Shown: in pieces, positions 1 to 64,000 of the stretch | Numbering within the stretch: position 1 is the stretch's first letter | How the letters are laid out: the number at the start of each line of letters is the position of its first letter | Source: Gordonia bronchialis DSM 43247 | GTDB lineage: Bacteria > Actinomycetota > Actinomycetes > Mycobacteriales > Mycobacteriaceae | NCBI RefSeq assembly: GCF_000024785.1 | Contig: NC_013441.1 | Location: forward strand, 2,356,001-2,420,000 | Direction of reading: 5' to 3' | DNA: 64,000 nt | The notes under the pieces: generated by a model | Told to the model about the DNA's origin: nothing | Seen by the model: the letters and a program-made list of their open reading frames with translations, nothing else | Database searches by the model: none | Program-made: the position numbers and the translations under genes

Positions 1-635
1 AAGTGCTCGTTGTGCGGCATCAGCCAGATGTGGCCGTCCTTGCGCTTGAAGGTCTTCACCGTGGCCTCGCCGTCGATCATGGCGGCGACGATGTCGCCGT
101 TGTCGGCGACGTTCTGCTGACGCACGACCACCCAGTCCCCGTCGCAGATGGCGGCGTCGATCATCGACTCGCCCACCACGCGCAGCAGGAACAGGGATCC
201 GTCCCCGACGAGCTCACGCGGGAGCGGGAAGACATCTTCGACGGCCTCCTCGGCGAGGATCGGTCCACCGGCGGCGATCCGCCCGAGGACGGGTACGAAC
301 GTCGGTGTGGGCAGGTTCTCGGCCGACGGTGCGGGCTCGGATTCCTGGACGTTGACCGCGCGCGGGCGGTTGTGGTCCCGCTTGAGCAGGCCCTTGCGCT
401 CGAGGGTGCGCAACTGATGCGCCACCGAGGAAGTGGACGTGAGGCCCACCGCGTCGCCGATCTCGCGGATGCTCGGCGGATATCCGCGCTCGCGCACGGA
501 CTTTCGGATCACGTCGAGCACCCCCCGCTGACGCGGGGTCAGCGACGCCTCGGCGACGATCGGATCGGCGGGGGTGGTGTCCTGATCGCGATCGGCGCCG
601 CGGGCGCCGGTGCGCTTCGGCCGTGAGTCGCTCAT
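1..635 (-). CDS. lexA: LexA SOS repressor, 3' end outside window
   Basis: LexA represses DNA-damage genes and cleaves itself when stimulated by RecA filaments. The 211 residues visible carry an N-terminal winged helix-turn-helix (about residues 30-95) and an S24 peptidase domain. The cleavage site is Ala122-Gly123 in [10 protein letters not shown], the nucleophile Ser157 lies in GESMIDAA and the general base Lys194 in ATVKTFKR. The start is the ATG at 635, giving [10 protein letters not shown]. Only the last residues of the catalytic domain are cut off by the window edge. Two LexA-box-like sites lie upstream, so autoregulation is expected. The neighbouring divergent LysM gene repeats the mycobacterial lexA-Rv2719c arrangement. 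Confidence 0.97.
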
Positions 636-847
636 CTGGTTGATTCCTCTCTCTGGCCGCCGCGGTGCGGCGGGATGACATGCCGGTGGTGGACCGCCGG
701 GGGCGGCCATTTGTCGGTACCGGCCGGCAGGGTGTGGCTGTGCTCTTCGTCGGCGGGCTTCTGACTGGTGTCCATCGCGCTGATCTGAATGTCGCCGGTC
801 TCCGTTTCGCTGTCTGTGGCCGAGCCTAGCGGAGTGTTCGGACATCT

Positions 848-863
848 TCAAACATCTGTTCGA
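848..863. promoter_or_regulatory. LexA (SOS) box 1
   Basis: TCAAACATCTGTTCGA matches the actinobacterial SOS box TCGAAC-N4-GTTCGA at 11 of 12 defined bases. It lies between the divergent lexA and LysM starts, as in mycobacteria. It probably serves lexA, the LysM gene, or both. Found by eye; no binding data. Confidence 0.75.
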
Positions 864-900
864 CGTGTCGCGAGACATTGTCGGAGGCGCGTGGTACAAC

Positions 901-916
901 TCGAACATCAGTTCAT
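901..916. promoter_or_regulatory. LexA (SOS) box 2
   Basis: TCGAACATCAGTTCAT matches TCGAAC-N4-GTTCGA at 10 of 12 defined bases; the left half is perfect. It is 53 bp from box 1 and about 100 bp upstream of the LysM gene start. A pair of sites would allow separate or cooperative control of the two divergent genes. The rest of 636-1014 shows no gene. Confidence 0.65.
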
Positions 917-1014
917 CGAACACGTGGGCGACGTCGATCACGGGTCCGATGACTGCCGACAGACCATCCCAGATGGTCGTCCCACCAGGGACGATCCCGA
1001 GTTCGGAGGCCACC

Positions 1015-1626
1015 ATGAGCATCGCCACCATGAGCCCGCGCACCGTCGGTTCGTCGCGAGTCGAGCGCGCTACTCGTCCTGATGTTCCCCTGCGGACACC
1101 GTCCGCACCGAGTGTCACGACGCCTGATCCGACCAGCCGGCGTCCGGCCACCCACCCGCGCAGCACCCCGCGTCGAACCGCCCGGCCGGCGCCGGACGCG
1201 GCGGGGCGCACCCGCCGTCCGGCGGGGCGCACCGACCGGCCCGCGGACCTGACCGCGGCAGGAGTCGGTGCGGGCGGCACACGGTGCGCTCAGCCCGTCG
1301 GGCATCGCGGCGGGCGCACGCCCATCAGCGGTATCCACGCCCGTCGGCGTGCCACCGCGGTCGGCGTCCTCGTCGGGGTGGCGCTCGCGGTGACCGTCTG
1401 GGTGATCGGCATCGTCGGCAACAACTACGCCGATTCGGTGTCCCCGCAACCGGTCAGCACGCAGGTCGTCCACGTGCGGGCCGGGGATTCGTTGAGCAGC
1501 ATCGCCGCCCGGGTGGCCCCGGACATGCCGCGTCAGACGGTCATCGACGAGATCGTCGAGCTGAATGACATGCCGTCCAGCGGACTTCGGGTCGGGCAGC
1601 CGCTGCTCACCCCCGCATACCGTTGA
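1015..1626 (+). CDS. LysM-domain membrane protein, SOS-linked cell division factor
   Basis: This 203-residue protein has a long basic, Pro/Arg/Thr-rich cytoplasmic N-terminus. One membrane segment follows (about 115-135, [20 protein letters not shown]), then an external LysM domain (about 150-200, beginning [13 protein letters not shown]). LysM domains bind peptidoglycan. The position divergent to lexA and the LexA boxes match M. tuberculosis Rv2719c and Corynebacterium DivS, which delay division during DNA damage. The ATG at 1015 follows a GGAGG-like ribosome site; a second in-frame ATG is at 1030. No wall-hydrolase catalytic domain is visible. Function by position and architecture, not by strong sequence identity. 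Confidence 0.85.
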
Positions 1627-1726
1627 TCGACGGGCGGTATCCTCGATGACACAGGGACCGGTCGGGAACCGACCCGGCGTGCGCATCGCATGTGCCGGCG
1701 CGTCCCGCGACAGGCGTGAGGAACAG

Positions 1727-2239
1727 ATGCGCTGCCCCTTCTGCAAGAACGAGGACACCAAGGTCATCGACTCACGTGTCGCCGACGAGGGGCAGGCGAT
1801 CCGGCGGCGCCGCGCATGCGCCGAATGCGGTCGCCGGTTCTCGACGGTCGAGAGTGCGGTGCTCGCGGTGGTCAAACGCAACGGTGTCACCGAGCCGTTC
1901 AGTCGCGAGAAGGTGATGCGCGGGGTTCGGCGGGCATGTCAGGGCCGTGAGGTCGGCGACGACGACCTCGCTCAGCTGGCACAGCAGGTGGAGGACGCCG
2001 TACGGGCCAGTGGCTCGGCCGAGATCCCCAGTAACGAGGTGGGTTTGGCGATCCTCGGACCGCTGCGGGACCTCGACGAGGTGGCGTACCTGCGGTTTGC
2101 GTCGGTGTATCGCTCCTTCGACTCGCTCGACGACTTCCAGCGCGAGATCGACGATCTGCAAGGCCGCACGGCCGACTCGGCGCAGGACGCCTCGGCGCAT
2201 CCCGATCCGGTGTCAGCCGAGTCGGTCCAGAGTTCGTAG
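1727..2239 (+). CDS. nrdR: Transcriptional repressor NrdR
   Basis: NrdR represses ribonucleotide reductase genes in response to ATP and dATP levels. The 170-residue product starts with the zinc ribbon [17 protein letters not shown] (Cys3, Cys6, Cys31, Cys34). An ATP-cone domain follows (about 46-136), with [14 protein letters not shown] and the family motif [16 protein letters not shown]. The start is fixed by the N-terminal zinc ribbon, and GAGGAA lies just upstream of the ATG. It follows the LysM gene after a 100-bp gap. Its 3' end overlaps the 3' end of the opposite-strand hrpA gene by 27 bp. Confidence 0.97.
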
Positions 2240-5200
2240 CGCGCGCTTCTCGGATACCGGATATGCGGTGCCGAGCCGCTGGGCGAAGACACCGACCCGC
2301 AATTCCTCGACGAGCCATTGGGCTTCCTCGTTGACCGCGTCGCGCCGGTTCTCGGGAACCTGGGCCAGGCGCTGATTCCAGCGCTGCGTCACGCGATCGA
2401 TGATGGCCACGCCGGCCCGGTCCCGGTCGGCAGATGCCGGCAGGCCCTCGAGCCGGGTCTGCGCACCCAGCAGATAGCGACCGAGTTCAGCGAGGTGACG
2501 TCGCGGGGTGGCGCGGACGAAGCCGTCGAAGATCAGATGGTCGAGTTGCTCGGCGACGTCGTCGGCGGCCACCGATCCGGCATGCCGGTCGATGAGCGTG
2601 CGTAATGGTGCAACGGCACGCAGGGCGTCGACGGCCAGCGCGAAGTACTCGGGGGCCGCGGTGGACACCAGCGGACGCAGTTCGTCACGCAGTGCGTGAA
2701 AATCCTCCGGGGTGCGGATCGCGGCGATGGCGGGACGCTGCGCCGCGAGATCACGGATGGCGCGGCGGGTGCAGTCGGCGAACAGGTCCTCGCCGTGCCG
2801 ATATGGGCTCTGGCTCAACGCGAGTCGCCCCCCGGCGTCGAGGCCGCCGACGATCTTCTTCGTCAGTGGCGGTATCGCGATCTCGAGCAGGGTGGTGACG
2901 GCCCCGCCCACCAGCCGGTCCCGCGATTCGGGGTTCGACGCGTCGGTCCGGGTGACGCCCCGGGCACGTCCCTGCGCATCGAGCACCGATTCGAGTGCGG
3001 GATAGCGGGTGAGTTGCTGGCCCGCGACCCGCATCCGTGTGTGGTCGCCGAGCGTGCCGATGCCGTCCGAGGTCCAGGCGGTGTACACCTGGCGCTGCGG
3101 TGCTCGGTGGGAGTCGGTATCCGAGTGTCGGTGTTGCAGATCGGCCAGGGAGTCGTCGGTGTCCACGATCCTTCCGGAGGCATCGGCGAGTGCGAAGTGC
3201 ACTCGAAGGTGCGCCGGTAGGCGATCGGTGTCGAAGTCGCCCGCCGACACGGTCATCGAGGTGATCGCGGACAGTTCGCGGGACAGGCCGGTGATGATCG
3301 GTTCGGCGCGGGGAGTGAGCCGCGACAGCGCGAGGTCGGCGAAACGTTGGGCGGGTGACATCGACTTGCGCAGGTGTTTCGGCAGGGTCTTGACCAGGGC
3401 GGTGGCGAGCTCGGACCGAAAGCCGGGCACCGACCAGTCGAATCCGGCCGAACGGACATGGGCGAGAAGCGGTTCGGGGATGACCACGGTGACCCCGTCG
3501 TCGGCGGCGGTGGGATCGAACCGGTAGCGCAACTCGAATCGGGTGTCTCCCTGCTGCCAGGCGCCGGGGAAGTCCGTGTCGGCGACGGCGATGTCGGTGA
3601 CCACGTCGTCGGGGGTCAGATCGAGCAGGTCCGGCTGTGTTCGCCGCGTCTTCTTCCACCAGGTGTCGAAGTGGCGGGCCGAGGTGACCTCGGCACCCAC
3701 CCGCTGATCGTAGAAGTCGAAGAGCTGATCCTCGGTGATCACCAAACCCTTTCGGCGAACCTTGTGTTCGACGTCGGCCGCCGCCTCGAGCAGAGCGCGA
3801 TTGCGGGCGAAGAAGGCGTGCTGGGTGTGCCAGTCGCCCTCGACGAGAGCATGCCGGAGGAACAGTTCTCGCGACGTCTCCGGATCGATGCGCCCGTAGT
3901 CCACACGACGCCGGGCCACCAACGGCACCCCGTAGAGCGTCACCCGCTCGTAGGCCATCGCCGCGCCGCGCCGCGCCGACCAGTGCGGCTCGCTGTAGGT
4001 GCGCTTGGCGAGCGGACCGGCGAGTTTCTCGGCCCACAGCGGATCGATGCCGGCGACGGTGTGCGCGAAAAGCCGTGAGGTCTCCAGAATCTCGGCCGCC
4101 ATGAGGAACGATGGCGGCTTCTTGGCCAGCCCCGAGCCGGGAAAGATCATCAGGGTGGTGTTGCGCGCGCCGGTGAACTCGCGTCCCTCGGCGTTGCGGG
4201 CGGCGATGTTGCTCAGGAGGCCGGAGAGGACGGCCCGGTGGATCGCGTCGGCGTCGCGTTCGGTGCGCGCGGTCGACCAGTCGAGGTTGCCGACGATCTC
4301 CCGCAGCTGCCGGGTGAGGTCGCGCCACTCCCGGATACGCAGGTAATGCAGGTACTCACGTTCACACATCCGGCGGAACTGATTGCCGGACAATTCGGTT
4401 CGCTTCTCTTCGAGATACGACCACAATTCGAGGTAGGACAGGAAATCCGAGTTGGGTACCGCGAAACGCCGGTGCGCGGCATCGGCCGCCTCACGGTGGT
4501 CGGATGGGCGTTCGCGGACGTCGGGCAGCGAGAGGGCCGCGGCGAGCACGACGAGATGATCGAGACAGCCGAGTTCGTGGCCCGCGATGAGCATGCGGGC
4601 GATCCGCGGGTCGACGGGCAGGCGGGCCATCGAGCGTCCGACCGCGGTGAGCCGGGGCAGACCGCTCTGTCCATCCGGCATCTCGATGGCGCCGAGTTCG
4701 GTCAGCACGGCGATACCGTCGCGGATCGCCCGCGGGTCGGGGGGGGCGACAAAGGGGAAGTCGGCGATGTCGCCGAGGCGCAGCGAGGTCATCTGCAGGA
4801 TCACCGCGGCCAGATTGGTGCGCAGGATCTCCGGGTCGGTGAAGGCCGGGCGGGCGTCGAAGTCCTCTTCGCTGTAGAGCCGGATGCAGATACCCGGCGC
4901 CACCCGGCCGCAGCGGCCGGCGCGCTGGCGGGCGCTGGCCTGTGAGATCGGTTCGATCGGAAGGCGATTGACCTTGGTGCGGGTCGAGTAGCGGCTGATG
5001 CGGGCGGTCCCGGAATCCACGACATAGCGGATTCCCGGCACGGTCACCGAGGTCTCGGCGACGTTGGTGGCCAGGACGATGCGCCGGCCGTCCGACGGCG
5101 CGAACACGCGCTGCTGATCGGCCACCGACAGCCGCGCGTACAGCGGCACGATCTCGGCACCCGCGGATGCTCTGCGACGCAAGGTATCCGCGGCGTCGCG

Positions 5201-6187
5201 GATGTCACGTTCGGTGGGCAGGAACACGAGGACGTCACCGCGCCCGGTCGACCACAGCTCGTCGATGGCGGCGTCGATGCCCTGGAACAGATCGAGATCG
5301 GCGTGTTCGCCGCCGCCGAGGTCGTCGCCGTGGTCGGGGCTCTCACGCAACGTCAGGGCCCGGTACCGGACGTCGACGGGATAGGTGCGTCCGGAGACCT
5401 CGAGGATCGGGACCTCGCCGGCCGGTGTGCTGAAATGCCGGGCGAACCGCTCGGGTTCGATGGTGGCCGAGGTGATGATGACCTTGAGGTCGGGGCGACG
5501 GGGTAGCAGCCGGCGCAGATAGCCGAGGATGAAGTCGATGTTCAGACTGCGTTCGTGGGCCTCGTCGATGATCAGGGTGTCGTAGCGACGCAGCAGCGGA
5601 TCCGTGCCGATCTCGCGGAGCAGGATGCCATCGGTCATCACCCGGATCAGGGAGTCGGCGCTTGAGCGGTCGGTGAACCGCACCGAATATCCGACGACAT
5701 CCCCGAGTGTCGTCTCGGTCTCGTCGGCGATGCGGCGCGCGACGGAACTCGCCGCGATCCGACGTGGCTGGGTGTGTCCGATCATTCCGCGGACACCACG
5801 GCCGAGCCCCAGGCAGATCTTGGGCAGCTGGGTGGTCTTGCCCGAGCCGGTCTCGCCCGCGATCACCACCACCTGGTGGTCCCGGATGGCCTCGGCGATC
5901 TCGGTGCGTGCCGCCGAGACCGGCAGCTCCGGTGGAAAGGTGAGGGTGGGGACGGATGCCGTGCGCTTCGCCACGCGGCGGTGTGCTGCGGCCACATCGG
6001 CTCGCAGGCGCCGCCAGGGTTCGCTGTCAGGGGACTCGCCGGCCGAGGCGGTGGGTTTGTCCGAGCCGACGAGCTTGTCGAGGCGTCGGCGCAGACGGTG
6101 CTCGTCGGAGATCGTCAGCGTCGCCATCGACGATCTGAGCTCGGCCGCATCATCGCGATGGGCGGGATCGGTGCGGTCGGCGGACAT
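2213..6187 (-). CDS. hrpA: ATP-dependent RNA helicase HrpA
   Basis: A DEAH-box RNA helicase of 1324 residues, normal for HrpA. Walker A GETGSGKT is at 111-118. Motif II is DEAH in [14 protein letters not shown], motif III is TSATI, and motif VI is QRAGRCGRV. The C-terminal half is the HrpA-specific DUF3418 region. In E. coli, HrpA acts in mRNA processing and rescue of stalled or collided ribosomes. The ATG at 6187 ([10 protein letters not shown]) was chosen because longer versions would run into the divergent aminotransferase start at 6264; the later Met in [10 protein letters not shown] is an alternative. Confidence 0.93.
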
Positions 6188-6263
6188 GAGTGTCCAGGAT
6201 AGTGAGGCCCGCATTCGTGGTGTGGTGGCGGCACCCGGACCGGTGCTCCGGCATGATGTGGGC

Positions 6264-7508
6264 ATGGCTGACGCGTTGTGGCATGGTTTCGCCGACATGG
6301 GTGCGGTGTCCGGCAGTGGACCGTTCGTCGTGGTCCGCGGCGAGGGGACCCGGATCTGGGATCGGGACGGCAATCGGTATCTCGATGCGACGGCCGGACT
6401 GTGGTTCACCAACGTCGGTCACGGACGCACCGAGATCGGAACCGCGGTGGCCGATCAGCTGTCCCGGCTGGCCCACTATTCCGGTTTCGGCGATTTCACC
6501 TCCGACGTGACGCTCGAACTCGCCGAACGTCTGGCCCAGATCGCGCCGGTGCCCGGCAGCAAGGTGTTCTTCACCTCGGGCGGCAGCGACTCGGTGGACA
6601 GCGCGGCCAAACTGGCCCGCCGGTACTGGCACGAACGAGGTCGGCCGGAGAAGGAGATCATCGTCGGCCGCACCAAGGCCTACCACGGAATGCATGTGGC
6701 GGGTACCGCGCTGGCCGGTATCCCGCTCAACCGCGAGGGGTACGGCGAGCTGATGCCGTCGGCGGAGACCGTCGAGTGGGACAACGCGAAGAGCCTGCTC
6801 GGACTGATCGAGCGACTGGGGGCCGAGCGGATCGCCGCGTTCTTCTGCGAGCCGATCATCGGCGCGGGCGGTATCTACCTTCCCCCGGAGGGATATCTGC
6901 GCGAGGTGCGCGACATCTGCCGCGAGCACGACGTTCTCTTCGTCGCCGACGAGGTGGTGACCGGCTTCGGCCGCATCGGTGGCGAATCGTGGTTCGCCTC
7001 GTCGCGGTTCGGGCTGGAACCGGACATGATGACCACCGCCAAGGGACTCACGTCCGGGTATGTGCCGATGGGTGCGGTGTTCATCGCCCCGCACATCGCC
7101 GAGCCGTTCTTCTCCGGCGGCGTCTGGTGGCGGCACGGGTACACCTACGGCGGCCACGCGGGTGCCGCCGCGGGCGCGATGGCCAACCTCGACATCATCG
7201 AGCGCGAAGGGCTCCTCGCCGAGGCGGACCGGCTCGAGTCCGATCTCGCCGCGGCTCTCGCGCCGCTCGCCGAACTGGACTCGGTGAGTGAGGTACGGAC
7301 CGGACTCGGTGCGGTCTCGGCGGTGCAACTCGCCGATCCGACCGCCGCCGTCGGCATGATCTCGCGCCTACGTGAGCACGGGGTGAGCGGCCGCGCGGCC
7401 GGGCAGGGCGCGCTTCAGATCTCCCCGGCCTTCGTGATGACCACCGAGGAGGTCGGCGAGCTGGCCGACCGGATGCGGGCAGCCCTGAGCGGGCGCGCCG
7501 CCGGCTGA
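6264..7508 (+). CDS. Class III PLP-dependent aminotransferase
   Basis: The 414-residue product has the class III aminotransferase fold (omega-amino acid, GABA, beta-alanine or putrescine:pyruvate type). The PLP Schiff-base lysine is Lys260 in TTAKGLTSGYVP. The PLP-stacking pair is in DEVVTGFGR (Asp229-Glu230), and the phosphate-binding region includes TSGGSDSVDSAAKLARRY. It starts 76 bp from the divergent hrpA gene and stands alone. The substrate cannot be read from the sequence; the motifs resemble the beta-alanine/taurine:pyruvate branch more than the ornithine or glutamate-semialdehyde branches. The upstream ATG at 6254 is out of frame. Confidence 0.88.
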   Translation: MADALWHGFADMGAVSGSGPFVVVRGEGTRIWDRDGNRYLDATAGLWFTNVGHGRTEIGTAVADQLSRLAHYSGFGDFTSDVTLELAERLAQIAPVPGSKVFFTSGGSDSVDSAAKLARRYWHERGRPEKEIIVGRTKAYHGMHVAGTALAGIPLNREGYGELMPSAETVEWDNAKSLLGLIERLGAERIAAFFCEPIIGAGGIYLPPEGYLREVRDICREHDVLFVADEVVTGFGRIGGESWFASSRFGLEPDMMTTAKGLTSGYVPMGAVFIAPHIAEPFFSGGVWWRHGYTYGGHAGAAAGAMANLDIIEREGLLAEADRLESDLAAALAPLAELDSVSEVRTGLGAVSAVQLADPTAAVGMISRLREHGVSGRAAGQGALQISPAFVMTTEEVGELADRMRAALSGRAAG

Positions 7509-7521
7509 GCGGGGCAGCGAC

Positions 7522-8433
7522 TCAGAGCCGGTTCAGACACAGGACGACGGTGCCGGAGTAGTAGGCGGACGGCCCGATCTGCACCCAGTTGCCGTCGCAG
7601 TCGCCGGTGTTGTCGGTGCGCCGGTAGACACGGTCGGTGGCCGCGCTCGAATCGCACGCCGTGCGATAGAAGGTGGTGAGCTGACTCCCGTTGGCCTCCC
7701 GGTGGATGCAGGCCCCCACGTCGGTGGTGCGGATCTCGTTGGCGATGGTGTCCGTCGGATCGGGCGAGTAGCCGGGTGGCGTGGTCACCCCCGACTCGGT
7801 GGTCGACGGGTAGGAGTACGTCGGTGACGTCGTGGTGGTCTCGGTGGTCGTGGTCTCGGTCGTCTCGGTGGTCGTGGTCTCGGTGGTCGTCGATTCGCCT
7901 GCCGCGGTTGTCGTTTCGTCGTTGTTCGAGCCGAAGGTGCCGGTCACCACGAGGACAGCGGCCACCACTCCCACGACGGTGAACAGATACCCGATGACGA
8001 GAGCCGTGATCGCAACCGGCCGGCCCTGCTGGTGGTTACGGCGGATCTCCGAGAGGGAGAAGTGACCGAGGACGATCCCGACCGGCGCGACGATGAAGGC
8101 CGCGATGAGCGCGGCGATCGCGAGGCCGTTGGTGCCGGCAGGCTGACCACCATACGGCGACTGGCCACCATGCGGCGGCTGACCGCCATACGGTGGCTGG
8201 CTGCCGTACGGTGGCTGGCTGCCGTACGGTGGTTGACCGCCGAACGTGGGGCCGCCGTACGGGTCGGTACCGTAACCGGCCTGCCCGGGCTGCGGAGTGA
8301 TCGGCCCGGCCGCCGTCTGCCCGTACGGGTCCGGTTGTTGCGGCCACGACGGCGAGCCATACGGGTCTTGCGGGCCGCCTGGCGGGCTGCCCTGGGGCCG
8401 GCGCGGATCATGCGGATCGTAGGGCTGATTCAC
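7522..8433 (-). CDS. DUF4190 membrane protein with Pro/Tyr-rich head and Cys-containing tail
   Basis: The 303-residue protein has four parts. The first is a Pro/Gly/Tyr/Gln-rich head with repeats of SQPPYG and GQPPYG encoded by 18-bp DNA repeats near 8150-8240. The second is a DUF4190 two-helix membrane domain (NGLAIAALIAAFIVAPVGIV and a second helix). The third is a Thr/Glu linker rich in TTTETT, and the last an external C-terminal domain with four cysteines (GACIHREA, RTACDSS, TGDCDGNW, VVLCLNRL), probably two disulfides. The GTG at 8433 was chosen because a GGGAGAGGA ribosome site precedes it; the frame stays open to 8541. Related proteins are common in Mycobacteriales; their role is unknown. 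Confidence 0.75.
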   Translation of the reverse strand: MNQPYDPHDPRRPQGSPPGGPQDPYGSPSWPQQPDPYGQTAAGPITPQPGQAGYGTDPYGGPTFGGQPPYGSQPPYGSQPPYGGQPPHGGQSPYGGQPAGTNGLAIAALIAAFIVAPVGIVLGHFSLSEIRRNHQQGRPVAITALVIGYLFTVVGVVAAVLVVTGTFGSNNDETTTAAGESTTTETTTTETTETTTTETTTTSPTYSYPSTTESGVTTPPGYSPDPTDTIANEIRTTDVGACIHREANGSQLTTFYRTACDSSAATDRVYRRTDNTGDCDGNWVQIGPSAYYSGTVVLCLNRL

Positions 8434-8557
8434 AGTGCCATCCTCTCCCTGCAGCGGCGCCGCTTCCCAGCGATCGTCCAAGTGTCGCATTGTACTGCGG
8501 CGCACGGGTGTCCATCGGCCGGCGGACACCGGTGGCAGCACCGGGTCGACCGACGAC

Positions 8558-8594
8558 GATGCCCCGGCCCTCGACAGGCGAGGACCGGGGCATC
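8558..8594 (-). terminator. Hairpin terminator after ahpCD
   Basis: A 16-bp stem with one mismatch (8558-8573 against 8579-8594, outer sequence gatgccccgg/ccggggcatc) and a 5-nt loop, 40 bp past the ahpD stop. No clear T-run follows, which is common in this group. Confidence 0.6.
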
Positions 8595-8634
8595 GGGGTC
8601 GGCGGGCAGCGCGAAAGCTACGAGGAAGGATCCC

Positions 8635-9168
8635 TCACACGCCGGCGAGCACCTCGGTGGTGGTGAGCGCCTGGGCGACACCGGCGACGATCGAGGCGAC
8701 CTTGAGAGCCTCGAGGATCGCCTCCCGGTCGACACCGGCTTCACGCAGCGTGTTCTCGTGCGCGGCCACGCAGTGGCCGCAGCCGTTGATCGAGGACACG
8801 GCGAAGGACCACAACTCGAACAGCGCCTTGTCCACCCCCGGGTTGCCGATGATGTTCATCCGCAGACCCGGGCGCAGATCGTCGTAGCGGCCGTCGAGGA
8901 AGCCGCGGCCGCGGTAGAAGACGTTGTTCATTCCCATGATCGACGCGGCGCCGAGCGCGGCGTTGTAGGTCTGCGCCGACAGGGTGTCGGCTGCCTCGTC
9001 GGCGATCTCGCTGAGCACCTTGGCATTACGGGTGGCGGCGGCGGTGGCCAGCAGGGCGCCCCACAGCTGCTCCTCGGTCAGCGCGGTGGTCCGGCTGATC
9101 GAGGAGAGATTGAGCTTGAGGTCCTTGGCGTACTCGGGAAGTGCTTCCTTGAGATTGTCGATACTCAT
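8635..9168 (-). CDS. ahpD: Alkylhydroperoxidase AhpD
   Basis: AhpD is the thiol reductant partner of AhpC; it passes electrons from dihydrolipoamide to AhpC and has weak peroxidase activity of its own. The 177-residue length matches the M. tuberculosis protein. The active-site motif is Cys130-Gly-His-Cys133, with Glu118 and His137 also in the expected places. It lies 11 bp downstream of ahpC on the same strand, so they form one operon. A hairpin follows the stop. Control is expected through OxyR, encoded divergently upstream of ahpC. Confidence 0.97.
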
Positions 9169-9179
9169 GTGTTCCTTCC

Positions 9180-9767
9180 TCAGACGCTCGCGGTGAGAAG
9201 CTCACCTGCGTCGATGGTGGGGTCGCCCTTGCGCCAGTTGCAGGCGCACAGCTCGTCGGACTGCAGGGCGTCGAGGACGCGCAGGACCTCGTCGACGTTG
9301 CGGCCGACCGATCCGGCGGTCACCGAGACGAACTGGATCTCGTTGTTGGGGTCGACGATGAAGGTGGCGCGGTCGGCCACCCCGTCGGCGTTGAGGACAC
9401 CTGCCGCAGAGGCGAGTTCACGCTTGAGGTCCGACAGCATCGGGAACGGCAGCGTCTTGAGGTCCTCGTGCTGGGCCCGCCACTGGAAGTGGACGAACTC
9501 GTTGTCCACCGATGCGCCGAGCACCTGTGCGTCACGATCGGCGAATTCGTCGTTGAGCTTGCCGAAAGCAGCGATCTCGGTGGGGCACACGAAGGTGAAG
9601 TCCTTGGGCCAGAAGAAGATGATGCGCCACTTGCCGGGATGGTCGTCACTGGAGACGGTGGTGAAGTAGTCGTCGGGCTGGGATGCATTCACTTTCGAGA
9701 GATCCCCGCCGATCACGGCCGTGAGGTTGTAGGCCGGGAATTGATCTCCGATGGTGAGCAGTGCCAT
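9180..9767 (-). CDS. ahpC: Peroxiredoxin AhpC
   Basis: AhpC reduces hydrogen peroxide, organic peroxides and peroxynitrite in the cytoplasm. The 195-residue product carries the peroxidatic cysteine Cys61 in FTFVCPTE. C-terminal Cys174 and Cys176 in ELCACNW match the three-cysteine mycobacterial AhpC that uses AhpD. The ATG at 9767 follows an AGGAGCG ribosome site. It is first in the ahpC-ahpD operon. The 125-bp gap to the divergent oxyR gene holds both promoters. Confidence 0.98.
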
Positions 9768-9892
9768 GGGTTTTCGCTCCTTGCATGTGTTGGTCGTCAC
9801 GCGCGCGAAATCGTTACGTGTTCCTGACATGCACCATCGTGCCGGAATCTGGGCTAAAGCGAAACGTGATGAGTAGCACTACACTCATAGGC

Positions 9893-10834
9893 ATGACCGA
9901 TCGAACTTATCAACCGTCACCGGCCGGTATCCGTGCCTTCGTGGCACTGGCTCGCCGACTCCACTTCGGAACGGCTGCAGCGGATCTGGGGGTGAGCCAG
10001 CCCTCGCTCTCGCAGGCACTCGCGGCCCTCGAGGCCGGTCTCGGGGTGACCCTGATCGAGCGCACCACACGACGCGTCTTCGTCACACCGGAGGGGCAGC
10101 GGTTGTTGCCGCAGGCGATGGCCGCCATCGAGGCGATCGACGCCTTCGTGGCCGAGGCGAGCGGTGGGGGCGGCGCGCTGAGCGGGACCCTGCGCCTCGG
10201 TCTGATCCCCACCGTCGCACCCTACGTGTTGCCGACGGTGTTACGCGGGCTTGCCGAGCGGCGTCCGGAACTCAGCCTGCGCGTCGTCGAGGATCAGACC
10301 GCGCGACTCGTCGAGCAGCTACGCGAGGGCAGTCTCGATGTCGCGGTGCTCGCGCTGCCCGCCGAGGTGCCGGGCATGGTCGAGATCCCCATGTACAGCG
10401 AGGATTTCGTGCTGGCGCTGCCGGCCGACCATCAGCTGGCCGGTCGTCGTCGGGTGGACCCGGCCGCGCTCGCCGATCTGCCACTGTTGCTGTTGGACGA
10501 GGGGCATTGTCTGCGGGATCAGGCGCTCGAGGTGTGCCGCCTGGCCGGCATACGACCCGACCTGGGGCACACCCGCGCGGCGTCGCTGGCGACGGCGGTG
10601 CACTGTGTGACCGGCGGTCTGGGCGTCACACTGATACCGCAGACGGCTGTGGCATCGGAAACGGCGAGCGGGGGGCTGGCGACCGCGACCTTCGCCAACC
10701 CGCGGCCGGGACGTCGGATCGGGCTGGTCTTCCGGGCCTCGGCACGACGGGAGGAGGCCTACCGCGAATTGGCCGCCATCATCGCCGAAGTGGTCGCGGC
10801 TGGGTGTGACGTCCGTCGGGAAGCGGTGAGCTGA
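9893..10834 (+). CDS. oxyR: Hydrogen-peroxide sensor OxyR (LysR family)
   Basis: A 313-residue LysR-family regulator with a winged helix-turn-helix (about residues 8-66, [20 protein letters not shown]) and a periplasmic-binding-like sensor domain. Cys206 and Cys215 in [12 protein letters not shown] have the nine-residue spacing of the redox cysteines Cys199/Cys208 of E. coli OxyR, so the sensor appears intact. This contrasts with M. tuberculosis, where oxyR is a pseudogene. The start used is the ATG at 9893; an in-frame ATG at 9869 would add eight residues. It is divergent from ahpC, its expected target. Confidence 0.94.
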
Positions 10835-10905
10835 CCGCGCTTTCGTGCTCTCGCCGGACTGAGGTCTCGTCAGTCTCCGATCCTGCAGGTTCAGATCTCG
10901 CAGGG

Positions 10906-13038
10906 TCAGTCCCCGGCGGACGCGGCCGGCGAGGACGACTGGGCGGCAAGGGCTTCCCACTCGTCGACGAGGCTGGAGTCCACCTCACGTACCATCGTGC
11001 CGAGGTGCGCAATGACCTCGGTCAGCTCGTCGGTGAGTACCGAGGTCGGGATTCCTTGTCGCAGAACGCGATAGCAGTCCGAGAGGTAGCGCAGCACCAC
11101 ACCTTCGCTGCGGGCGAGTCCGTAGGAGGAGATGAACTCGGTGAAGGTCATCGCCCGTTCGAGCATCTCGCGCAGGACCGACTTGGGTGACGGGGGTGTG
11201 GCACCCACCCACGGATGTCCGGCCCGGTACACCTCGAAGGCGTAGCCGATCTCCTCGGCCAGGGGTTGCGGCCAGGTGATCTCCTCGAGTCGCGCCATCC
11301 GTTCCTCATACTCCACACCGTCGGCCTTCATCTCCGCGATCGCCTTGTCGCGCGCCACTTTTCGTTGGGCGAGCAACACCGGACGCGGGTCCTCGAGAGT
11401 CGATTCGAGCACCGAGACCACCTCGAGGGTGTGATGGGGAGAGTCCGGGTCGAGGATCTCGAAGGCGGCGAGAGCGAACGCGGACAGCGGATTGGTGAGA
11501 GCGAAGTTCGCCGGCATGTCCACGCTCAGGGCCACGTGACGGCCGGCGTCGTCGGGTTCGGGTAGGGCCACCACGATCCCGGCGTCCCGCAGTCCGCGGT
11601 ACAGAGCGATGGTGTGCCGGATGTGCCGGAGCTGCCGATCGCGGGGTTCGTGATTGGTCTCGAGTAGATGACGCAGCGCCGCGAAGCAGTCGCCGGGCCG
11701 TGCGAGCACTTCGAGGAGCATCGCGATGGTCATCCGGAAGTGCGACCGCAGCGGTTCGTCGGGCGCCTCGATCAGCGCGGTGAACGTCTTCTCGCCCCAC
11801 GACACGAAACCCTCCGGCGGCTTCTTGCGGACGATCTTGCGGAGTTTCTTGGGGTCATCGCCCGCCTTGGCCAGCGCACGTGCGTTCTCCACGTCGTGCT
11901 CGGGGGCCTGGGCCACCACGTAGCCGATCGAATCGAAGCCCGCACGGCCGGCGCGGCCGGCGATCTGGTGGAACTCGCGGGCCCGCAGTCGGCGCACCCG
12001 ATGACCGTCGTACTTGCTGAGCCCCGCGAACAACACCGTCCGGATGGGCACGTTGATCCCGACGCCGAGGGTGTCGGTGCCGGCGATCACCTGCAGCAAC
12101 CCTTGTTGGGCAAGGCGTTCCACGAGTCGGCGGTAGCGCGGCAGCATGCCGGCGTGGTGTACACCGATACCTGCGCGCACCAACCTGGACAGGCTGTTAC
12201 CGAAGCCGGTGTGGAACCGGAAGTCACCGATCGCGGCGGCGATGGCGGCGCGTTCCTCCTTGTCGCAGATCGGTACCGACAGCAGGGCCTGGGCTCGTTC
12301 GACGGCGGCCGCCTGGGTGAAGTGCACGACGTACACCGGCGCCCGGCCCCGGGTCACGAGATCGGAGATGGTCTCGTGGATCGGGGTCATCGCGTAGGAG
12401 TGTTCGAGGGGAACCGGACGGTGGGTGCCGGTGATCGCGGCCGTCGGCCGGCCGGTGCGGCGCCGGAGGTCGTCGACGAAGAAGGTGACGTCGCCGAGGG
12501 TTGCCGACATCAGTAAAAACTGGGTGTGGGGGAGCTCGATGAGCGGGACCTGCCATGCCCAGCCGCGATCGGACTCGCCGTAGTAGTGGAATTCGTCGGC
12601 GACCAGCGTGCCGATGTCGCTGTCGGGTCCGTCGGCCAGGGCGAGGTTCGCGACGATCTCCGCCGTCGCGCAGATGATGGGAGCATCGGGATTGACGGCC
12701 GCGTCGCCGGTCAACAGCCCGACCTCGTCGGCGCCGAACAGGGCGCACAGGTCGAAGAATTTCTCGCTGACCAGTGCCTTGATGGGCGCGGTGTAGAACG
12801 CACGCTCACCCCGGCACCGGGCGAAGTAGATCGCGCCCGCCGCGACGAGCGACTTACCCGAGCCGGTCGGGGTGGCGAGGATGACATGGCTGCCGGCGAT
12901 CAGCTCGAGCAGCGACTCTTCCTGATGTTCGTACAGCTCGAGCCCACGATCGGTCCACCAGGATGTGAACCGGGACAGGGCTTCGTCGTCATCGGCGACG
13001 GGGGTCAGCACCGTGCCGGGTGCCGGGGTACCGATCAC
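10906..13038 (-). CDS. DEAD/DEAH-box helicase, DUF3516 family, short C-terminus
   Basis: A 710-residue SF2 helicase related to the Ski2/HelY type. Walker A is TPTGSGKSLVAAG, motif II reads DEFHYYGE, motif III is SATLGD, and motif VI is QIAGRAGRAGFD. A DUF3516-like region follows the helicase core. Family members recalled from related genomes are about 830-850 residues and continue after the segment equivalent to SSLVDEWEALA; this protein stops a few residues later. The start is the GTG at 13038, overlapping the PAC2 stop as GTGA, so the two genes are translationally coupled. Substrate unknown; RNA processing is likely. Confidence 0.85.
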   Translation of the reverse strand: MIGTPAPGTVLTPVADDDEALSRFTSWWTDRGLELYEHQEESLLELIAGSHVILATPTGSGKSLVAAGAIYFARCRGERAFYTAPIKALVSEKFFDLCALFGADEVGLLTGDAAVNPDAPIICATAEIVANLALADGPDSDIGTLVADEFHYYGESDRGWAWQVPLIELPHTQFLLMSATLGDVTFFVDDLRRRTGRPTAAITGTHRPVPLEHSYAMTPIHETISDLVTRGRAPVYVVHFTQAAAVERAQALLSVPICDKEERAAIAAAIGDFRFHTGFGNSLSRLVRAGIGVHHAGMLPRYRRLVERLAQQGLLQVIAGTDTLGVGINVPIRTVLFAGLSKYDGHRVRRLRAREFHQIAGRAGRAGFDSIGYVVAQAPEHDVENARALAKAGDDPKKLRKIVRKKPPEGFVSWGEKTFTALIEAPDEPLRSHFRMTIAMLLEVLARPGDCFAALRHLLETNHEPRDRQLRHIRHTIALYRGLRDAGIVVALPEPDDAGRHVALSVDMPANFALTNPLSAFALAAFEILDPDSPHHTLEVVSVLESTLEDPRPVLLAQRKVARDKAIAEMKADGVEYEERMARLEEITWPQPLAEEIGYAFEVYRAGHPWVGATPPSPKSVLREMLERAMTFTEFISSYGLARSEGVVLRYLSDCYRVLRQGIPTSVLTDELTEVIAHLGTMVREVDSSLVDEWEALAAQSSSPAASAGD

Positions 13039-14063
13039 ATCGGAGATGGGGGACCCCCGACACCACCGTGCCCGCCCGGGCCGTCACCGCCGGAGCCGTC
13101 ACCGCCGGGGTTGTTGTGCCCGTCGGTGTCCTCGCCGCCCTGCCGGATCTGCTCGGCGAGGAAACGCTCGAGCTCGGCGCCGAGTTCGTCGCCGCTGGGC
13201 AGTTCCTCCTCGGCGGCCAGCAGGGAGGCACGCTCCTGTTGCGCCTGGGTGAACGAGTCGTACTGGGTCTCGAGAGCCGCGACCACCGACTCGATCTCCT
13301 CGTTGCCGGAGACCTCGTTGTCGATCTGACCACGAACCTTTTCCGCGGCACTCTCGAGCGCCGCGGTCGGCAGGTCGAGACCTGTGAGTTCGCTGACCGC
13401 TGCGAGCAGACGAGCCGAGGCGGCGGGGTAGTTGGTCTGTGCCAGATAGTGCGGCACGTGCACCGACAGACCTGCGGCCCGGTAATGGTGCTGGCCCATC
13501 CGCAGCTCGAGCAGCATGGACGCGCTTGCCGGGAGCTTCATGGCCGATCCCCAGCGCGGGAGGTCACCGAGGGCGTCGGGGTCGCTGCCGTGCGCCGTGA
13601 TGGACGGCGGCCGGGTGTGCGGCACGGCCATCGGGATGGCGTTGAGCCCGACGACGTCGGTCACGCCGAAATGATCCGACAGGCGCCGGACGGCGTCGAC
13701 GAACTGTTCCCAGCGCAGATCCGGCTCGGACCCGGACAGCAGCAGAAAACCGCGGCCGGCGTTGTCCCGGATGGCGTGCATGGTGAGCTCGGGCATCGCG
13801 ACTTCGGTGAAGGTCTCGCCGCTGAAGGTGATGGTCGGGCGGCGGGAGCGGTAATCCATCAGCTCGTCGGAGTTGAAGGTGGCCAGGAGTTGAGAATCCA
13901 GGCTGTCCCGTAGATGTGTGGCGGCCAGCGCGACGGCGTGTCCGGCGTCGGCGAATCCCTCGAGTGCATGGATCAGGACGGGGCCGCTCTCGCCGCTGCC
14001 GAGCTGGGGCGCCGGAAAGGCGAGTTCGTAGAGGTGATCGTCCCCCTGTGGGCGCTCGTCCAT
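13035..14063 (-). CDS. PAC2-family protein (proteasome assembly chaperone fold)
   Basis: The 342-residue protein belongs to the PAC2 family (like M. tuberculosis Rv2714), whose eukaryotic relatives assist proteasome assembly. The PAC2 fold covers about residues 8-230 (HALEGFADAGHAVALAATHL, VHVPHYLAQTNYPAASARLL). An acidic helical tail and a Gly-rich end (GGDGSGGDGPGGHGG) follow. GGAGGG precedes the ATG at 14063, which settles the start. It overlaps the downstream helicase gene by 4 bp. The bacterial function is unknown; the actinobacterial Pup-proteasome makes a link tempting but unproven. Confidence 0.87.
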   Translation of the reverse strand: MDERPQGDDHLYELAFPAPQLGSGESGPVLIHALEGFADAGHAVALAATHLRDSLDSQLLATFNSDELMDYRSRRPTITFSGETFTEVAMPELTMHAIRDNAGRGFLLLSGSEPDLRWEQFVDAVRRLSDHFGVTDVVGLNAIPMAVPHTRPPSITAHGSDPDALGDLPRWGSAMKLPASASMLLELRMGQHHYRAAGLSVHVPHYLAQTNYPAASARLLAAVSELTGLDLPTAALESAAEKVRGQIDNEVSGNEEIESVVAALETQYDSFTQAQQERASLLAAEEELPSGDELGAELERFLAEQIRQGGEDTDGHNNPGGDGSGGDGPGGHGGVGGPPSPM

Positions 14064-14319
14064 CTCCGCCCTCCTTTCGGCGTTCGGTGGTGCATTACGT
14101 CGGTGACCCGGCCGGGCCGGTCGAGTCGTCTGCATCTCATTGTCCCGCACAGACCCGCCCGGGGGCCAATCACCCCATTCTCTGGGCGGTGGCAGCGGGG
14201 ACATGACGTGCGAGACGGACGTGATCTACAACCACCTGCGGTCACTGGTGATTCCCGTCGTGTGCCACCGGAGTGTCGGTCGGGCCCGCGGGCCGCGGTC
14301 TTTGGCACAGTAGGCGGTT

Positions 14320-15030
14320 GTGAGCAGACAGTTCGGGCGGCGACGTGCCGGCGGCACACGACGGTGTACTCGCCGACGAGGCGCACCGCCGGTGGCGCTG
14401 GCGCTGGCCGCGGGCATGTGCCTGCTGCTGGCCGCGTGTTCGACGGACGGACAGCCGACCGCCGGGATGCCGGACCTCGCCGGTCGAGCCGTCGCGGCAC
14501 AGGATTTCCCGGCCGGCACTGCGAGTCGCGTTCCCGACCCGGCCGTCGCCGGCGCCCTCGCCGACATCACCGGGGCATCGCGCACGGCGCTCCCCGAGCG
14601 GTGCGCCCCACCGCCGGTGATCGCCGGTGGGGCGGTGGTGCAGGTCGGTCCGGGCGGACAGGACCGCACCACGTATACGGCCGCGGTGGCCTACGCCGGC
14701 GAGCACACCCTCGACGAACTGCGTGCACAGCTCGACGGGTGCACCACGTGGACCACCGGCACCGCGACGGCGGCCACGACGGTCCGCGCCGAGGTGCTGC
14801 CCGCGCCGCCGGCGCCCGATGGGGTGTCCACCCTGGCGCTGCGACGCACCATGGAAACCGGCGGCACGCCGAACGCGCTGATCACCAGCACCGTCACCCT
14901 CATCGGGGAACGCGACGGTATCCGGGTGTACGTCGAGTACCGGTGGCCCTCCTCGGGTCCGTTGCCGCCGGCGGCCGGCACTGCCCTCGACGGACTGTTC
15001 GACAAGGCGATCGCTGCCGCCTTCGGCTGA
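14320..15030 (+). CDS. Putative lipoprotein
   Basis: The 236-residue product has a twin-arginine-rich N-terminus, a hydrophobic signal and a lipobox LAAC with Cys40. The mature part has two further cysteines (ERCAPPP, LDGCTTW) that may form a disulfide. Its central segment (YTAAVAYAGEHTLDELRAQL, then VEYRWPSSGPLPP) looks like a sensor or sugar-binding type beta fold, but I do not recognise a named family. The GTG at 14320 is the only start that keeps the whole signal. It is 256 bp from the divergent PAC2 gene. Exported, membrane-anchored, function unknown. Confidence 0.75.
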   Translation: MSRQFGRRRAGGTRRCTRRRGAPPVALALAAGMCLLLAACSTDGQPTAGMPDLAGRAVAAQDFPAGTASRVPDPAVAGALADITGASRTALPERCAPPPVIAGGAVVQVGPGGQDRTTYTAAVAYAGEHTLDELRAQLDGCTTWTTGTATAATTVRAEVLPAPPAPDGVSTLALRRTMETGGTPNALITSTVTLIGERDGIRVYVEYRWPSSGPLPPAAGTALDGLFDKAIAAAFG

Positions 15031-15146
15031 GCACCCCGGGCCCGGCGGGCCCGCTGACCTGTGGACGCACGCCCACCTGTGCACAACCCCGGGGTCCCGG
15101 AGCCCGACGGGCCGGAACGGGGGTTCGGCGACCCGATGATGACGAC

Positions 15147-16235
15147 ATGTCATCACCGTCACCCACCTCATCCGGCGCGCGTCTCGACGCCACCGCCCTC
15201 CTGACCGCCATCCCGGCCCTGCTCGGGTTCGTCCCGGAACGATCCATCATCGTCGTCGCCGTGGGACCCGATCGCACCATCCGCGCGACGATGCGGCACG
15301 ATCTCGTCCTCGACGAGCGCGGCCGGCCACACGAGTCGCTGATCCGCGTCATCGAGAATCTGGGCACGATCGGTCGCGCTTATGGCGTAGGCGAGATGAT
15401 CGCGATCATCGCCGACGACCGATTCGAGCCGTCCGATGCGCGATACCGCCGCGTGATGGCGATCATCGATCGTGCCTTCGGCGACGTCGGCGGTCTCCGG
15501 TTCGGCTTCGTGGCCAACGAGTTCGTCTGCGGCACACCGTGGTTGATCGTCTGGCGGCCCATCGGTGCGGTCTCCGGTTTCGTGCGCGTCCCGACCGCGG
15601 GTTCCGGTGTGCTCGACGACCCGCACACGTGCCCGACCGCCGTGGCCACTGCTGTGCGTACCGGTCGGCGGTTGTTGTCGAGCCGGTCGGAGATGCAGCA
15701 GATGTTGGAACCGGCGCCGCGCTGCGCCGGCTGCGGAGATCACCGCGCAGAATCCGATGATGAGCGCCAGCCGAGCGACCCCGCCGACCGAGAAGCCATG
15801 CTGGCGCTCATCGTGGACTGTGCCGGACCGGTGGCGCCGCGACTGGACTGCGCCACCCTCGAGAACCTCGAACGCGCGATCACCGACCTCCGGGTACGGG
15901 ATGCCGCCCTGGCGCTCGCGGTGACCGACCTGCGCGACGGGGCCGAACGGCTGTGGCGCGAGCTGACCAGGCGCCTTCGGGGGCGGGGGCGGGCGAGCGC
16001 GGCCACGTTGCTCGCGCATCTGCACTACATCGGCGGCGAGGGAGCATATGCGGGCGTCGCGCTCGACACCGCCCTGAGCGCCGAACCCACCTGGTACTTC
16101 GCCCAACTCCTCGACAGTGCGCTGCGGGCCGGGATGCGGCCGCAGATGCTATGGGAGATGATCGCCGATTCCTATCGCGCAGCGTCGGACCTGGGAGTTC
16201 GTATCCCGGAACCGACGCTGCGCGAAGTGGGGTGA
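15147..16235 (+). CDS. DUF4192 family protein
   Basis: A 362-residue protein of the actinobacteria-wide DUF4192 family. The family signature at the N-terminus is ALLTAIPALLGFVPERSIIV. The C-terminal half has TPR-like helices with LWRELTRRL, YAGVALDTAL and EPTWYFAQLLDSALRAG. Cysteines in APRCAGCGDH suggest a small metal site. The ATG at 15147 opens the conserved region; the frame is open far upstream but that sequence looks non-coding. It runs convergently toward ideR, leaving only 25 bp between stops. No biochemical function is known for the family. Confidence 0.85.
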   Translation: MSSPSPTSSGARLDATALLTAIPALLGFVPERSIIVVAVGPDRTIRATMRHDLVLDERGRPHESLIRVIENLGTIGRAYGVGEMIAIIADDRFEPSDARYRRVMAIIDRAFGDVGGLRFGFVANEFVCGTPWLIVWRPIGAVSGFVRVPTAGSGVLDDPHTCPTAVATAVRTGRRLLSSRSEMQQMLEPAPRCAGCGDHRAESDDERQPSDPADREAMLALIVDCAGPVAPRLDCATLENLERAITDLRVRDAALALAVTDLRDGAERLWRELTRRLRGRGRASAATLLAHLHYIGGEGAYAGVALDTALSAEPTWYFAQLLDSALRAGMRPQMLWEMIADSYRAASDLGVRIPEPTLREVG

Positions 16236-16260
16236 CTTAGTGGTCCCCACCGGACATTAC

Positions 16261-16944
16261 TCAGACCTTCTCGACGAAAACCGAATGCGCCATCTCGTTG
16301 GACAGCGACAGTCCCTCATGCCCGGGGGTGTCGATGCTGACCGAGGTGGGATTGCATGTGACCGTCACCCGCGCGTTGGGTACCACACCGGCCTCCCGCA
16401 GCGTCGCGATGAGCTCGGCGTCGGACTGTGCGTGCTCGGACAGCCGCCGCACGATGACGGCGACCTTGTCACCCTGCGGGAGATCGGAGAGCCGGGTCGT
16501 CGCGGCGTCATTGGTCACCGGCTCGGCGCCGAGCGCCTCAAGGCCCGGGATCGGATTTCCGTAGGGCGAGGTCGTCGGATTCTTGAGAACGGTGAGCAGT
16601 CGACGCTCGACGTTCTCGCTCATCACGTGCTCCCAGCGGCATGCCTCTTCGTGGACCTCGTCCCACGGCATCCCGATGACGTCGACCAGCAGGCGTTCGG
16701 CGAGACGATGCTTGCGCATCACCGCGATCGCGAGCCCCCGGCCCTTGTCGGTGAGTTCGAGGTGGCGGTCACCGGCCACCCGGAGCAGTCCGTCGCGTTC
16801 CATGCGGGCCACCGTCTGTGACACCGTCGGTCCACTCTGCTCCAGCCGCTCGGCGATACGTGCCCGCAATGGCACGATGCCTTCCTCTTCGAGGTCGTAG
16901 ATCGTCCGCAAGTACATCTCGGTGGTGTCAACCAGATCGTTCAC
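16261..16944 (-). CDS. ideR: Iron-dependent repressor IdeR (DtxR family)
   Basis: IdeR binds Fe2+ and represses siderophore genes while activating iron storage. The 227-residue protein is nearly identical at its N-terminus to mycobacterial IdeR (MNDLVDTTEMYLRTIYDLEE). All metal ligands are present: Met10, Cys102, Glu105 and His106 for the primary site, and His79, Glu83 and His98 for the ancillary site. The helix-turn-helix lies at about 27-50 and an SH3-like domain at the C-terminus. The start is the GTG at 16944. In M. tuberculosis sigB is the direct neighbour; here the acetylation pair lies between them. Confidence 0.98.
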   Translation of the reverse strand: MNDLVDTTEMYLRTIYDLEEEGIVPLRARIAERLEQSGPTVSQTVARMERDGLLRVAGDRHLELTDKGRGLAIAVMRKHRLAERLLVDVIGMPWDEVHEEACRWEHVMSENVERRLLTVLKNPTTSPYGNPIPGLEALGAEPVTNDAATTRLSDLPQGDKVAVIVRRLSEHAQSDAELIATLREAGVVPNARVTVTCNPTSVSIDTPGHEGLSLSNEMAHSVFVEKV

Positions 16945-17092
16945 TGTGCGCAGTCCCTTTCGTCCCTCCCAAGACTACCCTGACCAGCGGCGCGAACCGT
17001 TGTCCCGACACCCATGCGGAAAAGGATTGGCCGCGTGGCGCGATCACCGGTCCGTACGCGGGATTCCGGGCCCCTGACGCCGATACGAGACA

Positions 17093-17257
17093 CTGGTGGT
17101 CCGTCTCGGAAATGTGTGACCAGTCTCCGGCGTTCGACCGGCGCCTGGCTGCGTTGTCGTCGATCACGGTAGCGCCGCTATCGCTCTCTCCTCCGCCTTG
17201 CCAGACACCGGTCGCTCCACCGGATACCGGCCACCTATTTCCGAGACAGACCACTAG
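17093..17257. repeat. 165-bp segment bounded by imperfect 21-bp inverted repeats
   Basis: Positions 17093-17113 and 17237-17257 are inverted copies matching at 19 of 21 bases, with an uninterrupted 11-bp core (gtctcggaaat / atttccgagac). The 123 bp between them contain no gene. The segment fills much of the 345-bp ideR-acuC intergenic space; the rest (16945-17092, 17258-17289) shows only a short approach to the AcuC start. No target-site duplication is evident. It could be a small non-autonomous element or a regulatory dyad. The ideR promoter must lie in or next to it. Confidence 0.6.
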
Positions 17258-17289
17258 CCTTGAGTCGTGACCGATCGAACGAGCACGCG

Positions 17290-18534
17290 ATGAGTGCGAC
17301 CGTCATCTGGAGCGAGGACTTCCTCTCCTATCGGTGGGCGGACACCCACCCGATGAATCCGGTGCGGCTGGCGCTGACGATGAGCCTGGCACGCAGCCTG
17401 GGCATTCTCGAGGGCATCGATCCGCAACCGCCGTGCGCGATCGACGACGACGTCCTCAAGGTGGTGCACAGCGCCGACTACATCGACGCGGTCCGTGCCG
17501 TCGGGTCGGGTACCGCATCGTTGTCGGGTCCATTGCTCGAGCGACTCTTCGGACTCGGTGACGCCGACAATCCGGTCTTCGACGGCATGCACGAGGCCGC
17601 CCGGCTCCTGGTGGGCGGCACCGTGGCCGCCGCGCGGGCAGTGGCCTCCGGCTCGGTGGACCGGGCGGTCAACATCGGGGGCGGCATGCACCACGCCATG
17701 CGGTCGCGCGCGGCCGGGTTCTGCATCTACAACGACTGCGCGGTCGCCATCCACTGGCTCCTGGAGAACGGATTCGACCGCATCGCCTACATCGACATCG
17801 ACGCCCATCACGGCGACGGCGTGCAGGCGGCCTTCGTGAACGATCCGCGGGTGCTGACGGTGTCGGTACACCAGCATCCGGCCACCCTGTGGCCGGGTAC
17901 CGGTTGGCCCACCGAGGTGGGCAACGACGACGCCGCCGGGTCCGCGGTCAATCTCGCGTTGATGCCCGACACCCCGGACCGGTTGTGGCTACGGGCGTTT
18001 CATGCCGTCGTCCCGTCGGTGATCGCCGAGTTCCGGCCGCAGATCCTGATCAGCCAGTGTGGCGCCGACAGTCACCGCGCCGATCCGCTCACCGATCTGG
18101 CGCTCACCGTCGACGGCCAGCGGGCAGCGATGATCGCCATGCGGGAGATGGCCGACCGCTACTGCGACGGACGCTGGATCGCCGTCGGCGGCGGGGGATA
18201 CGGCGTGGTCAACGTGGTGCCGCGGAGTTGGTCGCATCTGATCGGGGTGGCGCTGGACCGTGAGGTCGAGGTCACCCGTGCGATCGATCGATCCTGGTGT
18301 GAGACAGCCGAACAGGTGGCCGCCACCGTGTACAGCGATTACTCGCAGCCGCCGGTCGGGGTGATGGGTGACGGTGGCGACACCGACTTCGTCGCCTGGG
18401 ACGGCGACACCGGACAGAGTCCGCCCGAGGGCATCAGCCCCTCCGCCCAGCGGCAGACCGACCGCGCCATCCTGGCCACGCGGCGCGCCGTGTACCCCCT
18501 GCACGGACTCGACCCGGAGGATCCCCGTGACTGA
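17290..18534 (+). CDS. acuC: AcuC-type protein lysine deacetylase
   Basis: A class I histone-deacetylase-fold enzyme of 414 residues, long for AcuC because of a variable tail. Conserved parts include HPMNPVRLALT near the N-terminus and the His pair in GGGMHHAMRSRAAGFCIYND. The zinc ligands are in IDIDAHHGDGVQ and CGADSHRADPL, and a GGGGYG turn is present. In Bacillus, AcuC removes acetyl groups from acetyl-CoA synthetase and restores its activity. The ATG at 17290 opens MSATVIWSED; an in-frame TTG at 17260 is less likely. It overlaps the downstream acetyltransferase gene by 8 bp, so writer and eraser of the same modification are made together. Confidence 0.9.
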   Translation: MSATVIWSEDFLSYRWADTHPMNPVRLALTMSLARSLGILEGIDPQPPCAIDDDVLKVVHSADYIDAVRAVGSGTASLSGPLLERLFGLGDADNPVFDGMHEAARLLVGGTVAAARAVASGSVDRAVNIGGGMHHAMRSRAAGFCIYNDCAVAIHWLLENGFDRIAYIDIDAHHGDGVQAAFVNDPRVLTVSVHQHPATLWPGTGWPTEVGNDDAAGSAVNLALMPDTPDRLWLRAFHAVVPSVIAEFRPQILISQCGADSHRADPLTDLALTVDGQRAAMIAMREMADRYCDGRWIAVGGGGYGVVNVVPRSWSHLIGVALDREVEVTRAIDRSWCETAEQVAATVYSDYSQPPVGVMGDGGDTDFVAWDGDTGQSPPEGISPSAQRQTDRAILATRRAVYPLHGLDPEDPRD

Positions 18535-21379
18535 GCAGCACACCGCCCCCGTCGCGGACCGTCCCGAGCCGCGCGGACCGTGGGATTACCCGCGGCACTG
18601 GATCGCCGACGTCCTGGCCTCCGACGGCGGCGTCGTGCACCTGCGGCCTATCGTGCCCGACGACGCCGACCGGATCGTCGCCTTCCACGCCGGTCTCTCC
18701 GAACGCACCCGCTACATGCGTTACTTCGGTCCGACGCCGACCCTGCCGCCACGCGAGGTCGCCCGCATGACGACGGTGGATCATCAGCACCGGGTGGCGC
18801 TGGTCGCGGTCCTCGGCGGCGAGATCATCGCGGTCGGCCTGTACGAGGGCCTCGCGATGGACGGCAAACCGGAGTCGGCGGAGGTCGCCTTCGTCGTCGC
18901 CGACGAACATCAGGGCCGGGGCCTCGGGCCGATCCTCCTGGAGCACCTCGCGGGGGCGGCGGCCGAGAACGGTTTCACCCGCTTCGAGGCCGAGGTGCTC
19001 AGCGAGAACCCGAACATGGTCGCCGTCTTCCGCGACGCCGGATATCAGCTGTCACGCAGTTTCGACGGCTCGACCGTGCACGTCGAGTTCCTCATCGATC
19101 CCACCGAGGCCATGCTCTCGGTGCGCAACGCGCGCGAACGGGCCTCGGAGGCCCGCAGTGTGGCCAATCTCCTGCGGCCCACCTCGGTGGCGGTCATCGG
19201 GGCGTCGAATGACCCCAAGAAGGTCGGAAACGCGTTGCTGGCCAACATCATCGCCGGTGGCTTCACCGGTCCGGTGTTCCCGGTGAACGGTCCCGGCCAC
19301 GGTCCCGACGACGCGGCCGACGTGGGGGATGACCCCGCCGATCATGGCACCGCACGACCGTCGGCGGCGGGTGGCGCGTCCGGTTCCCGCGGGTCCGTGG
19401 CGGGCCGGCGCACCCGCGAGCGGCCGCCGTCGGTGCGGGGCATTCGCGCCTACGAAACCGTCCGTGACATACCCGATCCGGTCGACCTCGCCGTCGTCGC
19501 GGTACCCGCCGAACGGGTTCCCGACGTGCTCGACGACTGTCTGGTGAAAGCGGTGCGCACCCTCGTGGTGGTGTCCTCCGGTTTCGCCGACAGCGGTGCG
19601 CAAGGCCTGGCCAGCGAGCACCGACTCGTCGAGCAGGTGCGCGAACACGGCATGCGCCTGGTCGGTCCGAATGCTCTCGGGGTGGCCAACAACGATCCGA
19701 CGGTCGCACTGAATGCCACGCTGGCGCCACGTATCCCGGCGGTGGGCCGGGTCGGCTTCTTCTGTCAATCCGGTGCGCTGGGCATCGCGATCCTCGACAC
19801 CGCGGCCCGGCGTCAGATCGGTTTGTCGACCTTCGTCTCCGCGGGGAACCGCGCCGACGTCTCCGGCAACGACCTGCTGCAGTACTGGGACACCGACACC
19901 GCCACCGACGTGGTGCTGCTGTACCTGGAGAGTTTCGGAAACCCGCGCAAGTTCTCCCGGATCGCCCGGCGCGTGTCGCGATCCAAACCGATCGTCGCGG
20001 TCAAATCCGGGAAAGGCGCCCTGACGCCGGTGCGGGCCGCACGCTCCGGCGCGGCCGGACTCGACGATCAGATCGCCCGGATGGTGCTCGAACAGGCCGG
20101 CGTGATCCAGGTGGACACCATTCCCGAATTGTTCGACTGCGCAACGGTCTTCGCGTTCCAGCCATTGCCACGCGGGCCGCGGGTGCGGATCATCGGCAAC
20201 TCCTCGGTGCTCGGCAGCCTGGCCGCCGACACCGCCCGCAGCGGCGGCCTCGACGTCCTCGACACCATCGACCTCGGTGCCGGGGCGTCCGAGGAGCAGT
20301 TCGAGTCGGCGGTCTCGGCGGCGATGGCCGACACGACGGTCGACGCCATCCTCGTCGTGTTCGTGCCCCCGGTGGCCGTCGACGCCGATTGGCACGCCCG
20401 CGCGCTGATGGCGGCGGCCAACACCCCCGACGCCGACGGGCCCAAGCCGATCGTGACGACCTTCCTCGCGGTCGACGGCATCCCGCCGGGACTGAAGAAG
20501 CCCGGACCGGGCGGTCTGCCCGACCGCGGATCGATTCCGTCCTATGCCAGCCCCGAACGCGCGGCGACGGCGCTCGCCCGGGCCTGGCAGTACGCCCGAT
20601 GGCGCCTGCGGCCCGAGGCCGTGGTCGCGCGTCCCGACGGAACCGACCCGGAAGCCGCCCGGATGTTCGTGCGCGAAGCGCTCGGCGACGCCACCGACGC
20701 CGACGCCGACCGGGTTCTCGGACACCTCGACAGCGCGCGGATCCTGCGCTGGTACGGCATCGAGGTCGTGCCGTTCCGGGAGGTCACCACAATGCACGAG
20801 GCATCAGCAGCGGCCCGTGCGCTCGGCTTCCCGGTGGCCGTCAAGGCGACCTCACCCACCTGGCGCGGTCGTCTCGACCGGGAGGGGGCCCGGCTCGACC
20901 TGCCGGACGCGACGGCGGTCGTGAACGCCTTCGCGGAGCTGACCGAGCTCACCGGCGACCGGGTGCTGCACGTGCAGAAGATGGCGTCCAAGGGCGTCGG
21001 CACGGTGATCCGGGTGCGCGACGACCCGTCGTTCGGTTCGCTGGTGTCCTTCGGGCTCTCCGGGCGCACCTTCGAGCTGCTCGGCGACCACGGCTATCGC
21101 GCGATCCCGCTGTCGGAGGCCGACGCCGCCGAACTGATCGACGAGCCGCGATCGGCGCCGCTGCTGTCCGGGTACGCGGGGGAGGCCGCGGTGGACAAGG
21201 CCGCGATCATCGAGCTTCTGCTGCGGATCTCGACCCTCGTCGACGACATCCCGGAGGTGCGTGAGGTGCTGTGCGACCCCATCCTCGCCTCGCCGGAGGG
21301 CGCGGCGGTCCTCAACGCGCAGATACGCATCGGCCCGGTGCCCACTCGAGCGGACACCGGGCCGAGACGGCTGGGGTAG
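18527..21379 (+). CDS. Pat-type protein acetyltransferase: GNAT fused to ACD acyl-CoA synthetase-like domains
   Basis: The 950-residue protein starts with a GNAT domain (about residues 35-200; acetyl-CoA site near DEHQGRGLGPILLEHL). CoA-binding, succinyl-CoA-ligase-like and ATP-grasp domains follow. This order, GNAT first, is that of Streptomyces PatA, which acetylates acetyl-CoA synthetase. In active ADP-forming synthetases the phospho-histidine sits in an SHTGAL-like motif; here it reads AARSGAAGLDD, so the His is missing and the ACD part is probably a sensor. A low-complexity Gly/Asp/Arg insert of about 45 residues (near 19285-19440) splits the CoA-binding domain. The GTG at 18527 overlaps acuC. 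Confidence 0.87.
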   Translation: MTEQHTAPVADRPEPRGPWDYPRHWIADVLASDGGVVHLRPIVPDDADRIVAFHAGLSERTRYMRYFGPTPTLPPREVARMTTVDHQHRVALVAVLGGEIIAVGLYEGLAMDGKPESAEVAFVVADEHQGRGLGPILLEHLAGAAAENGFTRFEAEVLSENPNMVAVFRDAGYQLSRSFDGSTVHVEFLIDPTEAMLSVRNARERASEARSVANLLRPTSVAVIGASNDPKKVGNALLANIIAGGFTGPVFPVNGPGHGPDDAADVGDDPADHGTARPSAAGGASGSRGSVAGRRTRERPPSVRGIRAYETVRDIPDPVDLAVVAVPAERVPDVLDDCLVKAVRTLVVVSSGFADSGAQGLASEHRLVEQVREHGMRLVGPNALGVANNDPTVALNATLAPRIPAVGRVGFFCQSGALGIAILDTAARRQIGLSTFVSAGNRADVSGNDLLQYWDTDTATDVVLLYLESFGNPRKFSRIARRVSRSKPIVAVKSGKGALTPVRAARSGAAGLDDQIARMVLEQAGVIQVDTIPELFDCATVFAFQPLPRGPRVRIIGNSSVLGSLAADTARSGGLDVLDTIDLGAGASEEQFESAVSAAMADTTVDAILVVFVPPVAVDADWHARALMAAANTPDADGPKPIVTTFLAVDGIPPGLKKPGPGGLPDRGSIPSYASPERAATALARAWQYARWRLRPEAVVARPDGTDPEAARMFVREALGDATDADADRVLGHLDSARILRWYGIEVVPFREVTTMHEASAAARALGFPVAVKATSPTWRGRLDREGARLDLPDATAVVNAFAELTELTGDRVLHVQKMASKGVGTVIRVRDDPSFGSLVSFGLSGRTFELLGDHGYRAIPLSEADAAELIDEPRSAPLLSGYAGEAAVDKAAIIELLLRISTLVDDIPEVREVLCDPILASPEGAAVLNAQIRIGPVPTRADTGPRRLG

Positions 21380-21400
21380 GAGGCGCGATCAGCCGACCGG

Positions 21401-22414
21401 TCAGCTGGCGTAGGCGCGCAGGCGTTCCGCGCGATCGCCCTGGCGCAGCTTGCCCATCACCTCGCGCTCGATCTGACGGACACGCTCACGGGACAGACCG
21501 AACATCCGGCCGATCTGATCGAGGGTGCGTGGCTGCCCGTCGTCGAGTCCGTAGCGCATCCGGATGACCTGCTGTTCGCGCTCGTCGAGCGTGGCGAGCA
21601 CGGCGCGGACATCGGTGTGCATCAGCCCGGCGATGACGGCGCTCTCTGCCGAGGTCGCCTCGGCGTCCTCGATGAAGTCACCGAGCGGTGCCTCCTCGTC
21701 GCTGCCGACCGGCATGTCGAGGCTCACCGGGTCGCGGCTGTGATCGAGCAGATCGGCAATCTTCTCTGCCGGGATACCCGACTCGTTGGCCAGTTCCTCG
21801 TCGGTGGCCTCGCGACCGAGCTGCTGATGCAGTTCACGCTTGATGCGCGCGAGCTTGTTCACCTGCTCGACGAGGTGGACGGGGAGCCGGATGGTGCGGG
21901 ACTGATCGGCCATACCGCGGGTGATGGCCTGCCGGATCCACCAGGTGGCGTACGTCGAGAACTTGAAACCCTTGGCGTAGTCGAACTTCTCCATCGCGCG
22001 GATCAGCCCGAGGTTGCCCTCCTGGATGAGGTCGAGCAGCGGCATGCCACGGCCGGTGTAACGCTTGGCCAGGGACACGACCAGGCGCAGGTTGGCCTCG
22101 AGCAGATGGGCGCGGGCCGCCTCGCCCTCCCGGACGACGATGGCCAGATCACGCTTCTTGGCCGCCGACAACCGCTTCTTGGTGGCCAGCACATGCTTCG
22201 CGTAGAGGCCCGCCTCGATCTGCTTGGCCAGTTCCACTTCCTGCTCGGCGTTGAGCAGAGCCGTGCGGCCGATCCCGTTCAGATAGACGCGGACGAGGTC
22301 GGCGGCGGGGGATTGGGCATCGAGGTCCTGCTCGGTCATGGCAGGGCGGGTACGAGTCGCGTCGTCGGCGAATCCAGTGGTCGTGGTTGAACGTGCAAGT
22401 GTCGAGCGTGACAT
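21401..22414 (-). CDS. sigB: Principal-like sigma factor SigB
   Basis: A 337-residue group 2 sigma-70 protein. Region 1.2/2.1 begins [21 protein letters not shown]; regions 2.3-2.4 read [26 protein letters not shown]. Region 4.2 is [26 protein letters not shown]. It lacks the long N-terminal extension of SigA, which identifies it as SigB. The ATG at 22414 lies 5 bp after a perfect AGGAGG. A GGAAC-N18-GTTG ECF-type promoter sits just upstream, consistent with SigE/SigH-driven sigB transcription in mycobacteria. It probably directs general stress and stationary-phase genes. Confidence 0.97.
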
Positions 22415-22447
22415 GCGGCCTCCTGAATTGAGTGCGTTCACTGGGTG

Positions 22448-22474
22448 CAACGCCTCCGGCGCCCGGAAAGTTCC
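22448..22474 (-). promoter_or_regulatory. ECF (SigE/SigH-type) promoter of sigB
   Basis: On the minus strand GGAAC (22470-22474) is followed after exactly 18 bp by GTTG (22448-22451), the consensus shared by SigE, SigH and SigL promoters of mycobacteria. Transcription should begin near 22440, giving a leader of about 26 nt that contains the AGGAGG of sigB. Confidence 0.75.
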
Positions 22475-22610
22475 CGTCCCCGATGTCGGCGGACACCCGG
22501 TCTGTACCGGTTGACCTGGGCCAACGGCCGACAGAGCAGCTGTCGGTCTGAGAAGTTGCTGAGATGTCCCGAGCCGGTGAACCGGCCGGCGCGGGGTGGT
22601 ACGTGGCGGA

Positions 22611-23054
22611 TCAGGAATCCGGATCGACGGTGTGCGAATCGATGGTCCGGGAGTCCGGGCGTCGGGAGTCCGGCTCACGTGGGTCGGACTCGGTGGTGGG
22701 GTTCAGTTCCTGCGGGCCGAAGACCGAATGGTCGACGCCGTGCAGATAGTGCGGTACTGCGCCGCGTTTGCGTGGCGGCCGGTCGTTGGCCACCAGGACG
22801 GCCACCCACGGCAGCGGGATCGACAGCACGACGATGCCGAGCGCGAGGAGCCCGTTCCCGGTCGAGCTGTACACGATGCCCGCAATCACCAGGGCGGGCA
22901 CCCGGAAGGCCATCAGCGTCAGGTATTTGCGCACCCGAGCCCGGTGCTGGGCCTCGTAGGATTCCTGCGCGTCGGTGATGAGGAAGGTCTCCGCCGGCAC
23001 ATGATGTCCGCGGCCATGCGACGACGGGGCCCCGTGCGCGGTCTGATCGTTCAT
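22611..23054 (-). CDS. DUF3099 membrane protein
   Basis: A 147-residue protein with the DUF3099 core ([22 protein letters not shown]). Two close transmembrane helices follow ([21 protein letters not shown] and [19 protein letters not shown]), then a hydrophilic tail with [16 protein letters not shown] repeats. It corresponds to M. tuberculosis Rv2709, the neighbour of sigB. The ATG at 23054 follows GAGAAGGG; the frame is open 24 bp further up. Function unknown. It may share a transcript with sigB, which lies 196 bp downstream, but sigB has its own promoter. Confidence 0.85.
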
Positions 23055-23267
23055 GACACCCTTCTCACTGCCGGTCACCGGTCGTCGCGTCGCGTCGTCG
23101 GTCCCGTCACGAGTTGATTCGTCGCGGCCCCCGCGTCGGACGTGTCATTGCCTAGCCCATCTTCCAGCTTTCCACTTTCGCCAACCGAATGCACCACCGG
23201 CCCGGGGCGATCGTCGGCTCGCCCGACTGATGTGCCGGGGCGTGCCAGGGTGACGCACAATGGACGT

Positions 23268-23543
23268 ATGGGAACCGAAACCATCGAACGCCCGGACCTC
23301 GACGAGTGGTCCGACACCAAGACCGACGAACGCCCGGATGCCGACGCCACCGATCGCGGGGACGACGACCGGCCGAAGTTCTTCCACTACGTCAAGAAGG
23401 AGAAGATCGCCGAGAGCGCGGTCATGGGCACCTACGTGGTGGCGCTGTGCGGGGAGACCTTCCCGGTGACCCGCTCGGCCAAGCCGGGATCACCGGTGTG
23501 TCCCAAGTGCAAGAAGATCTACGGCCGCATGCGCAAGAGCTGA
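23268..23543 (+). CDS. DUF3039 zinc-ribbon-like protein
   Basis: A 91-residue acidic-then-basic protein matching DUF3039 (Rv2708c type). The conserved part is FFHYVKKEKIAESAVMGTYV followed by ALCGETFPV and SPVCPKCKKIYGRM, so three or four cysteines probably bind zinc. The ATG at 23268 begins the conserved N-terminus. It is divergent from the DUF3099 gene and abuts the YihY-like gene tail to tail with no gap. Function unknown. Confidence 0.88.
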   Translation: MGTETIERPDLDEWSDTKTDERPDADATDRGDDDRPKFFHYVKKEKIAESAVMGTYVVALCGETFPVTRSAKPGSPVCPKCKKIYGRMRKS

Positions 23544-24923
23544 TCAGCCCTCGGTCCGGTCGTCGGACGGCGAGCGATCCGATGACGGGCGCGAGCGGCG
23601 GATGGGGCCCGAGGAGAGCCGGTCGGGCAATGTCCGCAACTGCCCGGTGATGTCGGAGGTCTGCGAGTTCACCCACTCCCGGACCTGCGTGGTCGCCGAC
23701 GCCTTGGCCGGCCACAGCGCCTGCACGGCGGCGTTGAACTCGGCCCCCAGCACGATCGCGAAGCCGAGGAAGAACGCGAACAGCAGGAAGGCGATCGGCG
23801 TGGCGAGCGCTCCGTAGGAATAGTCGGCGCGGGTGACGGCGGTCAGATAGATGCGCAGGATGTAGCTCGCGATCCAGAACACCATCCCGGCCAGCACCGC
23901 GCCGCCCATCAGCCGGTGCCAGGGCAGCGGGTTGGGTAACGCGAGGTGATAGAGGGTCGTCAGCACCCCGAGCAGCAGAACCGACACGAACGGGAAGTAG
24001 CCGACGTCGATCAGCGTGGTGATGATCGGATCCCAGGACTGCGGGACGATGTCGTGCAGGTAGTTGGGACCCAGCGCCACCAACGGCAGCAGGGGGACGG
24101 CCGCACACAGGAACCCGATGTAGAGCAACAGAGCAAAGATGCGCTGCCACACCGGGTTTCGTACTTCGTGCTGATCGTGTGCATGCACGATCGAGGAGAT
24201 GAAGCAGGACACCGCCGACGACCCCGCCCACAGCGACAACACGAAGCCGAGCGACACCAGACCCACCCGGCCGCGGTTGAGTACGTTGTCGACGGTCGGG
24301 GTGATCAGGTCGTTGACCACGCTCTCGGAGAAGGTCCGGTCGGCGAAGGAGATGATGCGCTCGTAGATGACGTCGACGGTGTCCGGCCCGAACCAGCCTG
24401 CGATGTAGCCGACGCTGCCAAGCAGCCCGAGCAGCAACGGCGGTAGCGACAGGGCCTGCCAGAACGCGGCCTGCGCCGACCATCCGACGATGCCGTGATC
24501 CCAGGCGTTGACGGTGGTGCGCCATGCCAGCCGGTGCAGGTTGCGCAGGACCGGGAGCCGGGCGCCGGGCTCGGTGTCGTCGTCGGGATGGTCGAGCGGC
24601 TGATCGTGCCCGGGCCGCGACGGGGCATGACCGGAGGGGGCAGGTGGTGAGGGGACGTGCCGATCATTCTCGGCCGGCCGGCGGTCGTCGATCGGCAGAT
24701 CGGCCGACTCCGCCGGTGCCGGGCGTCTGACCCGGATCGGATCGGTGGGAGCCGCCGTGGGGCCCTCGGGCAGGGTGTTGCCCCGTAGCGGTGCGGTGGG
24801 CCGGGATGTGGTGCCGGACCGCATCGCACGCACCGGGACGCCCGGCGACGTTCCGTCGTCGGCGATGGGTGCGGGGTTGCGGTTTCTGCCTGCGATACCT
24901 TCAGCATTCCTGATCGTGGTCAC
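23544..24923 (-). CDS. YihY/virulence factor BrkB family membrane protein
   Basis: The family member has about six transmembrane helices: SLPPLLLGLLGSVGYIAGWF, VSLGFVLSLWAGSSAVSCFI, FALLLYIGFLCAAVPLLPLV, FPFVSVLLLGVLTTLYHLAL, AVLAGMVFWIASYILRIYLT and ATPIAFLLFAFFLGFAIVLG. The signature includes WAGSSAV and LGAEFNAA. A long, poorly conserved Pro/Asp/Arg-rich N-terminal tail precedes them. It corresponds to Rv2707. The start is uncertain: the GTG at 24923 is shown, the frame is open to 25073 and an ATG lies at 24824. Once called RNase BN, this family has no proven nuclease activity. Confidence 0.82.
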   Translation of the reverse strand: MTTIRNAEGIAGRNRNPAPIADDGTSPGVPVRAMRSGTTSRPTAPLRGNTLPEGPTAAPTDPIRVRRPAPAESADLPIDDRRPAENDRHVPSPPAPSGHAPSRPGHDQPLDHPDDDTEPGARLPVLRNLHRLAWRTTVNAWDHGIVGWSAQAAFWQALSLPPLLLGLLGSVGYIAGWFGPDTVDVIYERIISFADRTFSESVVNDLITPTVDNVLNRGRVGLVSLGFVLSLWAGSSAVSCFISSIVHAHDQHEVRNPVWQRIFALLLYIGFLCAAVPLLPLVALGPNYLHDIVPQSWDPIITTLIDVGYFPFVSVLLLGVLTTLYHLALPNPLPWHRLMGGAVLAGMVFWIASYILRIYLTAVTRADYSYGALATPIAFLLFAFFLGFAIVLGAEFNAAVQALWPAKASATTQVREWVNSQTSDITGQLRTLPDRLSSGPIRRSRPSSDRSPSDDRTEG

Positions 24924-25200
24924 GAATGGGTATTCCGGGCGGCCGGTGTCCGTCGATTCATGCCGGTCGATTGCCGCGGCTGGGCGCGATTGTGGCGCCG
25001 GCCACGTGTCGCGATGCGTGCTGAGACCCCGCGCGCCGGTAGCATGAGCGAGGTCCCTTGCCGGTGCGGACACCGCATCGACAGGGGTGGTTTTGTGCCT
25101 CCCGCCGGAAGTTCCAGGTCGGCGCCGACCGGCAGGTCAGCGCCGTCACGGACGCCGGTGGTGGTGAGCATTCCGAGCGCAGTGGAGGAGCAGCACCCTG

Positions 25201-26988
25201 GTGACGTCCGCCGAGAACTCCGTAGCCGGTGTCCACGCAGCCGGTGTCCACGCACCTGCCGGGGAGCCGGTCACCGCCCGGGTGTCCTCGGGCCCCCCGC
25301 TGCGTGCCTGGCAGCGCCGGGCGCTGACCAAGTACCTCACCCGCCGCCCGCGGGATTTTCTCGCGGTGGCGACACCCGGGGCCGGCAAGACCACCTTCGG
25401 TCTGCGGATCGCACGCGAGTTGCTCGACGATCGCACCGTCGACCAGATCACCGTGGTCGCGCCGACCGAACACCTCAAGCACCAGTGGGCGCAGGCCGCC
25501 GCCCGGGTCGGAATTGCCCTGGACTCGCGGTTCAGCAACTCCGCGGGCCAGACCAGCTCGGATTTCGACGGGGTCGCGGTCACCTATGCCCAGGTCGCCG
25601 CCCATCCCGCCCGGCACCGGGTGCGCACCGAGAACCGGCGCACGCTGGTCATCCTCGACGAGATCCACCACGGCGGCGACGCCAAGTCCTGGGGTGAGGC
25701 CATCCGCGAGGCGTTCTCCGACGCCACCCGACGCCTCGCCCTGACCGGTACCCCGTTCCGGTCCGACGACTCGCCGATTCCGTTCGTCACCTATGAGCCC
25801 GAACCGGGCGGCGTGCAACGCTCTCGCGCCGACCACACCTACGGGTATGCCGACGCGCTGGCCGACGGAGTCGTGCGGCCGGTGGTGTTCCTGGCGTACT
25901 CGGGGCAGGCGAGCTGGCGGACCAGCGCGGGCGAGGAGTTCACCGCCCGCCTCGGTGAGCCGTTGTCGGCCGAGCACACCGCCCGCGCCTGGCGGACCGC
26001 GCTCGACCCGCACGGTGACTGGATTCCGGCGGTCCTGACCGCGGCACACACCCGTCTGGGACAGCTCCGTGCCTCCGGTGTGCCCGATGCCGGTGGGCTG
26101 GTCATCGCCACCGACCAGACCACCGCGCGCGACTACGCCGAACTGCTGGCCTCGATCACCGGGAAGGCCCCGACGATCGTCCTGTCCGACGACCCGAAGT
26201 CGTCGTCGCGGATCGCCGAGTTCGCCACCTCCGACGACGAATGGATGGTCGCGGTTCGCATGGTGTCCGAGGGTGTCGACGTGCCCCGGCTCGCCGTCGG
26301 GGTGTACGCGACCAGCGCGTCGACTCCCTTGTATTTCGCTCAGGCGATCGGCCGGTTCGTGCGGTCACGGCGCCCGGGTGAGACGGCGAGCGTTTTTCTC
26401 CCATCGGTCCCGGTCCTGCTGGATCTGGCGAGTCAGATGGAGGCCGAGCGCGATCACGTGCTCGGCAAGCCGCATCGGGAGAGCGACGGCCTCGACGACG
26501 CGTTGCTCGAGGATGCGAACAAGCAGAAGGACGAACCCGGCGAGGACGAGAAGGGTTTTCAGTCACTGCACGCCGACGCCGAACTCGACCAGGTGATCTT
26601 CGACGGGTCGTCGTTCGGCACCGCCACCTTCGCCGGCACCGAGGAGGAGTCGGATTACCTGGGGTTGCCGGGGCTGCTCGACGCCGATCAGGTGCGGGCG
26701 CTGTTGCGTCGACGCCAGGACGATCAGGTCGCCGCGCGCACGACGGCAGCCGCCGGGAACAAATCCGATGCCGGCGCCGGGGCGCAGACTCCGCGCAGCA
26801 CGGGGGAGAATCTGCATGCCCTGCGCAAGGAACTGAACAGTCTGGTCGCCATGCATCACCACCGCACCGGTAAACCGCACGGCATGGTGCACAACGAGTT
26901 GCGCACCCGCCTCGGTGGTCCGCCCACCGCGATGGCGAGCGCCGACCAGCTACGCGAGCGCATCAACGCGCTACGTGAGTGGCGCTAG
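25201..26988 (+). CDS. DEAD/DEAH-box helicase (SF2, XPB/UvrB-like)
   Basis: A 595-residue SF2 enzyme. Motif I is ATPGAGKTTFGLRIA (about residues 57-71), motif II reads ILDEIHHGGD and motif III LTGTPFRSDD. The C-terminal RecA-like domain has VRMVSEGVDVPRL (motif V) and YFAQAIGRFVRS (motif VI). An extra C-terminal region contains YLGLPGLLDADQVRALLRRR and a helical tail NLHALRKELNSLVAMHHHRTG. The GTG at 25201 is used. The N-terminus contains the repeat AGVHAAGVHAP from a short tandem DNA duplication. It ends at a strong bidirectional hairpin. Substrate unknown. Confidence 0.87.
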   Translation: MTSAENSVAGVHAAGVHAPAGEPVTARVSSGPPLRAWQRRALTKYLTRRPRDFLAVATPGAGKTTFGLRIARELLDDRTVDQITVVAPTEHLKHQWAQAAARVGIALDSRFSNSAGQTSSDFDGVAVTYAQVAAHPARHRVRTENRRTLVILDEIHHGGDAKSWGEAIREAFSDATRRLALTGTPFRSDDSPIPFVTYEPEPGGVQRSRADHTYGYADALADGVVRPVVFLAYSGQASWRTSAGEEFTARLGEPLSAEHTARAWRTALDPHGDWIPAVLTAAHTRLGQLRASGVPDAGGLVIATDQTTARDYAELLASITGKAPTIVLSDDPKSSSRIAEFATSDDEWMVAVRMVSEGVDVPRLAVGVYATSASTPLYFAQAIGRFVRSRRPGETASVFLPSVPVLLDLASQMEAERDHVLGKPHRESDGLDDALLEDANKQKDEPGEDEKGFQSLHADAELDQVIFDGSSFGTATFAGTEEESDYLGLPGLLDADQVRALLRRRQDDQVAARTTAAAGNKSDAGAGAQTPRSTGENLHALRKELNSLVAMHHHRTGKPHGMVHNELRTRLGGPPTAMASADQLRERINALREWR

Positions 26989-27046
26989 TGTTCTGATAAA
27001 GACCACCCGACGACAGACCACTCGACAGGCGGCGACCGCCAGACAG

Positions 27047-27084
27047 CAGCAGGCCCGGCCGGAGAACTCCGGCCGGGCCTGCTG
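27047..27084. terminator. Bidirectional hairpin terminator
   Basis: A perfect 17-bp stem (27047-27063 against 27068-27084) with a 4-nt loop (gaac). It lies between the convergent helicase stop at 26988 and the DUF7455 stop at 27104, so it can end transcripts from both sides. No T-run follows on either strand. Confidence 0.85.
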
Positions 27085-27103
27085 ACGTACTGCGTGTCGG
27101 TCG

Positions 27104-27310
27104 CTAGACGAGTTCGCCCGCGGACTCCACGACGGTCGCACTGAGTTCCACGAGGCGCGCTTCATGCTCGTTGAAGTGATGACGGCAGAAGAGAAGCTCG
27201 CCTCCCGTGGGGAGAACGGCGCGTACCTTGGCCGCGGCGCCGCAGCGATCGCAGCGATCGGCAGCGGTGAGCGGCATGGAGATCGGGGCTGTGGTGGCAG
27301 TGTCTGTCAT
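27104..27310 (-). CDS. DUF7455 zinc-binding small protein
   Basis: A 68-residue protein typical of Mycobacteriales, found beside sigA and sigB regions. The metal-binding core is DRCDRCGAAAKVRA with ELLFCRHHFNEH (a CxxC and a CxxH). The ATG at 27310 lies behind a GGAGGA site, which decides the start over an in-frame ATG at 27391. Function unknown. The 246-bp gap down to the TauE gene end shows no further gene. Confidence 0.85.
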   Translation of the reverse strand: MTDTATTAPISMPLTAADRCDRCGAAAKVRAVLPTGGELLFCRHHFNEHEARLVELSATVVESAGELV

Positions 27311-27556
27311 GATTCCTCCGTCCCGGTCCGGCGCCTGTCGGTCGCCTTCCCTTCGTGAGCCGACACATCCGGGCGATGCATCGACCTTCACTCTGTCAGA
27401 CGCTCGGGGGTTTCGTATTGTTCCGCGCGCCGCCTCGGTGTGTCGTCACTCACCGTTAACACCGCACACATCGACCGCAACACCGGTACAAGCGGGTGTT
27501 ACGCATGATGCGACCCGGCTCACAGCGCCGGGCCCGGTCGTCGAATCAGAGCGGTC

Positions 27557-28510
27557 CTAACCGGCGGCCGCCGCGGTCGGACGGCCCTCGGCGACCGCCT
27601 CCTGCTGTTCGCGCAGTTCGCTGACCGCGTCCGAGGACTCGCTCTCCCGATCGCGCAGGTACGCACGCAGGGAGTAGGCGAAGGCTGCCGCCCAGGCGAT
27701 GCTGATGACCACGTAGAACGCGGTGCGCACCGGCGCCGACGCGTCGATCAGATCGCTCTTGAGCAGGCTGCGGGCGTTGGTCAGAACGATCAGACCACCC
27801 ACCGAGGCACCGAGCAGTCGCGGCGGGATGTGCCGGACCAGCCAGGCAGCGATAGGGGCCGCGACGACGCCGCCGACGAGGATGGCACCGACCCACGCGA
27901 AGTTGATGCCCTGCGATCCGAGGCTGAACAGGAATCCGAGGCTGGCCGCGACCGCGATGATGAACTCGCTGGTGTCGATCGATCCGATGACCTTGCGCGG
28001 CTCGAGGCGTCCGCTGGCCAGGATCGCCGGGGTGCCCACCGGGCCCCATCCGCCGCCGCCGGTGGCGTCGACGAAGCCGGCGACGAAGCCGAGGGGACCG
28101 AGGAACCGCTTACGCAGCGGCTTGCCCAGGTGATGACGAGGGATGCCCTGGAAGGTGAAACGCAGCAGGATGTAGAGGCCGAGAAGCAGCAGGATCACGG
28201 CCATGACCGGGGCAGCCGCCTCGGTGGACAGCTGCGACAGGATGGTGGCACCCAGGAAGGCGCCCACGGCACCGGGGATCGCGATCCGCCGCACCACACG
28301 CCAGTCGACGTTGCCGAACTTCCAGTGCGAGACACCCGATACGAGGGTGGTCCCGATCTCGGCGAGGTGCACGGTGGCCGACGCGGCGGCCGGGTTGGTG
28401 CCGATCGCCAGGAGCAGCGTCGTCGTGGTGACGCCGTAGGCCATGCCGAGGCTGCCGTCGACGAGTTGGGCGGCAAAACCGACCAGGGCGATGAGAACGA
28501 TGGTGCGCAT
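27557..28510 (-). CDS. TauE/SafE family sulfur-anion permease
   Basis: The 317-residue protein has about eight membrane helices in the two-repeat TauE layout. The first half carries AAQLVDGSLGMAYGVTTTTL and the second GFVAGFVDATGGGGWGPVGTP; both are the family's paired signatures. Members move sulfite, sulfoacetate, thiosulfate or sulfate. The start is the ATG at 28510. Upstream lies a short leader reading frame ending MLCR-stop, of the cysteine-responsive type found before actinobacterial sulfur genes, and this supports a sulfur substrate. Direction (uptake or export) cannot be read from the sequence. Confidence 0.88.
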   Translation of the reverse strand: MRTIVLIALVGFAAQLVDGSLGMAYGVTTTTLLLAIGTNPAAASATVHLAEIGTTLVSGVSHWKFGNVDWRVVRRIAIPGAVGAFLGATILSQLSTEAAAPVMAVILLLLGLYILLRFTFQGIPRHHLGKPLRKRFLGPLGFVAGFVDATGGGGWGPVGTPAILASGRLEPRKVIGSIDTSEFIIAVAASLGFLFSLGSQGINFAWVGAILVGGVVAAPIAAWLVRHIPPRLLGASVGGLIVLTNARSLLKSDLIDASAPVRTAFYVVISIAWAAAFAYSLRAYLRDRESESSDAVSELREQQEAVAEGRPTAAAAG

Positions 28511-28593
28511 GTGTCAGGGGCTTTCGATGCCGGTGCCGCTGCGGGCAGAAGTCGTCGTGGGGGACAGGTACGACGGATGAACCGTCGGGGCAC
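28511..28593 (-). promoter_or_regulatory. Candidate attenuator between leader peptide and TauE gene
   Basis: The 83-nt spacer can form a 6-bp hairpin (28571-28587, cgacgg/ccgtcg). Alternatively, ggcacc at 28589-28594 can pair with ggtgcc at 28532-28537. The second pairing begins at the leader stop, so a paused ribosome would prevent it. This is the logic of an attenuator, but the folding was only inspected by eye. Confidence 0.45.
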
Positions 28594-28647
28594 CTATCGA
28601 CACAGCATCGACGCGACCCGCACCAGATCGACCGCACGGCGCGACAC
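28594..28647 (-). CDS. Sulfur-responsive leader peptide
   Basis: A 17-residue reading frame, VSRRAVDLVRVASMLCR from a GTG at 28647, ending TAG, 83 nt before the TauE start. It closely matches the recurring actinobacterial leader peptide pattern LxxRRxVDLxRVAS-x-LCR, which precedes cysteine and sulfate genes. A Cys codon sits just before the end, so ribosomes would pause there when cysteine is low. No clear ribosome site is seen, so translation could be leaderless. This gene is too short for routine annotation. Pattern recalled, not searched. Confidence 0.72.
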   Translation of the reverse strand: MSRRAVDLVRVASMLCR

Positions 28648-28782
28648 CAGAAGTGGCGTCGAGGGTCGCGGATGGACCCAACTCCCCAAATGCGGCATTC
28701 GGACATCGTACGAGGTCCGAGCCCTCGATCGGGAATCGTCAACGGCCGATGAAATCCGGCTGGCCACAAAGGTTGACATGCG

Positions 28783-28808
28783 CACTCGCCCGTGGTTGCG
28801 GGCGAGTG
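28783..28808 (-). terminator. Hairpin terminator after sigA
   Basis: A perfect 10-bp stem (cactcgcccg / cgggcgagtg) with a 6-nt loop starts 3 bp past the sigA stop. It separates sigA from the leader-peptide/TauE unit downstream. A mixed T-containing stretch follows on the minus strand. Confidence 0.7.
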
Positions 28809-28811
28809 GCA

Positions 28812-30281
28812 TCAGTCCAGATAGTCGCGCAGGACCTGCGACCGCGACGGGTGGCGCAGCTTCGACATCGTCTTGGACTCGATCTGCCGGATGCGCTCGC
28901 GGGTGACGCCGTAGACCTGACCGATTTCGTCGAGGGTTCGCGGCTGACCATCGGTCAGGCCGAAACGCAACCGGACCACGCCGGCCTCCCGCTCGGACAG
29001 GGTCTCGAGTACCGACTGCAGCTGATCCTGGAGCAGGGTGAAGCTCACCGCGTCCACGGCGACCACGGCCTCGGAGTCCTCGATGAAGTCTCCGAGCTGG
29101 CTGTCACCCTCGTCGCCGATGGTCTGGTCCAGCGAGATGGGTTCCCGAGCGTACTGCTGGATCTCCAGCACCTTCTCCGGAGTGATGTCCATCTCCTTCG
29201 CGAGCTCCTCCGGGGTGGGTTCGCGACCCAGATCCTGGAGCAGTTCACGCTGGATGCGGCCCAGCTTGTTGATCACCTCGACCATATGGACGGGGATGCG
29301 GATCGTGCGCGCCTGGTCGGCCATGGCGCGGGTGATCGCCTGCCGGATCCACCAGGTGGCGTACGTGGAGAACTTGTAACCCTTGGTGTAGTCGAACTTC
29401 TCGACCGCGCGGATCAGACCGAGATTGCCCTCCTGGATCAGATCCAGGAACGCCATACCGCGGCCGGTGTAGCGCTTGGCCAGCGAGACCACCAGTCGTA
29501 GGTTGGCCTCGAGCAGATGGTTCTTCGCGCGGTTGCCGTCGCGGGAGATCCAGTTGAGGTCGCGCTTCTGGGCCGTGGTGATCTTCTCGCCGGACTCCAT
29601 GATGCGGCGCAGCCGTTCCGTCGCGAACAGGCCGGCCTCGATGCGCTTGGCGAGCTCGACCTCTTCCTCGGCGTTGAGCAGTGCGACCTTGCCGATCTGC
29701 TTGAGATAGGCGCGCACCGAGTCGGCGGAGGCGGTGAGTTCGGCGTCCTTGCGGGCCTGCCGCAGCGCCTCGGACTCCTCTTCGTCCCAGACGAAGTCAC
29801 CGGCCGTCTTCTCCGGTGTGGCGGTCTCCTTGGCGGCCGCGGACTTGCCCGTGGCGGTCTTGGCCGTATCGGCGGCGACGACGGTGACCGAGTTGTCCTC
29901 GTCCTCGTCGTCGGCGTCCTCGGCGGTGGCGTCGTCGGTGTTATCGTCGTCGACCTCGAGGTCGTCGTCGATCTCCACGTCGTCGTCGAGTTCGGTGTCG
30001 GGGGCGTCGATGTCGTCGATCGAGTCCGGGCCGTCCTCGACGTCACCGTCGGGTTCGCCGGCCGGACCCGCGGCAACCTTCTTCGCCGCCTTCTTGGCGG
30101 GTGCCTTCCGAGCGGCCTTCTTGGCCGGCGCCTTCCGGGCGGCCTTTTTCGCCGCCTTCTTGGCGGGTCGTTGTGTGGATGTCTCGTCGCTCGCGGCGTC
30201 GGCCGACGGATCCGCGGTGGTCTCGACCACGGCGTTCTCGTCGATCCCGGCGTCCGCATGACGGGTCTTGGTGGCTGCCAC
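28812..30281 (-). CDS. sigA: Primary sigma factor SigA (HrdB/RpoD)
   Basis: The housekeeping sigma factor, 489 residues. A long N-terminal extension has Lys/Ala-rich repeats ([20 protein letters not shown]) and then acidic Asp/Glu stretches, as in other actinobacterial SigA proteins. Regions 1.2-2.4 run from [21 protein letters not shown] through [20 protein letters not shown]. Region 4.2 is [26 protein letters not shown], and the C-terminus [10 protein letters not shown] is diagnostic. The GTG at 30281 has GAAAGG upstream. A hairpin follows the stop. It lies downstream of ppgK on the same strand, with 232 bp between for its promoter. Confidence 0.98.
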
Positions 30282-30377
30282 GTACAACCTTTCAGAACTG
30301 ACTCTTGACGCGTCGCGGCAGCACGGGCCACCGCGGGTGAGGGCTTGGATGTCGGCGCATGATGACCGGTGCCGACC

Positions 30378-30410
30378 ATTGTAACGACATCGACCTGTCC
30401 GATGTGTCAA
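30378..30410 (-). promoter_or_regulatory. Possible sigA promoter
   Basis: On the minus strand TTGACA (30405-30410) and TACAAT (30378-30383) resemble -35 and -10 elements, but 21 bp separate them, longer than the usual 17. The -10 may act alone, as is common in mycobacteria. It lies about 97 bp upstream of the sigA start. Confidence 0.35.
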
Positions 30411-30513
30411 AGGCCAGGTCACGGCCGTCGCCGGTGCCGCGCGGAACCGGTGTCGCCGTAGACATTGCGGAGTTGTGCCGGAAGTTCACGACAGCGGAGC
30501 GGGCGTTGCGTGG

Positions 30514-31341
30514 TCACGTCTTCAAGCCGCGGGACACGGCCATCGCGGCGCCGACGATGCCCGCGGTGTTGAGCAGGGTCGCGGGTACGACCGGCGTCGA
30601 GTTGGTCAGCAGCGGAATCCACTTGTCGGACTTGCGGCTGATGCCGCCCCCGGCGATGAACAACTTGGGCCAGAACAACGCCTCGTAGGTGGACAGGACC
30701 TCGGAGACCTTCTCGGTCCACTTCTCATACGACCATCCCTTCTCCTCTTTGATCCGCGACGACGCCTGGTGCTCGGCCTCCTTCTTGCCGATGTGCATGT
30801 GCCCGAGCTCGGTATTGGGCACCAGGGTCCCGTTGATCAGGATCGCCGACCCGATGCCCGTCCCGAAGGTCAGGAGCATCACCACGCCGTCGACGCCGCG
30901 GCCGGCGCCGTGCGCGTCCTCGGCCATGCCGGCCGCATCGGCGTCGTTGAGCACCGACACCTGACGACCGCCGAGACGCTCGCTGAACAAGGCGTACACA
31001 TCGGTTCCGATCCAGGACTTGTCGACGTTGGCCGCCGTGCGCATCACGCCGTCGGTGATGACCCCGGGCAGCGTGATCCCGACCGGTCCGGTCCAGCCGA
31101 AGTGACCGACCACCTCGGCGACGCCTCCGGCGACCGCATCCGGCGTCGCCGGTCGAGGAGTCAGCACCTTGAATCGTTCGCCGACCAGTTCACCGGTGTC
31201 GAGATCGACCACCCCACCCTTGATGCCGGACCCGCCGACGTCCACACCGAAGGCGAGATGCGTTGACGTGGAACCGGTGTCGGGGATGTCGGCGGTTCCC
31301 GACCCCTCTGGTGCTGACGTGGCTGACGCTGACTCGGTCAT
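30514..31341 (-). CDS. ppgK: Polyphosphate glucokinase
   Basis: PpgK phosphorylates glucose using inorganic polyphosphate or ATP, feeding glycolysis and trehalose or glycogen turnover in the cytoplasm. The 275-residue ROK-family product has the phosphate loop [15 protein letters not shown] and the phosphate-2 motif [12 protein letters not shown]. The PpgK-specific segment [20 protein letters not shown] and the adenosine motif AGGGISRK are also present. The ATG at 31341 follows GAGAGGACGG. It lies upstream of sigA on the same strand, as in M. tuberculosis (Rv2702-Rv2703). Confidence 0.96.
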
Positions 31342-31455
31342 CGCGACCGTCCTCTCCGGCGGTGACGGGAACTCTCGTACACAGGCTATCCAGGCGGCGG
31401 GGCGCACGCTCGGTGTAGGCGAACAGGCGGCCGGTACCGGGGGTACACCGCGGCG

Positions 31456-31561
31456 AGGGCGTGTCTCCCGATCCTTGCAGGGGAGTTGGGCGCAGGGGAG
31501 TTGGGCGCAGGGGAGTTGGGCGCAGGGGAGTTGGGCGCAGTGGAATTGGGAGACACGCCCT
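31456..31561. repeat. Five 15-bp direct repeats inside a 14-bp inverted repeat
   Basis: The unit gcaggggagttgggc is repeated four times perfectly (31477-31536) and once imperfectly (31537-31551). The array is enclosed by an exact 14-bp inverted repeat (31456-31469 and 31548-31561; agggcgtgtctccc against its complement). It lies between the divergent ppgK and suhB starts and ends 14 bp before the suhB start. It is not in the suhB reading frame. It may be an expandable regulatory element; no protein is proposed. Confidence 0.85.
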
Positions 31562-31575
31562 AGTTGAATGGAGAC

Positions 31576-32490
31576 GTGAACTCACCCGCCGAACAGCGAC
31601 CCGCGAACGACGACCTCGAGGCGATTGCGAGGTCGGTGGCACAGGCGGCGGCCGAACACGTCCGCAGCCGGCGACCCGAACTCTTCGGTTCGAGCGCCGA
31701 TCCTGCCGCGGACACCATTCCCGCCGTGTCGACGAAGTCGACCGTGCCCACCGTGCCCACCGTGTCGACGAAGTCGACGGAAACCGATCCGGTGACGGTC
31801 GCCGACACCGAGACCGAGCACCTCATCCGGTCACTGCTGCGCACCGCGCGACCCGACGACGAGGTGCTCGGCGAGGAAGCCGGCGGCAGCGTCGATGTAC
31901 CGTCCGGTGTGCGGTGGGTCGTCGACCCCATCGACGGCACGGTGAACTTCATGTACGGGGTGCCCGCGTATGCGGTCTCGGTGGCCGCGCAGATCGACGG
32001 GCAGTCGGTCGCCGGTGCTGTCGTCGACGTCGCCCGCGGACTCACCTACAGCGCCGCGCGCGGAGGTGGTGCCTACCTCCACGGCGCCGACGGCACACGA
32101 ATTCGGTTGTCCTGCAATGAGATCGATCGTGCAGATCTCGCTCTGGTCGCCACCGGATTCGGCTATGAGGCCACGCGCAGGCGGATTCAGGGCGAGATTG
32201 TCGCCGGGCTGTTGCCGCGGGTGCGTGACATCCGCCGGATCGGGGCGGCCGCCCTTGACCTGTGCATGGTCGCCAGCGGGGCCGTGGACGCGCACTACGA
32301 ACACGGTCTGAGCCCCTGGGACTGGGCGGCCGGCGCCCTGATCGCCGCCGAGGCGGGCGCGGTGGTTCACATCCCGCCGCCGGACTCGCGGTCCTCGGAG
32401 GGATATCTCACCCTGGCGACCGCCCCGGGTATCGCTACCGAACTGGTGTCCATCCTCGACGAACTCGGCGCACGCGACCGCGTCGCCTGA
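31576..32490 (+). CDS. suhB: Inositol monophosphatase family protein SuhB
   Basis: A 304-residue, Mg2+-dependent, Li+-sensitive phosphatase that releases inositol from inositol phosphate. Actinobacteria use the product for phosphatidylinositol, LAM-type glycolipids and mycothiol. Motifs: EVLGEEAGG (Mg-binding Glu), [12 protein letters not shown] (DPIDGT), and [19 protein letters not shown] repetitive Thr/Val/Pro insert (about residues 48-70, from acc-gtg-ccc DNA repeats) precedes the first metal motif and is not part of the family core. The GTG at 31576 has GGAGAC upstream; a TTG at 31564 is less likely. Equivalent to Rv2701c. Confidence 0.94.
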
Positions 32491-32509
32491 GGCAGGTGCG
32501 TCGCCGCCG

Positions 32510-33208
32510 TCAGCAGGTGGACGAGTGCACCGCTTTCAGCAGTGCCGGGTCCACGCCGGTTTCCGGCTTCTTGGGGTCGGCGGTGCGCAGCACCTCGAGG
32601 GCGGCGAGGGTGTCTTGGGACAGCTCGCTGCTCTTGTAGTACTCGCCGAGGGCCACGTCCACCGTGGTCCCGCGCCGGTTGTCGTTCACCAGCTGGGCGC
32701 ACGGGAACGCGAGCCAGACCGCTGCCGCCCCGGCCCGGCCGGCCGGACCGAACCGGATCTGCGCCACACAATGCAGATCGCGGTTCGGGTAGACCGTGTC
32801 GTCGCCATAGGGGTTGTCGGGGGCCGGATTGAATCCCTGACCGCTGAGGTCGTCGGCCACCGATCGCGCCACGCCGCGCTCGCCGGAGGCGTTGAGCACC
32901 CGCACCTGGAACGTCGACAGCGGGGCGGGGGACACCTCGAGCATGTCCGCGCGGGCAACCGCATCGAGGCGCACCGGTGCTGCCGGGGTCGCCGCGGGCG
33001 TCTCACCGGGGGTGGATGTCGCCGGCGTCGGTTGGTTGCAGTCGGTCGGCGCAGACGACGCCTGCGTATCGGAGAGGGCCACCACCCACACCACGACCCC
33101 GACGATCACCAGCACAACGGTCACGATGATCGCCGGCGCATAACGTCGGCGCCGGTAGGACCGACCGTTCTCGTCGGCCGGATACCCGGTCGTAATCTGC
33201 GACACCAC
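32510..33208 (-). CDS. cei: Envelope integrity protein Cei (LytR_C domain)
   Basis: A 232-residue single-pass membrane protein: a basic cytoplasmic start, one helix (about 24-46, APAIIVTVVLVIVGVVVWVV), a Pro/Thr linker, then an external LytR C-terminal-like domain (about 98-200, FQVRVLNASGERGVARSVAD). M. tuberculosis Rv2700 (Cei) has this layout and is needed for envelope integrity and virulence. Paired cysteines (HCVAQIRF, FPCAQLV, HSSTC end) suggest disulfides. Two GTG codons at 33208 and 33205 are both possible starts behind GGAGAGGAG. It converges with suhB, leaving 19 bp. Confidence 0.92.
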   Translation of the reverse strand: MVSQITTGYPADENGRSYRRRRYAPAIIVTVVLVIVGVVVWVVALSDTQASSAPTDCNQPTPATSTPGETPAATPAAPVRLDAVARADMLEVSPAPLSTFQVRVLNASGERGVARSVADDLSGQGFNPAPDNPYGDDTVYPNRDLHCVAQIRFGPAGRAGAAAVWLAFPCAQLVNDNRRGTTVDVALGEYYKSSELSQDTLAALEVLRTADPKKPETGVDPALLKAVHSSTC

Positions 33209-33494
33209 GGTGCGGTGGCTCCTCTCCCGACAGGGGACTGGCTTGGTTCGGGCAGCCCTTGGTGTGGGTGGTTCTTGATCTGGGCAGCTTGGTTCTGGGG
33301 GTCAGCGTAGAGGGTCGTGGAGGGTGTGGTCGGCAACGGGCGTCGGCGTGCCCGGGCGCGTCGCCGCACAGGTGGACGGCCCCCTCGGAGACACCCGGGA
33401 ATTCCAGGTGCCGACGATTGTTGACCCAGCGGGGTCCGTCCACTATTCTTCGGGCGCCCGCTCTCCACGGCCCATGGGGAGCGAAATGACGGAA

Positions 33495-33510
33495 TGTGAG
33501 CAAGATCACA
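33495..33510. promoter_or_regulatory. Perfect Crp/GlxR (cAMP receptor) site
   Basis: TGTGAGCAAGATCACA fits TGTGA-N6-TCACA exactly, and symmetry extends one base on each side (ATGTGA...TCACAT). It lies about 166 bp upstream of the DUF4193 gene and 287 bp from the divergent cei start. A 7-bp-period run (taacggg, ttacggg, taacgaa; 33516-33536) follows closely. The rest of the 467-bp gap 33209-33675 shows no gene. Confidence 0.7.
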
Positions 33511-33675
33511 TCCGACTAACGGGTTACGGGTAACGAATTGCACCGGTCATGACGTTGTAGTGACGCCGCCGGCAAGACAATCCCGGCGGGGCTGCGCGCA
33601 TCCACCGGCTGATCGGCCACAAGCCGAACAGCCCAGAGAGCGCCCCTTGAGACTCTCAACCACGTAAGGCACACA

Positions 33676-33975
33676 ATGGCTACTGATTACGACGCGCCCC
33701 GACGCACCGAGACCGAGGACCTCAACGAGGACTCGCTCGAGGAACTGAAGGCACGGCGCAGCGAGGCGCAATCCGCTGCGGTCGATGTCGACGAGAGCGA
33801 CACCGCCGAATCCTTCGAACTGCCCGGCGCCGATCTGTCGGGCGAGGAGCTGTCGGTCCGGGTGATCCCCAAGCAGGCCGACGAATTCACTTGCACCAGC
33901 TGCTTTCTCGTCTACCACCGCAGCCGTCTGGCTCGCGAGAACGGCAGCTCGATGATCTGCGTGGACTGCGCCTGA
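33676..33975 (+). CDS. DUF4193 zinc-ribbon protein
   Basis: A 99-residue protein of the DUF4193 family (Rv2699c type), found in almost all Actinobacteria and usually strongly expressed. An acidic N-terminal half precedes a zinc ribbon with FTCTSCFLVYHRSRLA and MICVDCA, a pair of CxxC motifs. The ATG at 33676 begins MATDYDAPRR, the family's normal start. A Crp/GlxR-like site lies in its long upstream region. A candidate terminator lies 128 bp past the stop. It may belong to the RNA-polymerase-associated zinc-ribbon group, but no function is established. Confidence 0.93.
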   Translation: MATDYDAPRRTETEDLNEDSLEELKARRSEAQSAAVDVDESDTAESFELPGADLSGEELSVRVIPKQADEFTCTSCFLVYHRSRLARENGSSMICVDCA

Positions 33976-34298
33976 CCGGCTGATCGCCGAGAAGGACACC
34001 ACGTCGACCGGGGCCGCTCGTCGCACAGCGCGCGGCGGCCCACCGGATCGGTGCCGTCGAGCCGAGGCAGCACCGATCTCACGGGGAAGAACCCGTTCGC
34101 ACAGTGCCGAGCCCCGACACATGACGGTGGCCTCGGCACTTCAGTTGTGGCACACCGGCCCGGCCCACGGACGGCTGTGACCACCGCCGCAGATGCGAAG
34201 ATCACCTTGCTACACGCATCACCCAGTACGGATCACTTGTCAGTGCTGATCACGCGCCGGTGCAGAGCAATCTGCGCGACGACGGCTATGGGGATGAA
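33976..34298. other. Intergenic region after DUF4193 with candidate terminator
   Basis: The 323-bp gap between the convergent DUF4193 and DUF3093 genes has no convincing gene. It contains a perfect 9-bp inverted repeat (34103-34111 and 34132-34140, agtgccgag/ctcggcact) with a 20-nt loop, which could end DUF4193 transcripts. Nothing else was recognised. Confidence 0.4.
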
Positions 34299-34886
34299 TC
34301 AATCCGCCGGACCCGAATCGGCGGGACCCGAATCTGTCCGGCCCGAATCGGCGGGGGGAGTGGCCGCCGCGTCGGGGATACCAAGCGCGGCCAGCAACTC
34401 CGCCGGGTGCCGCGTCGACACCAACCAATAGGGCGTCGGATCGTCCGGGTCATCGAGGACCACGAGAATCATGGTCTTGACCCACGCCCGATGGACCAGG
34501 AACGCTGCCGGATCGAGCTGCCGCCCGAGCGCTGCGCTCTTCGCCGAGGCGGGGATGCTCGCGCCGCGGGCGATCACCGACCGCGGCAGCCGTGCACGAT
34601 TGGCCTGCAGCTCACCATCGGCCGTCACACTGATCCGCACCCGACCCGCCGACCACAGCACCGCGGCACACAGCACCGCCGTCACCGGGTAGCCCAGCAG
34701 ACCCCAGGGTGAGCTGTGCGCGGCCAGTTCGATCTCGTGGCCGACCACGCCGGTCAGCACCGCGGCGGCCAGCCACCACCACCACGGCACGAAGAGCCGC
34801 TCGTCGTAGCGGTAGGCGCCGTCATCGCCGGCCGGACCCTTTCCAGTGGAGCCGGTCGAGTGGTCGGGCGAGTGCGGTTCGGTCAC
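34299..34886 (-). CDS. DUF3093 membrane protein
   Basis: A 195-residue protein with the DUF3093 layout: YDERLFVPWWWWLAAAVLTG starts the first of two helices, GLLGYPVTAVLCAAVLWSAG is the second. A cytoplasmic beta domain follows (RISVTADGELQANRARLP, VLDDPDDPTPYWLVSTRHP). The tail is a repeated SGPAD/SGRTD motif from short tandem DNA repeats (about 34309-34350). The GTG at 34886 is divergent from dut by 22 bp. It equals Rv2698, always next to dut in Mycobacteriales. Function unknown. Confidence 0.9.
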   Translation of the reverse strand: MTEPHSPDHSTGSTGKGPAGDDGAYRYDERLFVPWWWWLAAAVLTGVVGHEIELAAHSSPWGLLGYPVTAVLCAAVLWSAGRVRISVTADGELQANRARLPRSVIARGASIPASAKSAALGRQLDPAAFLVHRAWVKTMILVVLDDPDDPTPYWLVSTRHPAELLAALGIPDAAATPPADSGRTDSGPADSGPAD

Positions 34887-34908
34887 GCGGCCAGCGTAGT
34901 CTGCCTGC

Positions 34909-35415
34909 GTGACCGCAGATTCGACCCCCGCTGACCTGACCCCCGAGGGCCGGATTCCGGTCCGCCGACTCGATCCCGAGTTGCCGATGCCGGCCCGGGC
35001 CCACCCTGGTGACGCGGGTGTGGATCTGTATTGCGCCATCGACCTCGAACTGCCCGCCGGGCGGCGTCAACTCGTACCGACCGGGATCGCGGTCGCCCTG
35101 CCGGTCGGCACCGTCGGCCTCATCCACCCCCGCTCGGGGCTCGCGGCGCGGACCGGGCTGTCGATCGTCAACACGCCGGGGACCATCGACGCCGGATACC
35201 GAGGTGAGATCAAGGTCTGCCTGATCAACCTCGATCCGGAGCAGCCCATCACCATCTCCCGCGGCGATCGCATCGCCCAGCTCGTCGTGCAGCGGGTCGA
35301 ACTGCCCGACTTCGTGGAGGTCGACGAACTCGACGACACCAGCCGCGGCGCAGGCGGATACGGATCCAGCGGCGGCCACGCCGCCCTGCACGACGTGCCG
35401 TCGGCCGACGCCTGA
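34909..35415 (+). CDS. dut: Deoxyuridine 5'-triphosphate nucleotidohydrolase
   Basis: dUTPase converts dUTP to dUMP and pyrophosphate, keeping uracil out of DNA and supplying thymidylate synthesis. The 168-residue product shows the trimeric family's five motifs: [10 protein letters not shown] (I), [11 protein letters not shown] (II), [15 protein letters not shown] (III), [12 protein letters not shown] (IV), and C-terminal [11 protein letters not shown] (V). The start is the GTG at 34909, giving an N-terminal extension of about 15 residues. It is divergent from the DUF3093 gene and precedes the DUF3710 gene on the same strand, matching Rv2697c-Rv2696c. Confidence 0.98.
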
Positions 35416-35547
35416 GTCCGATCACCCGCCCGGTCGGTTAATCTGCGTTCATGGTCGAGAAGGCGGGGGCTGACAGGGACATGGGGGCGCAGGTGGGCGC
35501 AGACGCGCGTGCGGCGTCCGCCGTCCGAACCGACACGAGGAGCACCC

Positions 35548-36465
35548 ATGGCCGGTGACGATGCACCGCGGATCGGTCAGGCACTCGGTCCCTACGACAT
35601 CGAGGAACTGGCCACCGATCCCGGCGAGCTGGAGAACTCCCACCTCGATCTGGGGTCGGTTCTCGTCCCGGTCGTCGAAGGCGGGCAGGTCACCGTCGAG
35701 ATGTCCGCGGACCATCAGCCGCAGGCCGTCTACCTGGTGACCCCACACGGCCGAATCACCGTGTCCGCCTTCGCCGCTCCCAAATCTCCCGGGCTGTGGC
35801 GCGAGGTGGTGCGCGAGCTGGCCGGCTCGTTGCGCGACGAGGGCGCCACCACCGGCATCTCCGACGGACACTGGGGTCGGGAGGTGATCGCCGAAGTCGA
35901 CGACGCCACCCACCTGTTCATCGGTGTCGACGGCCCGCGCTGGATGGTGCGCTGTGTGGCCAGCGGTCCGAGCGTCTCGGCCGACGAGATGGCCCGCCTC
36001 GCGCGCGCCGTGCTCGCCGAGACGGTCGTGCGGCGTGGAACCGAGCCGTATCCGCCGCGCGATCCGTTGCCGATCGTGCTGCCGCCCGTCCTCGCCGAGC
36101 AGGTGGCCGCGGCGCAGCAGCAGATGATGGACGAGATGGCCGCCGAGCAGTCGGGTGCGCCGGCCGCACCCGTCCCGCAAGCCCCGACGCCACAGCCCGC
36201 CGAACCCGATCCCGACGCGGCCCCCGTCCCCGGTGGTGCACTCGACCAGCTCGCCCAGGCGACGGTCTGGACCGACGAGCAGGCACTCCTCGACGCTGAT
36301 CCGGACACCGATGAGGCGGACACGGATGACGCGGGGACCGGCGGGGACGAGCCGAGCGGGGTCGCCGAGGAAACCGCGGAACCCGGCACCGACATCGCCG
36401 ACGATGCGCCGCCGCCGTCGTCGGGCTCCGCGATGCAGCGCTTCCGCAGGCGCGGGCGGCGCTGA
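35548..36465 (+). CDS. DUF3710 protein
   Basis: A 305-residue soluble protein of the actinobacterial DUF3710 family (Rv2696c). The conserved N-terminal two-thirds contains GPYDIEELATD, YLVTPHGRITVSAFAAPKSPG and LFIGVDGPRWMVRCVASGP. The C-terminal third is acidic and Ala/Pro/Thr-rich, ending in a basic QRFRRRGRR. The ATG at 35548 follows ACGAGGAG. It lies between dut and an opposite-strand hydrolase gene. Function unknown; it may belong with the OB-fold and DUF3159 genes of this conserved cluster. Confidence 0.9.
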   Translation: MAGDDAPRIGQALGPYDIEELATDPGELENSHLDLGSVLVPVVEGGQVTVEMSADHQPQAVYLVTPHGRITVSAFAAPKSPGLWREVVRELAGSLRDEGATTGISDGHWGREVIAEVDDATHLFIGVDGPRWMVRCVASGPSVSADEMARLARAVLAETVVRRGTEPYPPRDPLPIVLPPVLAEQVAAAQQQMMDEMAAEQSGAPAAPVPQAPTPQPAEPDPDAAPVPGGALDQLAQATVWTDEQALLDADPDTDEADTDDAGTGGDEPSGVAEETAEPGTDIADDAPPPSSGSAMQRFRRRGRR

Positions 36466-36487
36466 CCACGGCGTCCTGACCGATCGG

Positions 36488-37231
36488 CTAACCCTCGGGA
36501 TCCTGTTGCCCGTGATGCAGGGCCGCCCAGGCCCGAGCGCAGGAGTCGCCGAGCAGCGCCGGCCGCGCACCCCATCCGGCCAGCGTGACCTCGACCAGCG
36601 CCGAGCGCGGTGCGGCCGCACACCACTGCCGGGCCACCCCGATCGGATGCACCGGATCGTCGATGGCGGCGGTCACCGCCAGCGGGACCCCGAGGTCGGC
36701 GATCTCGGCCGGCCCCGGCGCACGATAGGCCGCTCCGCACCGCAACTGCGTCACCAGCCCGTCCGCCAGACCCCGCCAGGATCGGGTCAGCTCGGCGGCC
36801 AGCCACTCCGGACTCGTCGCGGTCATCGCCCCGATCGTCGGCTCGAGACCGTCCCGCTCGATCGACGAGGCGGTGAGTGTCGCGCTGTGCGCGGCCGCGG
36901 CGTGCTCCGGTGATCCCGACCACGCCGGCAGGGCGGCCAACACCCCGCAGCACCGGGACCGGCCGGCATCCAGTGCCCACTCGAGCGCGATCGCCGCGCC
37001 GATGGACACCCCGCCGACGAGGATCGGGCGGCCCTCTCCGGCAGCTGCGTCCAGCGTGGCGCGATATCCGCCGACCAGGTCGTTCGCCGGTTCCGGAGCA
37101 ATCAGGTCCACCCCGAGCGACGCCGCCGCGGGACCGAAGGCACGCCGTATGTAGTCGGCGTCGGATCCGGTGCCCGGCAGCGCCACCAGGACGGCGGGAT
37201 CGGGTGCGCCGGCGGCGTCATTCGCGGGCAT
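36488..37231 (-). CDS. Alpha/beta-hydrolase-fold protein
   Basis: A 247-residue protein matching the position of Rv2695c. The nucleophile elbow is GGVSIGAAIALEW (GxSxG). PAVLVALPGTGSDADYIRRA resembles the oxyanion strand, and LAVTAAIDDPVHP near residue 200 carries the Asp (DDPVHP). A His candidate near the end is unclear. The ATG at 37231 is chosen. Its start is 132 bp from the divergent OB-fold gene. Substrate unknown; lipase/esterase or peptidase are all possible. Confidence 0.8.
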   Translation of the reverse strand: MPANDAAGAPDPAVLVALPGTGSDADYIRRAFGPAAASLGVDLIAPEPANDLVGGYRATLDAAAGEGRPILVGGVSIGAAIALEWALDAGRSRCCGVLAALPAWSGSPEHAAAAHSATLTASSIERDGLEPTIGAMTATSPEWLAAELTRSWRGLADGLVTQLRCGAAYRAPGPAEIADLGVPLAVTAAIDDPVHPIGVARQWCAAAPRSALVEVTLAGWGARPALLGDSCARAWAALHHGQQDPEG

Positions 37232-37363
37232 GCAATGATCATGCTCCGGCGTTGTAAGTGATGGACGGAGAGGTCTACGCTGGCGACAAATGGGGTCTTT
37301 CGGACTCCCGGTCAAGCCCGCCGGTCGCCGACCCACACCAGACAGAGAAGCGTGGAGGTTGTG

Positions 37364-37738
37364 ATGCCCACAGCCGGATATCTCAAGCGACTCACCCGCC
37401 GGCTGACCGAGGATCTCGGTGACGCCGACGCGGAGAAGATCGCCGAGGAATCGCGTGCGACCGGTGCCCAGCGGGCATCGGACTGCGGCCGCGGCGACGA
37501 GGTCGCCATGCACGGTGAGCTGAGGTCGGTCGAGACGTGCTCGAAGGCGGCCAAGGCGGGGGTGAAGGCCGAGTTCTTCGACGGCACCGACGTCGTGCTC
37601 CTCAAATGGCTGGGCCGCAACCGGATCCCGGGTATCGAGCCCGGCCGCAAACTGACCGTTCGGGGCCGGCTGGCGATGCACGAGGGAACCAAGGTCATCT
37701 ACAACCCCTACTACGAACTGCATGGCGCAGAGGACTGA
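37364..37738 (+). CDS. OB-fold nucleic acid binding domain protein
   Basis: A 124-residue protein of the Rv2694c type. After a helical start (TAGYLKRLTRRLTEDLGDADAE) comes an OB fold (about residues 45-122; MHGELRSVETCSKAAKAG, EFFDGTDVVLLKWLGRNRIP, TVRGRLAMHEGTKVIYNPYY). OB folds of this kind bind single-stranded nucleic acids. The ATG at 37364 lies 8 bp behind GGAGG. It overlaps the DUF3159 gene by 17 bp, so translation of the two is linked. Confidence 0.9.
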   Translation: MPTAGYLKRLTRRLTEDLGDADAEKIAEESRATGAQRASDCGRGDEVAMHGELRSVETCSKAAKAGVKAEFFDGTDVVLLKWLGRNRIPGIEPGRKLTVRGRLAMHEGTKVIYNPYYELHGAED

Positions 37739-38393
37739 GTCCGACGCCGCCGAACCGGACGATCGACCCGATCACGTGCCCACCGGGGACAAGCCCGGCG
37801 CAACCGTTCTCGAACAGCTGGGCGGCGTCTCGGGGCTGATCTACTCGACCGTGCCGATCGTGGTCTTCGTGCCGGTCAATTCCTTCTTCGGTCTGCGGGC
37901 CGCGATCATCGCGGCCCTGGCGACCGCGGTGGCCGTCTTCGGCGTTCGATTGCTGCGACGCGAAGCGCTCACCCCGGCGGTATCCGGTGTCATCGGGGTC
38001 GCCATCTGTGTGTTCATCGCCCACCGGGTGGGAGATGCCAAGGGCTACTTCCTGTTCGGCATCTGGACCACCCTGGTCTACGCACTCGTCTTCGTGGTCT
38101 CGATCATGGTTCGGTGGCCGCTCGTCGGTGTCGCATGGCATCTGGTGAACGGGCAGGGAACAGGGTGGCGTCGTGATCGGCGCATCCTGCACGCCTACGA
38201 CCTCGCCACCGCCTTGTGGGCGCTGGTCTTCGCCGCGCGCTACCTGCTGCAGTCGCAGCTCTACGACCACGATCAGACCGGATGGCTGGCCGTCGCGCGA
38301 ATCTCGATGGGCTGGCCGCTGACCGCCGTGGCCGTTCTCGGAACGATCCTGCTGGTCCGTCGCGCCACGACGCGCGAGACACTCGGCGCCTGA
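37722..38393 (+). CDS. DUF3159 membrane protein
   Basis: A 223-residue protein (Rv2693c type) with about six transmembrane helices after a hydrophilic start. They include LIYSTVPIVVFVPVNSFFGL, AAIIAALATAVAVFGVRLLR, GVIGVAICVFIAHRVGDAKG and WTTLVYALVFVVSIMVRWPL. The conserved loop WRRDRRILHAYDLATALWAL is typical. The start overlaps the OB-fold gene. It faces ceoC, which lies on the other strand. No known function; the position beside CeoBC hints at a membrane role linked to potassium, but this is only context. Confidence 0.9.
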   Translation: MAQRTESDAAEPDDRPDHVPTGDKPGATVLEQLGGVSGLIYSTVPIVVFVPVNSFFGLRAAIIAALATAVAVFGVRLLRREALTPAVSGVIGVAICVFIAHRVGDAKGYFLFGIWTTLVYALVFVVSIMVRWPLVGVAWHLVNGQGTGWRRDRRILHAYDLATALWALVFAARYLLQSQLYDHDQTGWLAVARISMGWPLTAVAVLGTILLVRRATTRETLGA

Positions 38394-38480
38394 CCGGGCG
38401 GCGTCGGGGGTGTTCCGGCCTGCTCGGCGGCTTCAGCGCTGCTCGGTCAGCGTTGCTTGACGGTCAGAGTTGCCTGGCGG

Positions 38481-39137
38481 TCAGAGCTGCATGGCGTCGC
38501 GCAGCGCCGGTTCCACCTCGGCGGGGGCAATGAAGACCAGCTCGTCGCCACCCTCGATCGGATCGTCGGACTGGGGCACGATCACCCGCCCGCCGCGCAG
38601 GATGGCGACCAGTGCGACATCACGCGGAAGCGCCAGCTTGCGGACCGGCTTACCCGCCAGCGGCGTGTTCGACGGCAGAGTCAGCTCGACGAGGTTGGCC
38701 TGACCTTGCCGGAACGTCATCAGCCGCACCAGATCGCCCACCGTCACCGCCTCCTCGACGAGCGAGGCGAGCAGACGGGGAGTGGACACGGCGACGTCGA
38801 CACCCCAGTCCTCGCCGAACAGCCACTCGTTGCGTGGATCGTTGACGCGGGCGACGACTCGGTTGACCGCGAACTCGGTCTTGGCGAGCAGACTCACCAC
38901 GAGATTGGCCTTGTCGTCACCGGTCGCGGCGATCATCACGTCGAACGTGTGGAGCTCGGCCTGCTCGAGATTGGACAGTTCGCAGGCATCGGCGAGAACC
39001 CACGCCGCGCCGGGTACGGCGTCGGAGTCGATGTGCTCGACCTTGCGCTCGAACAGCGTCACCTCATGATCGTTGACGAGCAACTCCCGGGCGATCGAAC
39101 GGCCCACGGCGCCGGCTCCGGCGATGGCGACTTTCAC
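38481..39137 (-). CDS. ceoC: TrkA-type potassium uptake regulator CeoC
   Basis: A 218-residue regulatory subunit with an N-terminal RCK/TrkA-N Rossmann domain (GAGAVGRSIARELL; the acidic residue at strand-2 end in LFERKVEHID) and a C-terminal TrkA-C domain (about 140-215, LPSNTPLAGKPVRKLALP). Such proteins bind NAD(H) or ATP and gate potassium channels or transporters at the membrane. The ATG at 39137 gives MKVAIAGAGAVG. It is second in the ceoB-ceoC operon with a 30-bp gap. No TrkH/TrkG channel gene is in the window; the neighbouring KimA-like transporter may be the partner. Confidence 0.93.
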   Translation of the reverse strand: MKVAIAGAGAVGRSIARELLVNDHEVTLFERKVEHIDSDAVPGAAWVLADACELSNLEQAELHTFDVMIAATGDDKANLVVSLLAKTEFAVNRVVARVNDPRNEWLFGEDWGVDVAVSTPRLLASLVEEAVTVGDLVRLMTFRQGQANLVELTLPSNTPLAGKPVRKLALPRDVALVAILRGGRVIVPQSDDPIEGGDELVFIAPAEVEPALRDAMQL

Positions 39138-39167
39138 GGAAATGTGCTCCTGGCTGGTTGATGGGGC

Positions 39168-39830
39168 TCAGTCGTGGGTGGCGGGCGCCGAGGCGATGCC
39201 GCGGGCGTTGCGCAGGTTGTCGAGAAGACTGGCCGCGAACACCACATCATCTTGCTGCAGAACGGTTTTCGCGTCCGGCAGGATGGGGTGTCCGACGCGG
39301 TTGAGGAAGGCGATGCGAGCTCCGGTGATCTCCTGGAACTTGCCCACGGTGGTCCCGATCCACGATTCGTGGACCTCCAGCTGGGCCACGGCCAGCGACC
39401 CTGACGGATCACGCCACTCGGTGGTCGTCGACGTCTCGCCGAGCGCCGAGACGAAACGCTCCGTCGTCCACGGCACGGTGGCGACCGTCGGAATCCCCAG
39501 CCGCTCGTAGACCTCGGCTCGTTTCGCATCGTAGATCCGGGCGACCACGCGCTCCACGTCGAAGGTCTCCCGCGCGACCCGAGCCGAGATGATGTTGGAG
39601 TTGTCACCGGAGGAGACCGCGGCGAAGGCGTCGGCGTTCTCGATGCCGGCACGCTCGAGGACGTCACGGTCGAAGCCGACCCCGGCGATCGTCACCCCGG
39701 TGAAATCGGGACTCAGCCGGACGAAGGCCGACGGATCACGGTCGATGATCGCGACGTCGTGACCTCGCTTCTGCATCGCCATCGCGAGCGACGACCCGAC
39801 TCGCCCACACCCCATGATCACAACCCGCAC
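39168..39830 (-). CDS. ceoB: TrkA-type potassium uptake regulator CeoB
   Basis: A 220-residue paralogue of CeoC. The Rossmann motif is GCGRVGSSLAMAM, the strand-2 acid lies in IIDRDPSAF, and a TrkA-C domain fills the C-terminal third (AQLEVHESWIGTTVGKFQEI). The GTG at 39830 follows AAGGAACG and was chosen because it opens the nucleotide-binding strand directly. It is the first gene of the ceoBC operon and is divergent from the KimA-like transporter gene with a 148-bp shared promoter region. It matches Rv2691. Confidence 0.93.
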   Translation of the reverse strand: MRVVIMGCGRVGSSLAMAMQKRGHDVAIIDRDPSAFVRLSPDFTGVTIAGVGFDRDVLERAGIENADAFAAVSSGDNSNIISARVARETFDVERVVARIYDAKRAEVYERLGIPTVATVPWTTERFVSALGETSTTTEWRDPSGSLAVAQLEVHESWIGTTVGKFQEITGARIAFLNRVGHPILPDAKTVLQQDDVVFAASLLDNLRNARGIASAPATHD

Positions 39831-39978
39831 GTCGTTCCTTCCACCGGTCGCGCGCAGCCCGAGGACCCGCGGTTCGTCCAACCCGATAACCACCTAGAAC
39901 CTACCCGTCGCAGCCCGTCCCGCGGTGTCGACGCGGCCTCTGGTGGCCTTCGAATATCGCACGCTCTAGTGTTGCCTG

Positions 39979-41997
39979 GTGTCCACCGTGTCAAAGGTGT
40001 CCGTCGCGACCAAACGTCTGCTGCTGGGCCGGCCGTTCCGCAGTGACACGCTGGGGCACACCCTGCTCCCGAAGCGGATCGCGCTGCCGGTTTTCGCCTC
40101 CGACGCGATGTCGTCGGTCGCCTACGCGCCGCAGGAGATCTTCCTGGTCCTGTCGGTGGCCGGTGTCACCGCCCTGGCCTACACGCCGTGGGTCGCGCTG
40201 GCTGTCGCAGCCGTCATGGTCGTCGTGGTCGCCAGCTACCGGCAGAACGTGCACGCCTACCCCTCCGGCGGGGGTGATTACGAGGTCGCGACGGTCAACC
40301 TGGGCCCGAGCGCGGGACTCACGGTCGGCAGCGCGCTGCTCGTCGACTACGTGCTCACCGTGGCCGTGTCGATCTCGTCGGCCGCGGAGAACATCGGCTC
40401 GGCCATCCCGTTCGTCCAGGAACACAAGGTGTGGTTCTGCGTCGCGGCGATCGTGCTGCTCGCCGCGGTCAACCTGCGCGGTATCAAGGAATCCGGCGCG
40501 GTGCTGGCCACCCCCACCTACGCCTTCATCGTCGGTGTCGTCGCCATGCTCGTCTGGGGTTTCATCGAGATCTACATCCTCGGCGACTCCGTGCGTTCCG
40601 AGGCCGCCGACTTCGAGATCAAGGCCGAGAACGATCATCTGATGGGTGTGGCGTTCGTCTTCCTGATCGCGCGGGCCTTCTCCTCCGGTTGCGCCGCCCT
40701 GACCGGTGTCGAGGCCATCAGCAACGGCGTCCCGGCCTTCCGGAAACCCAAGTCGCGCAACGCCGCCACCACTTTGCTCATGCTGGGCAGCATCGCCATC
40801 GTGCTGCTCCTGGGCATCGTCATGCTGGCGCAGAAGATCGGTGCGAAGTACGTGATGGACCCGGCGAAGGATCTGATCGGCGCCCCCGAGGGATACCAGC
40901 AGAAGGCGATGATCGCCCAGCTCGCGCACGCCGTCTTCGACACCTTCACCCCCGGCTTCTACTTCGTGGCGATCGCGACCGCACTGATCCTGATGCTGGC
41001 CGCCAACACCGCATTCAACGGTTTCCCGGTGCTGGGTTCGGTTCTCGCCCAGGACCGATACCTGCCGAGGCAGTTGCACACCCGCGGGGACCGCCTCGCG
41101 TTCAGCAACGGCATCTTGTTCCTGGCGCTGGCGGCGATCGTGTTCATCGTCGCGTTCGGTGCGCAGGTCACGGCCCTGATCCAGCTCTACATCGTCGGCG
41201 TGTTCGTGTCGTTCACGCTGAGCCAGACGGGAATGGTGCGGCACTGGACGCGACTGCTGCGCACCGAGACCGACCCGCGCGCACGCCGGCGCATGATGCA
41301 GTCGCGGGTCATCAACACCATCGGGCTGGTCATGACGGCCACGGTGCTCGTCGTCGTCCTCATCACGAAGTTCACCGCGGGCGCCTGGATCGCGATCCTG
41401 GCGATGGTGGTGATCTTCGTGCTGATGAAGCTGATCCACCATCACTACGCGACGGTGCAGCGCGAACTCGAACGCGCCGAGGCCGACGGCGACGAGACCG
41501 TGCTCCCCAGCCGGACACACTCGGTCGTCCTGGTCTCCACCCTGCACCTGGCCACCAAACGCGCCTTGCTCTACGCCCGCGCCACCCGGCCCGACGTGCT
41601 GGAGGCGATCACCGTCAACGTCGACGACCGGGACACCCGAAAACTGGTGTCGCAGTGGGAGGCCAGCGACATCTCCGTGCCGCTCAAGGTGATCGCGTCG
41701 CCCTACCGCGAGATCACCCGGCCGGTCATCGACTACGTGCGCCGGGTGCGCCGGGAGAGCCCCCGCGACGTGATCACCGTGTTCATCCCCGAGTACGTCG
41801 TCGGCCATTGGTGGGAACAGATCCTGCACAACCAGTCCGCCCTGCGACTCAAGGGCCGGTTGCTGTTCGAACCCGGTGTGATGGTGACCTCGGTGCCGTG
41901 GCAGCTGAGTTCCTCCGACCGGCGCAAGGACGACCCGAGCTACTGGGCGCCCGGTGAGACCCGCCGCGCCCTCGGCGGCGACGCCGAGCACCGATGA
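39979..41997 (+). CDS. APC-superfamily transporter, probable KimA-type K+/H+ symporter
   Basis: A 672-residue protein with about 12 transmembrane helices and a C-terminal cytoplasmic domain (about 510-650), like KimA of Bacillus. Residues corresponding by spacing to recalled KimA potassium-site positions (Asp36, Tyr43, Asp117, Tyr118, Thr121) are present: Asp42 and Tyr49 (FASDAMSSVAYAP), Asp123, Tyr124 and Thr127 (LVDYVLTVAVSISS). The 81-residue distance between the two Asp residues is identical. Similar proteins are usually annotated as amino acid permeases. Divergence from the potassium regulators ceoBC supports potassium transport. The start is the GTG at 39979; it overlaps the next gene by ATGA. 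Confidence 0.82.
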   Translation: MSTVSKVSVATKRLLLGRPFRSDTLGHTLLPKRIALPVFASDAMSSVAYAPQEIFLVLSVAGVTALAYTPWVALAVAAVMVVVVASYRQNVHAYPSGGGDYEVATVNLGPSAGLTVGSALLVDYVLTVAVSISSAAENIGSAIPFVQEHKVWFCVAAIVLLAAVNLRGIKESGAVLATPTYAFIVGVVAMLVWGFIEIYILGDSVRSEAADFEIKAENDHLMGVAFVFLIARAFSSGCAALTGVEAISNGVPAFRKPKSRNAATTLLMLGSIAIVLLLGIVMLAQKIGAKYVMDPAKDLIGAPEGYQQKAMIAQLAHAVFDTFTPGFYFVAIATALILMLAANTAFNGFPVLGSVLAQDRYLPRQLHTRGDRLAFSNGILFLALAAIVFIVAFGAQVTALIQLYIVGVFVSFTLSQTGMVRHWTRLLRTETDPRARRRMMQSRVINTIGLVMTATVLVVVLITKFTAGAWIAILAMVVIFVLMKLIHHHYATVQRELERAEADGDETVLPSRTHSVVLVSTLHLATKRALLYARATRPDVLEAITVNVDDRDTRKLVSQWEASDISVPLKVIASPYREITRPVIDYVRRVRRESPRDVITVFIPEYVVGHWWEQILHNQSALRLKGRLLFEPGVMVTSVPWQLSSSDRRKDDPSYWAPGETRRALGGDAEHR

Positions 41998-43325
41998 GCC
42001 CGCCGATGATCGAGCTCACCGTCGAGCGCCCCGCGAACGGCGGTGAGGCGGTCGGCCGGGCGGACGGGCGTGTGGTGTTCGTCCGCGGTGCCATCCCCGG
42101 CGAAACCGTCCGGGTGCGCATCGTCGACCAGCGGCATCCCTCGTTCTGGCGGGGCGAGACGATCGAGATACTCGACGCCTCACCGTTCCGCGTGCCGCAG
42201 CGTTGCCCGGCGGCGGCGCACGGCGCCGGGTGCTGTGACCTCGGGTTCATCCGCCCCGACCATGCGCGTGACCTGAAACGCGATGTGCTGCTCGATGTTG
42301 CGGCCCGGATAGGGCACCTGCCGGCGCAGGTGCTGGAGTCGACCGCACTCGTCGGCACCGGCGTGGAGGCGCTCGCCGCCGCGAGCGGCACGGCCACCGC
42401 ATCCGCCGACGCGGCGACCGGGTGGCGGGTGCGCACCCGGCTGGCCGTCGACGGCAACGGAGTGGCCGGTCAGCGCGCGTTCCGTGGTGACGACGTGATC
42501 ACCGGCGGCCGCTGTGTGGCACCGGTCGCCGGTCTGCTCGACGACATCGACGGGGGATTCACGCCGCGCGCTGAGCTCGTCATCGTGGCCGACGCCGCCG
42601 GCGGCCGGCATATCAGCGAACTCGCGCCGATCGTCGAACCCGTCACTGCAGCCGGTCGGCGGGCGGGCCGAGGTGACCGATCGCGCCGCCGCGCGCAGCA
42701 GTCCCGGCACCGGCGTCGGATTGAGCGGGCCACCCGCGTCGTCGAAGGCGCCGGTGTGGCCGAGCACCGGGTGGGCACACGCGCCTGGCAGATCCCGGTC
42801 ACCGGTTTCTGGCAGGCCCACCGCGAAGCACCGGCAACCTACGCGGATGCCGTGGCCGGCTTCGCGGCGCGGCACCTCGACCGATCACCCGGCGTCGCCT
42901 GGGATCTCTACGGCGGTGCCGGTGTCTTCGCCGCCGCACTCCTCGACAACCCCGATGTCGCCCCGGGGTCGGTACACGTTGTCGACGCCGACACCGGCGC
43001 ACTGACCGCGGCCGCCGCGACCTTCGCCGGCGACAACCGCGTGATCACCCACCCCGGTGAGGTGATCGAGCAGATCGAGGCGCTGCCCGCCCCCGACGTC
43101 GTGGTCCTCGATCCACCGCGCACCGGGGCCGGGGAGAAGGTGGTCACGGCGATCAGCGACGCCCGACCGCAGGTCATCATCCACATCGGATGTGACGCGG
43201 CTCGCTTCGCACGTGACCTCGGTCTTTTCGTCACTCACGGCTACCGAATCGCCGAACTGCGGGGATTCGACGCCTTCCCGCTCACCCACCACGTCGAGGT
43301 CATCGCCTGCCTGGTCCGCGGCTGA
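41994..43325 (+). CDS. TrmA/RlmD-type class I SAM-dependent RNA methyltransferase
   Basis: A 443-residue RNA 5-methyluridine-type methyltransferase (Rv2689c position). A TRAM domain (about 5-60) leads, then cysteines 71, 80 and 81 (QRCPAAAHGAGCC), which suggest an iron-sulfur site with Cys175. The SAM fold has WDLYGGAGVFAAALL (motif I). VVVLDPPRTGAG and the catalytic cysteine in IIHIGCDAARFARDL complete it. A strongly basic stretch near residues 222-245 is unusual and may contact RNA. Its ATG overlaps the stop of the KimA-like gene. Whether tRNA or rRNA is the target is unknown. Confidence 0.9.
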   Translation: MSPPMIELTVERPANGGEAVGRADGRVVFVRGAIPGETVRVRIVDQRHPSFWRGETIEILDASPFRVPQRCPAAAHGAGCCDLGFIRPDHARDLKRDVLLDVAARIGHLPAQVLESTALVGTGVEALAAASGTATASADAATGWRVRTRLAVDGNGVAGQRAFRGDDVITGGRCVAPVAGLLDDIDGGFTPRAELVIVADAAGGRHISELAPIVEPVTAAGRRAGRGDRSRRRAQQSRHRRRIERATRVVEGAGVAEHRVGTRAWQIPVTGFWQAHREAPATYADAVAGFAARHLDRSPGVAWDLYGGAGVFAAALLDNPDVAPGSVHVVDADTGALTAAAATFAGDNRVITHPGEVIEQIEALPAPDVVVLDPPRTGAGEKVVTAISDARPQVIIHIGCDAARFARDLGLFVTHGYRIAELRGFDAFPLTHHVEVIACLVRG

Positions 43326-43452
43326 GGGCACGGGCGCTCGCACCGGGCGCTGGCACCGGTACGGCCGACGGAGCCCGTAGACTGTCCACACACGGGCGGG
43401 GCGGGCAGTCTCGTCCCTGCGGACAGCCCCGGAACCCTGATGGAGGAAAGCG

Positions 43453-45501
43453 ATGAGCGTGCTCGACCGGATCAACTCGCCGGCCGATCTGGCCGCGTTG
43501 TCGCCCGCCGAAATGGACGCACTGGCGGTCGAGATCCGGGACTTCCTCATCGCCAAGGTGTCGGCGACCGGCGGCCACCTCGGCCCCAACCTCGGCGTCG
43601 TCGAACTCACGCTGGCGCTGCATCGCGTCTTCGACTCCCCGCATGATCCGGTCATCTTCGACACCGGCCACCAGTGCTACGTCCACAAGATCCTGACCGG
43701 CCGCAAGGACGGCTTCGACGCGCTCCGGCAGAAGGATGGCCTCACCGGGTATCAGGAACGTGCCGAGAGCCCGCACGACTGGGTGGAGTCCTCGCACGCC
43801 TCGGCCGCACTGTCCTACGCCGACGGGCTGACCAAGGCCTTCGCACTGACCGGACAGACCGACCGCACAGTGGTCGCGGTCGTCGGTGACGGCGCGCTGA
43901 CCGGGGGCATGTGCTGGGAGGCGATGAACAACATAGCCGCCGCGGAGCGACCACTGGTGATCGTCGTCAACGACAACGGCCGATCCTATGCGCCGACCAT
44001 CGGCGGATTGGCCAGCCATCTGTCCGGGCTGCGTCTGCAGCCGGGCTACGAGCGCTTTCTCGACGAGAGTCGCAAGGTGGTCAAACAGCTTCCGGTGGTG
44101 GGTGATTCGGCCTACGCCGTGCTGCACGGGGTGAAGAGCGGACTCAAGGATCTGCTCACGCCGCAGGCCATGTTCACCGACCTCGGACTCAAGTACGTCG
44201 GTCCGGTCGACGGTCATGACGTCGCCGCCGTCGAATCCGCGCTGCGTCAGGCCCGCGACTTCGGCGGTCCGGTGATCGTGCACGTCGTGACCCGCAAGGG
44301 CATGGGGTACGCACCGGCGGAGAACCACGAGGCCGATCAGATGCACGCCACCGGCATCATCGACCCGCTCACCGGTCGCGCGACGAGCGTCGCCCCGCAG
44401 GACTGGACCTCGGTGTTCTCCGCCGCACTGCTCGACGCGGGGGCGGCCCGCGACGACGTGGTGGCCATCACCGCGGCGATGCCCGGACCCACCGGGCTCA
44501 CCCCGTTCGGGGAGCGGTACCCGGACCGGATGTTCGACGTCGGCATCGCCGAACAACACGCGATGACCTCGGCTGCCGGACTAGCGCTCGGTGGTCTGCA
44601 CCCGGTCCTCGCGATCTACTCCACCTTCCTCAACCGTGCCTTCGACCAGCTGCTCATGGACGTCGCCCTGCTGCGGCTCCCGGTCACCCTGGTGCTCGAC
44701 CGGTCCGGGGTCACCGGTCCCGACGGGCCCAGCCACCACGGCATGTGGGACCTCTCGCTGATGGCGATGGTCCCGGGCCTGCGGGTGGCGGCGCCGCGCG
44801 ACGCCGTCCGGCTGCGGGAGGAATTCGACGAGGCGCTCGGCACCGACGACGGCCCCACCGCCCTGCGTTTCTCCAAAGGCGCTGTCCCCGAAGACATCCG
44901 CGCGATCGAGCGACTGGCCGACGGTGTCGACGTGCTCCACCGGGCCGACGGTGCCCGGCTGGGCCCGGCCGCCGCAGATGTGCTGATCGTCGCCGTTGGC
45001 GCCTTCTGCGGACTCGCCGTGGACGCTGCGGCGCGGCTGGCCCGGCAGGGTATCGACGCGACCGTCGTCGACCCGCGGTGGGTGCTGCCGGTACCGGAAT
45101 CGATCGTCGACGCCGCGCGTCGGCACCGGCTGGTGGTCACCCTCGAGGACGGCGGGGTCAGTGGTGGTGTGGGATCGGCGGTGGCCGCCGCGATCTCGGC
45201 GGCCGAAATCTCGGTGCCCGTTCAGATACGCGGTGTGCCACAGCAATTCGTCCCGCACGCCTCGCGCGGCGAGATCCTTGCCGAGCTGGGTCTCACCGCC
45301 CAGGACCTGGCCCGCACGATCACCGCGACGGTCGCCGGTATGCACAGCACACCGGGGCTCGAGGGCCAGCTGTCCGACGAGGTCCGCGGCGTCGCGGGCG
45401 ATGCCCCGGTCAACGGCACCGGCGTCGAGGATGGCGGCTCACGTGCCGGCGCGCCGACCGAGCGGCAGGCCGCCGACACCCGCGCCGACGACCAGCACTG
45501 A
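43453..45501 (+). CDS. dxs: 1-deoxy-D-xylulose-5-phosphate synthase
   Basis: DXS condenses pyruvate and glyceraldehyde 3-phosphate, the first and rate-limiting step of the MEP isoprenoid pathway. The 682-residue protein has the thiamine-diphosphate motif [16 protein letters not shown]. Also conserved are [13 protein letters not shown] with its catalytic His, [18 protein letters not shown], and the transketolase central segment [18 protein letters not shown] 40-residue hydrophilic tail is extra. The ATG at 43453 follows GGAGGAAAG. It lies 127 bp after the methyltransferase gene and may start its own transcript. Confidence 0.98.
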
Positions 45502-45529
45502 TCGCACGGCCCGGTGGCCGGCGGGTGAG

Positions 45530-46873
45530 TCAGTCCTCGGCGTCGGGTTGCTGCGCGACGGCGTCGGGTCCCAGTGCGAAGGCGTCGGCGATCGCCGACG
45601 CGCACAGTTCACGCTGCCAGGTCCGCGCTCCGTCGTCGGCCAGGCGTCGATCCACGTCCGCGGCGTTTGCCCGACCGGGGAGCCCGTCCCAGCACAGCTG
45701 ACGCATCACGTCGGGCGCGAGCAGATTCTCGACCGGCAGCGAATGGGCCTCGGCAATCTCCTTGAGCGCGGACCGGACTCGCGCCAGTCGCGTCGCGGCT
45801 TCCGGATTGCGTTGCTCCCACCGCGTGATCGGTGGCAGCCCGCCGGGCCCCGGCGACTTGCGGTCCGGCAACTCGGACTCCGGGAGTTCGCGCGCCCGCT
45901 TCAGCGCGTCCAACCAGGTCGCCGCCTGCCGCCGCTGCCGCGGTCCGCCGAACACCGGCAGCCGGGTGAGTTCGGCGATCGACGTCGGATTCGCGGTGGC
46001 GGCGTTGACGATCGCCGAATCGGGCAACACCCGACCCGGTGCCACGTCGCGACGTTCGGCGATGCTCTCGCGGGTGGTCCACAGTTCACGGACCGCCGCG
46101 AGGGTGCGCGCACTCTTGATGGTGTGGATGTTGGAGGTCCGGCGCCAGCGATCGGGCCGTGGGGGAGCGGGTGGCCGATTCAACACATAGGCGAATTCCT
46201 CACGCGCCCAACGATCTTTCCCCGCAGCGGCGAGAGCGGCATCCATCGCGTCCCGCAACTCCACGAGGACTTCGACGTCGAGTGCGGCGTAGTTGAGCCA
46301 GTCGTCGGGCAGCGGGCGACGGGACCAGTCCGCGGCGCCGTGCCCCTTGCGCAGCCCGAGACCGAGGAACTCGGCGACCATGGCGGCGAGATTCACCTTG
46401 GCCAGCCCGAGCAGTCGCCCGGCGAGTTCGGTGTCGTAGAGCTCGGCGCACACGAACCCCAGCTCCCGCAGACACGGCAGATCCTGGTCGGCGGCGTGCA
46501 GAACCCACTCGGGCCCCCGCAGCGCGTCGATCACCGGGGCCAGGGCGTCGGGCTCGTCGATCGGGTCCAGCAGGAACGTTCCGGCACCCCGTCGTCGGAT
46601 CTGGATCAGATAGGCCCGCTGTGAGTAGCGGTATCCCGAGGCGCGTTCGGTGTCGACGGCGACAGGTCCGTCACCGGCCCGCAAGGCGGCGGCGGCAGCG
46701 GTGAACTCGGCGGCCGAACGCAGGACCGGGGGGACGCCGTCGGCGGGCGAGAGCAGCGGGGTGACCTCGCGCCCCGACGGGTCTGTGTGTGCCGGCGGGT
46801 CTGTGTGCTCCGGTCGGTCTGCGGCCGGGACGGATCGGTCGCCGGGCGGTCCGCCGGTCCCCGCATCGGTCAT
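45530..46873 (-). CDS. RNase D-like 3'-5' exonuclease with HRDC domain
   Basis: A 447-residue DEDDy exonuclease. Exo I is VAVDTERASG, Exo II is VLHAADQDLPCL, and Exo III is WLNYAALDVEVLVEL with the Tyr of the DEDDy class. An HRDC domain (about 240-320) follows, then a C-terminal helical domain. Such enzymes trim tRNA and other stable RNA 3' ends. It matches Rv2681. An N-terminal extension of about 35 residues is Pro/Asp/Thr-rich. The ATG at 46873 overlaps the DUF3000 stop as ATGA, so the two form an operon. Confidence 0.92.
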   Translation of the reverse strand: MTDAGTGGPPGDRSVPAADRPEHTDPPAHTDPSGREVTPLLSPADGVPPVLRSAAEFTAAAAALRAGDGPVAVDTERASGYRYSQRAYLIQIRRRGAGTFLLDPIDEPDALAPVIDALRGPEWVLHAADQDLPCLRELGFVCAELYDTELAGRLLGLAKVNLAAMVAEFLGLGLRKGHGAADWSRRPLPDDWLNYAALDVEVLVELRDAMDAALAAAGKDRWAREEFAYVLNRPPAPPRPDRWRRTSNIHTIKSARTLAAVRELWTTRESIAERRDVAPGRVLPDSAIVNAATANPTSIAELTRLPVFGGPRQRRQAATWLDALKRARELPESELPDRKSPGPGGLPPITRWEQRNPEAATRLARVRSALKEIAEAHSLPVENLLAPDVMRQLCWDGLPGRANAADVDRRLADDGARTWQRELCASAIADAFALGPDAVAQQPDAED

Positions 46874-47505
46874 GCCGACCCGAGTTCGGTCACGCCGACC
46901 GGCGGTAGTCCGGCCGCGGAACCCAGGACGTCGCAGAAGGCCTCCAGATGCGCACCGAGTCCGTCACCGGTGATCGCGGTCCACGAGGCGCGCAACTCGA
47001 GCTGATGGGCGCGGGGTGGGCCGGCGATGTCGCCGTAGCGCACCGAGGTGGTGGAGGTGACCGTGCCGCCGAGGGCCGTCACCTCGACCGGCGATCCGGC
47101 ATCGGGGGCCGTGGCCGTGGCTCCCACCGGCACGCCGAGGGCGTCGCTGAGCCAACTCCAGGCAACCTCGGGCAGCAGTGGGTCCATCGCCAGCGCGGCC
47201 TCCACCTCGGCCTGAATGTAGGCGACCAGCCGCATCGTGCCGTTCCACGCGTCCTGCCCGGCCGGATCGTGCAGCAGGATCAACCGCCCGAAGGCACTGC
47301 CCTGGGCGTCATCGGGGACCTCGGCCGCCGGGTCCAGATCGTCGGCCGGGCGCACCTCTGCGCCCACCGCGTAGCTGTACGGGGCGAGGCGTTGCGGCGG
47401 ACGGATGGGGCCGACCTCGATCTCGCGGCGGATCCGGGCGGCATGCAGCGACTCGACCGCGGCGCGGAAATCAGCAGGCTCGCTCGGAGCTCCCGAAGAA
47501 GTCAC
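46870..47505 (-). CDS. DUF3000 family protein
   Basis: A 211-residue actinobacterial protein (Rv2680 type). Conserved parts are FRAAVESLHAARIRREIEVG, PPQRLAPYSYAVGAEVRP, GRLILLHDPAGQDAWNGTMR and EVAWSWLSDALGV. It is always found upstream of the RNase D-like gene, suggesting a linked role in RNA processing. The GTG at 47505 gives the usual family length. The frame is open to 47724, but that stretch reads as low-quality Arg/Pro sequence and overlaps hemE. Function unknown. Confidence 0.88.
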   Translation of the reverse strand: MTSSGAPSEPADFRAAVESLHAARIRREIEVGPIRPPQRLAPYSYAVGAEVRPADDLDPAAEVPDDAQGSAFGRLILLHDPAGQDAWNGTMRLVAYIQAEVEAALAMDPLLPEVAWSWLSDALGVPVGATATAPDAGSPVEVTALGGTVTSTTSVRYGDIAGPPRAHQLELRASWTAITGDGLGAHLEAFCDVLGSAAGLPPVGVTELGSA

Positions 47506-47663
47506 CCCTCGACGGTAGGTCGACGGTGGCGGTGGACGGCGGAGGCGCGCCGCACACCCCCGGGTACGGACCGCGAAGCCCCCGCCGGGTGGCGGTCGTG
47601 ACCACCGGCGATGGTGACCACCGGCGATGGTGACGGGCGGCCGACATGGCAGAGTGAACGGTG

Positions 47664-48728
47664 ATGTCCAACGCACCTCGTCTCCGGGCCGATCGATCAC
47701 ACCTGCCGCTGATCGCGGCCGCAACCGGCGCCACGCCGTCGCGGCGACCCGTCTGGTTCATGCGGCAGGCCGGACGCTCCCTGCCGGAATACCGGGCGAT
47801 CCGTGCCGAACACGGCATGCTCGAATCCTGTTTCGACGCCGAGATGGTCTGCGAGATCACCATGCAGCCGGTCCGGCGCCACGACGTGGATGCCGCGATC
47901 CTGTTCTCCGACATCGTCGTACCACTGAAGGCCGCCGGCGTCGACCTCGACATCGTGGCCGGCACCGGACCGGTCATCGCCGAACCGATCCGCACCGAAG
48001 CCGACGTGACACGCCTTCCTCGGCTGGCACCCGAGGCGGTCGGGGCGGTGGCCCGGGCCGTCGAACTCATCCTCGCCGAACTCGGCGGCGACACCGCGCT
48101 GATCGGGTTCGCCGGCGCCCCGTTCACCCTGGCGTCGTATCTGATCGAGGGCGGACCGAGCCGCAATTACGAGCGGACCAAGGCGATGATGCACGGCGCG
48201 CCCGTGGTGTGGAACGAGCTGATGGGGCGGCTCGCCGACATCACCATCGCCTTCCTGCGCGTGCAACTCGACGCCGGCGTCGACGCCATCCAGCTCTTCG
48301 ACTCCTGGGCGGGCATGCTCTCGGCCGCCGACTACGCCCGATTCGTCGCGCCGCACAGTTCCCGGGTGCTGGCCGAAGTTGCCGAATACGGTGTTCCGCG
48401 AATTCATTTCGGCGTCGGGACCGGCGAGTTGCTGGCGCCGATGGCGCATGCCGGTGCCGATGTCATCGGCGTCGACTGGCGGGTGCCGCTCGACGAGGCG
48501 GCCCGGCGGGTCGGGCCTGGAAAAGCGGTGCAGGGCAACCTGGATCCGACGATGCTCTTCGCCGGAGACGATGTGGTGGACCGGGAGATCCGGCGGGTCG
48601 TCGACGACGGCGACCGCGCCATCGCCGAAGGCGCCGTCGGGCACATCTTCAACCTCGGACACGGGGTGCTGCCGGGCACCGATCCCGACGTCCTGACCCG
48701 GGCGGTCGATCTCATTCACCGTCTGTGA
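47664..48728 (+). CDS. hemE: Uroporphyrinogen decarboxylase
   Basis: HemE removes four acetate carboxyls from uroporphyrinogen III to give coproporphyrinogen III. The 354-residue product has the signature [16 protein letters not shown], the catalytic Asp in [11 protein letters not shown], and the second signature [17 protein letters not shown]. The start is ambiguous between the GTG at 47661 and the ATG at 47664. It overlaps cgoX by one base (TGATG). It begins the hemE-cgoX-chdC run, the coproporphyrin-dependent haem pathway of Actinobacteria and Firmicutes. Confidence 0.97.
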
Positions 48729-50155
48729 TGTCGCGGCCGGTGATGTCGCGGCGGATTCGGGTTGCGGTGGTCGGCGGCGGGATCTCGGGACTGACCGCCG
48801 CGTTCCGTCTTCGCCAGGCGCTCGGATCCGACGCACAGATCGACGTCGTCGAATCGAGTGACCGGCTCGGTGGCGTCCTGCGCACCGTCGACGTGGGCGG
48901 GCGGGCGGTGGACGTGGGCGCTGAGGCGTTCATCGTGCGACGTCCCGAGGCGCTCGCGTTGATCGACGAGCTGGGCCTGGCCGATGACGTGGTGTCGCCG
49001 TCGGGAGCCCGCCCGGCGATCTGGTCCGGCGCGGGACTGCACCCACTGCCCGCGCCCGCCTTGATGGGTATTCCCGCGTCACCCGAACCCGTTGCCGGAC
49101 TTGTCGATTCCGACGATCTCGACAGGCTGGCCGGTGAAGCTGACCGCCCGCTGAACTGGTCGGTGACGCAGAATCCGACGGTCGGGGACCTGGTGGCCGA
49201 CCGGTTCGGTCCATCGGTGGTGGCACGCAGTGTGGACCCGATGCTGGGCGGTGTCTACTCCAGCCTGGCCGCCGACATCGGGCTGCGAGAGGCGATCCCC
49301 GCCCTCGCCGCGCGACTCGACGGCGGCTCGCCGTCACTGACCGCGGCGGTGCGGTCGGTCATCGACTCCGGTGCCGGTGCGTCGGGTCCGGTGTTCGGCA
49401 CGCTGATCGGCGGCTATCGGAGACTGCTCGACGCGCTGACGGCGGCGGCAGCGGTGACCCCCGCGTTGGCCCGCGCGGTCGTCACCCTGGGTTCCGGCGC
49501 CGACGGGTGGACACTCGGGTTCGGTGACGGCGGATCGGCCGACTACGACGGCGTCGTGCTGGCGGTTCCGGCACCGGTCGCCGGAGAACTGCTCACCGAA
49601 TCCGCGCCGGCGATCGGCGAGGCACTCGTCGCGGTGCCGCGCGCGTCGTCGGTGGTGGTGTCAATCGCCCTGGAACCCGGCACGCGCCTGCCCGATCACT
49701 CTGGAGTTCTCGTGGCCACCGGAGAAACCCTGCGCGCCAAGGCATTCACCTTCAGCTCTCGTAAGTGGCCGCATCTCGCGGGCGACGACGAGCCGGTGTC
49801 GGTGCGGGCATCGTTCGGCCGCCATGGCGCACCGGTCCCCGACGAGGACGACGAACCCGGCGTCGGGGAACGGCTGGTGGCCGACGCGCTCGCCGACCTC
49901 GACGCGGTGTGTGCGGCGGCCGGGGTGAACGCGGTGTCGGCACGGGTCGTCGACTCGTATGTCCAGCGCTGGCCCGGTGGCCTGCCCGTCTACGGGCCGG
50001 GTCACCTCGCGGCGATGGCCAGGGTCGATGCGCACCGGCCGCCCCGTCTGGCCCTGGCCGGCTCGGCCTACGCCGGTGTCGGCGTGCCCGCCTGCATCGG
50101 GCGGGCCGGTCGGGCGGCGGCGGCGGTGGTCGCCGATCTCACACCCGAGACCTGA
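48728..50155 (+). CDS. cgoX: Coproporphyrinogen III oxidase (HemY/HemG type)
   Basis: A 475-residue FAD-dependent amine-oxidase-fold protein, formerly named protoporphyrinogen oxidase. In this pathway it oxidises coproporphyrinogen III to coproporphyrin III. The FAD dinucleotide motif is [17 protein letters not shown], GGxL-type [13 protein letters not shown] follows, and the C-terminal FAD motif is [20 protein letters not shown]. The ATG at 48728 is one base into the hemE stop; an in-frame ATG at 48743 is alternative. It is followed within 29 bp by chdC, which confirms the coproporphyrin route. Confidence 0.96.
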
Positions 50156-50184
50156 CTGACCGTCCGGGTCGCTCCGGTGGCACC

Positions 50185-50889
50185 ATGACTGTCATGAGCC
50201 GATTGGACTACGCAGAACTCAACTCCACCATTCGCTACCTGATGTTCTCGGTGTTCGCTGTCCGGCCGGGCGAGCTGCCCGCCGACCGTGACCAGGTCAA
50301 ATCGGACGCCGCCGACTTCTTCAAGACACTCGAGGACAGCGGCGTGGTGGTGCGCGGCGTCTACGACGTGTCGGGGCTGCGTGCCGATGCGGACTTCATG
50401 ATCTGGTGGCACGCGGAGAAGATCGAGGAACTCCAAGCCGCGTACGCCCGCTTCCGGCGGGAGACCGTGGTTGGCCGGGCGTCCGACGCCGTGTGGAGCA
50501 ACGTCGCCCTGCATCGGCCCGCCGAGTTCAACAAGAGTCACATCCCGGCGTTCCTGGCCGGTGAGGAGCCGGGCAACTACATCTGCGTCTACCCGTTCGT
50601 GCGGTCCTACGACTGGTACCTGCTGCCCGACGAGGAACGCCGCAAGATGCTCGCCGACCACGGGAAGGCCGCCCGCGAGTACAAGGACGTCCGGGCCAAC
50701 ACCGTCGCATCGTTCGCCCTCGGCGACTACGAATGGCTGCTCGCCTTCGAGGCCCCGGAACTGCACCGGATCGTCGACCTGATGCGCGATCTGCGGGCCA
50801 CCGAAGCGCGTCGTCACGTACGCGAGGAGACGCCGTTCTTCACCGGCCCACGCGTTGAGGTCGACGCCCTCATCGACGCCTTACCGTGA
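50185..50889 (+). CDS. chdC: Coproheme decarboxylase (HemQ)
   Basis: ChdC decarboxylates two propionates of coproheme to give haem b, the last step of the pathway. The 234-residue protein has the chlorite-dismutase-like fold. The active-site Tyr region is [17 protein letters not shown], and [12 protein letters not shown] holds the proximal His candidate. The ATG at 50185 lies after GGTGG; a second in-frame ATG at 50194 begins MSRLDYAEL. The stop overlaps the GTG of the next gene. It matches Rv2676c. Confidence 0.96.
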
Positions 50890-51743
50890 CGGCGCTCGGT
50901 CGCCAGCGGCGGGGCGCCGCGATCGGAGTGCTCGGGCTGGCCGCCGGCTTGGCGGTGGGCGCCTGCGCGATCTCGGTGGACGGAACCCCGGTGGCCGCCC
51001 CCGACCCGCCGGTTCGCACGGTGGCGTGCGACTACCAGGTGGCTCCCAACGCCTTCGACAGCCTGCCGACCACGGTTCCGCCGTCGGTCCCGGCCGACCA
51101 GCGCGACGCATATCTGCGGTACATGGCGTCACTGCGGGCAGGTGCGTCCAAGCAGCGAAGCGCGCCGCAACCGGCGCCTCGGCAACCCGAGACCGGGCGG
51201 GTCACCGTCACGCTGACCACCAGTCAGGGCACGATCCCGATCACCGTCGAACACACCGGTGCGCCGTGTAACGCCGGAGCCGTCCTCTCGCTCGCCCACA
51301 GCGGCTACTACGACAACACCGACTGTCACCGGCTGACAGCGGCCCCCGCCCTGAAGGTGCTCCAGTGCGGCGATCCGACCGGGACCGGTATCGGCGGCCC
51401 CGGATGGAACAGCCCCGACGAGTTCCCGACCGATCTGCGCCCGAGCGGTCCACCGGACCCGTACACCGGGCTGCAGGCGGTCACCTACCCGCGTGGCGTC
51501 GTGGCCGTCGCCAACAGCAACTCCTCGGGAAGGACACACACCGGTGATGCACAGTTCTTCATCGTGTACGGGGACAGTCAGATCGCGGCCAACTATGCGG
51601 TGATCGGCAGCGTCGATACGGCCGGTCTGGGGGTGGTCGACCGCGTGGCCGCGGGCGGAATCGCACCCGACTTGCCGACCGAGACGCTGCAGGACGGAAC
51701 CCCGAAGGTGAGGCTGTCGATCACCTCCGCCACGGTCAGCTGA
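50886..51743 (+). CDS. Cyclophilin-type peptidyl-prolyl isomerase, lipoprotein
   Basis: A 285-residue exported cyclophilin. A signal peptide ends in the lipobox VGAC (Cys27), followed by a Pro-rich linker and the isomerase domain (about 105-283). That domain has [46 protein letters not shown] and [15 protein letters not shown]. The usual catalytic Arg after F-H is kept in DCHRL. Its GTG overlaps chdC by GTGA, so it is translated with the haem genes, an arrangement that differs from Rv2675c as I recall it. Probably folds secreted proteins. Confidence 0.88.
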
Positions 51744-51770
51744 CGCCGAGAGTGGGAGTGGCGCAACAGT

Positions 51771-52202
51771 TCAGGCGTCTGGCGGACCGGCCGGCTCCAG
51801 CGTGAGACTGATGGAGTTGATGCAGTAGCGGAGGTCGGTCGGGGTGTCGTAGCCCTCCCCGGCGAAGACGTGGCCCAGGTGGCTGCCGCAGTTGGCGCAC
51901 AGCACCTCGGTACGGCGCATGCCCATCGAGTCGTCGGCGCGTTCGACGACGGCATCGCCGGCCAGCGGGGAGAAGAACGACGGCCATCCGCAATGCGACT
52001 CGAATTTCTGTTCGCTGCGGAACAATTCGGCGTCGCATGCCCGGCAGCGGTACACCCCGATGGTGGTGGTGTCGGTGTACTCGCCGGTGAACGGCGCCTC
52101 GGTACCGGCTTGGCGCAGCACCCGGTATTCCGCGGGCGTCAGTCGTTCCTTCCACTGCTCGTCGGTCAGGTCGGCGAGTTCGGCACGGTTGTCAGAGGTC
52201 AT
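51771..52202 (-). CDS. msrB: Methionine-R-sulfoxide reductase
   Basis: MsrB reduces the R isomer of methionine sulfoxide in proteins, using thioredoxin. The 143-residue product has structural zinc cysteines 53, 56, 102 and 105 (YRCRACD, CANCGSHLGH) and the catalytic Cys127 in RYCINSISL. Cys71 in SHCGWPSF is a candidate for recycling. The ATG at 52202 begins MTSDNRAELA. It lies between the opposite-strand isomerase and aftC and matches Rv2674. Confidence 0.97.
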   Translation of the reverse strand: MTSDNRAELADLTDEQWKERLTPAEYRVLRQAGTEAPFTGEYTDTTTIGVYRCRACDAELFRSEQKFESHCGWPSFFSPLAGDAVVERADDSMGMRRTEVLCANCGSHLGHVFAGEGYDTPTDLRYCINSISLTLEPAGPPDA

Positions 52203-52253
52203 GTTCCCCACGGTAGCGATCCTGTCCGGCAGAGTGCCACGGCCGGGTCGGGC

Positions 52254-53513
52254 TCAGCCGGTCGTCGCGGTCCTGTTCACCGCCGTCGGCTCGTCGGAGG
52301 CCGGTGTGGGGCGCGGTGCCGTCGGCTCGGCGTTCGTTGTCGTCGAGCGGATGTCGAGGTAGCGGAACAACAGCGAACAGAACACTGCGATCATCAGCAG
52401 CGACCAGCCCCAGGTGACCTTCCCGTACTCGAGGATCCAGCCGAGGGCGTTCCAGCGTTCGGAGTAGAAGCTGTCGAAGGCCATGCATCCGTAGACGCCG
52501 AGCCACGCCGGCCAGTTCCGCATCGGCGAACCGGGCAGCACCACCGACATCAGCAGCGGGAACAGCAGCATCGAGTAGTAACCCTGACCAAGCGATCCCA
52601 CCAGGAAGGTGGTCACCAGCAACACACCCGACGATGTGCTGAGCCACAACAGTTCGTTGGTCGTCCGGTAGTAGCGGTAGAGGAACCACAGCGAGAACAC
52701 GGCCATCGCCACGAACGCGACGCGCAGCAGGACGACGAGCCATGGTGCGACGCCGAAGTACGCGCCGTTACCGGCGATCGACGAGTTGTAGTAATCGCGG
52801 GCCTCGAACAGGTAGGGCGCGGTCTTGGTGACAAAGTCCATGGCGTCGACGCCGATGGGCCAGGCGACCGCCATGAGCGCCGCCGGGATGGCGATCGCGG
52901 TGATGAGGACCTTCCACTGCCGATTCAGCAGGGCGAGCAACAACAACGGCGCCAGCACCGGTTTGACCGCGAGGGTCAGACCCAGCGGAACCCCCGCCCA
53001 CAGGTCGTGGCGGCGGATCATCAGCATCATGAACGCGAGCATGCCGAGCAGGACGAAGGCGTTGAAGTTCGTGAAGATCAGCGTGTTGGCCACCGTCTCG
53101 GTGCTGAAGAAGACGAACAGCACCGTCGGGAACACCCAACTACCCGCCGAATACCCGAACATCCTGGTCAGCAGGTAGGCGCATCCGACCAGCGCGATGG
53201 CGCTCACCGCGATGAACAGCCAGCGCGCACGCTCGTAGTCGAGCACCGCGACCGGCGCCATCAGCAGCGTCCCTGACGGCGGGTACAGGTAGTGCGGGCT
53301 GACCGTGGAGTAGTTCTCCCCGTAGACGGGCAGATTGTTCAGGAAATTGAAGGCAGCGGCGTACACCGGTTTGAAATCGTCGGTGCGGGACCCGTTGACG
53401 CCGAGAATCAGTGCGCGCTGGATGACCATCATCACGCTGATCGGCCACAGGATCATCGGGACGATCCGCTGCACGCTCACCTGCGGGTAGAGATACCTGT
53501 CGAGATTGGCCAC
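52254..53513 (-). CDS. aftC: Arabinofuranosyltransferase AftC (GT-C/GT87, DUF2029)
   Basis: AftC adds alpha-1,3-arabinofuranosyl branches from decaprenyl-phospho-arabinose to cell-wall arabinan. The 419-residue product has about ten membrane helices. The catalytic acidic loop lies after the first helix: SRTDDFKPVYAAAFNFLNN (Asp pair) and NYSTVSPHYLYPPSGTLL. GLTLAVKPVLAPLLLLALL is also typical of DUF2029 enzymes. It sits at the position of Rv2673 (AftC). The start is the GTG at 53513. The hydrophilic Thr/Pro C-terminal tail is not conserved. Confidence 0.9.
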   Translation of the reverse strand: MANLDRYLYPQVSVQRIVPMILWPISVMMVIQRALILGVNGSRTDDFKPVYAAAFNFLNNLPVYGENYSTVSPHYLYPPSGTLLMAPVAVLDYERARWLFIAVSAIALVGCAYLLTRMFGYSAGSWVFPTVLFVFFSTETVANTLIFTNFNAFVLLGMLAFMMLMIRRHDLWAGVPLGLTLAVKPVLAPLLLLALLNRQWKVLITAIAIPAALMAVAWPIGVDAMDFVTKTAPYLFEARDYYNSSIAGNGAYFGVAPWLVVLLRVAFVAMAVFSLWFLYRYYRTTNELLWLSTSSGVLLVTTFLVGSLGQGYYSMLLFPLLMSVVLPGSPMRNWPAWLGVYGCMAFDSFYSERWNALGWILEYGKVTWGWSLLMIAVFCSLLFRYLDIRSTTTNAEPTAPRPTPASDEPTAVNRTATTG

Positions 53514-53572
53514 CCGCGAACCGTACTACGAACGCGATGCCCGATCGGGACAACCCCGGCCGACGGGCAGCG

Positions 53573-53749
53573 TCATGGGTGCGGGCGTTCGGCGTCGACG
53601 GATTCGTATCTGGACAGTCGGCGATACAGCTCGCGCATCGTGGCCTCGACATCGTCGAGGAACGAGTCGACATGGTCTTCGTTGTAACCCCGACGCCCCA
53701 TCGGGGGTTTGCCGAAGGCCACGTTGTGCACGTCGTCCGGTGTCAGCAT
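53573..53749 (-). CDS. Small DivIVA-domain protein
   Basis: A 58-residue protein made of the DivIVA N-terminal domain alone: [40 protein letters not shown] in two parts, [19 protein letters not shown] and [12 protein letters not shown]. In DivIVA/Wag31 this segment binds the membrane at cell poles. No long coiled coil follows, unlike Wag31. The ATG at 53749 is used; a GTG at 53767 would add six residues. It lies between aftC and a lipoprotein hydrolase on the same strand. A role in polar envelope growth is plausible but unproven. Confidence 0.8.
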
Positions 53750-53790
53750 CCGAGGATCATCCCACACACTCAACGCCAGGCCGACGGGGC

Positions 53791-55389
53791 TCAGGCGGGA
53801 CAACCGCGATCCGTCGGACCGGCCAGCGGGGTGGGCCCGAGGTACTCGGCAACTGTTTGTGCAGCACAGGAACTGCGTGCCAACACCGAGTATCCGATCC
53901 CTTCCCAGCCGACCGTCACCGGCGCGATGCCCGCGTTGAGGAACGTCGCGCGCAGGGCGCTGGCCCCGTTGCCACCGTTGATGGTGTCGTTGGTGCCGTT
54001 GAGCACCAGCGGCGGCGTCGGCAGCGAGCCGGGGGCGGCGGTCGGGTTTCCGGCTGCCCAGCCGTTGCACCTCATCAGGGACAGTGCGCTGTCGGTGCCG
54101 GTGAGCGGACTCTGTCGCGACCACGTATCGATGAGGGTGGGGATCTCGTTCTGCCCGACCGGTCCGTACACGTCGTTGCAGCGAGACACGAGTGCACCGT
54201 CACTGAGCCGCAGCGCGTCCGCGTCGTCGGCGAGTGCACTGAGCGCGCGGACGTCGCCCCGGTCAGCGGCGGTGATGGCCGACGCGATCGAGGTCAACGC
54301 GTCGGGCCGGTTGGGTGCGAGCGCCACCGCAGTGGTGATGGCGGCCAGCACCCGGGTGTCGGAGAGATTCGCGAGCCGACCCTGCGCGGCCTTGTCCATG
54401 AGGCGCGTCATCGTCGCCACACCGTCGGTGCCGAAGGTGCAGCCGGGCAGATTGGCGCACCGCTGCGCGAAGGTCTGCAGGCCCGCCTGGACACCCGTCG
54501 ACCGGGCGAGGCCGCGGTCGCGCGCGTTGGCGCCGAATGGGGTGGGCGTGTCGAGGACGACCCGACCCACATGCGCCGCGTGCAGCGAACTGTAGGCGAG
54601 CACCACGTCGGCGCCCTCACCGATCCCGATGAGCCCGAGGCGATCGACACCCCAGCGGTTGCGCAAGGTCTCGAGATCCGACGCGGCGAAGGCGATGGAG
54701 AAGTCGAGTTGATAGGGAGTCAGCGTCTCGGTGCACCCATCCGACGCCGACGACGCGTTGGTTGCCAACTCGGCGATCCGTGCGGCTGGTGATCGGCCGG
54801 CGGAGAGTCCGTTGTCGGCCATCGCGGCGCGTTCGGCCCGGGTCATGCAGTCGAGCGGATTGCTCTGCGGCAGACCGCGCCGGTCGACAGCAACGATCGG
54901 GTGCGAACGCAGCAACTCTCGTCCCTGATCGGAGGCCAGCAGGAGCAGTGCCCGCGACGACGGCATGTCGCTGCCGGTGGTCAGGGCGAGGGGAGCGGCG
55001 TCCGCGGGCGTCGCCGACGTGCGCACGCGGGTCGCGGCGACCGTCAGGGTCTCGTCGTCGGGTTGGGCCGGGTCGACGGGCGAGTCGAACTCGGCGCACT
55101 CCACGATTGCCCCGGGCGGTGCGGTCACACCGAAGCGCGCGGCCGTCGCCGAGCCGCACTCCCGCCACGCGAGGTCCTGACGCGGCGCGGTCAGCGCCGG
55201 TGGGGGCGGGGTAGCCGATGAGGACGTCGCCGGATTCTCACCGTGATCGCCCGACACCAGATCCGGACCGGGGTCGGGCCCGACGGCGCAGGCGGAGACG
55301 ATCAGCGTGGTGGTGAGCAGTCCGGCGCCGGCCATCGCCCGCATTCGACGCCCTGCCCACCGAATCCGGCCACCCCGCGCAACACGCAT
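53791..55389 (-). CDS. TAP-like alpha/beta-hydrolase lipoprotein lacking catalytic Ser and His
   Basis: A 532-residue exported protein (lipobox VSAC, Cys34) at the position of Rv2672. It has the fold of tripeptidyl-aminopeptidase-like hydrolases: a substrate region with [17 protein letters not shown], the elbow region, a lid, and a TAP-like C-terminal domain. The elbow GxSxG reads [11 protein letters not shown], with Gly257 in place of the nucleophile Ser. At the C-terminus the usual GHG/GHT-like His is replaced in [14 protein letters not shown]. The Asp in [11 protein letters not shown] remains. It is probably non-enzymatic and may bind peptides or wall components. Confidence 0.85.
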
Positions 55390-55501
55390 GCCCGCGAGCT
55401 TAGTGGTAGCCGAGGAGTCGCCGTCCGCGGCGTTCGTCGTCCGGTGGGTTGGCCTCGGTCAGTAGGTCGTGACGTCCGGGGTCGGCTCACCCATCGTCGG
55501 C

Positions 55502-56293
55502 TCAGTGCGTCGTCGGTGCTGACCGGACCCAGCGGGAGAAGACGAATCCGTCGTCGTCGGTGAGGATCGTCTCCGCCCGCATGCTCCGCAGCACCCCGGG
55601 TCGACGGTCGTGCGCGATCCGGCCGGCGTCGCCGGACACCAGGTTCGGGCTGATGGTCAGACACATCTCGTCGACGAGATCCTCGGTGACCAGGGACCCG
55701 AGAAGTGTCGGTCCACCCTCGCAGAGGACACGGTGCCAGCCTCGTTCCGCGCATCGGTCGAGCACGATCGGGAGGTCTACGGTGTCCTCGCCGCAGTCGA
55801 TCAGGGTAGCGCCCGCGTCGACGAGCGACTGCCGGTTCTCCCGGGGTGCATCACGGCAGGTGAACACCACCGTGTCGGGATTGCCGAGCGGCGGATAGCC
55901 GATGGGGAACGCGAGTGTGCGGGAGACCAGCGCCAGGGCGGGCGCAGGTGTTTGCTCGGCACGTCGGCGATCGCCGGCGAACACGGGGTATTCGGCCGGC
56001 TGACCGTAGTCTTCGACGGTCGCGGTGCGGGCACCGACCAGTACCACGTCGGCGAGTGCGCGCAGGACGTGAAAAAGTGCGTGGTCGCCGGGCCCGGCCA
56101 GTTCGGCCGAACGCCCGTTGTGCGTCACCGCGCCGTCGATGGAGGACACGAAGTTGGCTCGCACATACGGCCTGGTCAGGCAGGGTGGTGAGGTGGGCTT
56201 CGGCGGGTAGGCATAGGTCTGCGCAAGCCACCGGAGGGTCGCGGCGTCATCCGTACCGGATGTGACCTGGGTCGCTTTCTGCAGGTGGTACAT
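55502..56293 (-). CDS. RibD C-terminal-domain reductase
   Basis: A 263-residue protein of the RibD-C/dihydrofolate-reductase-like family. Typical segments are ANFVSSIDGAVTHNGRSAEL, HVLRALADVVLVGARTA, VLCEGGPTLLGSLV and LTISPNLVSGD. The N-terminal deaminase domain of full RibD is absent. The M. tuberculosis relative Rv2671 was described as an alternative dihydrofolate reductase, so folate or flavin substrates are both possible. The ATG at 56293 follows GAGGGAG. It begins 35 bp from the divergent zapE. Confidence 0.9.
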   Translation of the reverse strand: MYHLQKATQVTSGTDDAATLRWLAQTYAYPPKPTSPPCLTRPYVRANFVSSIDGAVTHNGRSAELAGPGDHALFHVLRALADVVLVGARTATVEDYGQPAEYPVFAGDRRRAEQTPAPALALVSRTLAFPIGYPPLGNPDTVVFTCRDAPRENRQSLVDAGATLIDCGEDTVDLPIVLDRCAERGWHRVLCEGGPTLLGSLVTEDLVDEMCLTISPNLVSGDAGRIAHDRRPGVLRSMRAETILTDDDGFVFSRWVRSAPTTH

Positions 56294-56328
56294 GACTCCC
56301 TCATCGAACACATGGCTAGGCTCCCCAT

Positions 56329-57342
56329 ATGGTGGCACGACTCAGCGATCGCAATCCCGTGGTCTCGCCCGATGCGCTCATCGACGAGATGGTGCCTCCG
56401 TCGACCTTCGACGAGGTCAGGTTCGACAGCTACATCCCCGACCCCAACGAGCCCTCGCAGTCCGAGGCGGTCGCCAAGGCGCGCGACTTCGTCGCCCGGG
56501 CGAGCAAGGTGCGGTCGGGTAAGCGTGGCTTCTTCTCCCGGAAGGGACCGAGCACCGGCATCGGCCTCTACCTCGACGGCGGATTCGGTGTCGGCAAGAC
56601 CCACCTGCTCGCGTCGATCTATCACTCGATGCCCGAGCCCAAGTCGTTTGCCACCTTCGTCGAGGTCACGCACGTCGTGGGTGCGCTCGGCTTCATGAAG
56701 GCGGTCGAGCGCCTGTCCGAGCACACAGTTCTGTGCATCGACGAGTTCGAACTCGACGACCCTGGCGACACCATGCTCGTGTCTCGGTTGTTGACCGAGC
56801 TGACCGCCAACGGTGTCTCCGTCGCAGCGACCTCGAACACTCTGCCCGGCCAGCTCGGCGAGGGTCGCTTCGCTGCGCAGGACTTCCTCCGCGAGATCCG
56901 CAAGCTCTCGTCGGTCTTCGAAACCATCCGCGTCGACGGCCCCGACTACCGACACCGTGATCTGCCGCCGGCTCCGGACCCGCGTACCGACGAGGAACTG
57001 ACGGAGGTCGCCGAGTCCACCCCGGGAGCGACCCTCGACGACTTCGATGCTCTCTGTGACCACCTGAGCACCCTGCATCCGTCGAAGTACAAGGACCTGA
57101 TCGAGGACGTCTCGCTGGTCTGTATCTCTGGTGTCCACCCGGCGCGGGATCAGTCGGTCGCACTTCGCCTGGTGGTCCTCGCCGATCGCCTCTACGACGC
57201 GAACATTCCGGTGACCGTGTCGGGAAACAAACTCGACGAGATCTTCACCGACGAAATGCTCTCCGGTGGTTACCGAAAGAAGTACCTGCGCGCGACCTCG
57301 CGACTCCTCGCGCTGTCTCGGTTCGCCGAGTCCGCCGTCTGA
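56329..57342 (+). CDS. zapE: Cell division ATPase ZapE (AFG1 family)
   Basis: A 337-residue AAA-type ATPase. Walker A GGFGVGKT is at 84-91 and Walker B is LCIDEFELDD (about 134-143). A sensor segment ATSNTLPGQLGEG, FLREIRKLSSVFETIRVDG and the C-terminal YRKKYLRATSRLLAL complete the family pattern. In E. coli ZapE acts on FtsZ at the division ring under low oxygen or stress. The ATG at 56329 is 35 bp from the divergent RibD-like gene. It matches Rv2670c. An inverted repeat lies just beyond its stop. Confidence 0.94.
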   Translation: MVARLSDRNPVVSPDALIDEMVPPSTFDEVRFDSYIPDPNEPSQSEAVAKARDFVARASKVRSGKRGFFSRKGPSTGIGLYLDGGFGVGKTHLLASIYHSMPEPKSFATFVEVTHVVGALGFMKAVERLSEHTVLCIDEFELDDPGDTMLVSRLLTELTANGVSVAATSNTLPGQLGEGRFAAQDFLREIRKLSSVFETIRVDGPDYRHRDLPPAPDPRTDEELTEVAESTPGATLDDFDALCDHLSTLHPSKYKDLIEDVSLVCISGVHPARDQSVALRLVVLADRLYDANIPVTVSGNKLDEIFTDEMLSGGYRKKYLRATSRLLALSRFAESAV

Positions 57343-57352
57343 TCGATCGGGC

Positions 57353-57425
57353 AACTGGTTGCCGCGCAACCGAATACATCGATGACTGGAAGGTGTCGCT
57401 GTACTGGGTTGCGCGACAACCGGTT
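57353..57425. repeat. 19-bp imperfect inverted repeat after zapE
   Basis: Arms 57353-57371 and 57407-57425 match at 17 of 19 bases; one mismatch would be a G-U pair in RNA. The loop is 35 nt. It starts 11 bp past the zapE stop, between the convergent zapE and HNH genes, and may act as a terminator or mark the edge of the HNH insertion. The rest of 57343-57585 shows only a small GC hairpin. Confidence 0.6.
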
Positions 57426-57585
57426 CCCCGGCGTCGTTTCACTCTATGGAGTTCTCAAAGGACTGATGCGGTCCCGGCTGGGCCGGGTGCTGGTTTCGTT
57501 GGTCTAGTTCATGATGCGCTGGGGTACTGACAATTTCGCGGTGCTACGGCGTTTGAGGCTCGCAGCTCGGACAGCGTCAGGATTC

Positions 57586-58842
57586 TCATGCGGCAACGTT
57601 GTCGAGTCGCATGGTGCGCCGGTTGTAGGCCGGTTGGGGTCGTCTGCGGGGGTCGACGCTGGCGGGTGGGATGAGCCAGGGGTGTCGGTCATCGCCCATC
57701 ACGACATCCCAGCCGTTGTGGTGGACGTCGGTGTGACAGGACGGGCAGAGGAGGCATCCGTTGTCGAGGACGGTTTTGCCGCCGTGGGAGTAGAACGTGA
57801 TGTGGTGGGCGTGGGTCCAGCCGGCGGGTGCGCCGCATTTGATGCAGCACTGATCCCGCGCAATCAGGGCCTTTCTGAGTTTCGGGCCGAACAGGCGGTC
57901 GTCTTGGCCGACGGCGATGGGGATGTTGTCGCCGTTGATGATGATGTCGGTGATGGTGGAGTCACAGGCGAGCAGGGTGGTGGTGGCTCCGGCGACCGGT
58001 CCGGTGAAGGCGAGGATGCCGCGGCCGTCGGCGTCGGCGGGCATGGTGAGCAGGATGGATTGTTTGGGGGCACCACCGAGGAGGCCGTGGTCGGCGGCGG
58101 TCATGGCGGCGTCGAGGATGCGTTCCAAAGCATCGGAGCGGCGTCGTCCGGGTGCGCGGGTGTCTTCGGCGCCGTCGGGTTCGGGTCGGGGTGTACTGAA
58201 GGCGTCGATGAGGGTGTGCAGTTCTTCTCCGATGACGGCGTCGAGGTCTCCGCGCACGATGGTGCGCCCATCCCCACCGGTTTTCGGTTCGTTGACGGTG
58301 ACGGTGAAGTCGTTGATGGCACGGTCTTCGGTCGTAGGCAACCCGGTGTCGGAGTGGTCGGCGAGTTGATTGCCTAATGCGCGGGCGCGGTTGGTGATCT
58401 CCGACGGCGTGGCACCGGAGAAGGTGTGGGCGAGCAGGTCGGTCACCATACTGTGACGCTGGGAGTCGGAGAGCGGTTCCCCATTCCGGGTGGCGATATG
58501 CGTCATCCCGCGCACCACCGCGTCGGCATGCTCGCCGGACACTGTTCCGTCCGCGGTATGTCCGGCCAGGCGCGGCAGGGGCGCCAGGTTCCCGGCGACA
58601 CGTACCAACCGTGATGCGACGGCGGGGGCGCAGCCCATGACGATCAGCAACTCCCGCATGGTGCGGCCCTGTTTCTTGGCGAGGCCGAGTGCGGTCAGCC
58701 GGGCGACCAGGACTGCGGCGTGGTGTTCGACGAGATTGCGTAGCCGCAGGATCGAGGTGAGTGTGGTGTGGGCCTCGGGTCCGGTGGTGTCGTCCCAGGT
58801 GTGGTTGGCCAGCTGCTCGACCAGGTGTTCGATCTGCTTCAT
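57586..58842 (-). CDS. DUF222/HNH endonuclease (13E12 repeat family)
   Basis: A 418-residue protein with an N-terminal helical DUF222 domain (about 1-300) and a C-terminal HNH nuclease (about 330-378). The nuclease has QCCIKCGAPAGWTHAHHI, then SHGGKTVLDNGCLLCPSCH and HTDVHHNGW, with paired CxxC zinc motifs and the HNH His residues. The family equals the M. tuberculosis REP13E12 genes, which are present in many copies and several of which are LexA-controlled. A LexA-box-like site lies directly upstream of the ATG. It stands between zapE and GNAT genes that are adjacent in M. tuberculosis, so it looks inserted. Confidence 0.92.
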   Translation of the reverse strand: MKQIEHLVEQLANHTWDDTTGPEAHTTLTSILRLRNLVEHHAAVLVARLTALGLAKKQGRTMRELLIVMGCAPAVASRLVRVAGNLAPLPRLAGHTADGTVSGEHADAVVRGMTHIATRNGEPLSDSQRHSMVTDLLAHTFSGATPSEITNRARALGNQLADHSDTGLPTTEDRAINDFTVTVNEPKTGGDGRTIVRGDLDAVIGEELHTLIDAFSTPRPEPDGAEDTRAPGRRRSDALERILDAAMTAADHGLLGGAPKQSILLTMPADADGRGILAFTGPVAGATTTLLACDSTITDIIINGDNIPIAVGQDDRLFGPKLRKALIARDQCCIKCGAPAGWTHAHHITFYSHGGKTVLDNGCLLCPSCHTDVHHNGWDVVMGDDRHPWLIPPASVDPRRRPQPAYNRRTMRLDNVAA

Positions 58843-58856
58843 GTGCTCTAGATTAC

Positions 58857-58872
58857 TCGCACATGTGTTCGT
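58857..58872. promoter_or_regulatory. LexA (SOS) box upstream of HNH gene
   Basis: TCGCACATGTGTTCGT matches TCGAAC-N4-GTTCGA at 10 of 12 defined bases, and its ATGT centre is that of strong mycobacterial boxes. It lies 15 bp before the start of the HNH gene, a position that would block transcription when LexA is bound. Confidence 0.65.
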
Positions 58873-58954
58873 GTCAAGGGCTGTTTTTGCTGGTCAGACC
58901 CCATGAGCCTCAGCGGTGACTGCAGTGAACCGTGGTGAACAGAAGTCACACCAG

Positions 58955-59539
58955 TCACAGAGCCGGTGAGGACAGATCCTGTGCGAGGACGTAGTCGTGC
59001 TCGATGGAACCGTTCAGCGAGAAGGTCTTCACGCCGACACGGTGGAAGCCCATCTTGGCGTAGAACCGCTGTGCTCGACGGTTCTCCTGATTGACTCCGA
59101 GCCATACCTGCACGCGTCCGCGGGCGCGAGCGGAGTCGATCGCCGCCGTCATCAGCGCCCGCGACGCTGACTGGCTTCGTCCGCGGGCGTGGTGGTCGGG
59201 TAGCACGTACATCTTCGACACCTCGGACACCGGACGCCGCGTGATCACCGCGCGCACGTCGTCGTCGGTCGGATCTCGGTGAAACACCAAGGCGTAGCCG
59301 AGGATCGGGCCTTCGGGCAGCGGGCGAGCGATCAGGACGTCGGCGTCCGGGTCGTCGATGTAATCGCGAAAGTCCTGTGGGCGAAGGTTGTTCGCGAGGT
59401 GCTCGGCGATGTCGGCGGGAGACGAGTGTGGCGGACACGCCAGCGGAAATGTCTCCTGTGCGACTGCGGAGACGGCATCGGCCAGTGCCACGTCGTGAAC
59501 CGGTTCGACGACGAGGGTGGCTGTCGGGTCCTGACTCAC
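58955..59539 (-). CDS. GNAT family N-acetyltransferase
   Basis: A 194-residue GNAT protein at the position of Rv2669. The acetyl-CoA-binding region is MYVLPDHHARGRSQSASRAL (the usual R/QxxGxG/A is shifted to HARGRSQSA). GVNQENRRAQRFYAKMGFHRVG is the normal C-terminal strand. The N-terminal half covers the substrate (DAVSAVAQETFPLACPPHSS). The GTG at 59539 was chosen; the frame is open to 59638. Substrate unknown. It was separated from zapE by the HNH gene. Confidence 0.88.
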   Translation of the reverse strand: MSQDPTATLVVEPVHDVALADAVSAVAQETFPLACPPHSSPADIAEHLANNLRPQDFRDYIDDPDADVLIARPLPEGPILGYALVFHRDPTDDDVRAVITRRPVSEVSKMYVLPDHHARGRSQSASRALMTAAIDSARARGRVQVWLGVNQENRRAQRFYAKMGFHRVGVKTFSLNGSIEHDYVLAQDLSSPAL

Positions 59540-59571
59540 GCTCGGCAGTATCGCAGAGCTTGTCGGACCCT

Positions 59572-60237
59572 TCAGCACTGTCCTCGGGTCAGTTCGGCGG
59601 GCAGGGTGCCGCTCAGGACGACCCTGCTGCCGTTCCACTCGAAGGAGACGTCGACGCTGCCCGACGGCGCGGCGCTGGCGTCATCGCCGCGCAGATAGCG
59701 GTAATTGACGTACACAGCCTCCGTCGACGCCCCCGTCACGCGTTGATACGCGAGGTTGCATCGCACTCCCGTCCCGACGAAGACGCCTCGGTGGAATAGC
59801 AGCAGTTGGTTCGGTGATGACGCGGTGGCGCCCTGGGTGTCGAGTGTGGCGTAACTGAGGTCGTTGCACGTGTTGTAGTTCGTCGCCCCGCCGAAGACCC
59901 ACGGAACGTCCGGGTTGGTCGTCGGGAGCGGTCCTGCGATGCGGGCGGTGGCCGATGCGATCGCCTCCGTGCTCTCTGTGGAGCAGTTGGCATGTGGGGA
60001 TGCGTCAGTGGTGGCGGCGGGGGAGTCGGTGCCCGAGGCGGTCGTAGTGCCCGGCTGCGAGCCCTCCGTCGATGTGGGCCGCGGTGATTCGGTGACGGTT
60101 CCGGTCGCCCCTGGCGGCTGTGTCACCGAGTCGGATGCCGGCGCTGCCTGGTCATCGGTGGATTGACAGGCGGACAGCGAGACGGCAGCCGCAGCAAGGG
60201 CACCGACGGCGAGGCGGGTGGGGATGGTGGTGCGCAT
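59572..60237 (-). CDS. LppP/LprE-type lipoprotein
   Basis: A 221-residue lipoprotein with a signal peptide and lipobox LSAC (Cys24). A Ser/Thr/Pro/Gly-rich spacer leads to a compact domain (about 90-221). The domain matches the mycobacterial LppP/LprE family: VPWVFGGATNYNTCNDLSYA, NQLLLFHRGVFVGTGV, RCNLAYQRV and C-terminal LPAELTRGQC. Four cysteines in that domain probably form disulfides. The ATG at 60237 follows AGGAACTC. Surface-exposed, function unknown. It lies between the tRNA cluster and the GNAT gene. Confidence 0.87.
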   Translation of the reverse strand: MRTTIPTRLAVGALAAAAVSLSACQSTDDQAAPASDSVTQPPGATGTVTESPRPTSTEGSQPGTTTASGTDSPAATTDASPHANCSTESTEAIASATARIAGPLPTTNPDVPWVFGGATNYNTCNDLSYATLDTQGATASSPNQLLLFHRGVFVGTGVRCNLAYQRVTGASTEAVYVNYRYLRGDDASAAPSGSVDVSFEWNGSRVVLSGTLPAELTRGQC

Positions 60238-60366
60238 GAGTTCCTGCTTTCGGTGAGCGGCATCGGTGATGGATGTGTCGCCCGCCGGACCGGGATCGTT
60301 AGGGGAGTGAACAGATAGTCGTGTGTCCGAATGACGTGTCGCATCGACGCGACGCGGAAACGGGAA

Positions 60367-60390
60367 AGGCCCGGTCCTGAGACCGGGCCT
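60367..60390 (-). terminator. Terminator of tRNA cluster
   Basis: A perfect 10-bp stem (aggcccggtc / gaccgggcct) with a 4-nt loop, 15 bp past the tRNA-Val 3' end, followed on the minus strand by TTCCCGTTTCC. Confidence 0.75.
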
Positions 60391-60404
60391 GACCAGATGA
60401 ATCG

Positions 60405-60479
60405 TGGTGCGCGATACTGGGATTGAACCAGTGACCTCTTCCGTGTCAGGGAAGCGCTCTCCCACTGAGCTAATCGCGC
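60405..60479 (-). tRNA. tRNA-Val (GAC)
   Basis: Acceptor GCGCGAT/ATCGCGC, anticodon loop CTGACAC with GAC at 34-36, T-loop GTTCAATCC. The CCA end is encoded (60405-60407). It is the last of three tRNA genes on this strand. Confidence 0.95.
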
Positions 60480-60495
60480 GGGTATGAAATTGGTG

Positions 60496-60569
60496 TGGAG
60501 GTGGCGACGGGAATCGAACCCGTGTACACGGCTTTGCAGGCCGTTGCCTCACCACTCGGCCACACCACC
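60496..60569 (-). tRNA. tRNA-Cys (GCA)
   Basis: Acceptor GGTGGTG/CGCCACC (one G-U), anticodon loop CTGCAAA with GCA, T-loop GTTCGATTC, and discriminator U73, the Cys identity base. CCA is encoded. Confidence 0.95.
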
Positions 60570-60591
60570 AGATGCGAGTCGACTCGCGCCG

Positions 60592-60664
60592 AGCGGATGA
60601 CGGGATTCGAACCCGCGACCCTCACCTTGGCAAGGTGATGCGCTACCAGCTGCGCTACATCCGC
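60592..60664 (-). tRNA. tRNA-Gly (GCC)
   Basis: Acceptor GCGGATG/CATCCGC, anticodon stem TCACC/GGTGA with loop TTGCCAA (GCC), T-loop GTTCGAATC. CCA is not encoded. First gene of the minus-strand cluster Gly-Cys-Val. Confidence 0.95.
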
Positions 60665-60719
60665 ATGCTCGTGAGCTGATCTTGTGGATCATTTTGTTGC
60701 TCACGACGCGATGAGGAAC

Positions 60720-60747
60720 ATTATCCGACCAATCCGAACAAGCCAAA
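60720..60747 (-). promoter_or_regulatory. Promoter of tRNA Gly-Cys-Val cluster
   Basis: GATAAT (60720-60725) is a near-consensus -10; TTTGGC (60742-60747) is a fair -35 with 16-bp spacing. The start would be near 60713, about 50 nt before tRNA-Gly. Confidence 0.5.
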
Positions 60748-60810
60748 TCGCCTGGTCACAGCCTCGACCGCGCGGTCGCTTGGGGTAGAGCCGAACACGA
60801 CGCAGAGGAT

Positions 60811-60840
60811 TTGGGAACCAGCGGTCCAGACGTGTAATCT
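60811..60840 (+). promoter_or_regulatory. Possible promoter of tRNA-Val (CAC)
   Basis: TTGGGA (60811-60816) and TAATCT (60835-60840) with 18-bp spacing, about 40 bp upstream of the tRNA. Confidence 0.4.
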
Positions 60841-60879
60841 TCTGGCTCGTGCACAGCGCTGCGGCGCAGACGCACGCAA

Positions 60880-60951
60880 GGTCCCGTGGCTCAGTGGAAG
60901 AGCGTCCCGTTCACACCGGGAAGGTCGCTGGTTCGATCCCAGCCGGGACCA
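60880..60951 (+). tRNA. tRNA-Val (CAC)
   Basis: Acceptor GGTCCCG/CGGGACC, anticodon stem TCCCG/CGGGA with loop TTCACAC (CAC), T-loop GTTCGATCC. CCA is not encoded. It is divergent from the Gly-Cys-Val cluster. Confidence 0.95.
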
Positions 60952-61126
60952 CCGAGGAAACATCAACCAGAGGCCCTGTCCGAGTCAATCGGGTGGGGCC
61001 TGTGTCATACCCGTGGACCCGCTTTGGACGCGCGTCCGTTCGGCGGTCTCTGTTCGGACAGTCTGACGCCACGGTTTCGGGTCGTCGGGAATGAGGTTCG
61101 CCTACGCGTCCCAGGCCAGAACGGCC

Positions 61127-62026
61127 TCACTGCAGTCCGTTGAGCACACCGACCAGATCCGCGACCAGCGGCTCGGCTTCGGCCCGGCGACGCAACCACA
61201 CCGCGACCGTGCTCAGATGCGCTCTGGTGCCCCGCAACGGGATCACCGCGACCGGCTCACCGGCGAACATCCGGGCCGGGATTCCGTCACCGAGGGAGAC
61301 CAGGGTGAACGCCTGACCCGTCGCGACGAGATGCGTCAGGCCGGCGAAGTTGCCGTCGGGCAACGTGATTCGCTTGTGGACCCCGTGCCGGGTCAGAAGC
61401 CGGTCGAGGTTGGCGTAGATGTCGGGCGCGGCGTCGTGGTTGATCGAGGCGAACGGGACCCCGGTCAGCTCGGCCAGCGTGATCGTCTCCGGGCTGCCGT
61501 CGACGAGTTTCGAGCCGATGGCCACGCCGACGGGGTTCCGCTCGAGCAACAGACTGGCCACACCGTCGCCGTCCACCGGACCGTGCACCAGGGCGACGTC
61601 GACCGTGCCCGCCCGTAGGTCTCGCAGGAGCGGAGCGGTACTGGCCGGCAACAATTGGGGCGCGATGTCGGGATGGCTGTCGGCCAGGGCGTCCAGAACG
61701 GAATCCCGGACCGTCGAGGAGACTTCCGGAGCAATCCCGATGACGACCCGTCGAACGCTGTGGGCCTCGGTGACCACGTCAGCCAGCGCGTCGACCCGAT
61801 CGAGAATGTCGATCGCCCTGGGTAGCAAAGCCGTACCGGCGTCGGTGAGATCAATACGGTGGTGGGCCCTGATGAACAACGGGGTGCCCAGTTCACGCTC
61901 GAGATCCTTGATGCGCTGGCTCAGCGGTGACGCCGCCATGTGCAGGCGGGTCGCGGCGCGGGTGAAGCTGCGCTCTTCGGCGACTGCGACGAAGTACCGC
62001 AGATGGGGGAGGTCCGCCCTCCTCAC
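61127..62026 (-). CDS. LysR-family transcriptional regulator
   Basis: A 299-residue LysR regulator with the helix-turn-helix at about 1-62 (HLRYFVAVAEERSFTRAATR, HMAASPLSQRIKDLERELG) and a substrate-binding domain. The start is the GTG at 62026 (VRRADLPHLR). It is divergent from the AtuA-family gene with a 153-bp gap containing a symmetrical TCACG-TTT-CGTGA site, the usual layout of a LysR regulator and its target. The effector is unknown; a terpenoid or branched acid degradation product would fit its neighbour. Confidence 0.9.
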   Translation of the reverse strand: MRRADLPHLRYFVAVAEERSFTRAATRLHMAASPLSQRIKDLERELGTPLFIRAHHRIDLTDAGTALLPRAIDILDRVDALADVVTEAHSVRRVVIGIAPEVSSTVRDSVLDALADSHPDIAPQLLPASTAPLLRDLRAGTVDVALVHGPVDGDGVASLLLERNPVGVAIGSKLVDGSPETITLAELTGVPFASINHDAAPDIYANLDRLLTRHGVHKRITLPDGNFAGLTHLVATGQAFTLVSLGDGIPARMFAGEPVAVIPLRGTRAHLSTVAVWLRRRAEAEPLVADLVGVLNGLQ

Positions 62027-62071
62027 GATAAGGCACCTATCTGCGACGACAGGATGACCGGTGCAGTCATC

Positions 62072-62084
62072 TCACGTTTCGTGA
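62072..62084. promoter_or_regulatory. Dyad in LysR/AtuA divergent promoter
   Basis: TCACGTTTCGTGA is a perfect 5-bp dyad with a 3-bp centre, 46 bp upstream of the LysR start and 96 bp upstream of the AtuA-family start. It is a candidate operator for the LysR protein. Confidence 0.4.
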
Positions 62085-62179
62085 ATCGGTCGTGGTGCTC
62101 GGGTGAGGTGGTGGATAGCGTCGACTGCGGTATCCGCTCGGCGGACACCGACGACGTCCACGAGCGAAAGGCGGGCACG

Positions 62180-64000
62180 ATGACACCGACCGCGTCCAGA
62201 CCGATCAGGATCGCCAACTTCTCCGGGTATCTCGGCGACCGGCGCACGGCGATCGTCGAGGCGATGGCCGGTGACCCGATCGACGTGCTGATGGGGGACT
62301 ACCTCGCCGAGATCACCCTGGCGTCGCTGGCGGCCGTCCATCATCGAGACCCCGAGCGTGGGTACGTCGAGTACTTCGTCACGCAGTTGCGGCCGCATCT
62401 GGCGGCTCTCGCCGAGCGCGGCATCAAGGTGGTGACCAACGCGGGCGGCTTCTCCCCGGACCGCTTGGCGCAGGTTCTGCGTGACGACATTCGTGCGGCC
62501 GGTCTGGATCTGCGCGTCGCCCATGTCGAGGGCGACAACATCCTCGGCGCGCTCGACGATCTGCGCAAGGAGGGACACCGCCTCGACAATCTCGATTCCG
62601 GTGAACCACTGGAGAATTGGTCGGCGAACCTGATCGCCGCCAACGCCTATCTCGGTGGGTGGGGGATCGCCGCGGCCTTGCGCGAGGGTGCCGACATCGT
62701 CGTCTGTGGGCGGGTCACCGATGCGTCGATGACCGTCGGTCCCGCCGCCTGGTGGCACGACTGGTCCACCGACGACTGGGATGCGCTCGCCGGAGCCGTG
62801 GTGGCCGGCCACATCATCGAATGCGGCCCCCACGCGGTGGGCGGCAACTTCTCCGGGTTCCTCGAAATCCCCGATCTCACCGTGCCGGGCTTCCCGATCG
62901 GTGAGGTCGCGGCCGATGGATCGTGTGTCATCACCAAACACACCAGGGATGGGGGAGCGGTCACCGCGGACACCGTCACTGCGCAGCTGGTCTACGAGAT
63001 CCAGGGACCGGTCTACCTGAATCCCGACGTCACCGTGCACCTCGACCACGTCCGCGTCGAGCAGGTCGCACCGGACCGGGTGTCGGTCACCGGCGCCACC
63101 GGCACTCCGCCGCCACCCACCACCAAGGTCGCGATGTTCGGCACCGTCGGCGCAAGTGTGGTGAACACGGTGTTCGTGACATCCCCGCACGTCGAGGAGA
63201 AGATCGCGCTGATCCGCGTCAACTGTCCCGCAACCTCCCCGACGGCGTCGACCTTGACCTGACGCAGATCGGTCAACCGGCCGACGACCCCGAATCCCAA
63301 TGGGCGGCAACGGTTGCGCTGCGGGTGATGGCCACCGCCGGCGACGCCGCGACACTTGCCGGCGCCGACATCGGAGCCCGCCTGGGCAGCCTCTACCTGC
63401 AGGGTATTCCCGGCTTCTTTCACGACGGAGCGGCCGGCCTGCATTCCCGACCCAAGCCGCGAGTCGACTACTGGCCGGGTGTGCTCCCGCAGAGCGCGCT
63501 GACGCACCGCGCCGTCATCGACGGCAACCGCATCGTCGACGCCCCGATCCCGCCCGCCACGGCGGTCACCGCGCAGCCGACACACCCGGAGCCCCGCGAT
63601 GCGCCGTTGGCCGAGCGGGTCACCCGCGCCCCCTTGGGTTCGGTGGCCTACGCCCGCAGCGGCGACAAGGGCGGCAACTCGAATGTGGGTATCTGGACCC
63701 CGGATCCGAGGGTGTGGCCGTGGTTGCGCAGGTTCTTGTCCACCGACGAGATCCGCCGCCTGGTGCCCGAGACGAAGGACATCGACATCGAACGCCACGA
63801 GTTCCCCGAGATCCGCGCGGTGCATTTCGTCTTCAAGGGCCTGCTCGGAACCGGCGGATCGTCGAACCTGCGGGTTGACCAGGTGGGCAAGGCGATCGGG
63901 GAGTGTCTGCGATCACGTCAGGTCCTCATTCCCGACGACCTCCTGGGTTCCACCCGCCGTTCTGGCGATCACGCAGTGCGACAACATCTTTCCGGACACG
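62180..64000 (+). pseudogene. AtuA-family protein (acyclic terpene utilisation), frameshifted, 3' end outside window
   Basis: The protein (MTPTASRPIRIANFSGYLGD) has the AtuA domain with TNAGGFSPDRLAQVLRDD, VVCGRVTDASMTVGPAAWWH and HAVGGNFSGF. After VEEKIALIR the frame changes near 63217. The first frame ends at 63262. The second continues smoothly as RQLSRNLPDGVDLDLTQIGQ, then GSLYLQGIPGFFHDGAA, YARSGDKGGNSNVGIW and onward with no stop to 64000. One missing base (CGC-CGT expected) explains it. Both parts are conserved, so this is a recent mutation or a sequencing error. The family acts in citronellol/geranyl catabolism and related acyl-CoA routes. Confidence 0.87.

Follow-up and report, generated by a model that had tools for sequence, protein, structure and literature searches.

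A conserved leader peptide with a fixed UGU codon, likely a cysteine-responsive attenuator, precedes a TauE-type permease gene in Gordonia bronchialis

Polycysteine leaderless short open reading frames (ORFs) of mycobacteria were reportedly described by Canestrari and co-workers (2020, Mol Microbiol). The available portions of PMC9094748 and PMC13236596 cite that study, and sequestration of the ribosome-binding site has been reported for mycobacterial polycysteine ORFs, as far as the partial text of the sources goes. Cysteine attenuation by a conserved upstream ORF before cysA2 was proposed by Shell (2015) in the accessible part of PMC4633059. In the literature that we searched, mostly outside subscription journals, no report of TauE as the target of a cysteine leader peptide was found. 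Here we describe a leader of this general type upstream of a TauE permease gene in a 64,000-nucleotide stretch of Gordonia bronchialis DSM 43247 (NC_013441.1, positions 2,356,001 to 2,420,000; hereafter the window, in whose numbering all positions are given).

The presumed regulated gene (27557..28510, minus strand, ATG at 28510) encodes a 317-residue TauE/SafE (TSUP) permease that belongs to PF01925 by sequence (E 1.7e-44). A first-pass annotation had placed a 17-residue frame 83 nt before this start, and the frame is indeed found there, reading GTG...VSRRAVDLVRVASMLCR-TAG from 28647 to 28594 on the minus strand and followed by an 83-nt spacer (28511..28593, minus) that is C-rich and G-poor in composition. 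The same annotation had assigned the frame to an actinobacterial leader-peptide family on account of a VDLxRVAS core and a late cysteine codon, and these attributions hold: the core is present, the cysteine codon, UGU, occupies 28600-28602 two codons before the stop, and the leader, at 27.7 bits, exceeds the curated cut-off (27 bits) of the NCBIfam model NF042934 ('putative leader peptide'), matching profile positions 1-19, the whole length, with a 72-residue open frame holding the leader as query. The leader is co-directional with the TauE gene and lies 83 nt 5' of its start, the placement that NF042934 calls for. It also matches the Ms5788A family with an E-value of 2.4e-5, but at only 23.9 bits against a cut-off of 45, and the frame matches the Cys-rich Ms4527A leader family below that family's cut-off.

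A six-frame scan of the 5.29-Mb genome gives four places at E<=1 (3.8e-5, 3.8e-4, 0.0025 and 0.87), the TauE leader being the best of them. The threshold is a loose one, at which matches also appear in 6 of 14 control genomes, none above the cut-off, and the fourth place is treated as noise. The second place (L002, E 3.8e-4) lies upstream of a siroheme sulfite/nitrite-type reductase, which we take to be the sulfite reductase SirA; among NCBIfam models it matches those of nitrite and sulfite reductases best, all below their cut-offs, and cysT/cysW-type genes of this genome lie some 6-8 kb from it. The third (L003, E 0.0025) precedes a sulfurtransferase-like protein, presumably CysA2, for which the model matches are again below cut-offs. 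These two other supported leaders bear out the sulfur context that had been proposed for the locus. The TauE leader belongs, as an ordinary representative, to a regulator family already described, and its target gene is an uncommon one.

Few orthologues had been obtained in an earlier search of relatives (31 genomes); among 59 Gordonia genomes, a permease match at E<=1e-20 is present in 23. Alignment of the region upstream of TauE in Gordonia, as the first-pass annotation had suggested, finds the leader frame kept in 22 of the 23 orthologues, the exception (L030) being a divergent Gordonia permease copy, 68 percent identical. Over the 17 codons of the conserved core, LVSRRAVDLVRVASMLC (28600..28650, minus), which is supported by the NF042934 match together with this comparison, the 22 Gordonia leaders give a pS of 0.400 and a pN of 0.124 (dN/dS ~0.24), and the order is reversed in the two shifted frames, where pN exceeds pS. 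Selection acts at the peptide level of the leader, and the short ORF upstream of the permease is confirmed as real and above chance. A six-frame search of the genus brings just 5 of these 22 leaders up to the NF042934 cut-off, lists 12 more at E<=0.01 and leaves 5 unlisted, so that most of them would escape this model.

The 17-codon frame is the 3' end of a longer ORF of 34 residues, MPHLGSWVHPRPSTPLLVSRRAVDLVRVASMLCR, which extends from ATG 28698 to TAG 28594 (28594..28698, minus). TACGAT, a probable -10 box, is positioned 6 nt 5' of this ATG (28705..28710, minus), and a TANNNT box 6-7 nt 5' of an in-frame start (ATG or GTG) whose frame stays open as far as the core recurs in 21 of the 22 Gordonia leaders (L026 being the one without it), against 0.5 of 22 expected from dinucleotide shuffles. 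Because of this recurrent spacing, we consider that the leader probably starts at ATG 28698 as a leaderless ORF of 34 codons, and that the start at GTG 28647 assumed in the first-pass annotation is probably wrong. No sigma-70-consensus site was found in 28450-28850 by a consensus scan. The N-terminal lengths of the leaders vary, and only the C-terminal core is kept. That the ORF might be a chance product of a GC-rich intergenic region is a reading with which its score, barely above the NF042934 cut-off, would agree; the 22/23 conservation, the dN/dS ratio and the leaderless layout leave that reading with practically no probability, however, and it is in effect refuted by the conservation.

Further upstream, a sigma-70-type factor gene identified by sequence search ends at 28812 on the minus strand, and a GC-rich hairpin, CACTCGCCCG..CGGGCGAGTG (28783..28808, minus), is seen by eye just 3' of it. 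Inspection by eye also reveals a TTGTCAAGRTTTGTGC-like block that recurs upstream of the leader promoter, at about 28762-28778 (minus) in the window and in other Gordonia, and this block is a possible regulator site. Elsewhere in the window, ARAGORN calls a tRNA-Arg at 26157-26235 (minus) within a helicase ORF of the opposite strand, which is probably a false call.

For named orthologues of the permease the best 80 were kept. Among these, the leader is present in 37 of 38 members of a Geodermatophilaceae clade and also before TauE in one Quadrisphaera contig (L093). No leader was found within 700 nt upstream of the orthologues from Rhodococcus, Micromonosporaceae, Streptomyces and Intrasporangiaceae in this set, and none was seen for the Blastococcus orthologue L063, which groups within a set of leader-bearing relatives. 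The Quadrisphaera leader escaped the regular expression and was recognised by eye; when the 330 nt upstream of the 34 orthologues with no regular-expression match were inspected by eye for Cys-ending frames, L093 was the only one with a leader, and the other 33 form the control set of orthologues used below. On a permease tree of 93 sequences the leader label requires at least four changes, implying that the pairing of leader and permease arose or was lost repeatedly. A ATCGATCTGGTAGACAT-like block appears, by eye, to be conserved just before many Geodermatophilaceae leaders, and in Modestobacter altitudinis (L045) a dyad, CCTACC-N5-GGTAGG, is found at the same place.

A class-wide search covered 148 genomes, and 110 leaders from 73 genomes (107 of them distinct) were examined among the matches listed, these being 30 loci and 80 further ones taken by going down the list, with six listed places passed over. 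None of the 110 has a gene resembling the TauE permease in its flanking stretch downstream (tblastn E 3.6 at best), a comparison in which more distant PF01925 proteins may have been missed, and TauE is on this count an uncommon target of the leader. In two cases (G091:C251:3248-3485 and G199:C520:3768-3939), two family leaders stand head to head on opposite strands, with 127 nt and 67 nt, respectively, between the matched cores, and look as if one divergent control region were common to both.

The most interesting part of these leaders is their putative sensor cysteine codon (28600..28602, minus, in the window), which is fixed as UGU. The TauE set comprises 59 distinct leaders, 22 from Gordonia and 37 others that all fall in the Geodermatophilaceae clade (one is labelled Bacillus), identical copies, including all the named Gordonia loci L031-L041, having been merged before counting. 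The codon is UGU in 59/59 of these leaders, in the Quadrisphaera leader, in 29/29 leaders of the genus loci L111-L139 (six being TauE leaders already counted) and, at position 20, in all 107 distinct class-wide leaders (L140-L249), although these counts are of related sequences and do not represent independent events. No codon was favoured in assembling the TauE set because permease homology and an amino-acid pattern were the criteria for including its members, and codon choice is likewise unscored by the profile used to find the class-wide leaders. At other positions in the class-wide leaders, cysteine is encoded by UGC in 47 of 51 cases at position -7 and in 40 of 47 at -2, and the few codons at the remaining positions are mixed, all three at -19 being UGU; when all 110 leaders are considered from four codons ahead of the core as far as the stop, the cysteine codons other than the sensor number 127 UGC versus 20 UGU. 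In TauE leaders of the Geodermatophilaceae clade the other cysteine codons are UGC at both -4 (34/34) and +3 (27/27), and 27 long frames of the window with high GC3, which serve as an approximate proxy for genes, contain 22 TGT versus 65 TGC. The base after UGU is C in 57/59 TauE leaders and 85/110 class-wide leaders, and a single UGU is present from core to stop in every one of the 22 Gordonia TauE leaders.

An invariant Asp precedes the sensor codon by nine codons, and an invariant Arg precedes it by six. Residues R7, D11 and R14, together with the sensor Cys, are invariant in 107/107 class-wide leaders, an invariance that is partly built in because the leaders were found by profiles scoring these residues, and the codons of R7, D11 and R14 vary. 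Invariant residues with varying codons are what would be expected of a peptide that acts within the ribosome. Selection at the peptide level would also be seen if the ORF made a functional small protein whose position before the permease is incidental, but only the C-terminal core is kept while N-terminal lengths vary, the same core precedes different genes, and UGU is fixed at the level of the codon; we regard a small-protein function as very improbable.

Base pairing was rejected as the cause of the fixed UGU, no excess complementarity of the UGU window being seen downstream or upstream in three sets. Decoding is the preferred explanation. The window contains one tRNA-Cys(GCA) gene; if this is the sole tRNA-Cys, UGU would depend on G-U wobble for its decoding. 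Perhaps the whole actinobacterial leader family consists of codon-specific arrest peptides that sense cysteine through one obligatory wobble codon, UGU, the trigger being slow G-U decoding by tRNA-Cys(GCA), although we are more inclined to doubt this proposal than to accept it. If it were true, codon identity and the nascent peptide would together halt the ribosome, and one codon would replace the classical run of hungry codons. The fixed UGU points, in any case, to a family rule not foreseen by the hungry-codon model of attenuation, and no report of a fixed UGU in cysteine leader peptides was found in the literature searched, most subscription papers lying outside that search.

We consider it likely that the TauE leader is a cysteine-responsive attenuator, of a kind already known from mycobacteria and other actinobacteria, that has been recruited to a TauE permease probably importing a sulfur source, and we infer that the leader is translated, that it responds to cysteine and that arrest takes place at UGU. 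RNA polymerase would start at or next to ATG 28698, giving a leaderless mRNA in which the first ORF encodes the 34-residue leader peptide. With ample cysteinyl-tRNA the ribosome would pass the single UGU and leave at the stop two codons further on, and the permease would be poorly expressed. When cysteinyl-tRNA is scarce, the ribosome would instead halt on UGU, with the conserved R-x-x-V-D-L-x-R in the exit tunnel, and the permease would be expressed. The presence of only one Cys codon, with no tract, is a counterpoint to reading the TauE leader as an attenuator. As to how arrest might be coupled to expression, the leader stop-codon region in Geodermatophilaceae can pair with the Shine-Dalgarno sequence of the permease, which a stalled ribosome would set free; in Gordonia, Rho-dependent termination in the C-rich spacer, blocked by the stalled ribosome, would be about equally likely.

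Predictions of RNA structure bear on this last step. The first-pass annotation had proposed two mutually exclusive structures in the spacer, and these do not rise above chance (z = -0.73 for the spacer and z = -0.91 for leader plus spacer); single-sequence folds are no better than shuffles. Conserved RNA structure in Gordonia was also rejected because RNAalifold, given 22 sequences, returned only a short hairpin inside the leader, the ribosome-binding site lying outside any consensus fold. A consensus scan of 28450-28850 found no terminator-like site, including at the hairpin at 28783..28808, and an intrinsic-terminator attenuator of the trp type was discarded since the scan revealed no terminator hairpin with a U-run between leader and permease. 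An Rfam scan of five loci at E<=1 produced one match, which is below the gathering score and located elsewhere in L058, and a PDB sequence search yielded three weak matches (E 0.02-0.03) to other enzymes.

The probable ribosome-binding site of the permease is GAAAG at 28521..28525 (minus), a motif found within 25 nt of the permease start in 21 of the 22 Gordonia sequences, with GAGAG in L018. Translational attenuation, in which the site is sequestered by leader RNA until a ribosome stalling on UGU disrupts the duplex, was examined with a model that computes the cost of opening the site both for free RNA and for RNA on which a ribosome occupies the Cys codon. For the 37 leaders of the Geodermatophilaceae clade the mean relief is 2.08 kcal compared to 0.17 kcal in shuffles, 13 of the 37 lying above all 15 shuffles, although related sequences are not independent cases. 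The leader stop region of Geodermatophilaceae (such as CUGACUCC) also faces GGAGUCAG at the permease in at least several sequences. In the window, UCGAUGC can pair with GCAUCGA beside the ribosome-binding site, as it can in the nearest relative, L006, and the relief computed for the window sequence is 1.7 kcal, a value equalled by 2 of 15 shuffles. The 22 Gordonia sequences show essentially no mean relief, however (0.12 kcal versus -0.07 kcal in shuffles, with 1/22 above all shuffles), the UCGAUG/CAUCGA complement occurs in only 4 of them (L005, L006, L021 and L022), and no consensus fold covers the site. We therefore give sequestration as the coupling step somewhat less than an even chance.

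A second way of coupling is Rho-dependent attenuation of transcription, in which the C-rich spacer binds Rho after normal termination of leader translation and is shielded by a ribosome held at UGU. Spacer C/G ratios of 1.77 for the 22 Gordonia sequences and 1.91 for the 37 of the Geodermatophilaceae clade, and of 1.56 for the first 60 nt after the stop of the 110 class-wide leaders, exceed the value of 1.17 obtained for the pooled 100 nt upstream of the 33 orthologues that have no leader. Before the core, the class-wide ratio is 0.90 (86 sequences) and 1.03 (109 sequences), and it is 1.15 at 200-500 nt. The lack of a terminator-like site in the spacer is also consistent with a role for Rho. 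On the other hand, this proposal has composition as its basis, and the leader-free orthologues are an imperfect control, three of the 33 (L053, L103 and L107) being as C-rich as the leader spacers with ratios of 1.7 or more. A part for Rho is accordingly a tentative suggestion that falls a little short of an even bet, and the choice between translational and Rho-dependent coupling in Gordonia is about even.

Whichever coupling applies to the proposed attenuator, the permease most likely imports a sulfur source, with sulfate as a first guess. The TSUP protein CysZ of C. glutamicum has been reported to take up sulfate in the available text of PMC5840216, where function prediction within TSUP is nevertheless called not feasible, and the accessible part of PMC11535334 describes sulfate uptake by a TauE protein of P. 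fluorescens, TK06_RS10770, that rescues E. coli delta-cysA. CysW is above cut-off in 53 of the 59 Gordonia genomes. Five genomes that lack it with no evident contig break (G011, G038, G042, G055 and G067) all possess TauE with the leader, against a base rate of 22/59, but these five are close to one another on the permease tree, so that the absence of CysW represents one or few losses; in G059, CysW may be cut off because a CysT-like gene lies at the contig end. SulP-type permeases are present in 57/59 Gordonia genomes, meaning that other routes exist and that sulfate import by TauE is not forced. The leader gives an orphan TauE permease a substrate class that is open to testing, and it extends the genes presumed to be under cysteine control in Gordonia and Geodermatophilaceae by a transporter.

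Compared with described systems, the TauE leader resembles uORFC-8-2, the cysS leader of Rhodobacterales, where likewise a short ORF with Cys codons lies upstream of a cysteine gene, but according to the available text of PMC8632094 that leader has two tandem Cys codons with UGC dominant, terminates in a U run as in an intrinsic terminator and belongs to a different phylum. CysZ (PMC5840216) and TK06_RS10770 (PMC11535334), as described in the parts of these papers to hand, are members of the same permease superfamily with roles in sulfur assimilation, a likeness that is at the superfamily level. With respect to the NF042934 cis_reg_atten family, the TauE leader is above the cut-off with a full-length match, although its score is borderline and 17 of the 22 Gordonia TauE leaders lie below the cut-off. 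The mycobacterial polycysteine ORFs, to the extent that the partial sources describe them, differ in having a tract of Cys codons where the TauE leader has one, and in their targets, which here is a TauE permease; the sequestration of the ribosome-binding site reported for them is unsupported in Gordonia on average, but is seen on average in the predictions for the Geodermatophilaceae clade. Like those ORFs, as far as these same sources go, the TauE leader is probably leaderless and first in its transcript, carries its Cys codon near the end and precedes a presumed sulfur-type target, and the Gordonia genome has further leaders preceding genes for a siroheme reductase and a sulfurtransferase-like protein.
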